Virus record (IMG/VR): IMGVR_UViG_3300037587_000561 | Coordinates: 1 to 30,849 of that record | DNA length: 30,849 nt | Origin: a virus | Reading direction: 5' to 3' (one strand) | Shown: in pieces, positions 1 through 30,849 of the stretch | How positions within the stretch are numbered: position 1 is the first letter of the stretch | How the letters are laid out: every line of letters begins with the position of its first letter | Translations under genes and position numbers: made by a program | The notes under the pieces: model-generated | Told to the model about the DNA's origin: nothing | Database searches by the model: none | The model's input: the letters and a program-made list of their open reading frames with translations, nothing else

Positions 1-2
1 TA

Positions 3-296
3 GGCGGCCCGCCCCTCGGTGCGGCCATGGCGGCGGCATCCGTAGCCATTACGGCGGCGCAGATCAAGGCCATACAGTCGCAGACGTTCGGCGGGGGCGG
101 TGGCGGCGGTGCAGTTGCAGGCGGCGGTGCAGTTCAGGCGGGCGGCGGTGCGGCGCAACAGCAACAGCAGGCCGCCGACCCGACACTAGTCAACATCACG
201 CTGGAGGGCGAGGTGTTCGGGCGCGATCAGGTGCGCAGTCTAATCGGGCAAATCAACGAGGCTGTGGACGACGGCTTTAAACTGAGGTTTACGTAA
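3..296 (+). CDS. Tail tape-measure protein, C-terminal end (partial)
   Basis: The frame is open to the left edge, so only the last 97 residues are seen. The visible part has an Ala-rich stretch, then a low-complexity Gly/Ala/Gln linker, and ends in a compact segment with ITLEGEVFGRDQVRSLI and a final KLRFT. That ending resembles the C-terminus of many siphophage tape-measure proteins, which set tail length and fill the tail tube. The stop overlaps the next start as TAATG, and tail-tip genes follow, as expected downstream of a tape measure. The internal ATG at 27 is probably not the true start. The identity is inferred from the ending and the position, since the body of the protein lies outside the window. 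Confidence 0.7.
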   Translation, partial: GGPPLGAAMAAASVAITAAQIKAIQSQTFGGGGGGGAVAGGGAVQAGGGAAQQQQQAADPTLVNITLEGEVFGRDQVRSLIGQINEAVDDGFKLRFT

Positions 297-1087
297 TGTC
301 CGTAGTTCACAGCGTAGCATACGGGCAGGCGGTGGCTACGCCGCTCAATCACGCCCGGATCGGATACGAGAATTTCACACCGGACAGCACCGTAACGGCG
401 ACCACCGAAACAGTAGACTTCCCGGCCGTAGCGATCAAAAACCAGATGACGTTTGAATCGTGGCAGCCGACCGTGCTGCCGGCGACGATCACCATCGCGT
501 TCGGGTCGTCCAAATCGATCGGGTACATCGGCGTGGCATCGCACTCGCTCAACGGTAACACCGTAACACCGGAGTACAGCACCGACGGCGCAGTGTGGAA
601 TCCGCTAGACGCTATCAACACGCCGACAGATGACAGTGCGATCCTGATGCTGTTCACCACTGTTGCGGCTACCCATGTGCGCCTGACCATCACCGGATCG
701 GGTACGCCGACCATCGCGGTCGTGTATGTGGGCCAGATACTCGAGATGCTGCGCCCGTTCTACTCCGGCCACACGCCGGCGGTGTTGTCGCGGCAGACTG
801 TCATTAAACCGAATAAATCCGTAGGCGGACAGTGGCTCGGCCGGTCGGTGTTACGCCAGGGGCTGACGGCACAATACGAGTGGGCGAATATCGACATCAC
901 GTGGTACGAAGACAACTTCGAAACGTTCGTCGAGGCAGCCATCATCGCGCCGTTTTTCATAGCGTGGAACATACTTGAGCACATCGACCACGTTGCGTAC
1001 GAGTGGACGAGCGACGACATCGCGCCGAGTCTGTCGGGTACTCTCGATCACGTCACGTTCGGGTTTAGCGCGGAGGGCATCGAGTGA
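296..1087 (+). CDS. Minor tail protein with probable discoidin-like beta domain
   Basis: This 263-residue protein starts at an ATG overlapping the tape-measure stop and ends overlapping the next GTG start. Residues about 18-150 look like a galactose-binding/discoidin-type beta-sandwich: IGYENF near the start, then alternating hydrophobic strands and a segment around SIGYIGVASHSL that typically precedes a 'change in sequence position' style loop. Residues 150-263 are rich in aromatic residues (WYEDNFETFV, FFIAWNILEH). Position directly after the tape measure and before the hub-like protein fits a distal-tail or tail-tip component. No catalytic motif is seen. The tail role rests mainly on gene order; the fold is an inference from strand pattern. 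Confidence 0.6.
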   Translation: MSVVHSVAYGQAVATPLNHARIGYENFTPDSTVTATTETVDFPAVAIKNQMTFESWQPTVLPATITIAFGSSKSIGYIGVASHSLNGNTVTPEYSTDGAVWNPLDAINTPTDDSAILMLFTTVAATHVRLTITGSGTPTIAVVYVGQILEMLRPFYSGHTPAVLSRQTVIKPNKSVGGQWLGRSVLRQGLTAQYEWANIDITWYEDNFETFVEAAIIAPFFIAWNILEHIDHVAYEWTSDDIAPSLSGTLDHVTFGFSAEGIE

Positions 1088-2844
1088 CTACGCCGCAGAC
1101 AGTAGGCCGTGAGCCCATACAGATCATCGAGCTAGATCAACCGTTCTGCCAGCTGACGTACAGCATCGCACCGTGTACCGCAGCACTCGGCGTGACTGGC
1201 GACGATAAATGTTTTAACGGCATCCAAACGTGCCAGGATCTGGAGAACATCGACCTAAGCGGCGTTCAGACGTTGCGATTTGTCAAACCGCGCAGCAACG
1301 CACCGAAAGACGTTTACCTGATCCCGTCACTGGTCGGCGTGTCCACCAGCCCGACCGTGATCAATGCAGGCGGCGGCAATAAAGACCGGGGCGCGATAGG
1401 TGTCCGCTCAGTGATGACCGCTACGTTTATGGACCACCCGCACAGCGATCTGGTCGTCGATAAGTACCAGGAGGAGCGGGCATATATCGCCACCGACCGG
1501 TCAACGTTCTGGGCGAAGTGGTTGGCACGCAATCCGTTCTACCAAAACAAAACAGTGCGCGTACTCGACGGGTATGTCGGACAGGCGCTCGCAGCAATGC
1601 AAAGCCGCACGTATCTGATCGAGTCGATCAACGGGCCGGACTCAAGCGGGCGCGTCACGCTCCGGGCTAAGGACGTGCTGACCCTGGCGGACGACGACAA
1701 GGCGCAGGCGCCCGCACCGACGTTCGGGGAGCTAAACGCGGATATCGATGACGTGGTTACGAGCATCGTGATCAGCGGCCACACGGTCAGCGAGTACCCG
1801 TCAGGTGGCGGCCTGATCCGTATCGGTGACGAGTTGATAACCTACACCTCCACCACCGATATAACGACCACGCTAACGTTCAACGGGTGCGTGCGAGGTG
1901 TTCAGGGGTCGACGGCAGAGTCGCATGCGCTAGGCGACAGGGTGCAGCTGTGCAAGCAGTACACCGCCGAGAAGGTTGTCGACGTCGTGTTCGAACTGTT
2001 GACGGTGTTCGCGAACGTAGACCCGGCTTTCATAGACAAAGCGACCTGGGATGCGGAAGGCGACCTGTGGCTGTCGCAGTTCGCTGTTACCACCACGCTG
2101 ACCGATCCGACCGGCGTTAACCAGCTGCTGGGCGAACTGACGGAGCAGGCGCAGTTCTACCTATGGTGGGACGAGCGCGAAAAACTGATCAATCTGCGAG
2201 CGGTTCGGCCCGCCGCCGCAACGGTCACACTGACCGACGAGGCGAACATCCTCGCCAACAGCGTGCAGATCAACGTCCAGCCGAAGGACCGCATAACGCA
2301 GGTCTGGGTGTTCTGGGACATCAAAGACCCGACGCAAGACCCGACGCAGGACTCGAACTACGCGAAGCTGGAGATCCTGGCCGATCTCGACTTAGAGACA
2401 CCCGATCGGTACGGCGAGGCGAAGATTCGCAAGATCCACGCGCGCTGGCTGACCTCTGACGCGCAGGCCATCAACCTGACGTCGCGTATGCTCAGCCGGT
2501 ACAAGGTAACGCCCCGCACCATGTCGGTGTCACTGGACGCCAAAGACCGCGACCTGTGGACGGGCGACATCGCGGAAGTGTCGCACCGAGGTATCGTCAA
2601 CGAACTGGGCGAAGTGCTGGAGCTGCGGTGGCAGGTGATCAGCGCGGATGAAGCGGACAGCGGTCATGTGATAGAGTACACACTTCAAGATTTTAGCTTC
2701 ATCGCCGATCGGGTAGGGTTCTGGATGGCCGACGCGGCCCCGGACTTCACCGATGCCACCGTCAACGAGAAAGACAGCGGCATGTGGTGGTCCGACGTGG
2801 ACGGCTTGATGAGCGACGGGACAGCGGGGTATACCTGGCAATGA
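1084..2844 (+). CDS. Tail tip / baseplate hub-like protein
   Basis: This 586-residue protein starts at GTG 1084, overlapping the previous stop (GTGA), and ends overlapping the next ATG. The N-terminus carries a four-cysteine cluster (C22, C31, C43, C50) with KCFN and TCQD, a pattern I associate with the hub-region tail protein of many siphophages. The rest is beta-rich: a segment near residues 215-290 with repeated 'I..GDELITY' type strands, followed by an alpha/beta region with LLGELTEQAQFYLWWDE that resembles hub-type tail proteins. It probably sits at the tail tip below the tape measure. The exact family is not certain. Confidence 0.6.
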   Translation: MTTPQTVGREPIQIIELDQPFCQLTYSIAPCTAALGVTGDDKCFNGIQTCQDLENIDLSGVQTLRFVKPRSNAPKDVYLIPSLVGVSTSPTVINAGGGNKDRGAIGVRSVMTATFMDHPHSDLVVDKYQEERAYIATDRSTFWAKWLARNPFYQNKTVRVLDGYVGQALAAMQSRTYLIESINGPDSSGRVTLRAKDVLTLADDDKAQAPAPTFGELNADIDDVVTSIVISGHTVSEYPSGGGLIRIGDELITYTSTTDITTTLTFNGCVRGVQGSTAESHALGDRVQLCKQYTAEKVVDVVFELLTVFANVDPAFIDKATWDAEGDLWLSQFAVTTTLTDPTGVNQLLGELTEQAQFYLWWDEREKLINLRAVRPAAATVTLTDEANILANSVQINVQPKDRITQVWVFWDIKDPTQDPTQDSNYAKLEILADLDLETPDRYGEAKIRKIHARWLTSDAQAINLTSRMLSRYKVTPRTMSVSLDAKDRDLWTGDIAEVSHRGIVNELGEVLELRWQVISADEADSGHVIEYTLQDFSFIADRVGFWMADAAPDFTDATVNEKDSGMWWSDVDGLMSDGTAGYTWQ

Positions 2845-3488
2845 CAGAACCAACGACGACGCATACGACAATACCAAACAGCGAGCTGGCGGTTGACGCC
2901 CCCGCCCGATCGATCAATGCGCTACAGCTTCGGGACAACAATACGTTTGTCCGCGAAGGGCAGGGGCAGTTCGTCTACTTCACCGCATCAGGCACGTACA
3001 CCGTGCCCGCCAGTATCAGCCGCGTGCGGGTACTTGTGGCCGGGGGAGGCGGTGGCGGCGGCGGCACAGATACCGGGTCGGCCGTACCCGGCGGTGGCGG
3101 CGGCGGTGGTGGTGGCGCCATTGAGACTCTTGAGGCGGTAACGATCGGTTCTAGCGTCACAGTCACCGTGGGGGCCGGGGGCGCTGCGGGTACGTCGAGC
3201 GGCTCGCCTACTGCGGGGGCGACAGGCGGCACGTCGTCCTTTGGTGCGTTCTGCTCAGCCACAGGAGGCGCGGGAGGCAACGCCGGCACAGCTTCGGGGG
3301 GTTCCGGGGGCGGTGGCGGCATCGGCTCAGGGGGTGACGCGAATCTTTTGGGGCAGTCAGGATCTTCGTCAGCTTCCGCCTCTTCCGTTGGAACAGGGGG
3401 CGTCAGCGGGGTGGGCCTTGCCGGAATAGGCGGCCGAAGCGCTGTTGTGGGTAACGACGGGATTGTGGTGATCGAGGAATACTATTGA
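2841..3488 (+). CDS. Glycine-rich tail fibre-like protein
   Basis: The chosen start is ATG 2841, which overlaps the stop of the hub-like gene (ATGA); an in-frame ATG at 2784 lies deep inside that gene. The product is 215 residues. After a short Thr/Pro-rich N-terminus comes an all-beta piece with FTASGTYTVPASISRVRVLVAGGGGGGGG, shortened here to its key strands, followed by roughly 120 residues dominated by Gly, Ser, Thr and Ala, and a closing strand GNDGIVVIEEYY. This is the glycine-rich domain architecture of phage tail-tip and fibre proteins, in which polyglycine helices bundle and expose receptor-binding loops. It probably contributes to host recognition. Confidence 0.7.
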   Translation: MTEPTTTHTTIPNSELAVDAPARSINALQLRDNNTFVREGQGQFVYFTASGTYTVPASISRVRVLVAGGGGGGGGTDTGSAVPGGGGGGGGGAIETLEAVTIGSSVTVTVGAGGAAGTSSGSPTAGATGGTSSFGAFCSATGGAGGNAGTASGGSGGGGGIGSGGDANLLGQSGSSSASASSVGTGGVSGVGLAGIGGRSAVVGNDGIVVIEEYY

Positions 3489-3886
3489 AATACCGCGACG
3501 GCTACAAGTACCAGCTCGCAGACCACGAGACGTTCCAGACCGAGATCTGTCCGGTGCGTGACATCGTGACGCCCCGCATCTGGTTGACGGTTGACGGCAC
3601 GCTGACTGTGCGCGACGGGTATGCCTGGGACGGCACCAGCGGCCCGGTGATCGACCGCAAGACGAACCAGCGCGCAAGCCTGGCGCACGACGCCCTGTAT
3701 CAGTTGATGCGCATGAAGCGGCTGCCGCACAACCGATGGCGTGACGCTGACCGCGAATTCGCGAAGATCCTGAAGCAGGACGGGGCGTGGAAAATCACCC
3801 GGCAGATCGATATGGCAGGGCTCAAACTGGCGCACGGCCGGGCCGCCCTGCCGAAGAACCGCAAACGAATACACGAGGCGCCATAG
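3485..3886 (+). CDS. DUF1353 family protein
   Basis: This 133-residue protein starts at TTG 3485, nested in the stop of the fibre gene (TTGA), and ends overlapping the GTG of the endolysin (TAGTG). Diagnostic parts are the early beta region, the block GYAWDGTSGPVID and the helical block ASLAHDALYQLMR followed by RWRDADREF. These match DUF1353, a small phage family of unknown biochemical role usually encoded beside lysis or tail-tip genes. The His-Asp and Asp-Arg-Glu positions are conserved in the family but no reaction is established. Translational coupling with both neighbours points to co-expression with the endolysin. Confidence 0.75.
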   Translation: MKYRDGYKYQLADHETFQTEICPVRDIVTPRIWLTVDGTLTVRDGYAWDGTSGPVIDRKTNQRASLAHDALYQLMRMKRLPHNRWRDADREFAKILKQDGAWKITRQIDMAGLKLAHGRAALPKNRKRIHEAP

Positions 3887-4269
3887 TGGGCGATCTATCC
3901 AAGAATCTCAGCCGGTATGAAGTCGCGTGTAAATGCGGCTGCGGCTACGACACTATCGACATCGAAACGGTCGAGGCCGTCCAGGCGGTATGCGACGGGT
4001 TCGCACGTCAACGGGGCCTTGAGCGAGTCGTCCTACATATCAGCAGCGGTGCGCGCTGCCCACCATATAACACGAGGATCGGAAGCAATGACAGAAGCCA
4101 GCATGTTAAAGGCCGGGCAATCGATTTCGCGGTTAGCGGTATCAAACCTGCAGACGTTTACGCGGCTTTGGTGGCTGCCTTTCCAGATCGCTACGGCATC
4201 GGCAGCTACGAAGGTTTCACCCACCTTGACACTCGTGGAGGACCGGCGGCCCGATGGGGCGGAAGCTAA
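3886..4269 (+). CDS. Endolysin, M15-family D-Ala-D-Ala peptidase
   Basis: The start is GTG 3886, overlapping the DUF1353 stop. An earlier in-frame ATG at 3787 would translate part of the upstream gene and is rejected. The 127-residue product begins with the CKCGCG cluster common in Peptidase_M15_3 proteins. It then shows SSGARCPPYN, the zinc-binding pair H73 and D80 in SQHVKGRAIDF, and the third ligand H113 in FTHLD. M15 enzymes are zinc peptidases that cut peptide cross-links of peptidoglycan, so this is the likely lysis enzyme. There is no signal peptide, so export should need a holin. Its stop shares bases with the stop of the holin-like gene on the opposite strand. Confidence 0.87.
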   Translation: MGDLSKNLSRYEVACKCGCGYDTIDIETVEAVQAVCDGFARQRGLERVVLHISSGARCPPYNTRIGSNDRSQHVKGRAIDFAVSGIKPADVYAALVAAFPDRYGIGSYEGFTHLDTRGGPAARWGGS

Positions 4270-4568
4270 GACACCGTAATATCGTGTTCGGCCGCCTCGC
4301 GCTCTAACAGCGCGGTTTTTATGCGCTCCTGCCGTGCAGTTTCCTTCATGCGGCGCGATCGGTGCATGAAGGTCTGAACGTTGATTGTAATGATCGTTAT
4401 CGACACGAGAATGCCGAGGACGATCGCGGCGAGAGTAAACCAGGCGCTCTGTGCCAGTTTCTCCGCCCACACGATCCACTCAGGGGCCGTCACCACCCCG
4501 ATCCCCACGGCCATCGCCATCTTTCCGCTGGCTGCCGCTTGCACGCCTTCGTGAATTAGATCTTTCAT
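4266..4568 (-). CDS. Holin-like membrane protein
   Basis: This 100-residue protein begins MKDLIHEG and has two hydrophobic stretches, about residues 17-30 and 42-66, then a long charged tail rich in Arg, Lys and Glu. Two membrane spans with a charged C-terminus fit a class II holin, which would release or activate the M15 endolysin encoded tail-to-tail with it. I prefer ATG 4568 because AGGTG sits about five bases upstream on the minus strand. The alternative ATG 4586 overlaps the upstream stop (TAATG) and adds six residues. An inner-membrane spanin is less likely because there is no long periplasmic coiled coil after a single span. Confidence 0.55.
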   Translation of the reverse strand: MKDLIHEGVQAAASGKMAMAVGIGVVTAPEWIVWAEKLAQSAWFTLAAIVLGILVSITIITINVQTFMHRSRRMKETARQERIKTALLEREAAEHDITVS

Positions 4569-4585
4569 AAAGCACCTGAACCCCA

Positions 4586-5020
4586 TTAACCGCGCTGGTG
4601 AGTACCACCGCGAACGTTAGTGCCATAGCTATCTGCTCCAGCGTCACAATACCACTCCATTAGCGATGCGCCGAGGACGAGCGAATACAGCCCGATAAAA
4701 AGACCGTCATACGTGACCGGCTCGAGGCCAGCATCGTATGCCAGCCAGCCGAATACGTTGCCGACAATAGACATCAGGCTCACCCACCCGATGAAAATAG
4801 TTGTGAGGCCGGTAGACTTGAGGCGAACCAGCAGGCTGATCACTACCGCGTCGAGCATGCTGCCGAACAGGAAAAACACCGAGTCAGGCACGGCGCCGAC
4901 ATGCGCGAGGACTTGAAACAGGATGCCCGGCAGAATGAACACGACAAAAGGCGTCCGCCGGCCCTTGCTGATCCGTAAGCAGACCAGGGCGATCAATACC
5001 AGCAGAATGTTAATAGTCAT
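4586..5020 (-). CDS. Four-span membrane protein of unknown function
   Basis: This 144-residue protein is mostly hydrophobic, with about four predicted membrane segments (roughly residues 3-16, 23-43, 50-90 as two spans, and 100-122) and a polar tail. No family is recognised. Its ATG overlaps the stop of a 21-residue basic peptide upstream (ATGA), and its stop overlaps an alternative start of the holin-like gene downstream. It is therefore probably co-translated with the lysis-associated membrane gene. It could be a second holin or an antiholin, but nothing in the sequence proves that. Confidence 0.6.
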   Translation of the reverse strand: MTINILLVLIALVCLRISKGRRTPFVVFILPGILFQVLAHVGAVPDSVFFLFGSMLDAVVISLLVRLKSTGLTTIFIGWVSLMSIVGNVFGWLAYDAGLEPVTYDGLFIGLYSLVLGASLMEWYCDAGADSYGTNVRGGTHQRG

Positions 5021-5082
5021 TTCGAGAATCTGCCCTTCTTGTCCCGCTTTGGTTTACGCTTTGGTGCGTTTCCGCCGGCCAT
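5017..5082 (-). CDS. Basic 21-residue peptide
   Basis: A short frame starts at ATG 5082, immediately after the TAA of the preceding micro-gene, and stops at TGA 5019-5017, overlapping the ATG of the membrane protein. The product has eight Lys/Arg among 21 residues, with PKRKPKRDKKGRF near its end. No hydrophobic segment is present. Stop/start abutment on both sides makes translational coupling likely. The function is unknown; the charge suggests binding to nucleic acid or acidic lipid headgroups. Alternatively it may be a translated linker that couples the downstream membrane gene. Confidence 0.4.
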   Translation of the reverse strand: MAGGNAPKRKPKRDKKGRFSK

Positions 5083-5145
5083 TTAGCGTGGTTTCCGGCG
5101 GGGCTTGCGACGTTTAGGTGGTTTGGGCTTGTCTAAGTGCGGCAT
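5083..5145 (-). CDS. Lys/Arg/Pro-rich 20-residue peptide
   Basis: The frame starts at ATG 5145 on the minus strand and is preceded by a clear ribosome-binding site (ACAGGAGT, eight bases before the ATG), so translation is credible despite its size. Sixteen of the last sixteen residues after MPHL are Asp, Lys, Arg or Pro, with the pattern KPKPPKRRKPRRK. It abuts the next micro-gene with no gap. No family is known to me. Such peptides resemble proline/arginine-rich nucleic-acid or ribosome-binding peptides, but that is a compositional analogy only. Confidence 0.45.
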   Translation of the reverse strand: MPHLDKPKPPKRRKPRRKPR

Positions 5146-5159
5146 GGTCGGTACTCCTG

Positions 5160-5432
5160 TTAGTTAACGTTACCCCCATAGTTTAACAGCCTGTGCGCTT
5201 TAGACATAATCGCCGGATCGCGCAGCGGTAAATGCGACCCGCCGGCACCCGTCCAGCCCTCGAATGCCCCGTCGTAGTACCCGATCGCCCCTCCGAACGT
5301 ATCCTGCAGCTGCTTCAGCTCGTCGGCCCACGCTTGCCACGTATGGTCGTCAACCAGGCAATCGTCCAGCTCGTAGTAGATAAACGAATGCACGAGCATC
5401 TGAGCCCGACGCTGCCGGATACGCTCGCCCAC
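5160..5432 (-). CDS. DNA ligase LigA-related small protein
   Basis: The 90-residue product is read from GTG 5432. The stretch RRAQMLVHSFIYYELDDCLVDD followed by W..WADEL (given here in two parts) matches the N-terminal Ia-type helical domain of NAD-dependent DNA ligases, the part that contacts NMN. Stand-alone copies are common in phages and are usually annotated as LigA-related. The adenylation lysine motif, OB fold and BRCT domain are all absent, so it cannot ligate alone. It sits two genes downstream of the DNA polymerase in the same operon, consistent with a replication-linked or host-ligase-modulating role. The GTG start keeps the arginine-rich N-terminus typical of the family; the ATG at codon 12 is possible but has no evident ribosome site. 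Confidence 0.65.
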   Translation of the reverse strand: MGERIRQRRAQMLVHSFIYYELDDCLVDDHTWQAWADELKQLQDTFGGAIGYYDGAFEGWTGAGGSHLPLRDPAIMSKAHRLLNYGGNVN

Positions 5433-5457
5433 GGTCTACAGGCGAGTCAGGGGGTGG

Positions 5458-5646
5458 TTAAGCACAGAACGTGAACGAGCGGAACGCGGCCCGTACGTCC
5501 CGTACGTCGATCGCACGTAGTGGCTTGCGGGGCGGGTAAGGGCCTACCCTAAGGTCGCAGACTCGCCCCTCTGTGTCCCGCACCACCTCTGTAACATACT
5601 GGGTGTCGCCGTGGTGCACGGGAAGTCGCACCCGTAAGTCGGTCAT
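5458..5646 (-). CDS. Small hypothetical protein after the polymerase gene
   Basis: The chosen start is ATG 5646, just past the polymerase stop, with AAGGAT about nine bases upstream. A longer frame begins inside the polymerase gene and is rejected. The 62-residue product is probably a small beta-rich domain, with VTEVVRDTEGRVCDLRVGPYPPRKPLRAIDV split between strands and a basic turn. It ends in RSFTFCA. No family is recognised and there is no membrane segment. Its place between the polymerase and the LigA-related gene suggests a replication-associated accessory role. Confidence 0.55.
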   Translation of the reverse strand: MTDLRVRLPVHHGDTQYVTEVVRDTEGRVCDLRVGPYPPRKPLRAIDVRDVRAAFRSFTFCA

Positions 5647-5651
5647 ATCGT

Positions 5652-7973
5652 CTAATCCTTCTGATAACGTTCGTGTCGCCAGCCCGCGGCACGCAGGGGC
5701 CACCAGGCAGCCCACGCGGGGCGCTCTGACATTATGGCGGCCATTTCTTCAACTGATCCGAAGCCGTGCGGCACTTCCGCAACGCCCTCGTCGTGGGTGT
5801 GCATCACGATTGGGTACCCGCGCCCCTCGCAGCGCAGCAGCGCTTCGGCTTGGATATCGAGCGCAACAGCCTGCACCACATTTTCGAACAGTCGCCCGCC
5901 GTATGTCTCTAACCGGTGCCAGCCGGTCGGGCCTTTCGTACTGTTACTGTTGTGCCCCTCGAAAGTGATCTGATACGACGGGCCACGATTCAATTTATCG
6001 GCTACTGACGCCAGGCGCGGGCGGTGGTAGTGCAGATAGCGCCCGGACGGTAGTCTGCAGAACAGAATGTCATCCCACACGCCATACGTGATGTCGATAT
6101 GGCTGAAGCACTGGCCGGGGTTCAGGATGGCTTTGATCGCTGCACCCTCCAAGCCGAACAGCTCCGGGCGGTAGTCCCACTTGCCGGGGCCGCACCACCG
6201 GAACTGCCCGCCCCACATGTCCTCGATCTCCGGCGATTCCGCCCGCCACTTGAGTACATCGGTTTTGATCTCAGCTTCGGTCATAAACTCGTCAGCACCG
6301 AAATTACACCACGCCCCGATCCAGCCGCCGTACCCGCCAGCCAGCTCGCGCACCTTGCCGATCGTCTTGCGGGCCGGGTGGTGCATGCCGTTGTCGCGCT
6401 TATACTGCAGGATCTCCTCGAATGGTATGCCGGTGGCGTTGGCGGCGCTCTGCTCGTAAATCTTACCGTGTCCGCTGAATATCTCGATTCGCCACTGACA
6501 CCGGGCCAGACAGGCGGCGGCAACTGCCTCGATCGCTGAGAAGTCGCAACAGATGAAGTCCTTGCCCGGCGCAGCTTTGAATAGCCCGCGCAGGCAACCA
6601 CACAGCAGCGCGATCGGGTCGCCCCATATCCGTTCAACTGTCGCCAGGTCGTGCGTGCGAATGTCGCCGATAGCCGCCTCAACGGCTTCGATCGTCCAGT
6701 CGGGCTGCTGCTCGATATCTACCCACTGGCCGCACCGTGGACAGCCGATACTCTCGATGTCGCGCCCGAACAGCCCTCCGCAGCTGCCACACCGGCACGA
6801 CTTCGGGCCTTTGGCGGTTACGTTCTGGAGCTGTGAGTTGCTGGCGTCGTCATCGGCTGCAGCGGAAGACCAGCGCCCGGTGCGGTCAGCCCCGCAGTAC
6901 ATGTATTGGTTGCGCAGGCGCCCGTCGGAGGACACCTGCAGCTTAATCTTTGCGAGCTTCTTAACATTGGCCGCGCCTAACGTCTGCCGGATCTCAAGCG
7001 TTCGCCGAGCGTCGCCTGTAACTGGCTGCCCGTCTATGCCTGACTTCAGCACGTCGTCGATCGTGTCCTTCGTCATGTTGGGCATATCGACGCCCTGCGC
7101 CGCGAGCCACACTTTCAATGCGGGCAGCTCAGATGCGGCCTGCACTGCGCCACTGGTTACGCTCGCCAGCTCTGCGCGGTACTTCTCTTCCGCCTGTCGC
7201 TGTATGTCGAGTGCCGCGTCCAGGGTCTGCACGTCAACCGGTACGCCCCGCGCGTTTATGGTCTGGTCCATCAGCCATACCGACCGCTCGTGCTCCGTCA
7301 GATCGGGCGTGCGGGCGCTGGCGTGGTCCTCTGTCATCACGTCAACGTCGCAGTACGCATAGAATGCCGTGAAGTCGTCCCACGCCGTGGCGGGCGTCCA
7401 GCGGTGCGCTGAACGGTTCTTCGTCGGAGTGTGGGGGCGTGTCAGCTTCTGGATCAGCCGTTTGCCGGCGCTGTCTTTGTCTGGCGTGCCGAGTACCTTG
7501 GCGGCGTTCGCCAGTGAGCCGGGCAGGCTGTGCCGGCGGGACTTCGCCATATCGCAATGACACTGCTCGATCTGCAGGACCGGCCAGCCGTAGAGGGGAA
7601 CACAGGCCATGTTCCAGATGTAGAACTCGAAGGCGGCATTCCACGCAGCGATCAGGCCGCCGTTGCGGATATGATCGAGCAGATCAACCGGATCGGGCGC
7701 GCCAGGGAACCAGCCCCGCCGCCCGCGCCCGTCTTTAAGGTCGTAATAGAGGCAGAGTACTTCCGTAGTGGGGTGCGCCGCGTAGTTAGGCGTGCCGACT
7801 ACCGGCAGACCGCCCTTGCCCTGTGCGCCGACGCCACGCACTCGGCCGTCTGGGTCGAAGGTGTACCCCGCCTCGCTGTACGTCTCGAAGTCCATCGAGG
7901 GGAGCACAGTCGAATGCGAGAGCGCGACCGGGATCTGAGTCCCGGCTGCGAGCAGTGTGGGGTCGGTGGTCAT
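5652..7973 (-). CDS. Family-A DNA polymerase with 3'-5' exonuclease domain
   Basis: This 773-residue replicative polymerase copies the phage genome. The N-terminal proofreading domain shows DFETYSE (residues 28-34), WNAAFE (111-116) and YCDVD (207-211), matching Exo I, II and III. TGRWSS (365-370) begins the polymerase core. Motif A is CDFSAIEA with D477, motif B is RKTIGKVRELAGGYGG with R535, K540 and Y548, and motif C is HTHDE with D728 and E729. Between the TGRWSS block and motif A lies a zinc ribbon, C395-x2-C398...C411-x2-C414, not found in PolI or T7 polymerase. There is no 5' nuclease domain. The ATG overlaps the stop of the upstream small gene (ATGA). A promoter at 8213-8245 leads this operon. 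Confidence 0.95.
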   Translation of the reverse strand: MTTDPTLLAAGTQIPVALSHSTVLPSMDFETYSEAGYTFDPDGRVRGVGAQGKGGLPVVGTPNYAAHPTTEVLCLYYDLKDGRGRRGWFPGAPDPVDLLDHIRNGGLIAAWNAAFEFYIWNMACVPLYGWPVLQIEQCHCDMAKSRRHSLPGSLANAAKVLGTPDKDSAGKRLIQKLTRPHTPTKNRSAHRWTPATAWDDFTAFYAYCDVDVMTEDHASARTPDLTEHERSVWLMDQTINARGVPVDVQTLDAALDIQRQAEEKYRAELASVTSGAVQAASELPALKVWLAAQGVDMPNMTKDTIDDVLKSGIDGQPVTGDARRTLEIRQTLGAANVKKLAKIKLQVSSDGRLRNQYMYCGADRTGRWSSAAADDDASNSQLQNVTAKGPKSCRCGSCGGLFGRDIESIGCPRCGQWVDIEQQPDWTIEAVEAAIGDIRTHDLATVERIWGDPIALLCGCLRGLFKAAPGKDFICCDFSAIEAVAAACLARCQWRIEIFSGHGKIYEQSAANATGIPFEEILQYKRDNGMHHPARKTIGKVRELAGGYGGWIGAWCNFGADEFMTEAEIKTDVLKWRAESPEIEDMWGGQFRWCGPGKWDYRPELFGLEGAAIKAILNPGQCFSHIDITYGVWDDILFCRLPSGRYLHYHRPRLASVADKLNRGPSYQITFEGHNSNSTKGPTGWHRLETYGGRLFENVVQAVALDIQAEALLRCEGRGYPIVMHTHDEGVAEVPHGFGSVEEMAAIMSERPAWAAWWPLRAAGWRHERYQKD

Positions 7974-8179
7974 CGGGCGGCCGCCAGTGACTGGTCATTA
8001 GACACCGGGAAAGAGATCGCACGGCAAACTGGATGGGGCGGAGGGCAGTACGGGGTGCCGGGGCGCAGACTCTCCCGATACTTCTGGTGGTGCGTGCGCG
8101 TGGCAAACCGCCACCAGTACCCGCCGGCACGTACAAAATGTGGGTGGAAGTTGTCGCCGTTATACATTTTAAGTTCCAT
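7970..8179 (-). CDS. Small hypothetical protein leading the polymerase operon
   Basis: The 69-residue product starts at ATG 8179; a longer reading from TTG 8242 is rejected because it begins inside the promoter. The sequence is aromatic and histidine-rich (MYNGDNFHPHFVRAGGYWW), then basic, with a PYCPPPHP stretch. No family is recognised. Its stop overlaps the polymerase start (ATGA), so polymerase translation is probably coupled to it. The ribosome site is weak, which could keep polymerase output low. No membrane segment or known motif is present. Confidence 0.55.
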   Translation of the reverse strand: MELKMYNGDNFHPHFVRAGGYWWRFATRTHHQKYRESLRPGTPYCPPPHPVCRAISFPVSNDQSLAAAR

Positions 8180-8212
8180 TGTATCGCCCGCCTGTTCGTT
8201 GAATGTGGTTGA

Positions 8213-8245
8213 ACTGTAGCAACTAACTGACAATACTGTCAACTA
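8213..8245 (-). promoter_or_regulatory. Promoter with embedded palindromic operator (polymerase operon)
   Basis: Reading the minus strand, TAGTTGACA (8245-8237) is followed by nine bases and GTTAG (8227-8223). The TTGACA acts as -35 (8242-8237), with an 18-base spacer to TACAGT (8218-8213) as -10. Inside lies the palindrome TGACA-N4-TGTCA at 8228-8241. The initial TAG is also the stop codon of the upstream membrane-protein gene. The same TAGTTGACA-N9-GTTAG element occurs at 11749-11771 (minus) and 15381-15403 (plus). The predicted start of transcription near 8206 precedes the ATG at 8179. Confidence 0.65.
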
Positions 8246-8548
8246 GCGTTTACTCGGTACGAGGGGGATATCAAGAAACTTCCCGAGCCACTCGAATACC
8301 GAGCTGGCGCAGTCGAACACTAGCGCGAATAAGTTAATCGCAGGAGTGACGGAGCAGATCGCCCACCAAACTATTAAGCCAACCGTCAACCCCGGTTTGT
8401 AGTGGTCGTCCCCCGGTTTGCCCAAGTCGCTTTTATACATGCCGATAGCTCGGAACAGGTACACCGGCATACATACCGCCAGGGGTATCCAGTAGACGAA
8501 TAGTGCCAGCATGCTCATGAATTGAAAACTCGTTACATAGTCGATCAT
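8243..8548 (-). CDS. Membrane protein of unknown function
   Basis: This 101-residue protein starts at ATG 8548. Hydrophobic segments lie at about residues 9-34 (MSMLALFVYWIPLAVCMPVY) and 53-80, separated by a polar loop with KSDLGKPGDD. It ends in a basic VPSKR tail. Two or three membrane spans are likely. No family is recognised. It follows the single-strand-binding protein gene and a terminator-like hairpin, and its stop codon lies in the promoter of the polymerase operon. It might be a superinfection-exclusion-type membrane protein, but nothing specific supports that. Confidence 0.55.
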   Translation of the reverse strand: MIDYVTSFQFMSMLALFVYWIPLAVCMPVYLFRAIGMYKSDLGKPGDDHYKPGLTVGLIVWWAICSVTPAINLFALVFDCASSVFEWLGKFLDIPLVPSKR

Positions 8549-8576
8549 AACTCTGGTGCCCCGGTATATGCGTAAA

Positions 8577-8606
8577 GGGCCGCCCCGCTAAACAAGCCAG
8601 GGCGGC
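8577..8606 (-). terminator. Terminator-like hairpin after the SSB gene
   Basis: On the minus strand GCCGCCC (8606-8600) can pair with GGGCGGC (8585-8579) across a 14-base loop, giving a seven-base-pair GC stem. It is followed only by CCTTT, so the U-tract is poor. It lies eight bases after the end of the single-strand-binding protein gene and before the membrane-protein gene. It may partly terminate or protect the mRNA end. The coat-protein terminator at 29892-29918 uses the same stem sequence. Confidence 0.4.
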
Positions 8607-8613
8607 GGGTTGG

Positions 8614-9486
8614 TTACTGCTGCGGAAGGAAGTTATGCGCCTGCTGTGGTTGGCCTTGAGCCGGTTGCTGGTAGCCGCCCTGCGCTGGCTGTTGGCCTTG
8701 AGCCGGTTGCTGATAGCCGCCCTGCGCTGGCTGTTGGCCTTGAGCCGGTTGCTGATAGCCGCCCTGCGCTGGCTGTTGGCCTTGAGCCGGTTGCTGGTAG
8801 CCGCCCTGCGCTGGCTGTTGGCCTTGAGCCGGTTGCTGATAGCCGCCCTGCGCTGGCTGTTGGCCTTGAGCCGGTTGCTGATAGCCGCCCTGCGCTGGCT
8901 GTTGGCCTTGAGCCGGTTGCTGGTAGCCGCCCTGCGCTGGCTGTTGGGCCGCACCGCCACCGAACGCGCCAGAGGTGTCGATACCACTGCCGCCGAACTG
9001 TTGGCGCGGGGCGTTAGCGCTGGCGATGATTGAAAAACCATCCAGGCCGGTCGCGATGCCTTTGTTGCCCTTAGCGTCGTATTCGTAGCAGTGCACCAGC
9101 ACATCGACGCGCTGGCCGCCGTAGATCATCGCGGCGTACTGCATCGGGTCCATAAGCGCGCCAGTTGCCTCGTCGTGCACGTTCGGGATGCGCATTGTGT
9201 TGCAGTTCAGTACGGCCCAGCCCGTGTACAGGCCGTTAAACTCGGTGGGCTGCGCCTGGCCAATCGGCATACGACCGCCAGCCGGCAGAACGCCCGCGAA
9301 TTTCGACTGCTGCAGCGTGGCCTGGCTCAGCTGATTAAACAGCGCGAGGTCGGGGTTATTCGGATCGACTACGACTTTCAAGCTGTACTTCGGCTTACCG
9401 TCCGGCGTCTGGTCGGGGCTGGTGATGGCGTCCCACACTACGAAGCACCCTTCGATTTTTACGTGTTTCTCGTCAAATTGTGGCAT
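8614..9486 (-). CDS. DUF2815-type single-stranded DNA-binding protein with repeat tail
   Basis: Residues 1-160 match the DUF2815 family: an OB-like start (KIEGCFVVWDAI), PKYSLKVVVDP, the RIPNVHDEAT block and GGQRVDVLVHCYEYDAKGN, with a family ending GLDGFSIIA. DUF2815 proteins are predicted phage single-strand-binding proteins found beside DUF2800 and polymerase genes, as here. Residues 181-278 are seven exact copies of the 14-residue unit QQPAQGGYQQPAQG. The protein closes with a Gln/Pro-rich end rather than the acidic tip of bacterial SSB. The repeat tail is probably disordered and could favour protein contacts or phase separation, which is an inference. Start ATG 9486 follows the DUF2800 stop by two bases. 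Confidence 0.8.
   Translation of the reverse strand: MPQFDEKHVKIEGCFVVWDAITSPDQTPDGKPKYSLKVVVDPNNPDLALFNQLSQATLQQSKFAGVLPAGGRMPIGQAQPTEFNGLYTGWAVLNCNTMRIPNVHDEATGALMDPMQYAAMIYGGQRVDVLVHCYEYDAKGNKGIATGLDGFSIIASANAPRQQFGGSGIDTSGAFGGGAAQQPAQGGYQQPAQGQQPAQGGYQQPAQGQQPAQGGYQQPAQGQQPAQGGYQQPAQGQQPAQGGYQQPAQGQQPAQGGYQQPAQGQQPAQGGYQQPAQGQPQQAHNFLPQQ
8653..8946. repeat. Seven tandem 42-bp coding repeats
   Basis: Seven head-to-tail 42-base units encode the QQPAQGGYQQPAQG tail of the single-strand-binding protein. The units look identical except for the third base of the tyrosine codon. Across the array that base gives TAC, TAT, TAT, TAC, TAT, TAT, TAC, a period of three units (126 bases), as though a trimer had been duplicated. 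Because the unit length is a multiple of three, gain or loss of units keeps the frame, and several other frames stay open through the array. Confidence 0.97.
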
Positions 9487-9488
9487 AG

Positions 9489-10664
9489 CTACTTGCTCTT
9501 TTTGAACGCCTGCGCGGTGCGCGTATCTTCGGCGTTGATTAATTTCATGCCCGTCGGTTTACGGGCTGTTACGGTTTTCAGTACAGACTCAAACGCAGGC
9601 CGCATCGCTGCGGGTACCTTCGCTTTCGCCTGTGTGGGCGTGAGCACGCCCGGCTTTGCGATATCGGCATCGAATTGCCCGGCCAGGGCGATAGCCTGCG
9701 CGGCGGGCACTGACCAGTCAAGGTTGCCGAACTTAGACTGCAGCGCCAGGCCGGTGTCTGTCGCGCCATCGTTTATGCGGTACGTCAGTTCGTCGTGGAT
9801 CGCTTTGCTGCGCGCTTTGATGATCGTCTCGCCGACCTCCAGCAGCTTGCGCTCAACCGCCAGATCGGCGCCCGTCATCGTGTCGATCTGGTACGGCTCG
9901 TTCAAGTACGCAATGACGCTGTAGCCCGCACGGCGTGCCGTCGGACATCGGCCAACCGCAGCGCAGTCCCGGCAGTGCGTGCCCGCCGTAAACTTCGGGT
10001 TCGTCAGCGCTTCGAGTGCCATGCGCCGCAGATGCTCAAAGAAACGGTTGTACAGCTCGCTGAGCTGCACGCGCCACTCTTTGACCGGTCCGGCGCTGCT
10101 GTAGCTGAACGGCTGCACGATCCGCAAGACTACTGTCGTGTCCTCCGGCAGCCGCATCTCGTTAGCTAGCCCGAATACGTAATCAATCAGCTGCAAATGG
10201 TCGACCGGGCTGTGTTCGCGGTGGCCGTTCTTATGATCCCACACATAAAGCAGACCGTGGTCGGGCACAGGCACCGCGGTATCGAGAGTCCCCCAGTTCT
10301 CGGCGTGGATCTGCGGCATATGCACGCGGTGCTCGATCAGCATAGACCGCAGCGCGCCGTACTCCTGGCACACCGCCAGCACGTCGTCGACCCAGATCTG
10401 CGCGCCTTCCGCCATCTTGTCGTCAATCACCACGCCGTTCGGTGCGGTCTCGCCGGTCAGGTCCGAGCAGAGCAGCGGTTGAACACCGTCAGATACCTGC
10501 GACGCGAACGACCGCAGCACCGTCTCGCCGTTCCAATGCGCCGCCGTGCCCTCGCGGCTGGCCTGCGTATCGAACTGCGGCACTGCGGCATTAGCTGGCA
10601 CCGACCCGGAGCAGTACCCCCACTGCGGGGCGCTGCTGGGTGCGAGTCGTGCGTGGGCGGACAT
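9489..10664 (-). CDS. DUF2800 protein, Cas4/RecB-like nuclease
   Basis: This 391-residue protein matches DUF2800, a phage family with a PD-(D/E)xK nuclease core. Visible elements are the opening HARLAPSSAPQWGYCSGS, the ASREGTAAH helix, the catalytic-type pair GTLDTAV...VWDHKNG (Asp then D-x-K), a QLIDYVFGLA helix and a cysteine cluster C-x2-C-x5-C in HCRDCAAVGRC. That cluster resembles the iron-sulfur knuckle of Cas4-like nucleases. The family is almost always next to a DUF2815 protein and a polymerase, suggesting a role in recombination or end processing during replication. The start overlaps the stop of the upstream gene by one base. Confidence 0.82.
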   Translation of the reverse strand: MSAHARLAPSSAPQWGYCSGSVPANAAVPQFDTQASREGTAAHWNGETVLRSFASQVSDGVQPLLCSDLTGETAPNGVVIDDKMAEGAQIWVDDVLAVCQEYGALRSMLIEHRVHMPQIHAENWGTLDTAVPVPDHGLLYVWDHKNGHREHSPVDHLQLIDYVFGLANEMRLPEDTTVVLRIVQPFSYSSAGPVKEWRVQLSELYNRFFEHLRRMALEALTNPKFTAGTHCRDCAAVGRCPTARRAGYSVIAYLNEPYQIDTMTGADLAVERKLLEVGETIIKARSKAIHDELTYRINDGATDTGLALQSKFGNLDWSVPAAQAIALAGQFDADIAKPGVLTPTQAKAKVPAAMRPAFESVLKTVTARKPTGMKLINAEDTRTAQAFKKSK

Positions 10665-11392
10665 TACGCGCCCGCCTTCGCTGACAGTGCGTTGTACAGA
10701 ACCGCTACGCGCTCTGCGATAACCGCGTCACCATTCGGCGGGAACAGGTCGGTGATGACCAGACTGGCCGTGGCGTAGGCTTCCGTAATATCCGCCTGCG
10801 TTAGCAGCCCGGCGGCCTGTTTCTTCGACGCCCAGCCCATAAAATCGCCGCACGTTGTCGGCGCGTGGGTGTGGACCGGTTCGGTGGTGGGAAACGCACC
10901 GGCGGTATCGACGGTGGTCTGCGCCGCACCCTGCTCCAGCTGCTCGGCGTACCACGCGTCATACGCCGCCTGATCGACGCCCTTGCGTTTCTTCCACTGG
11001 CCCGGCTGTTTACCTGACTCGTAGAACGGTTTTGCCGCTATGCCGCACATCGCCGCATTGAACGCTACGCCCTTGGGGTCGACTTGTGGCAGGGCGCCGT
11101 TGTCGGTCGCCTCGAACACAGAGCCGGGGCGGGTGCCGATCGCTACGTCGCCGGGGGGGTCGTAGGAGTCGCCAGACCCATCGAGGCTAGGCGCGTTAGG
11201 TTCTGGCGCAGCTGCCGCCGCGCCCAAGTCGGCAATCTGTTTACTGTTAGCGCCGCAGTCGCCAGGGCATTCGGTGGCTGTCGTTGGCGCAGGGCTGATC
11301 ACCAGTGCTCTGCCCTTTCCGATGGCCGTTAGTGCTTGACCGATCGCCAGTGCGATATCAGTCCGGTCGGCGGGGAATTCGATTTTGATCAT
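10664..11392 (-). CDS. Hypothetical protein with conserved C-terminal domain
   Basis: This 242-residue protein starts at ATG 11392 with a strong site (AGGAG, eight bases upstream). It has three parts: an N-terminal 35 residues with a helix, an Ala/Pro/Gly-rich linker holding a CPGDC motif, and a C-terminal domain. That domain contains KPFYESGKQPGQWKKRKGVD followed by YDAWYAEQL, which I recognise as recurring in phage hypothetical proteins without a known role. A final helix-rich segment follows. It is the second gene of the operon that encodes the DUF2800 protein and SSB, so a replication-accessory role is plausible but unproven. Confidence 0.6.
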   Translation of the reverse strand: MIKIEFPADRTDIALAIGQALTAIGKGRALVISPAPTTATECPGDCGANSKQIADLGAAAAAPEPNAPSLDGSGDSYDPPGDVAIGTRPGSVFEATDNGALPQVDPKGVAFNAAMCGIAAKPFYESGKQPGQWKKRKGVDQAAYDAWYAEQLEQGAAQTTVDTAGAFPTTEPVHTHAPTTCGDFMGWASKKQAAGLLTQADITEAYATASLVITDLFPPNGDAVIAERVAVLYNALSAKAGA

Positions 11393-11412
11393 CTTGTTTT
11401 GCTCCTGTTGGG

Positions 11413-11703
11413 TCAGAAAAGTTCTGAGGCTATCCGGTTGATGGTTTCATGCGCGGCTTCTACTTTGAGGCGGATGTCGTCCGAGGCAATGTTGAGGAAT
11501 TCGGCGAGAGATGGCGGGTTAGGGTTGATCGGCGCCGGCACGGGCTGGACCATCTCGTCGCCTTTATGCGGACTTGTTATCCGCTGCAGTAACGCCTCAA
11601 GTTCCGCCGTGACCGCATCGAACTCTCGGATGGCGTGCCATACGTCCGTGTGTCTGCTGGAGGGCGCAGGTACTTGGGCCGTCGCCAGGGTCGGGTGTTT
11701 CAT
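11413..11703 (-). CDS. Hypothetical helical protein, first gene of the DUF2800/SSB operon
   Basis: The chosen start is ATG 11703, with GGAG about nine bases upstream. The GTG at 11733 lies at the predicted transcription start and is rejected. The product is 96 residues, with an N-terminal polar part, a helix around HAIREFDAVTAELEALLQRI, a proline-rich linker (VQPVPAPINPNPP) and a C-terminal amphipathic helix LKVEAAHETINRIASELF. It may self-associate. No family is recognised. It directly follows the promoter at 11739-11771. Confidence 0.55.
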   Translation of the reverse strand: MKHPTLATAQVPAPSSRHTDVWHAIREFDAVTAELEALLQRITSPHKGDEMVQPVPAPINPNPPSLAEFLNIASDDIRLKVEAAHETINRIASELF

Positions 11704-11726
11704 CTTATGTTGCTCCGTGTTCGTTG

Positions 11727-11755
11727 TTGACACTGCGGATAATAGTTGCTAACTT
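11727..11755 (+). promoter_or_regulatory. Candidate rightward promoter, weak
   Basis: TTGACA at 11727-11732 is followed by 17 bases and TAACTT at 11750-11755. The -35 is perfect but the -10 is poor, and the N9-GTTAG part of the shared element is absent. It would drive the rightward operon starting at 11796 and overlaps the leftward promoter on the other strand, so use of one should interfere with the other. Confidence 0.35.
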
Positions 11756-11771
11756 TCCCACCTGTCAACTA
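11739..11771 (-). promoter_or_regulatory. Leftward promoter of the DUF2800/SSB operon
   Basis: On the minus strand TAGTTGACA (11771-11763), nine bases and GTTAG (11753-11749) repeat the element found at two other sites. TTGACA (11768-11763) with an 18-base spacer and TATTAT (11744-11739) make a near-consensus sigma70 promoter. The inner palindrome of the other two copies is missing here (the nine bases are GGTGGGAAA). Transcription would start near 11732, ahead of the ATG at 11703. Confidence 0.7.
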
Positions 11772-11795
11772 AATGTTTTAACGGAGTGCAGAAAG

Positions 11796-11966
11796 ATGAA
11801 GACAGCGGCCTGTATGTTCCTTGCCTTCTTTTCTACGTGCATATTCACGTACTACCTTGAGCCGGAAGTGATGCAAGCGCCGGGGGACGCTGCGGGTTGG
11901 GCTGCCGTCGGTATGGCGGGGGTTGCGGTATCTCTGGGCGCGTTCCTCGACTGGCTGACCGACTGA
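11796..11966 (+). CDS. Small membrane protein ahead of the helicase
   Basis: The start is ATG 11796, with GGAG about ten bases upstream; a longer upstream reading begins inside the promoter and is rejected. The 56-residue product has a hydrophobic N-terminus (CMFLAFFSTCIFTYY) and a second hydrophobic stretch (AAVGMAGVAVSLGAFLDWL), so probably two membrane spans. It is the first gene of the rightward operon, and its TGA overlaps the helicase ATG (TGATG). No family is recognised. Confidence 0.55.
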   Translation: MKTAACMFLAFFSTCIFTYYLEPEVMQAPGDAAGWAAVGMAGVAVSLGAFLDWLTD

Positions 11967-13615
11967 TGTCCTTTAACCTTCGCCCCTACCAGCAGACCGC
12001 TATCGCCGACGTGCGCGAGGCGTGGGCCAGGGTGCGCGCTGTGCTACTCGTGCTGCCGACTGGCGCAGGCAAGACCGTGGTGTTCAGCTCGATCATGCAC
12101 GACCACAAGGGCTGCGCGGCTGCTGTCGTCCACCGCAAGGAGATCGTCAGCCAGATCGCGTGCAGCCTGGCCCGCCTTGGCGTGAAGCACCGCGTTATCG
12201 CGCCGCCTAAGACCGTCGCATTGATCCGCCGCAAGCAGCTCAAGCTGTTCGGTAAGTCCTACGTCGACCCTAACGCGCAGTGTGGCGTGGTGTCGGTCCA
12301 GACCATGACCAGCCGCAGCAGCGAGAACGACACGGAGCTGCAGCGCTGGTTGCGCCAGGTGACGTTGTGCGTATTCGATGAGGGGCACCACTACGTGACG
12401 TCCGGGCTGTGGGCGCGGGCGGTCGAGGCGGTCGACCACGCTAAGATCTTGTTTGTCACCGCCACACCGGACCGGGCGGACGGCAAAGGACTCGGCGTGC
12501 ACGCGGACGGGTTTGCCGAAGTAATGATCGAAGGGCCGAGCCCAAAATGGTTGATCGATCGGGGGTTTCTGTGCCGGTTCACTTATAAGGCGCCGGATAC
12601 CGACCTTGATGTACGCGGCCTGGCCATAACGGCATCAGGGGATTTCAACCCTAAAGCACTGCGGACGCGGATTGTCGAATCCCATATTGTGGGCCACGTA
12701 GTGCAACAGTACCGGAAGTTTGCGGACGGTAAACGGGCAATCGTATTTGCGTCAGATGTCGAGACGGCAGAGGACTTGGCGGCGGCATTCCGCGCTGACG
12801 GTATCGGGGCGGTATCGCTCAACGGCAAAACGGACCAGGCCGAACGCGATCGGGAGCTGGCCCGGTTTGAGTGTGGCGACCTCGATGTGCTGGTAAATGT
12901 CGGGCTGTTCGATGAGGGTTTCGACGTCCCCGCTGTGGAGTGCGTTATCCAGGCGGCCCCGACGATGTCCCTCGCCAAATACCTGCAGATGGTAGGGCGC
13001 GGGCTGCGGATCATGGACGGCAAAACCGAAGCCGTGATCATCGACCCAGTGCGCAACTGGGAGCGCCACGGCATGCCGAATTGGCCGCGCAATTGGACGC
13101 TCGATGGGCGGGAACGCGGCACCGGCAGCAAGTCCGACACCATACCGCAACGCGTCTGCCTCGGTTGCACGCAGCCCTATGAAGCGTATTACACCGCCTG
13201 CCCGTACTGCGGCACGGTGCCAGTGCCTGCGGGCCGATCGGTACCGGAGCAAGTCGAGGGCGATCTGATGGAACTGGACGTTGACGGCATGGCGGCGCTG
13301 TTTGAGAAGATCGACGCGGCAAAGATGTCGGACGAGGCGTACGTACTCGACATGATCGGGCGTAACGTGCCGCCGAAGGGGCGCTCAACTGAACTTAAAC
13401 GGCATCAACGGGCGAACTACCGCCGGGGCGTACTGAAAGAGCTAGTCGCGTGGTGGGTCGGCATGCAGCCGGACGGCAGAGAGCTGGCGGAGAAGCACCG
13501 CCGGTTCTTCCACCGGTTCGGCACAGATATTGGGACGGCGTTCACTCTGAACGCTAACGACACAGATGCGCTGATCGCTACGATTCAGCGCCGATTTGCA
13601 GAGGACATGATCTGA
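11966..13615 (+). CDS. SF2 DEAD/DEAH-type helicase with zinc ribbon
   Basis: This 549-residue protein is an ATP-dependent superfamily 2 helicase. Motifs in order: LRPYQQ (Q-like, 5-10), PTGAGKT Walker A (31-37), VHRKEI (55-60), VQTMTS, DEGH motif II (138-141), VTATPDR motif III (164-170), FASDVETAEDL, DEGFDVP motif V (316-322) and QMVGRGLR motif VI (341-348). After the helicase core comes a zinc ribbon, C398-x2-C401-x10-C412-x2-C415, then an alpha-helical tail. Such proteins in phage replication clusters are thought to open replication or recombination intermediates. The start overlaps the previous stop, and the next gene overlaps its own stop. The same zinc knuckle reappears in the next gene. 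Confidence 0.92.
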   Translation: MSFNLRPYQQTAIADVREAWARVRAVLLVLPTGAGKTVVFSSIMHDHKGCAAAVVHRKEIVSQIACSLARLGVKHRVIAPPKTVALIRRKQLKLFGKSYVDPNAQCGVVSVQTMTSRSSENDTELQRWLRQVTLCVFDEGHHYVTSGLWARAVEAVDHAKILFVTATPDRADGKGLGVHADGFAEVMIEGPSPKWLIDRGFLCRFTYKAPDTDLDVRGLAITASGDFNPKALRTRIVESHIVGHVVQQYRKFADGKRAIVFASDVETAEDLAAAFRADGIGAVSLNGKTDQAERDRELARFECGDLDVLVNVGLFDEGFDVPAVECVIQAAPTMSLAKYLQMVGRGLRIMDGKTEAVIIDPVRNWERHGMPNWPRNWTLDGRERGTGSKSDTIPQRVCLGCTQPYEAYYTACPYCGTVPVPAGRSVPEQVEGDLMELDVDGMAALFEKIDAAKMSDEAYVLDMIGRNVPPKGRSTELKRHQRANYRRGVLKELVAWWVGMQPDGRELAEKHRRFFHRFGTDIGTAFTLNANDTDALIATIQRRFAEDMI

Positions 13616-14229
13616 TGAGCATAGGACAGGAGCTAGCCACGTTACGGAAAGCGTATGACCTGAGCAACGCCACAAATTCGAGGTTGGTCGCGCAGATCGA
13701 CGGTTTGCAGAAAGCCGAGAAAGAAACTGGCGAAGCATACCTACGTCTGCGCGGGATTCTGGGGGCTTTCCGCACCCCGCACGCGCCGACATGCGAACAG
13801 GTGTGGGCGCATACCGAAGAACGGGCGCGGGAGCTGCAGGCGCAGGCGCACCGGTTGCGCTTGTGCGCAGAAGCGGCTCTGGGGGACTTGCACTACCTAC
13901 TCAACCACCAAAAAACGAACCTCGTTGACGGGTCGCGGCTGGCGGACGGGCAGGCCGCGCACGAGCTGTTGTGCGCAGTGCAGGAAACCCCCGCCCAATC
14001 CGTCGCGCATATCGAGGCGGCGGTGTTGCGGAGGGTGGCGGCTCTGCTGCGGCCCGTCACTGTTGAAAACGAGCACGATAACGGCTACGACACCGCGCTC
14101 TGCGACTTACTGGGCCAAGCCGACCGACTGGAGCGGGGCGAGGTAGACGTCACGGTGTGCGCTGAATGCGTACAGCCGTACGAGTCACACCGCTCGGCGT
14201 GCCCGTACTGTCTGGAGCGTGACGCATGA
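13615..14229 (+). CDS. Coiled-coil protein with C-terminal zinc ribbon
   Basis: The 204-residue product starts at ATG 13615, overlapping the helicase stop. Residues 1-50 are helical and probably coiled-coil (ELATLRKAYDLSNATNSRL...). The middle has further helices. A 15-residue block TPAQSVAHIEAAVLR near residue 125-139 is repeated exactly in the gene at 14711-15079, on 44 identical bases. The C-terminus carries C182-x2-C185-x10-C196-x2-C199, sharing QPYE and ACPYC with the helicase zinc ribbon in identical spacing. The protein may interact with the helicase or DNA. No family is recognised. Confidence 0.6.
   Translation: MSIGQELATLRKAYDLSNATNSRLVAQIDGLQKAEKETGEAYLRLRGILGAFRTPHAPTCEQVWAHTEERARELQAQAHRLRLCAEAALGDLHYLLNHQKTNLVDGSRLADGQAAHELLCAVQETPAQSVAHIEAAVLRRVAALLRPVTVENEHDNGYDTALCDLLGQADRLERGEVDVTVCAECVQPYESHRSACPYCLERDA
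13987..14030 (+). repeat. 44-bp direct repeat, copy 1
   Basis: These 44 bases recur without change at 14909-14952, about 0.9 kb away, in the same orientation and reading frame. They encode TPAQSVAHIEAAVLR in two different proteins. Flanking bases differ at once on both sides. Exact identity at the third codon positions points to recent duplication or gene conversion rather than ancient homology. Confidence 0.95.
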
Positions 14230-14714
14230 CCGCCTACGCCGACTGGGCCTCTCGGCACCCGCAAGCCGCTGCAGAGCTGGGCCAGCTGCTCGGCGCTATG
14301 CCGTGGCCAGCGGACAGCCGCACAGACGGCAAGTCGGAGGCGTGGGCGCAGCAGCGTGTGCGGCTGAATTTCGCCAAGCAGGGCGGCATGTCCTGGCGGA
14401 ATAACGTGGGCGCCACACCAGCCCGCTGCCCCGACTGCAACGCGCCGCAGCGCCCGGTGCGGTATGGCATGGCCAATGACTCGCACCAGTTAAATGAGGT
14501 CATCAAGTCATCCGACCTGATCGGGGCCGTTCCGCGACTGATCACACCGGCCCACGTCGGTAGCACGATCGCACAATTCGCGGCAGTCGAGGCAAAGCGC
14601 CCCGGCTGGGCGTTCAGCAACACAAAACACGAGCAGGCGCAGGCCGCCTGGCTCGCAATGGTCGCCCGGCTGGGCGGCTTCGCAACATTCAGCACTGGAG
14701 ATGTAGAACTATGA
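14226..14714 (+). CDS. VRR-NUC domain nuclease
   Basis: This 162-residue protein starts at ATG 14226 (ATGA overlap) and ends overlapping the next ATG. After an acidic/aromatic N-terminus and the helix SEAWAQQRVRLNFAKQGG, it has a C-x2-C pair (ARCPDCNAP). The catalytic region shows SSDLIGAVPRLI (Asp), FAAVEAKRPGW (E-x-K) and then HEQAQAAWLAMVARLGG with the conserved Gln/Trp. This is the VRR-NUC fold of PD-(D/E)xK nucleases, found in phage Holliday-junction or branched-DNA resolvases. It may resolve replication or recombination branches before packaging. Confidence 0.78.
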   Translation: MTAYADWASRHPQAAAELGQLLGAMPWPADSRTDGKSEAWAQQRVRLNFAKQGGMSWRNNVGATPARCPDCNAPQRPVRYGMANDSHQLNEVIKSSDLIGAVPRLITPAHVGSTIAQFAAVEAKRPGWAFSNTKHEQAQAAWLAMVARLGGFATFSTGDVEL

Positions 14715-15079
14715 GCGTGAATCTGATAGAAGAAATACGGCGGCTAGAACGGGAGCACACGACCATTTGCAGAAAGCTGGCGACTGAGCGTGACGAACTA
14801 CAGGCGCGCGTGGGTGAACTGGAGGCGGCCGTCGGTAGCTACCTGCAGGACCACCAACACATGAGCGCCGAGCACTTTTGTGCGGTGTTCCACGATGTGG
14901 CGCGGCGCACCCCCGCCCAATCCGTCGCGCATATCGAGGCGGCGGTGTTGCGTTGGTTCTGCGAAGAGATGGAAGGCAAAGCCCTGTACGTGGGCGGTGA
15001 CGCGACCGGGGGCGTGCTATGGATCTGTAAGAAAGGCCGGGAACGCGCTGACCGCATTGAACAGGGGGCTAGATCATGA
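14711..15079 (+). CDS. Coiled-coil hypothetical protein
   Basis: The 122-residue product starts at ATG 14711 inside an ATGA overlap and ends overlapping the TetR-like gene. Residues 4-42 form a likely coiled coil (EEIRRLEREHTTICRKLATE and on). The block TPAQSVAHIEAAVLR at about residues 67-81 is shared, base for base, with the gene at 13615-14229. The C-terminal part has a beta-rich stretch GKALYVGGDATGGVLWICKKG followed by a helix. No family is recognised. It may bind the same partner as the other protein through the shared block. Confidence 0.55.
   Translation: MSVNLIEEIRRLEREHTTICRKLATERDELQARVGELEAAVGSYLQDHQHMSAEHFCAVFHDVARRTPAQSVAHIEAAVLRWFCEEMEGKALYVGGDATGGVLWICKKGRERADRIEQGARS
14909..14952 (+). 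repeat. 44-bp direct repeat, copy 2
   Basis: Second copy of the 44-base sequence at 13987-14030, identical and in the same reading frame. It lies in the middle of the gene at 14711-15079 and encodes the same 15 residues, TPAQSVAHIEAAVLR. Confidence 0.95.
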
Positions 15080-15387
15080 CCGACAAACAGGTAAGACTGA
15101 AACCCGAAGTGCGCCGCGAGGATATCCTGGCGGCAGCGTTCGCCCTGGCCGCTAAAGGCCATTACCAGCACTTGACGCGCAACCAGGTCGCAGAGGCGGC
15201 GGGTATCAGCGGCCCCGCGGTGCTGTACCACTTCAAGAGCATGGACAAGCTGCGCCGAGATATCATGCGGGCCGCTATCGCGCGGGAGTTCCTGCCGGTG
15301 GTGGCGCAGGGTGTGGTGGCGCACGATCCGATCGCGCGGGATCTGCCCGGCGATCTGAGGGCACGGGCGATGGCGTCTGTTAGTTGA
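15076..15387 (+). CDS. TetR-like transcriptional regulator
   Basis: This 103-residue protein has the TetR N-terminal fold: the helix RREDILAAAFALAAK, then LTRNQVAEAAGISGPAVLYHF (split here as the helix-turn-helix), and KSMDKLRRDIMRAAI as helix 4. The ligand/dimer domain of full-length TetR proteins (about 190-220 residues) is nearly absent, which is usual for the short phage versions. Start ATG 15076 overlaps the previous stop. Its own TGA stop lies inside TAGTTGACA, the first part of the shared promoter, and inside the palindrome TGACA-N4-TGTCA at 15385-15398. That placement suggests it represses this and related promoters, which is an inference. Confidence 0.8.
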   Translation: MTDKQVRLKPEVRREDILAAAFALAAKGHYQHLTRNQVAEAAGISGPAVLYHFKSMDKLRRDIMRAAIAREFLPVVAQGVVAHDPIARDLPGDLRARAMASVS

Positions 15388-15412
15388 CAACACTGTCAGT
15401 TAGCGCTAGGCT
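15381..15412 (+). promoter_or_regulatory. Promoter with palindromic operator after the TetR-like gene
   Basis: TAGTTGACA (15381-15389), nine bases and GTTAG (15399-15403) repeat the element at 8223-8245 and 11749-11771. TTGACA (15384-15389) with a 17-base spacer and TAGGCT (15407-15412) make the promoter; the -10 is modest. The palindrome TGACA-N4-TGTCA spans 15385-15398. It precedes the gene at 15445, which has GAGG about ten bases before its ATG, and it overlaps the end of the TetR-like coding region. Confidence 0.65.
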
Positions 15413-15444
15413 TCACGTACTGACTAACAGACGAGGACGGGCAG

Positions 15445-15783
15445 ATGAAAGAGCTAGACGAGGCGCCGCTGCGCCAGAGCGAAGTCGTAGAAATTCGCGA
15501 AGTAATCCTGCGGCACAAGCAGTCCGAAGGGATGCGCGACTCGTTCCGCAAGGCGGCGAGTGACCTGGCGATTGAGGCGGGCGTGATCGCTGCGCCAGTC
15601 GACCGGGCCGCTGTGCTGGGAGACATCTATTTTTTGCAGCTACTGGCCGAGTCACAGCTGCGCATGCAGCGGCTGTCTGTGCGGTATGAGAAGCTGCGGG
15701 CCGCGGCTGTCGGTGTGCTGGAAGCGGACGGCAGCATTACCGCAACAGCCAGAGCTATCGAGGTGCTACGCGATGAAACGTAG
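15445..15783 (+). CDS. Hypothetical helical protein
   Basis: This 112-residue protein is the first gene after the promoter at 15381-15412 and has its own ribosome site (GAGGACGGG). It is almost entirely helical. A charged N-terminus, DFRKAASDLAIEAG-type helices and a C-terminal YEKLRAAAVGVLEADG..ATARAIEVLRDE segment are seen; that ending recalls the C-terminal part of phage Ead/Ea22-type small proteins. No membrane segment or catalytic motif is present. The function is unknown. Confidence 0.55.
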   Translation: MKELDEAPLRQSEVVEIREVILRHKQSEGMRDSFRKAASDLAIEAGVIAAPVDRAAVLGDIYFLQLLAESQLRMQRLSVRYEKLRAAAVGVLEADGSITATARAIEVLRDET

Positions 15784-15958
15784 CTTAATACTGATCGCGG
15801 TGATCGTGGCGACCGTGGCCGGCATCGTGTACGCGGACGGCGACGCCGTGGCGCTCGTGCTGCTGGTCTGGGGGTCGATGGTGCTGCCTGTGTGCTGGGC
15901 GTGGCGGCGGCTGTTTGACGAACTACTGGAGCGAGGTGCTGACGATGAGTGCATGTGA
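15773..15958 (+). CDS. Two-span small membrane protein
   Basis: The chosen start is ATG 15773, which overlaps the previous gene by eleven bases; a longer reading from 15686 lies wholly inside that gene and is rejected. The 61-residue product has an N-terminal span after MKRS (LILIAVIVATVAGIVYA), a short DGDA turn, a second span (VALVLLVWGSMVLPVCWAW) and an acidic tail. It is probably a small inner-membrane protein. No family is recognised. Confidence 0.55.
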   Translation: MKRSLILIAVIVATVAGIVYADGDAVALVLLVWGSMVLPVCWAWRRLFDELLERGADDECM

Positions 15959-16190
15959 TACGTGCAGGCGTGCAGGGCGTGACTGCCCGGTGTGGCCGCA
16001 GAAAACCGATGAGTGCGCCGAGTACCGGTTTGACGGGTGCAGGGCGTGGCGTAGTCCCGATCAGTTGCAATGCCCGCGTTGCGGTCTGGCGTGGGACGTA
16101 ACCGACCCGGAGCGCCCCGCGTGCCTTACGCCGCAGCAGTTCGGGCGTAAGGCACTGGCACAGCTACGGGCTGAAGTGGGGGATTTGTAA
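15945..16190 (+). CDS. Cysteine-rich probable zinc-binding protein
   Basis: The start is ATG 15945, with GAGGTG about eight bases upstream. The 81-residue product has many cysteines: C-x2-C in SACDTC, further cysteines at DCPVW, DECAEY and DGCRAW, and C-x2-C in CPRCGLAW. These could form two zinc sites. The C-terminal helix is RKALAQLRAEVGDL. No family is recognised. It ends one base into the following start (TAATG). A DNA- or protein-binding role is plausible. Confidence 0.55.
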   Translation: MSACDTCRRAGRDCPVWPQKTDECAEYRFDGCRAWRSPDQLQCPRCGLAWDVTDPERPACLTPQQFGRKALAQLRAEVGDL

Positions 16191-16504
16191 TGCCTGCCGT
16201 CAGGATCATGCCGAGTAGAAGACTGCTGCTGATGGCGTTGTATGAGGTGGGCTCGCAGCAGGTAGCAGCTCGACTCTTCGGCATCAGCAGAGATTTGATG
16301 TACGAGTGGTGCCGGCAGCGCCGCATAACTCGGGATTGCTACAGGCAGAAGCGCGACCAGTCAGTGGTCGACAGGCTGACCGCTGACGATGTGACGCTGA
16401 TCAGGCAGCTCGAAGAGACGATGACCGAATCTGAGGTCGCCGTGAAATTTGAGACATCAACCCGGGCGGTGCGGAGAATATGGCGGAGGGAAACGTGGAA
16501 GTGA
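16190..16504 (+). CDS. Helix-turn-helix DNA-binding protein
   Basis: This 104-residue protein overlaps the previous stop (TAATG). It seems to hold two helix-turn-helix units: about residues 14-45 (GSQQVAARLFGISRDLMYEW) and 66-103 (MTESEVAVKFETSTRAVRRIW). Both resemble homeodomain-like or sigma-type readers. It is basic overall and lacks any catalytic domain. It may regulate the neighbouring small-gene cluster. The fold is inferred from the residue pattern, not from a named family. Confidence 0.6.
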   Translation: MPAVRIMPSRRLLLMALYEVGSQQVAARLFGISRDLMYEWCRQRRITRDCYRQKRDQSVVDRLTADDVTLIRQLEETMTESEVAVKFETSTRAVRRIWRRETWK

Positions 16505-16641
16505 CCGCGACAACGGAGCGTTGCCCGAAATGCGGCAACACACACCTGGCGCTGTTGTCGGGTCAGAACACTAAACTATGCACCGACTGCGGGGCCGTCA
16601 TCGTATGGCGCCGTGGGCGCGGGCAGAGCGAGTATAGGTGA
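16495..16641 (+). CDS. 48-residue zinc-ribbon protein
   Basis: A short frame in the gap between two larger genes encodes C-x2-C (CPKCGNTHLAL) and a second C-x2-C (CTDCGAVIVW), a classic small zinc ribbon, then a basic end. I place the start at GTG 16495, which has GGAGG about five bases upstream. GTG 16501 overlaps the previous stop (GTGA), and ATG 16480 is also in frame. The TGA at 16639-16641 overlaps the next ATG. Such tiny ribbons are common in phages, with roles from transcription to DNA metabolism; none can be assigned. Confidence 0.65.
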   Translation: MEVTATTERCPKCGNTHLALLSGQNTKLCTDCGAVIVWRRGRGQSEYR

Positions 16642-17003
16642 TGAGTATGAACGATACGATCGAGGATATCGTGGCGACCCTACGTGGCGTCGCCGATGCT
16701 GTAGAGCTGTCCGGAGACCAGGAGCCGTACCCGAAGTTAGAGATAGAACAACATCTCGGGCGGGCTGTGCTGCGGCTGAAGATGGATGGGAGCCCCGACG
16801 GCATACGTGCGCGGGCCGATCGGCTGCTGAAGCAATCAAAAAGCCGAACAATCGGAGGCACGCCAGGCTTCAAGGCTATGCGCAGCGCGTCTAAATACCG
16901 CCCCTCGATGGGCAGGGCGAAGTGGTCGACGAGAGTGGAGCGGCAGTTCCTCGATGATGGCGAGTCAGATAACTGCGCGGCCTACCGGGAACTGTTCGCG
17001 TGA
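16641..17003 (+). CDS. Hypothetical protein
   Basis: The start is ATG 16641 in a TGATG overlap; GTG 16638 and ATG 16647 are also in frame. The 120-residue product has an acidic helical first half (MNDTIEDIVATLRGVADAVE, LGRAVLRLKM) and a basic, probably flexible second half (SKSRTIGGTPGFKAMRSASK). It ends with an acidic helix. No known family is recognised. It ends overlapping the next GTG start. Confidence 0.5.
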   Translation: MSMNDTIEDIVATLRGVADAVELSGDQEPYPKLEIEQHLGRAVLRLKMDGSPDGIRARADRLLKQSKSRTIGGTPGFKAMRSASKYRPSMGRAKWSTRVERQFLDDGESDNCAAYRELFA

Positions 17004-17341
17004 CCCGCATACCCGCCCGCTGTAACCGTCGTGCCTGCCAGGCGCGGCGTAACCTGTCCAAACGACCCGAGCAGTATGTCAGGCCGCCCGTGTGCCATAC
17101 GGCGGGCTGTGACGGCTTGATGTACGTCGATGAGTACCGTTTACGTCGTGGCCCGCATGATCATGCGCCCGTCTGCCACGAAGGCTGTTTGCACGACTAC
17201 CAGACCGCGAACTACCCGCACGTTACAAGCGATAAACGCTGCCGTCACTACGAGGACTGGCTGGTCGAATCGACCGCCAGAGCGTCGAAGCACTCGCCGG
17301 GGTTTAGCCGGGTCGATGACGATGAGTCCTGTCCGTTCTAA
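17000..17341 (+). CDS. Cysteine/histidine-rich zinc-binding protein
   Basis: This 113-residue protein starts at GTG 17000 (GTGA overlap). It is basic and has several cysteine and histidine pairs: CNRRAC, C-x4-C in VCHTAGC, VCHEGCLHD and RCRHYEDW. Together they could bind one or two zinc ions. Similar proteins are frequent in phage early regions, without known function. It is the last gene of the rightward operon, and its stop directly abuts the stop of the next, leftward gene. Confidence 0.55.
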   Translation: MTRIPARCNRRACQARRNLSKRPEQYVRPPVCHTAGCDGLMYVDEYRLRRGPHDHAPVCHEGCLHDYQTANYPHVTSDKRCRHYEDWLVESTARASKHSPGFSRVDDDESCPF

Positions 17342-17650
17342 TCAGTCGATGAACTGCGACAGAAGCCCCGCGAACATATTTACCATCGTGTCGTGCTGCC
17401 TGTGGTCGTATACGAACATGTAGTCATCGCCGACGTCCTGGCGACGGAAACGGACGTGCATTTCTACCGCGCAGATCTCCTGCAGTTCATGACAAATGTT
17501 CTGGAACTGGTCAGCGACTAAACCGCTTTTTGTTCCTATCTCGATCTCCATATCCGTAAAGCTGAACGACGCGCCGTTGTGCTTTTTCGTCCATTTGACG
17601 GCGAATTCGTAGCTGTTAACCCTGAGTTTCTTGATCTGTTTTATCTTCAT
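17342..17650 (-). CDS. Hypothetical protein
   Basis: This 102-residue protein begins with a basic stretch ([16 protein letters not shown]) and is probably alpha/beta, with acidic and aromatic segments such as [20 protein letters not shown]. No family is recognised. A rho-independent terminator ends twelve bases upstream of its ATG, so it should see little transcription from the genes before it unless readthrough occurs or a promoter lies inside the terminator tail. No strong ribosome site is visible (AGGC only). Confidence 0.5.
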
Positions 17651-17661
17651 GTGCCTAGCCT

Positions 17662-17687
17662 AAAAAAAAAACCCAGCGGCTGCCGGG
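17662..17687 (-). terminator. Rho-independent terminator
   Basis: Read on the minus strand, CCCGGC (17687-17682) pairs with GCTGGG (17677-17672), one G-T wobble, around a four-base loop. It is followed by ten T at 17671-17662. This is a strong intrinsic terminator for the leftward genes that start at 21607, between the 68-residue gene and the gene at 17342-17650. Confidence 0.85.
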
Positions 17688-17701
17688 CTTTGGTTAACGT
17701 G

Positions 17702-17908
17702 CTACAGCCCCCACATAGCCAGCCACTTGCGCTGCATGTTCTGGCGCATAGCCGCTTGGTTTTCCGGCTTCATCAGAATCTTTGTGGCCGCCATCAGGTT
17801 GCAGAACCCAGTGCCTTGCGGGCTTAAATTCTTCGGGTTGCCCCAGTCAACGGGCGCTAACTGTTCGATCATGCTCTCTACTTCCGCCCTAAGTTCGTCG
17901 GTGTTCAT
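17702..17908 (-). CDS. Small hypothetical protein
   Basis: This 68-residue protein starts at ATG 17908, overlapping the stop of the preceding small gene (ATGA). It has an acidic N-terminal helix (TDELRAEVESMIEQLAP) and a basic C-terminal helix (ENQAAMRQNMQRKWLAMW). No family is recognised. It is the last gene before the terminator. Confidence 0.5.
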   Translation of the reverse strand: MNTDELRAEVESMIEQLAPVDWGNPKNLSPQGTGFCNLMAATKILMKPENQAAMRQNMQRKWLAMWGL

Positions 17909-18066
17909 AGCGACGCCCCCGTGTTCCGTATGGGTGTCGACAGTTTCAACGGCTCGTCGTAGTTCAGGACGTGCAATGCGTATTCCTTCCCTCCCGGGTA
18001 GGGGCAGTATTGCGCCAGATCTTTCATGCCTGCTTTCAGGCGGTCGCGTTCCTGTGTGACGGTCAT
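17905..18066 (-). CDS. 53-residue hypothetical protein
   Basis: The frame runs from ATG 18066 to TGA 17905, overlapping the neighbours as ATGA at both ends, which argues that it is a real gene. It has a basic helical start (TQERDRLKAGMKDLAQYC) and a mixed C-terminal half (YALHVLNYDEPLKLSTP). No known family or motif is seen. Confidence 0.5.
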   Translation of the reverse strand: MTVTQERDRLKAGMKDLAQYCPYPGGKEYALHVLNYDEPLKLSTPIRNTGASL

Positions 18067-18224
18067 AGCATCGGCGCTCCGAATTTACAGGTACCGTACC
18101 AGCGCATATCGCCCTTGTCGTTTGTGATCAGGACGCTGCCCCCTTCGAACTCTTCGACGTCATACCCGTGGCCGGAGGTTAGTTGATCTTCAAATCCGCC
18201 GTTATCAGTGCATTCTACGAACAT
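18063..18224 (-). CDS. 53-residue hypothetical protein
   Basis: The frame runs from ATG 18224 to TGA 18063, overlapping the next gene as ATGA. A strong ribosome site (GGAGAACGACT before ATG) precedes it, identical to the one before the gene at 18441. The product is acidic and probably beta-rich, with CTDNGGFEDQL, YDVEEFEGG and SVLITNDKGDMRWYG. No family is recognised. Confidence 0.55.
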   Translation of the reverse strand: MFVECTDNGGFEDQLTSGHGYDVEEFEGGSVLITNDKGDMRWYGTCKFGAPML

Positions 18225-18240
18225 AGTCGTTCTCCGTTGG
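18222..18240 (-). repeat. Repeated ribosome-binding leader, copy 1
   Basis: The minus-strand sequence CCAACGGAGAACGACTATG begins directly after the upstream stop codon and ends in the ATG of the 53-residue gene. The same 19 bases occur at 18439-18457. GGAG lies seven to eight bases before the ATG in both. Confidence 0.9.
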
Positions 18241-18441
18241 TTATCCGGGTAAAAACCCTTCTACGCGGGTCTGCAAGATATCGGAGTAGTTACCCATGAT
18301 GAGGTATTGCGCTGAAAGCAGTCCGCGCTCGCCATCGTTAAGTTTCGCGAACGTATCGGTATAAAGAAATTCGCGCAGTTTTTCGCGCTTATAGTCCAAT
18401 TCGATTTTCTCGTCTTTAACTCGCTGCCGGTGTTCTTTCAT
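18241..18441 (-). CDS. crAss001_48-related small helical protein
   Basis: The 66-residue product has the pattern RVKDEKIELDYKREKLREFL, then a short FAKLNDGERGLL block and a final helix IMGNYSDILQTRVE. This is the two-helix hairpin of small phage proteins annotated as 'crAss001_48 related', whose function is unknown. It is translated from the second copy of the repeated ribosome-binding leader. It sits in a run of tiny genes downstream of the prim-pol helicase. Confidence 0.65.
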   Translation of the reverse strand: MKEHRQRVKDEKIELDYKREKLREFLYTDTFAKLNDGERGLLSAQYLIMGNYSDILQTRVEGFLPG

Positions 18442-18457
18442 AGTCGTTCTCCGTTGG
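18439..18457 (-). repeat. Repeated ribosome-binding leader, copy 2
   Basis: Identical to 18222-18240 and also placed exactly between an upstream stop codon and the next ATG. The upstream stop is TAG here and TAA at the other copy. Confidence 0.9.
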
Positions 18458-18640
18458 CTAACTGTCCGTATCGATAGGCGCGTGGCCTTCGTCTTCGTGG
18501 TGGAAAACCTGCCCTAGGTCGCGCATATCGACGCTCTGACCGCACGCAGCGCAGGTATAGAAATTGTCTAGTTCGTTTTCGGGGTCGCCTCCGATTCTGC
18601 GGCCGACCATACCTTTCGCGGGGTTTGTGACCTTGCTCAT
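18458..18640 (-). CDS. Small C-x2-C protein
   Basis: The 60-residue product starts at ATG 18640 with GAGGG about eight bases upstream. It contains C-x2-C in YTCAACGQ and the phrase DLGQVFHHEDEGHAP, which recurs in small phage proteins of unknown function. The Cys pair with HH could bind zinc. No role can be assigned. Confidence 0.6.
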   Translation of the reverse strand: MSKVTNPAKGMVGRRIGGDPENELDNFYTCAACGQSVDMRDLGQVFHHEDEGHAPIDTDS

Positions 18641-18650
18641 AGTGTTTCCC

Positions 18651-18728
18651 TCAGTGTGGGTAAATCAGTCCACCGATCGCGCCTATGGTCAGCCCGATCA
18701 GTATTAAGTCGTGTAGTCGTAGGGTCAT
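18651..18728 (-). CDS. 25-residue membrane peptide
   Basis: The frame runs from ATG 18728, overlapping the stop of the preceding gene as ATGA, to a TGA at 18651. After MTLRLHD it is a single hydrophobic span (LILIGLTIGAIGGLIYPH). The overlap and its place in a tight operon support translation. Function unknown. Confidence 0.45.
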   Translation of the reverse strand: MTLRLHDLILIGLTIGAIGGLIYPH

Positions 18729-18922
18729 GGGGTTTCAGGCATGTACAGGTCGAGTAGGCGGCATTCCCACAGCGCGGTACTCCCTGCGAGTGTAGCCACG
18801 ACGTATGTTCGCAGTCCGTCGCCGGGGGCGCTGCGAGTGTACGGCGCGGATAGAACCGTGGCGCGCAGCGGCTCGTGCGGCATAAAGCCGCCCGGTTGAT
18901 ATAAAAAAGTCGTTCCAATCAT
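18725..18922 (-). CDS. Small hypothetical protein after the prim-pol gene
   Basis: The 65-residue frame starts at ATG 18922, overlapping the stop of the prim-pol gene, and ends overlapping the micro-gene. The product has an N-terminal TFLYQPGGFMPHEPLRATV and a beta-rich middle (RTYVVATLAGSTALWECRL). A longer overlapping frame at 18637-18918 is rejected because it lacks such coupling. No family is recognised. Confidence 0.5.
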   Translation of the reverse strand: MIGTTFLYQPGGFMPHEPLRATVLSAPYTRSAPGDGLRTYVVATLAGSTALWECRLLDLYMPETP

Positions 18923-21426
18923 TTTTTGCCGCCCTCTATTACTGTCGGTGCGAATGCCCCGCCGGTCGTTGTTGCGTGCTCGACAGGGCCGATCGTCATA
19001 CCGTCGAACCCCCGTATTATCTCGTCGCCTCTGCGGTGCTTGCCATACTTACACCCCTTGCCGCGTGTGGCGTCCTTTAGATCGCTGATAAACTGCCGCC
19101 GCGATAGCGCGATGTCGCCGTGTCGTGTGCACCACGCGACATAGGCCGCGTAAACCTCTGCGGCTGACGTCCGCCCCTCGCCTAGCGTGCAGACCTCGCC
19201 TATGAACTCGTTGAGCGGGCTGTACTGCTCGGCCATTGCGTCCGTCTCTCGCTTCGACGCTTCAGGGGAGGTGAACCGCCCAACTGACTTTAGACGTGCC
19301 ATGCCCTGCAGGGACCATAGCGCTATGCCCTCAATCTCTGCCTCCAGCCTGTCGCCCAACCCCATGTCCTCCCGTCCGAGGAATGACACGTCAAAAGGGA
19401 GCATCAAGATCCGGGACGCCAAGGCGCCGGAGTCGTCCCACAGTCTCGGGTACGCGTTTGCGGCCAGGGTTATGCGGGAGGGCAATACCCGCGATATCGC
19501 GGACTTGTATTTACGGTCGAACGTCACCGCGTCGTTGCCGCTAATCTTTTTAAGCTGCTCGGTCACAATGTCCCGGATAGCTGGGTGTACGTGCTTTGCG
19601 GTGTCGCCGCTGAACATAACCGTTTTGGTTGATAGTAGGTCAAGATAGGCGGCGTCCTTGAGCTGGGCCAAGCTGCCCCCTGTGTAGTTTTGTTCGCCCA
19701 CCAGTAGCTCCAGCATCCGGCCAATCGTGCTTTTGCCCGACCGCTGAACGCCGACTAACAGCATAATCTTGTGGTGGTCGTAGCTTGTAGTGAGCATGTA
19801 GCCGAACCACTCCTGCAGCAGCTCGACGCGTTCTTGGTCATCTTCAAATATTTCACCTAAGAACGCCAGCCACTGCGGGCATCGCGCAGTGGGGTCGTAG
19901 TTGTATGGGAGTATGTTTGTGGTGAAGTACTCAGGGCTGTGTGGCAGCAAGTCGCCAGTGTGCAGGTTCAATACGCCGTTTTGGTACAGAACTAGCCCTG
20001 CGGGCGCCCCACCGATCTGCTTATCGTTGCGCCGCACCATGTCTGTGATCATTGAGTACGCCCCCGCCACGCGTGCGGCCATAGGGAGGGAGGGCGCCAT
20101 CGCGCGGGCGACGTGGCTTTTAATGTCGAATCGGCCGAGCTCGGACCACGCCTTGCCGCCATACGAATACCACGTCTCGTCCGCGAGGATTAGCGTCCCG
20201 TCAGGGTAACAGGAGTCAATGAACCGCGCGGCGTTCTCAGTGTCATTCTTGCCGTATTGGCCCGCTACTCGCGGGGCGGCTGTGGTGTTGGTCAGCGTCT
20301 TGAGCTGCCTATTGACGTCGGGAGTGTGCAGCCCCGCCGCCTTCAATAGTTCAACCATGCGCGCTGTCAGTGCTGCCGTTTGGATCGGGCTGCCGTTAAG
20401 CGTGCGAATATCCCGCATCAGGCCGTCAAACGCGCCGGGATCGGCGCCCGACTCTTCGATGCGCGTAGCCAGTGCGTCGTATTGGTCCGCAGGGACCGCA
20501 CCAGCGCCGAATGCGGCAGACGTGTCGAATGACAGGGGGCGCGTCCATCCGCCCTCCTGCGCCCTGTGGAACAGCGTCCCGAGGTTTATGCCCCCCTCCT
20601 TCTTTGCGTCGAACTTGTCCCACTGGCCTTGCATGCCTTCAAATTCGAAGTTGGCGGGGCATTCGCCACCCGTATAATCTCCCTGTGACCAGTTAACCCA
20701 TATGTCAAAGCGGGCTTCATCTTTCGGGCAGGGCTCGGGCCAGGATTTAAGGGCCATACCCATATCGCGCCACCCCGTGCGCCCCCCCTCGGGACTGATG
20801 CGAGCCAAGGCGCTTAGAACCGTCTCGGTGTCTGCGTCGGTCGGTGTGGCTGTAGTCGTGGTTGCGGTGCGCGTTTTCTTTTCCAATACGTTGCGGGCTG
20901 AATCCGGCAGTATCGGCAGATGCGCGCGCATCGCCTCTGTCATCGCCAGCACACCGCAGCCACCAAACAAAGGTGTGTAACCTTCGCCCGTACAGATGAA
21001 GCCGCCCTGCACGTCATCCGTACGGGCGGTCCGGGTATCAAGGCCCGCGACTTTCTCGATTGAGTCGCCCATCCGTACCGTCCACCCAGTCGGGGCACGG
21101 AAAGCGTAATGATGGCCACCACTGACGGTCTTTTGTATCCGCGCGGCGTCCCACGGCAACACGCCAATCGCCGCAGTGATCGCGGCCAGATCAAAATCGG
21201 GCTTGTATTCGTCTAAGTCGATCACGACGACGCCAGGTGGGATAGGTACGCCCACCACGCCGGACGGCCAGGGCAATGCAACAGTGGGCAGGGTGGACGC
21301 GTCTAGCCAGCTAACGCCTTTAGGAACTGCCGGGGCCTTCTGCCATTTACCCTTCGCGGCGTCGTACCACATGTTGCACGGGAACACCGGCAGCCCGGCG
21401 GCGGACAACTGTTCAGCTAACTGCAT
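18919..21426 (-). CDS. Prim-pol / SF3 helicase replication protein
   Basis: This 835-residue protein joins a primase-polymerase and a helicase. The N-terminal prim-pol domain shows VVVIDLDEYK (D70, D72) and the S-G-G-H motif at 102-105. The middle has a linker and a PriCT-like helical part near 200-290. The C-terminal half is a D5/P4-type superfamily 3 helicase: Walker A GVQRSGKST (559-567), Walker B VMFSGDTA (603-610), motif C TLAANAYP with N657, and the arginine finger region SRILMLPF (R672). It would prime and unwind at the origin. Its start overlaps the excisionase-like gene by 14 bases. The adjacent AT-rich repeat region at 21674-21917 is the likely target. Confidence 0.9.
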   Translation of the reverse strand: MQLAEQLSAAGLPVFPCNMWYDAAKGKWQKAPAVPKGVSWLDASTLPTVALPWPSGVVGVPIPPGVVVIDLDEYKPDFDLAAITAAIGVLPWDAARIQKTVSGGHHYAFRAPTGWTVRMGDSIEKVAGLDTRTARTDDVQGGFICTGEGYTPLFGGCGVLAMTEAMRAHLPILPDSARNVLEKKTRTATTTTATPTDADTETVLSALARISPEGGRTGWRDMGMALKSWPEPCPKDEARFDIWVNWSQGDYTGGECPANFEFEGMQGQWDKFDAKKEGGINLGTLFHRAQEGGWTRPLSFDTSAAFGAGAVPADQYDALATRIEESGADPGAFDGLMRDIRTLNGSPIQTAALTARMVELLKAAGLHTPDVNRQLKTLTNTTAAPRVAGQYGKNDTENAARFIDSCYPDGTLILADETWYSYGGKAWSELGRFDIKSHVARAMAPSLPMAARVAGAYSMITDMVRRNDKQIGGAPAGLVLYQNGVLNLHTGDLLPHSPEYFTTNILPYNYDPTARCPQWLAFLGEIFEDDQERVELLQEWFGYMLTTSYDHHKIMLLVGVQRSGKSTIGRMLELLVGEQNYTGGSLAQLKDAAYLDLLSTKTVMFSGDTAKHVHPAIRDIVTEQLKKISGNDAVTFDRKYKSAISRVLPSRITLAANAYPRLWDDSGALASRILMLPFDVSFLGREDMGLGDRLEAEIEGIALWSLQGMARLKSVGRFTSPEASKRETDAMAEQYSPLNEFIGEVCTLGEGRTSAAEVYAAYVAWCTRHGDIALSRRQFISDLKDATRGKGCKYGKHRRGDEIIRGFDGMTIGPVEHATTTGGAFAPTVIEGGKK

Positions 21427-21607
21427 CAGTGCGCCCCGCTTCGATTAGTTTGTTCAGGCTGTCCTGCTCGATGCGGAGGGCGTTGCCCTTGGCAGTGCCA
21501 ATTCGGATGGCAGACAGGTCGCCGCGTTCGATCAGTATGTAAACCTGTTTCATTGAGACGCGGAGGGTGTCAGCTACTTCCCGCGGTTTCAGTAGCGTTA
21601 TTGGCAT
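21413..21607 (-). CDS. Excisionase/AlpA-like winged-helix DNA-binding protein
   Basis: The 64-residue product has the HTH_17 pattern: LLKPREVADTLRVSMKQVYI, then an RGDLSAIRIG wing and a C-terminal helix. This is the MerR-like fold of excisionases and AlpA regulators. It begins the leftward replication operon, beside the origin, so it may bind there or regulate the operon. No integrase is seen in the window, so an excisionase function is not supported. The leader before its ATG is short, consistent with the promoter at 21642-21671. Confidence 0.75.
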   Translation of the reverse strand: MPITLLKPREVADTLRVSMKQVYILIERGDLSAIRIGTAKGNALRIEQDSLNKLIEAGRTDAVS

Positions 21608-21641
21608 GTTTCGGCCCCGTGTATTGTGCGTAGTTAGCGGA

Positions 21642-21671
21642 AGCTTAGCGCAATACGTGAGGGCGCGTCAA
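21642..21671 (-). promoter_or_regulatory. Candidate promoter for the prim-pol operon
   Basis: On the minus strand TTGACG (21671-21666) is followed by 18 bases and TAAGCT (21647-21642). The spacing is slightly long and the -10 weak. It would start transcription about 28 bases before the ATG at 21607, and it does not carry the shared N9-GTTAG element. Its upstream flank runs into the repeat region. Confidence 0.35.
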
Positions 21672-21673
21672 GA

Positions 21674-21917
21674 CGGAACAAAGCGGAACAACGTAGCGGT
21701 ACGCTGCGGCACGTCAAACCCCCGTGTACCGCTTCTAGTGTTTTGTTCCGGTACACGTTCCGCATGAAAACCGGCTACAGGCCGCGCAGGGCCTACGTTG
21801 TACCGTTGTACCACTCTATTACCCACTATAAGTGTTAAATATAAATATATAAGAATATATAAGGGGGAAAATATATAGCTAACATATAAGAGGATTTCGC
21901 GGTACAGCGGTACAACC
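21674..21917. other. Candidate replication origin (gene-free region 21608-22014)
   Basis: The region 21608-22014 holds no gene. Tandem 8-mers GTTGTACC (21797-21804, 21805-21812) lie on one side of an AT-rich segment (about 21813-21898, with runs such as TATAAATATATAAG), and the tandem GCGGTACA (21899-21906, 21907-21914) lies on the other, in opposite orientation. Related single motifs (CGGAACA at 21674 and 21684, GCGGTACG at 21696, GTGTACCGC at 21724) lie to the left. Iterons beside an AT-rich unwinding element are the design of many initiator-dependent origins. The prim-pol/SF3 helicase and the small DNA-binding gene lie next to it on one side and the terminase genes on the other. No experimental support exists. 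Confidence 0.6.
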
Positions 21918-22014
21918 TTCCCGCCCAGATCGAGCTAATCGGGTTTAGGTGCGGGGGGCGCGCTCAACGTGTAGAATCAGAACATGATAGGAATTTTCGC
22001 GCACGAGAGACTCA

Positions 22015-22455
22015 ATGGCTAAAACCGGCCCAAAGCCCAGATACCGATCGGAGTACGCCACGCAGGGCGGCAAGCTGTGCCTGATGGGCTACACCGACGA
22101 GATGCTGGCCGACTTCTTCGAGATCGGTATCGCCACGTTGTACCGGTGGAAAAACCGCCACCCTGAATTCAAGGAGGCGTTGCGGTACAACAAGGCGATA
22201 GACGACGCCGAGGTCGTCTCAGCGTTGCGTCAGCGAGCGATCGGCTACAGCCACGAGGATTGCCACGTATCGAACTACATGGGCGCCATCACCGTTACAA
22301 AGCTCACCAAGCACTATCCGCCCGATACGGCTGCGGCGCTGTTCTGGCTCAGTAACCGACAGCCGCACCTATTCCAGAAAGACCCACAACAAGCCACCAG
22401 CGGCGACAGCGCGGCGGACGCTCTGCGCGAGCTGGCGGAGAGGTTACCGGAGTGA
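22015..22455 (+). CDS. terS: Terminase small subunit
   Basis: The 146-residue product begins MAKTGPKPRYR, a common opening of phage small terminases. It has a helix-turn-helix DNA-binding part (CLMGYTDEMLADFFEIGIATLYRW) and helices through ALRQRAIGYSHED, then HYPPDTAAALFWLSNRQP, typical of this family. It would recognise the packaging site and hand DNA to the large subunit encoded two genes on. It overlaps the next gene at GTGA. Confidence 0.88.
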   Translation: MAKTGPKPRYRSEYATQGGKLCLMGYTDEMLADFFEIGIATLYRWKNRHPEFKEALRYNKAIDDAEVVSALRQRAIGYSHEDCHVSNYMGAITVTKLTKHYPPDTAAALFWLSNRQPHLFQKDPQQATSGDSAADALRELAERLPE

Positions 22456-22628
22456 CGGTAGAACGGTTCAAGGCCGAAAAAGTGCGCGAGCTGCCCGTAG
22501 AGGGGGAGCTGTGCGGCCGTATCCAGGCGCTGATCGCAGAGTACGACGGCGAGATCGGTTTGGCGGCGACGTTAGGCGTTTTGGATCTAATACGGTTCGG
22601 GCTTATAACCGGACAGTCTGACGAATGA
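22452..22628 (+). CDS. 58-residue hypothetical protein between terminase genes
   Basis: The frame starts at GTG 22452, overlapping the small-terminase stop (GTGA), and ends overlapping the large-terminase ATG (ATGA). The product is acidic and probably helical (ERFKAEKVRELPVEGELC, RIQALIAEYDGEIG, AATLGVLDLIRFGLITG). The continuous coupling through the terminase genes supports it being real. No family is recognised. Confidence 0.6.
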   Translation: MTVERFKAEKVRELPVEGELCGRIQALIAEYDGEIGLAATLGVLDLIRFGLITGQSDE

Positions 22629-23935
22629 CACCCCTCCAGGAGCGCCAGGCGGCCCGCTGGTACCCACTGATCGAGCACCCCACACAGATCGCCTTGGTGC
22701 GTGACCGCGTGCGGTTCCCGGTCATTCCTGCGGGCAGGCGGTCGGGCAAGACCGAGCGGTTTAAGCGATTCGTCGCCAAAGAGGCCATGCGCAACCCGAA
22801 CGAGCTGTACTTCATCGCGGCGCCCACTCGTGACCAGGTGAAGAAAATCTATTGGGACGATATGAAGGCGCTCTGCCTGACCGCCTCACTGCCGCGCACG
22901 CCGTCAGAGTCAGAGCTTAAGATATTCTTTCCGAACGGCAGCGAGATTCATCTGATCGGTCTGGACAAGCCGCAGCGCATCGAGGGCATACCCTGGACCG
23001 GCGGCGGCGTTGACGAGATCGCGGACACTAAGCCGCACGCGTGGGAGTCGCACATCTTCCCCGCGCTGAACACAGTCGACCCTACCCGGCCAGATCATCG
23101 GGCGTGGTGCTGGCTGCTGGGCGTGCCTGACGGGCTCAATCACTTCTACGACATGGCTGAATATGCCAAGACTGGCGGCGATCCGCACTGGAAGCTGTAC
23201 CACTGGCCGTCCTCTGACATTCTGCCCGACGACGTGATCGCCGCGGCTAAGCGCTCGATGAGCCCGAAGCAGTACAAGCAGGAGTTCGAGGCATCATTCG
23301 AGACGGCGACCGGCCGGATCTACGAAGACTACGGCCTGGCCAACCACACCACTGAGGAAATCAAACCCCATGAACAGCTGCTTTGGTACCACGACTTCAA
23401 CTACACGCCGATGTCTAGCGGCATTGCTGTGCGTCGGAATACTGATGATATCTACCTCCTCGACGAAATCATATTGGAGAGCGCCGATACGATCGACAGC
23501 GCAAAGGAGTTCGTCGAGAAGTTTAAGAGCCACGATAACAAACACGTCATAATCTACGGTGACCCGGCCGGCAAGGCGGGCGAGAAGCACGGCAAGGAAT
23601 CGGACTACACGCAGATGGAAGCGGTACTGCGCGACAACGGGTGGCGGTTCACGCGGAAGGTGAAGCGGAAGCACCCCGCCATCAAAGACAGACAGAACGC
23701 GGTGCGGGCTAAGATCCTGACAGCAGACGGACATTCCAGCCTGTTTGTCAACACGGCCGCCGCGCCCTATAATCACAAGGGCCTGGCAACGGTACAGCTG
23801 CAAAAAGGCTCAACGTTCCAAGAGGACGACCGGAACGAGTACCAGCACATCACTACCGCGATCGGTTACATGGTCGACTACGAGTGGTCAATTGAACAGC
23901 CAGCGACAAAGCTAAACGTGAGGTTTGCCCGATGA
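22625..23935 (+). CDS. terL: Terminase large subunit
   Basis: This 436-residue protein is the packaging ATPase/nuclease. Walker A is AGRRSGKT (36-43), Walker B is GGVDEIAD with D130 and E131, and the coupling region follows. The nuclease part shows the acidic D257 in YHDFNYTP, YGDPAGK with D313, and the C-terminal DRNEYQHITTAIGYMV. It moves DNA into the prohead through the DUF4055 portal and cuts the concatemer. Its start and stop overlap both neighbours. Confidence 0.93.
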   Translation: MTPLQERQAARWYPLIEHPTQIALVRDRVRFPVIPAGRRSGKTERFKRFVAKEAMRNPNELYFIAAPTRDQVKKIYWDDMKALCLTASLPRTPSESELKIFFPNGSEIHLIGLDKPQRIEGIPWTGGGVDEIADTKPHAWESHIFPALNTVDPTRPDHRAWCWLLGVPDGLNHFYDMAEYAKTGGDPHWKLYHWPSSDILPDDVIAAAKRSMSPKQYKQEFEASFETATGRIYEDYGLANHTTEEIKPHEQLLWYHDFNYTPMSSGIAVRRNTDDIYLLDEIILESADTIDSAKEFVEKFKSHDNKHVIIYGDPAGKAGEKHGKESDYTQMEAVLRDNGWRFTRKVKRKHPAIKDRQNAVRAKILTADGHSSLFVNTAAAPYNHKGLATVQLQKGSTFQEDDRNEYQHITTAIGYMVDYEWSIEQPATKLNVRFAR

Positions 23936-24750
23936 CCACAATCGCCGCCAGTAAGCTTGCCACAATCGGCGCGTCAATCGGCACGACGCTCCCGTCAGCG
24001 GGCGGGCTGGACCCCATACTCGATCCGAACAACCCCAATTTAGTCCTGTTCACCACCATGGACAATATTAGCGGGGCGACGCTGGTGGACGACTCCCCGA
24101 GTGGTAACAACGGGACAATCACCGGGGCCACCGCCGTATCGGGCAAGATCGGTAACGCGCTTACTTTCCCCGGCGCTCTTGACCGTGTTAATTTCGGGAA
24201 CATTCTGAATTCAGTCTTCGCGGGCGCGGGAAAGAAGTTCTCCATGTCGCTGTGGTGCTTAAACTCAGCGGCCGCCGCCAATGAGACAATACTGTCTAAG
24301 TACGGCGATGGGTCCACCGGGGACAATGCCCGGCAGTGGATACTTAGGTACGACGCAAGTGATAAGGTTTCTTTTGTATGGTTTAACAACGGGCAGACCC
24401 AGTTTCGGATAGCCACCACGGACGCCATTCAAACGTCTGGAGCCTATAAGCACATCGTCATAACCTTCGATAACGATGTGCAGACTAATGACGGTTTAGA
24501 TGCCGTAGATTTTTATATGGACAGTGCTCTTGTTTCTGCAACTATCACTGGTACTGATGGCGGTGGAGTGAGCAACCCAATGACGGCTGCTGCCGCAAGA
24601 TTGGCACTAGGGGCGGTAATAGGAACTGCTACCGGCACAGATGCTAATATAAACCCCCTGTCAGGCGATATTGATCAAGTACGGATTTTTGACCGTATCT
24701 TGACGCAGACAGAAATAGATACCCTATTTAACTCAGGAGTAGGTGCGTGA
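23932..24750 (+). CDS. LamG/concanavalin-like virion protein
   Basis: The 272-residue protein has a short low-complexity N-terminus, then a LamG_3-like jelly roll from about residue 40: LVLFTTMDNISGATLVDDSP, GKIGNALTFPG, FSMSLWCLN, WILRYDASDKVSFVWF, YKHIVITFD, and the closing GDIDQVRIFDRILTQTEID. Such domains bind sugars or proteins and decorate phage fibres. Here it sits between the large terminase and the portal, an unusual place for one. Bases 24360-24730 are visibly lower in GC than their neighbours, a sign of separate origin. It overlaps both neighbours. Confidence 0.75.
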   Translation: MTTIAASKLATIGASIGTTLPSAGGLDPILDPNNPNLVLFTTMDNISGATLVDDSPSGNNGTITGATAVSGKIGNALTFPGALDRVNFGNILNSVFAGAGKKFSMSLWCLNSAAAANETILSKYGDGSTGDNARQWILRYDASDKVSFVWFNNGQTQFRIATTDAIQTSGAYKHIVITFDNDVQTNDGLDAVDFYMDSALVSATITGTDGGGVSNPMTAAAARLALGAVIGTATGTDANINPLSGDIDQVRIFDRILTQTEIDTLFNSGVGA

Positions 24751-25241
24751 TGGCAGATTACGTAGACACAAACGAGCCAGGGCTGCCGATCTGCAGCGTC
24801 GGGCATTTCGCTAAGAAGTATCCGCAATTTAAGACGCTGCGCGCACCACTGACGGCAAGCGTGATGGCGTATATCGGCGCAGCAGAGTATAGCGACGTGG
24901 TGGACGTAGGCGACGACGTACCGACCGGCAACGCAGTGTTGACTGACGGCACGTACTACCGGGGGTACCGTAGCTACACCGCCGCCGAACTTGCAGCGGC
25001 GGCGATGACACAGCGCGACGTGCAGGTGATGGCGATTCAAGTCACAACCGTCAGCGGTAAGGCGTTCGACGGCTGCGAAACCAGCCAGAACCGAATGGCC
25101 AGGGCTGTTGCGGTAGGGTCTGCGGGCGACTCGACCATGTGGCGGTTAGCTGATGACAGCTGGGTCAGTGTGACCTGGGAGGAACTGAAAGAGGCGCTGA
25201 AATTGGCGGGCACCGAACAGACCAACCTGTGGGACATCTAA
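24750..25241 (+). CDS. DUF4376-containing protein, fibre-chaperone-like
   Basis: The start is ATG 24750, overlapping the LamG-like stop (TGATG); GTG 24747 is an alternative. AGGAG lies upstream. The 163-residue product ends in the DUF4376 domain: AAAMTQRDVQVMAIQVTTVS then SQNRMARAVAVG, WRLADDSWVSVTWEELKEAL and an LWDI end. DUF4376 occurs in tail-fibre assembly proteins. Together with the LamG-like gene it looks like a receptor-binding unit with its chaperone or adaptor, which is an inference. Confidence 0.7.
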   Translation: MADYVDTNEPGLPICSVGHFAKKYPQFKTLRAPLTASVMAYIGAAEYSDVVDVGDDVPTGNAVLTDGTYYRGYRSYTAAELAAAAMTQRDVQVMAIQVTTVSGKAFDGCETSQNRMARAVAVGSAGDSTMWRLADDSWVSVTWEELKEALKLAGTEQTNLWDI

Positions 25242-25242
25242 C

Positions 25243-25509
25243 ATGAGCGGAATCATAGATTTTACAGACGGGCGGGTGTTCCGCAATCTGCCGAAAGGGG
25301 TCTACACATACGTGGCTAATGTCACGATCGGCCCGATCGTAATGCTGGTGAGTGATGACGGCGGCGCGAACTTCGTGGCGATTCCAGGTGCTAGCTTCGC
25401 CGCTGACGATACTGCGGAGATCGGCATCGCGGAGGACTTCGTGTACAAGGCCACCATGGGCGCGGGCGATACGCTGCGCCTGTCACTGAAAGAGAGCGGG
25501 AAAGCCTAA
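25243..25509 (+). CDS. Small hypothetical virion-region protein
   Basis: The 88-residue product starts two bases after the previous gene. It is beta-rich (IIDFTDGRVFRNL, YTYVANVTIGPIVMLVSDDG, YKATMGAGDTLRLSL), like a small decoration or fibre-linked beta domain. No strong ribosome site is visible, so coupling to the upstream gene is likely. No family is recognised. It stands directly before the portal gene. Confidence 0.55.
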   Translation: MSGIIDFTDGRVFRNLPKGVYTYVANVTIGPIVMLVSDDGGANFVAIPGASFAADDTAEIGIAEDFVYKATMGAGDTLRLSLKESGKA

Positions 25510-25511
25510 CT

Positions 25512-26951
25512 ATGCCAGCATCGACGCAGCACCCGGACTACATCAGCAACCTGCAGCGCTGGGAGCTGGTGCGCGATTGCGTGGAAGGCGAGGACGCCAT
25601 CAAGCTGCGCCGCGACCGGTCAGGCAGTCAGGCGCTTGGCGTCGGCCTGCTGACGGCTGACGGCACGCGGTATCTGCCCGCACCGAACGCCCGCGACAGC
25701 TCGCAAGAGAACCTGGAGCGCTATCTAGCGTACAGGCTGCGGGCGTCGTTTGTTAACTTCACGGGCTTTACGAAGGAGGGCTTGCTGGGCATGGTATTCC
25801 GCAAGCCGGCAGTCATCGAGCTGCCGACCGGGCTGGAGTTCCTGAACGACAACGCAGACGGCGGCGGCACGGGCATTGTGCAGCTGCTGAAAGACGGTAT
25901 CGCCGACACGATGGAAACGGGCCGCTACGGTCTGCTGACTGACTACCCTGAAGCGCCTGCCGGCCTGACTCAAGCGCAAGTCGAAGCGCGGGGGCTGCGC
26001 GCCACAATCAGCACGTACCCCGCCGAATCGATCGTCAACTGGCGGTTTGAGACGGTCGGCACGATCACGCAGCTAACTCTCGTCGTGCTGAAAGAGCTGG
26101 TCGACAAGGTCGAAGACGACTTCGAGGTCGAGCAGGTCACGCACCACCGTGCGCTTGTGCTGATTGACGGCGTATATGCGCAGCAGCTGTACGACGAGGA
26201 CGACAAGCCGATCGGTCCGATGATTGTACCGACTAAGGCGGACGGCTCGACGTGGTCGATTATCCCGTTCCAGTTCGTCGGCAGCCAGAACAACGACCCG
26301 ACGCCGGATAAATCCGTGCTGCTCGACCTGGCCAACGTGAACGTCAGCCACTACCGCAACAGCGCAGACTACGAGGAATCCTCGTTCATGGTCGGCCAGC
26401 CGACGCCGGTGATATCCGGACTGTCGCAGAGCTGGGTCGATGACATCTTGAAAGGCGGCGTAATGTTGGGCAGCCGCACGGCCATACTGCTACCAGACGG
26501 TGGCAGCGGCTCATTGCTACAGGCGGACCCCAACTCTATGCCCGCAGTCGGTATGGAGCGGAAAGAACAGCAGATGATTATGATCGGCGCCCGGATCATC
26601 CAGGATTCGAGCGGCGTAGAGACAGCCGAAGCGGCAAAGATCCGATTCGGCGGCCAGAACAGCAAACTGGCCATGCTAGCGGGTAACTGGGACGAAGCGC
26701 TAACCACTGCCATCAAGTGGGCGGGCGAGTTCCAGGGCACCTCTGACGGCAAAGTGAAGGTCGAGATGAACAAGCAATATTTCGACGCCACACTGACGCC
26801 GCAGGAAGCAATAGCAGGCACCCAGCTACTGGACCGCCGCGTGATCGCCCCGTCCGATCTGCGCGGTAAGCTGCGCAAGACAGGATGGATCGAGATGGAC
26901 CGTACCGACGAGGCCATCGACGACGAAAACGGGGCAGTCGTGCCCGTATGA
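25512..26951 (+). CDS. Portal protein, DUF4055 family
   Basis: This 479-residue protein forms the ring through which DNA enters the head. Visible family features are the N-terminal HPDYISNLQRWELVRDCVEG, the ADGTRYLPAP segment, FVNFTGFTKEGLLGMVFRKP and the ETGRYGLLTDYP block, all typical of DUF4055 portals. The middle is beta-rich, and the end has long helices with GGQNSKLAMLAGNWDEAL. It overlaps the MuF start. Order small terminase, large terminase, portal, MuF, scaffold, coat is standard apart from the inserted LamG unit. Confidence 0.88.
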   Translation: MPASTQHPDYISNLQRWELVRDCVEGEDAIKLRRDRSGSQALGVGLLTADGTRYLPAPNARDSSQENLERYLAYRLRASFVNFTGFTKEGLLGMVFRKPAVIELPTGLEFLNDNADGGGTGIVQLLKDGIADTMETGRYGLLTDYPEAPAGLTQAQVEARGLRATISTYPAESIVNWRFETVGTITQLTLVVLKELVDKVEDDFEVEQVTHHRALVLIDGVYAQQLYDEDDKPIGPMIVPTKADGSTWSIIPFQFVGSQNNDPTPDKSVLLDLANVNVSHYRNSADYEESSFMVGQPTPVISGLSQSWVDDILKGGVMLGSRTAILLPDGGSGSLLQADPNSMPAVGMERKEQQMIMIGARIIQDSSGVETAEAAKIRFGGQNSKLAMLAGNWDEALTTAIKWAGEFQGTSDGKVKVEMNKQYFDATLTPQEAIAGTQLLDRRVIAPSDLRGKLRKTGWIEMDRTDEAIDDENGAVVPV

Positions 26952-28006
26952 CGGTCGCCGATTCGTTCCTGATCGATGCGTCTGCCCGGCACGCTGTGTT
27001 CCTGCAGCGGTTCGCGGGCGGGCTGTCCGGCGAGGTGCAGCAGATCCTCGACGAGATGCGCAAGGACATCGAGCGCATATTCGCCGGGGAGCCGACAGAC
27101 CTGCGCGGCGATCGGGTGGCCGCTGTGCTGGGCCGCGCCCAGAGCACCATAGAGCTGCGGTTGAATAGCCTGTCGCAACGAGTCATCGAACAGATCACCG
27201 AACTGGCTGCAGATGAAGCGGCGTTCAGCGTTAACATGCTCACCGAAGCGTCGACCGTTCCGGCGGTAGCTGTCCCGATTGCTTCAGTCATGGCGGGCGT
27301 ACTGCGCACCGGGATGGACACACCAGTCGGCCCCGCGCAGCTCACTATCGCCGAAGCCCTCGCAGCGTTCAGCCGTGCCAAGTCCCGAGAGATCCGTCAG
27401 ACCATCGCGGACATGGTCGGCCAGGGCGCCACGCTGCCGGAGATCAGCCGCGTAGTGTCCGACCTGATCGACACCAGGCAGAAGCGCCACGCCGATACGC
27501 TCACCCGGACCATCGTCAACCACACGTCGAGCCGTGCCCGGCATGCCGCCCTGGAAGAGAACGCGAGGCTGCTGGAAGGCTACGAATGGGTGGCCGTGCT
27601 GGATCTGCGCACGACGCTGATCTGTGGCGGGCGTGACGGCATGACATACAGGGTCGGGCGGGGGCCGCTGCCCCCGGCGCATTGGAATTGCAGGAGCACG
27701 ATTGCGCCGGTAGTGGCCGATGAGTTCCAGAAGAAACGCCTGCCCGGCTTTAAGAAGCCCACCGGCAAGATTACGCCCGAGACGACTTACGGCGAGTGGC
27801 TGAAGCAACAGACGGCCGGTTTCCAAGACGAGGCGCTAGGGCCGACCCGCGCCAAGCTGTTCCGCGATGGCGGCTTGACGGTGGACCGGTTCAGGAACGA
27901 AACAGGCGTCGTGTACACGCTGGAGCAGCTGCAGGCGCTGGAGCCGTTAGCATTCGAGCGGGCTGCCGTTGACGCGGTAGGCGCTCGCTTGGTTCCGCGC
28001 CCATAA
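26948..28006 (+). CDS. MuF / SPP1 gp7-like head morphogenesis protein
   Basis: The start is ATG 26948, overlapping the portal stop; a longer reading from 26885 lies inside the portal gene. The 352-residue product has a helical first half and then the MuF motif region at about residues 180-260: TRTIVNHTSSRARHAAL, DLRTTLICGGRDGMTY, and the PPAHWNCRSTIAPVV signature with W-N-C-R. These minor head proteins ride with the portal in the prohead. There is no extra toxin domain, the C-terminal extension being short. Confidence 0.88.
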   Translation: MTVADSFLIDASARHAVFLQRFAGGLSGEVQQILDEMRKDIERIFAGEPTDLRGDRVAAVLGRAQSTIELRLNSLSQRVIEQITELAADEAAFSVNMLTEASTVPAVAVPIASVMAGVLRTGMDTPVGPAQLTIAEALAAFSRAKSREIRQTIADMVGQGATLPEISRVVSDLIDTRQKRHADTLTRTIVNHTSSRARHAALEENARLLEGYEWVAVLDLRTTLICGGRDGMTYRVGRGPLPPAHWNCRSTIAPVVADEFQKKRLPGFKKPTGKITPETTYGEWLKQQTAGFQDEALGPTRAKLFRDGGLTVDRFRNETGVVYTLEQLQALEPLAFERAAVDAVGARLVPRP

Positions 28007-28019
28007 TGTTATAACATTA
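28004..28019. repeat. Perfect 16-bp palindrome at the MuF stop codon
   Basis: TAATGTTATAACATTA reads the same on both strands. Its first three bases are the stop codon of the MuF gene. It could be a protein-binding site or an mRNA hairpin, though AT-only pairs with no loop make a weak hairpin. A GC-rich hairpin follows at 28024-28040. Confidence 0.75.
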
Positions 28020-28023
28020 CATC

Positions 28024-28046
28024 AGGCGGTTGTGCCGCCTTGGTTT
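28024..28046 (+). terminator. Terminator-like hairpin after MuF gene
   Basis: AGGCGG (28024-28029) pairs with CCGCCT (28035-28040) around TTGTG. Only TGGTTT follows, so the U-tract is poor. It may partially end transcription between the MuF gene and the scaffold/coat genes, or stabilise the mRNA end. Confidence 0.45.
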
Positions 28047-28073
28047 GTGACCTAAACGATAGAGATTACTGAT

Positions 28074-28724
28074 ATGCCTTTAACTGAAGAAGAGATTGCA
28101 GCACTGCAAGCTGAAAACGCCACGTTAACCACCAGTGTGGCTGACCTGACCACCAGTCAGACCGCTATGCAAGGCAAGATGGACACGCTACTCGGCGAGA
28201 CTAAGAAGGCGAAAGCCGACAAGGCCGCGTCAGAGGAAGCAGCACGGGAAGCAACGGAGGCCGCAGCACGCAAGGGCGGAGACTTCGAGCAGTTGCACAA
28301 GTCGAGCGAGACAGCACGGCAGGGGCTCCAGACGGAACTGGACGGGCTACGCAGCACGGTAGCCAACGAGAAGCGCAACACGGCGGCCCTAAAGATCGCG
28401 ACGGGGCTGGCAGATGGGCATAACGTGGAGCTGCTGGCGAACATTATCAGCGGTCGGCTGAAACCCACCGACGAAGGCGTTAAGGTGCTGGACTCAGCGG
28501 GCAATCTGACCATTTCGACGCTTGACGATTTTAGCGCGGAGGTTAAGAACGACGTGCGGCTCGCATCACTTCTTAAGGGCAATCAATCCGGCGGCGGCGG
28601 TGCCAACGGCGGAGGCAAGGAGAGCAGCGGCGGCGACAAAACGATGCCCCGCGCAGAATTTGAACAACTGAACGCCGCAGGCCGGATGAAATTCATTAAG
28701 GACGGCGGCACAACATACGACTGA
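28074..28724 (+). CDS. Scaffolding-like protein
   Basis: The 216-residue product has a long N-terminal coiled coil (EEEIAALQAENATLTTSVAD onward through TKKAKADKAASEEAA), a middle helix with LATGLADGHNVELLANIISGRL-like content, a Gly/Ser-rich linker (GNQSGGGGANGGG) and a basic C-terminal hook (MPRAEFEQLNAAGRMKFIKD). Highly charged coiled-coil proteins directly before the coat gene are the usual phage scaffolds, which shape the prohead and leave before or during packaging. The C-terminal hook probably binds coat protein. Confidence 0.75.
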   Translation: MPLTEEEIAALQAENATLTTSVADLTTSQTAMQGKMDTLLGETKKAKADKAASEEAAREATEAAARKGGDFEQLHKSSETARQGLQTELDGLRSTVANEKRNTAALKIATGLADGHNVELLANIISGRLKPTDEGVKVLDSAGNLTISTLDDFSAEVKNDVRLASLLKGNQSGGGGANGGGKESSGGDKTMPRAEFEQLNAAGRMKFIKDGGTTYD

Positions 28725-28740
28725 CGAATAGGCACAAACC

Positions 28741-29883
28741 ATGGCTAACACACTGACAAACCTGTCGCCGGACCTCTACGAGGCGCTGGACATCGTATCG
28801 CGGGAGCTGGTGGGCTTTATCCCTTCGGCAACCCTTGATTCTGGCGTTGAGCGCGCCGCTGTCGGGCAACAGGTCCGCAGCTTCGTAGCGCCTGCGTCCA
28901 CCGCGTCGGACATCACCCCGGCGGTTACCGCACCGAATGACGGCGATCAGGTGATCGGTAACGAAGTGATCACGATCAGCAAGTCCCGCGGGGTTTCGTT
29001 CCGCTGGAATGGCGAAGAGCAGAAGGGCGTTAACCACGGCCCGGGCTACTCCGACATCCGGCTGAACCAGATTACGCAGGCTATGCGGACTCTGACCAAC
29101 GAGATCGAGGCTGACGCCGCGGCAACGTTTATCCGCGCTTCGCGGGCATTTGGTACTGCCGGCACCACCCCGTTCGCTTCTGACCTGTCCGACACCGCCC
29201 AGATTCGTAAGATCCTGAGCGATAACGGCGCACCGGTTGCAGGCGGCTGGAATCTGGTATTCGACACCACCGCAGGCGCTAAAATGCGGACCCTGACGCA
29301 GCTCACCAAGGCGAACGAAGGTGGCGAGACCTCGCTGTTGCGTCAAGGTGAACTGGTCAACGTCCACGGCGCCTCCCTGCGTGAATCTGCGCAGGTCAAG
29401 GCGCACACCAAGGGTACCGGCACGTCGTACACTACCGACACCGCAGGCTATGCGGTCGGCGCCACCGTGATCACCCTGATCACCGGCACCGGCGACGTGG
29501 AGGTGGGCGACCCGGTGACCTTCGCGGGCGACGCCAATAAGTATGTTGTCTCTCTTGGTACTGTTGGTGCTGGGCCTATCACGCTGGCGGCTCCAGGCCT
29601 GCGTGAGCCTATCGCGGCATCTGCGGTAGCGATGACGATCGGCGCGGACTATACCGCTAACCTTGCGTTCACTCCCGACGCCTTGGTTATCGCCACCCGT
29701 GTACCCGAGCGCCCCGAGGAAGGCGACCAGGCCGATGACGTGATGATGATCACCGACCCTCGCTCTGGTCTGACCTTCGAGATTGCGCTGTATAAGCAGT
29801 ACCGCCAGGTGCGGTACGAGTTGTCCGCCGCATGGGGTCAGGCGCTCGTGAAGCCGGAGCACTCGGCTATCCTGCTGGGCTAA
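28741..29883 (+). CDS. Major capsid (coat) protein, P22-like
   Basis: This 380-residue protein resembles the P22 coat family: an N-terminal arm, a strand-rich section with GNEVITISKSRGVSFRWNGE, helices through ITQAMRTLTNEIEADAAATF, and an insertion-like beta region (TDTAGYAVGATVITLITGTG then GDPVTFAGDANKYVV) that mirrors the P22 I-domain. The end, GLTFEIALYKQYRQVRYELS, then AAWG, forms the last strands of the HK97 fold. It follows the scaffold gene and precedes a strong terminator. P22-type coats are podovirus-typical, though also found in siphophages. Confidence 0.85.
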   Translation: MANTLTNLSPDLYEALDIVSRELVGFIPSATLDSGVERAAVGQQVRSFVAPASTASDITPAVTAPNDGDQVIGNEVITISKSRGVSFRWNGEEQKGVNHGPGYSDIRLNQITQAMRTLTNEIEADAAATFIRASRAFGTAGTTPFASDLSDTAQIRKILSDNGAPVAGGWNLVFDTTAGAKMRTLTQLTKANEGGETSLLRQGELVNVHGASLRESAQVKAHTKGTGTSYTTDTAGYAVGATVITLITGTGDVEVGDPVTFAGDANKYVVSLGTVGAGPITLAAPGLREPIAASAVAMTIGADYTANLAFTPDALVIATRVPERPEEGDQADDVMMITDPRSGLTFEIALYKQYRQVRYELSAAWGQALVKPEHSAILLG

Positions 29884-29891
29884 TTGGACGG

Positions 29892-29918
29892 GCCGCCCAG
29901 AGCATCGGGCGGCTTTTT
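29892..29918 (+). terminator. Rho-independent terminator after coat gene
   Basis: GCCGCCC (29892-29898) pairs with GGGCGGC (29907-29913) around an eight-base loop, followed by five T (29914-29918). It is a strong intrinsic terminator just after the coat stop. It would limit transcription of the genes beyond, so coat protein would be made in excess over the head-completion proteins. Confidence 0.88.
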
Positions 29919-29940
29919 ACCTTCTACGGGAGCACAGCAC

Positions 29941-30186
29941 ATGAGTCACGGAAAATGCCCGACAGTACGGGTTAGCGATGGCGGCGGCAGCTTCGTCGTT
30001 ATCAACGGATCAGATTTCAACGCAGACGAACACGAACTGTTCGACGCTGCGGCGCCCGCGCTGCGCAAAGGCACGTCTGACTGGTACAAGGCCGAGCTTA
30101 CGGCGGCAGGCGTAGAGTTTGGCGACGACGCGAAGAAGATGGACCTCAAATATCTACATGACGTAATGACGGCGAACGACGAGTAA
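29941..30186 (+). CDS. Small hypothetical head-region protein
   Basis: The start is ATG 29941, with GGGAGC about nine bases upstream; a longer reading begins inside the terminator and is rejected. The 81-residue product begins with PTVRVSDGGGSFVVINGSDF and ends in an acidic helical segment (KKMDLKYLHDVMTANDE). Its place after the coat gene suggests a head-tail joining or head-decoration role. No family is recognised. Confidence 0.55.
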   Translation: MSHGKCPTVRVSDGGGSFVVINGSDFNADEHELFDAAAPALRKGTSDWYKAELTAAGVEFGDDAKKMDLKYLHDVMTANDE

Positions 30187-30849
30187 TGGCCCGTACTGAG
30201 ATACCGCCCCCGCTGAAAGTCGAGCGGCCGTTTTGGCGCACGATTGTGCCGGGGATATGGCTCGACTTGATGGACGACGCCAAAGCGGCCATTGAAGTAT
30301 CGGAGCGCGGCGGCACTACTTGGGGGGTCACGCTCAACGATCAGACGACCGAGATGTTGGATCTGGACTTCCTGCAGGAGGTTCACATCGGGCTGACCCT
30401 TGACGTTGATTCCGTCGCCGACTCCCGTGTTATCACGCTTACTGCAGGTCACGGAATGACACCAGGGACGGTCCCTGGTACTAGTGTCTACCCCGACGGT
30501 GACGTGGGTACGATTTTAGAAATCGGCAGCGCTACGACTGGGCGCTTTATCCAGGCGAAAGTGTTAGCTGTCAGCGGGGACGACATCACGCTCAATCAGT
30601 TAGCCGGTGACGTGTTTCCTGCGGGGTCATCCGTTAACACAGGGAACCGTAATTTAGCACTGGCTGACGGGTCAACCACTCCTGTTGTTTTCCGGGTAGA
30701 GCCATCACCCGTGCAAGCAGGTGACATTACGCGCATAATAATCGCTATTGTCGGCCCGTCCGCGATGGACTTCTCCACCTTCGGGTCAGACGCGCCCTTG
30801 CCTGTCGGGCTACTGTTCAGAGTCAGGCGGCCCGACGGCTCATACAAGA
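30186..30849 (+). CDS. Beta-rich virion-region protein (partial, runs off the window)
   Basis: The frame starts at ATG 30186 in a TAATG overlap and stays open to the right edge, at least 221 residues. It begins ARTEIPPPLKVERPFWRTIV and continues with alternating beta segments (HIGLTLDVDSVADSRVITLT, GTILEIGSATTGRFIQAKVL, DITRIIIAIVGPSAMDF). It resembles a virion structural protein such as a head-completion or tail-connector component. No named family is recognised, and the C-terminus is not in the window. Confidence 0.6.
   Translation, partial: MARTEIPPPLKVERPFWRTIVPGIWLDLMDDAKAAIEVSERGGTTWGVTLNDQTTEMLDLDFLQEVHIGLTLDVDSVADSRVITLTAGHGMTPGTVPGTSVYPDGDVGTILEIGSATTGRFIQAKVLAVSGDDITLNQLAGDVFPAGSSVNTGNRNLALADGSTTPVVFRVEPSPVQAGDITRIIIAIVGPSAMDFSTFGSDAPLPVGLLFRVRRPDGSYK

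Follow-up and report, generated by a model that had tools for sequence, protein, structure and literature searches.

Three operons of the phage in the window, i.e., the whole 30.8-kb stretch of DNA analyzed here (an IMG/VR virus record), are preceded by sequences that, judged from their letters, are real phage promoters in which the -35 box is part of a mirror-image site. This palindrome is probably the binding site of the phage's own small TetR-like protein. We consider it reasonably probable that these are host-sigma70 promoters in which the -35 box doubles as a half-site of a palindromic operator, bound and repressed by this TetR_N protein. One of the three promoters is also part of a face-to-face promoter pair that is conserved among related phages. 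AeroV_348, PY6, CKB-S1, SFCi1 and VP16T are among the relatives of the window. The window harbors genes for a family A polymerase, an Enc34-type SSB, a DUF2800 nuclease and a helicase, and also codes for a primase-helicase, a terminase and structural proteins; the features discussed below are listed in Table 1.

Table 1. Operons, promoters and candidate operators in the window (ORF starts based on simple rules)
Feature	Position	Strand	Details
Polymerase operon	5652..8179	-	small ORF 8179-7970; family A DNA polymerase 7973-5652
DUF2800/SSB operon	8243..11703	-	ORFs 11703-11413 and 11392-10664; DUF2800 10664-9489; Enc34-type SSB 9486-8614; last ORF 8548-8243
Helicase operon	11796..15387	+	small membrane ORF 11796-11966; helicase 11897-13615; 13615-14229; nuclease-like 14226-14714; 14711-15079; tetR last
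tetR	15076..15387	+	TetR_N-only; phrog_8723, 103 aa; ends the helicase operon; candidate regulator
Small-gene operon after tetR	15445..17341	+	3' of site 3; includes HTH protein 16190-16504
Site 1, palindrome CTAGTTGACAGTATTGTCAGTTAG (candidate operator)	8223..8246	-	over -35 of polymerase operon; 20/20
Site 2, degenerate palindrome TTAGTTGACAGGTGGGAAAGTTAG	11749..11772	-	over -35 of DUF2800/SSB operon; 17/20
Site 3, palindrome TTAGTTGACAACACTGTCAGTTAG	15380..15403	+	over -35 of post-tetR operon; includes tetR stop codon
Promoter 1	8213..8242	-	-35 TTGACA 8242-8237; spacer 18 bp; -10 TACAGT 8218-8213
Promoter 2a (to DUF2800/SSB operon)	11739..11768	-	-35 TTGACA 11768-11763; spacer 18 bp; -10 TATTAT 11744-11739
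Promoter 2b (to helicase/tetR operon)	11727..11755	+	-35 TTGACA 11727-11732; spacer 17 bp; extended -10 TGC-TAACTT
Promoter 3	15384..15412	+	-35 TTGACA 15384-15389; spacer 17 bp; -10 TAGGCT 15407-15412
Face-to-face divergent promoter TTGAC-N32-GTCAA	11727..11768	.	serves helicase and DUF2800/SSB operons

Promoters with the -35 box in a palindrome

A first-pass annotation of this DNA described three exact copies of an element, TAGTTGACA-N9-GTTAG, each located over a -35/-10 promoter and two of them containing the stop codon of the preceding gene, as a shared set of early promoters. The copies are present at 8245-8223 (-), 11771-11749 (-) and 15381-15403 (+), each with TTGACA followed 17-18 bp downstream by a -10 hexamer, and the stop codons are TAG (ORF 8548-8243) and TGA (tetR). 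Promoters 1, 2a, 2b and 3 all combine a TTGACA-like and a TATAAT-like hexamer 16-18 bp apart, i.e., the sigma70 arrangement. Promoter 2a agrees with the consensus at 11 of 12 positions, sites 1 and 3 have -10 boxes of only moderate quality, and promoter 3, with its weak TAGGCT, is absent from the list obtained in a consensus scan. The element is absent from shuffled sequence: a scan of the window with up to three mismatches gave 5 matches vs 1.17 expected, a number never reached in shuffles, and gapped 9+5 words in at least three copies numbered 4 over 11 gap sizes (counted with the SSB tandem repeat masked) vs a total of 1 in 10 dinucleotide shuffles. In related contigs it sits at promoters, with copies at orthologous places in the close relatives L009, L004, L007 and L131 and an additional copy ahead of another operon in L048; the pattern written backward gave 1 match among 13 contigs at up to two mismatches. 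The bare exact pattern was rejected as a specific marker because most of its IMG/VR matches are from unrelated phages: the 77 stretches (counts from some IMG/VR scans are "at least" values) include many ordinary TTGACA promoters, and only three contigs (L004/L108, L048 and L110) come from relatives.

The idea of a shared promoter set for the polymerase, DUF2800/SSB (plus helicase) and post-tetR operons is thus upheld by the sequence and the copies in relatives, and the set is presumed to be used early. What does not hold is the label of a promoter element, which is better replaced by that of a sigma70 -35 box inside a palindromic operator-like site, and the view of site 2 as a plain promoter copy, since this site forms a divergent pair together with a second, opposed promoter. 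The inner TGTCA, the opposed TTGACA at 11727-11732 (+) and the wider conservation had been overlooked. The nine variable bases consist of N4 and TGTCA at sites 1 and 3, where the whole is a 24-bp YTARYTGACA-N4-TGTCARYTAR. Because this entire element is palindromic, the TAG and GTTAG described earlier are the outer flanks of one symmetric site. Across the window, sites 1 and 3 score 20/20 by construction, because the 24-mer was derived from them, while site 2, which has lost the inner half (TGTCA), scores 17 and the next best place 14; the independent test of the palindrome is found in the relatives.

In the near group, TA-N2-TGAC-N6-GTCA-N2-TA occurs five times, as compared to zero for gaps of 5 or 7 and for flank spacings of 0, 1, 3 or 4; related loci have a common ancestry, i.e., these and the following counts are not numbers of independent events. 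The full sites, which number only five in this group, are sites 1 and 3 of the window, the polymerase promoter of L009 and the helicase/DUF2800 promoters of L007 and L131, all of which cover the -35 box of either a replication promoter or the promoter of the post-tetR operon. The counterpart of site 1 is found at position 6336 of L009 and, in degenerate form, at position 350 of L004. Whereas the inner N4 is variable, TGAC/GTCA and the symmetric TA pairs are preserved. The N6 palindrome was not overrepresented in the majority of the complete near relatives (VP16T, SFCi1, PY6, PD0307 and others), and the operator reading for the window therefore rests on the two perfect sites, their copy in L009, the sites in L007 and L131 and the parallel in Scuro (see below).

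Two other repeated structures were noted. A perfect 10-bp inverted repeat, GTCTGTTAGT/ACTAACAGAC, is found on either side of promoter 3 (15375-15384 and 15423-15432). In PY6 (L119), repeated TTGAC-containing elements with GTAGCG...CGCTAC palindromes are located at 7093, 12368, 19984 and 28180; at least two of these resemble promoters whose spacer contains the palindrome, perhaps another operator in PY6.

A face-to-face promoter between the helicase and DUF2800 operons

At site 2, promoter 2a faces promoter 2b, the extended -10 of which (hexamer 11750-11755) has the GTTAG of site 2 as its complement; this may be why GTTAG was kept here despite the loss of the inner TGTCA. Among 89 loci in which the helicase and DUF2800 genes diverge, a pair with 31-36 bp between the arms was found in 73 (62 unique sequences). 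Loci with the arms were picked by exact TTGAC/GTCAA, such that the arm letters are conserved by selection and the information is in spacing and interior. Gaps of 31-34 dominate and others are near background, except for gap 6, i.e., that of the operator. Of 28 near sequences, 20 have TAnnnT at a distance of 16-18 bp from each of the two arms, vs 0.13 (max 2) with shuffled interiors, and the divergent promoter is conserved down to 38% helicase identity. A profile search with the DUF2800 alignment A2 revealed no conserved stretch.

As deduced from their positions, these opposed promoters between divergent genes share a polymerase footprint, i.e., they are overlapping and divergent. Because the polymerase footprints must overlap, as argued for the pLS20 promoters Pc/Pr (PMC4207663), only one direction would be usable at a time; each -35 box is near the other's predicted start, and polymerase would be engaged in one direction at once. 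Since site 2 is part of a conserved opposed promoter pair, the replication genes could be controlled together. As in pLS20, opposed sigma70-type promoters are placed on the same DNA, with one used at once, and the operator of the regulator, a putative one in the phage, overlaps the promoters. In pLS20 the -35/-10 boxes of both promoters are proposed to coincide, whereas in the phage each -35 is near the other's start and the -10 boxes are in between (PMC4207663); also unlike pLS20, the phage pair has a TetR-type candidate regulator and an arrangement that numerous phages have retained. The pair further resembles symmetric bidirectional bacterial promoters, where a near-symmetric sequence drives both directions (PMC10268837). 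However, the typical bidirectional promoter has coinciding -10 elements and starts 18 bp apart, while the phage -10 boxes are non-overlapping, ~4 bp apart, with predicted starts ~30 bp apart (PMC10268837), i.e., the pair does not belong to the 18-bp symmetric type with reciprocal -7/-11.

The face-to-face arrangement also suggests an explanation without a regulator, where the sites are plain unregulated sigma70 promoters, copied from one ancestral cassette (the helicase/DUF2800 divergent promoter), with GTTAG left over from the opposed -10. We regard this explanation as unlikely. GTTAG is indeed within the opposed -10 both at site 2 and in several relatives, and CAACGAACA-GG is common to the leaders of sites 1 and 2, but neither site 1 nor site 3 has an opposed -35 in the right spacing, for which reason an antisense promoter was also rejected as the general cause of GTTAG, and TGAC/GTCA and the symmetric TA pairs are retained around a varying N4.

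The sister palindrome and the small TetR-type protein

In far relatives (helicase identity ~38-47%), which include the isolates Klebsiella phage KpV52, Edwardsiella phage MSW-3 and Acinetobacter phage Scuro, the palindrome has a sister form, TTGAC-N6-GTCAA, with TTATTGAC-N6-GTCAATAA as the predicted operator. In the far group it is found in 47 exact copies vs 0-3 at other gaps, and in the relatives in 51 exact copies vs 1-6 at other gaps and 1 in unrelated phages. The flanks are one base closer (TA-N1-TGAC-N6-GTCA-N1-TA, 30 copies vs 0 in controls), i.e., the flank spacing differs by clade within one replication-module family. A de novo palindrome search in the far relatives gave TGACG-N4-CGTCA (84 vs 1.9 expected) and TTGAC-N6-GTCAA (52 vs 1.5) in the top ranks, and single contigs hold 9, 7 or 4 sites, as compared to none for a reversed-motif control in 36 contigs. 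The association with promoters is also seen here: of 61 exact palindromes, 28 are combined with a -10 at a spacer of 16-18 bp (3-13 in other spacer windows), the -10 is spaced by exactly 17 bp in all five copies of the Scuro variant TTGACA-N4-TGTCA, which is the same as in the window, and in KpV52 the palindrome is found in four of the nine promoters annotated by the depositors. The clade-specific spacing and the enrichment at many unrelated promoters and before tetR further argue against copies of one ancestral cassette. That the palindrome instead is an iteron-like signal for replication or recombination appears highly improbable; all sites flank replication genes, but many copies are -35 boxes that have a -10 17-18 bp away and are closely followed by an ORF start, and the copies are dispersed, being found also upstream of tetR and other small operons. 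A scan of viral contigs with TATTGAC-N6-GTCAATA was abandoned because it gave mostly background among the matches listed. In L156, L159, L169 and L207, a conserved TTGACGG-ACCGTCAA is found in the final helicase codons (IDGTVNA), in L159 with a -10-like CATACT at 18 bp; this could be coding sequence or an internal promoter-operator.

The candidate binder of the palindrome is the product of tetR. It matches PF00440 (E 4.6e-09, above the cut-off), and its fold model (pLDDT 89) aligns with TetR-family repressors at Z 9-11, the search returning many TetR-family chains with none singled out. The protein is not a canonical TetR, as it does not have the C-terminal ligand-binding/dimerization domain of this family (total ~180-220 aa). 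Most relatives are 95-115 aa; some have 166-168 aa with an N-terminal extension (L126 38065-38565, L127 21424-21924, L142, L147-L150, L176 and others), where the extra ~65 aa may be a second, diverged HTH unit, while Pfam finds only the C-terminal TetR_N.

In far relatives, the palindrome often precedes the TetR_N-only gene of the same phage by ~58 bp. The interval -47 to -70 of tetR contains it in 16 of 87 non-redundant loci, as compared to 1 for gap 5 and 0 for gap 7; the same test gave 12 of 101 for the helicase gene, probably in part because of the divergent promoter, and 0-3 for the remaining genes. KpV52 and MSW-3, examined after the motif had been discovered, have an exact palindrome ~60 bp ahead of tetR, which in both is phrog_8723, and Scuro has a copy with one mismatch ahead of its tetR. 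In the window, no palindrome precedes tetR; site 3 is found just downstream, overlapping the stop codon. The recurrent position ~58 bp upstream of tetR points to possible autoregulation.

The palindrome could also be the operator of another protein, either one of two HTH proteins of the phage (16190-16504 and 21413-21607) or a host regulator of the TetR family with similar dyad operators, e.g., RutR or LuxR/HapR. The RutR consensus, TTGACCA-NN-TGGTCAA, resembles the phage palindrome. Dyad operators of ~16 and 21 bp are used by RutR and Vibrio (V.) harveyi LuxR (PMC10891134, PMC2628434). Another binder nevertheless seems doubtful at best, considering the position of the palindrome ~58 bp upstream of tetR in many phages, the shift of its flank spacing between clades of one replication-module family and the very diverse hosts (Vibrio, Shewanella, Klebsiella, Edwardsiella and Acinetobacter).

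TetR-type proteins bind as dimers to dyad operators (PMC2628434; PMC10891134), and dimer binding is assumed here because the TetR_N-only protein is devoid of the usual ligand-binding/dimerization domain. By analogy with TetR-family systems (PMC2628434, PMC10891134), we infer that the TetR_N protein is the binder and that it acts as a small repressor that shuts off the early promoters and, in far relatives, also its own. According to this model, host RNA polymerase would, upon infection, transcribe the polymerase, DUF2800/SSB, helicase and post-tetR operons, after which the 103-aa DNA-binding protein, encoded by the last gene of the helicase operon, would accumulate. Dimers on the palindromes would then cover the -35 boxes and turn down the promoters, with strong repression predicted at sites 1 and 3 and weak repression at the decayed site 2.

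Relation to other regulators and wider implications

The proposed system has in common with TetR, QacR, RutR and V. harveyi LuxR a TetR_N helix-turn-helix and a (here putative) dyad operator over a promoter; as in autoregulated TetR-family systems, a candidate operator copy precedes the gene of the regulator itself in some far relatives. Unlike these four regulators, the protein is phage-encoded, ~100 aa and without a ligand domain, and its presumed operator, with a half-site that is also the -35 box, recurs over several phage operons. Phage Cro/CI are also small DNA-binding phage proteins with dispersed operators over early promoters, but the fold here is TetR_N rather than lambda-repressor/Cro, and no lysogeny module is seen in the window.

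Whether the VP16T-like, Jedunavirus, Yokohamavirus and Scuro-like phages, a large group, share this combination for the control of their replication genes, i.e., a stand-alone TetR DNA-binding domain whose operator half-site is the -35 box and a deeply conserved, mutually exclusive face-to-face promoter between the helicase and DUF2800/SSB operons, is in our judgment an even call. If true, it would be a lytic-cycle repressor circuit that is undescribed for these phages in the searchable literature, where nothing relevant was found on VP16T, Jedunavirus or phage TetR control, nor any published transcription program for these phages. Regulator, operator and target promoters are predicted from sequence alone, also for the isolated Klebsiella, Edwardsiella and Acinetobacter phages. 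The naturally conserved face-to-face promoter could serve as a model for how RNA polymerase chooses between overlapping directions, and the phages would offer a minimal TetR DNA-binding module without ligand domain.

Three additional features of the window were observed. The region encoding the C-terminus of the SSB (8607-8989) consists of seven 42-bp tandem repeats (QPAQG.../GGYQ), exactly 42 bp from start to start. In the helicase operon, a 44-nt sequence, TPAQSVAHIEAAVLR, is exactly duplicated in two different ORFs (13987-14030 and 14909-14952). Between an Xis-like HTH_17 gene and that of the terminase small subunit, the intergenic segment 21825-21900 is very AT-rich in a genome with 60% GC.
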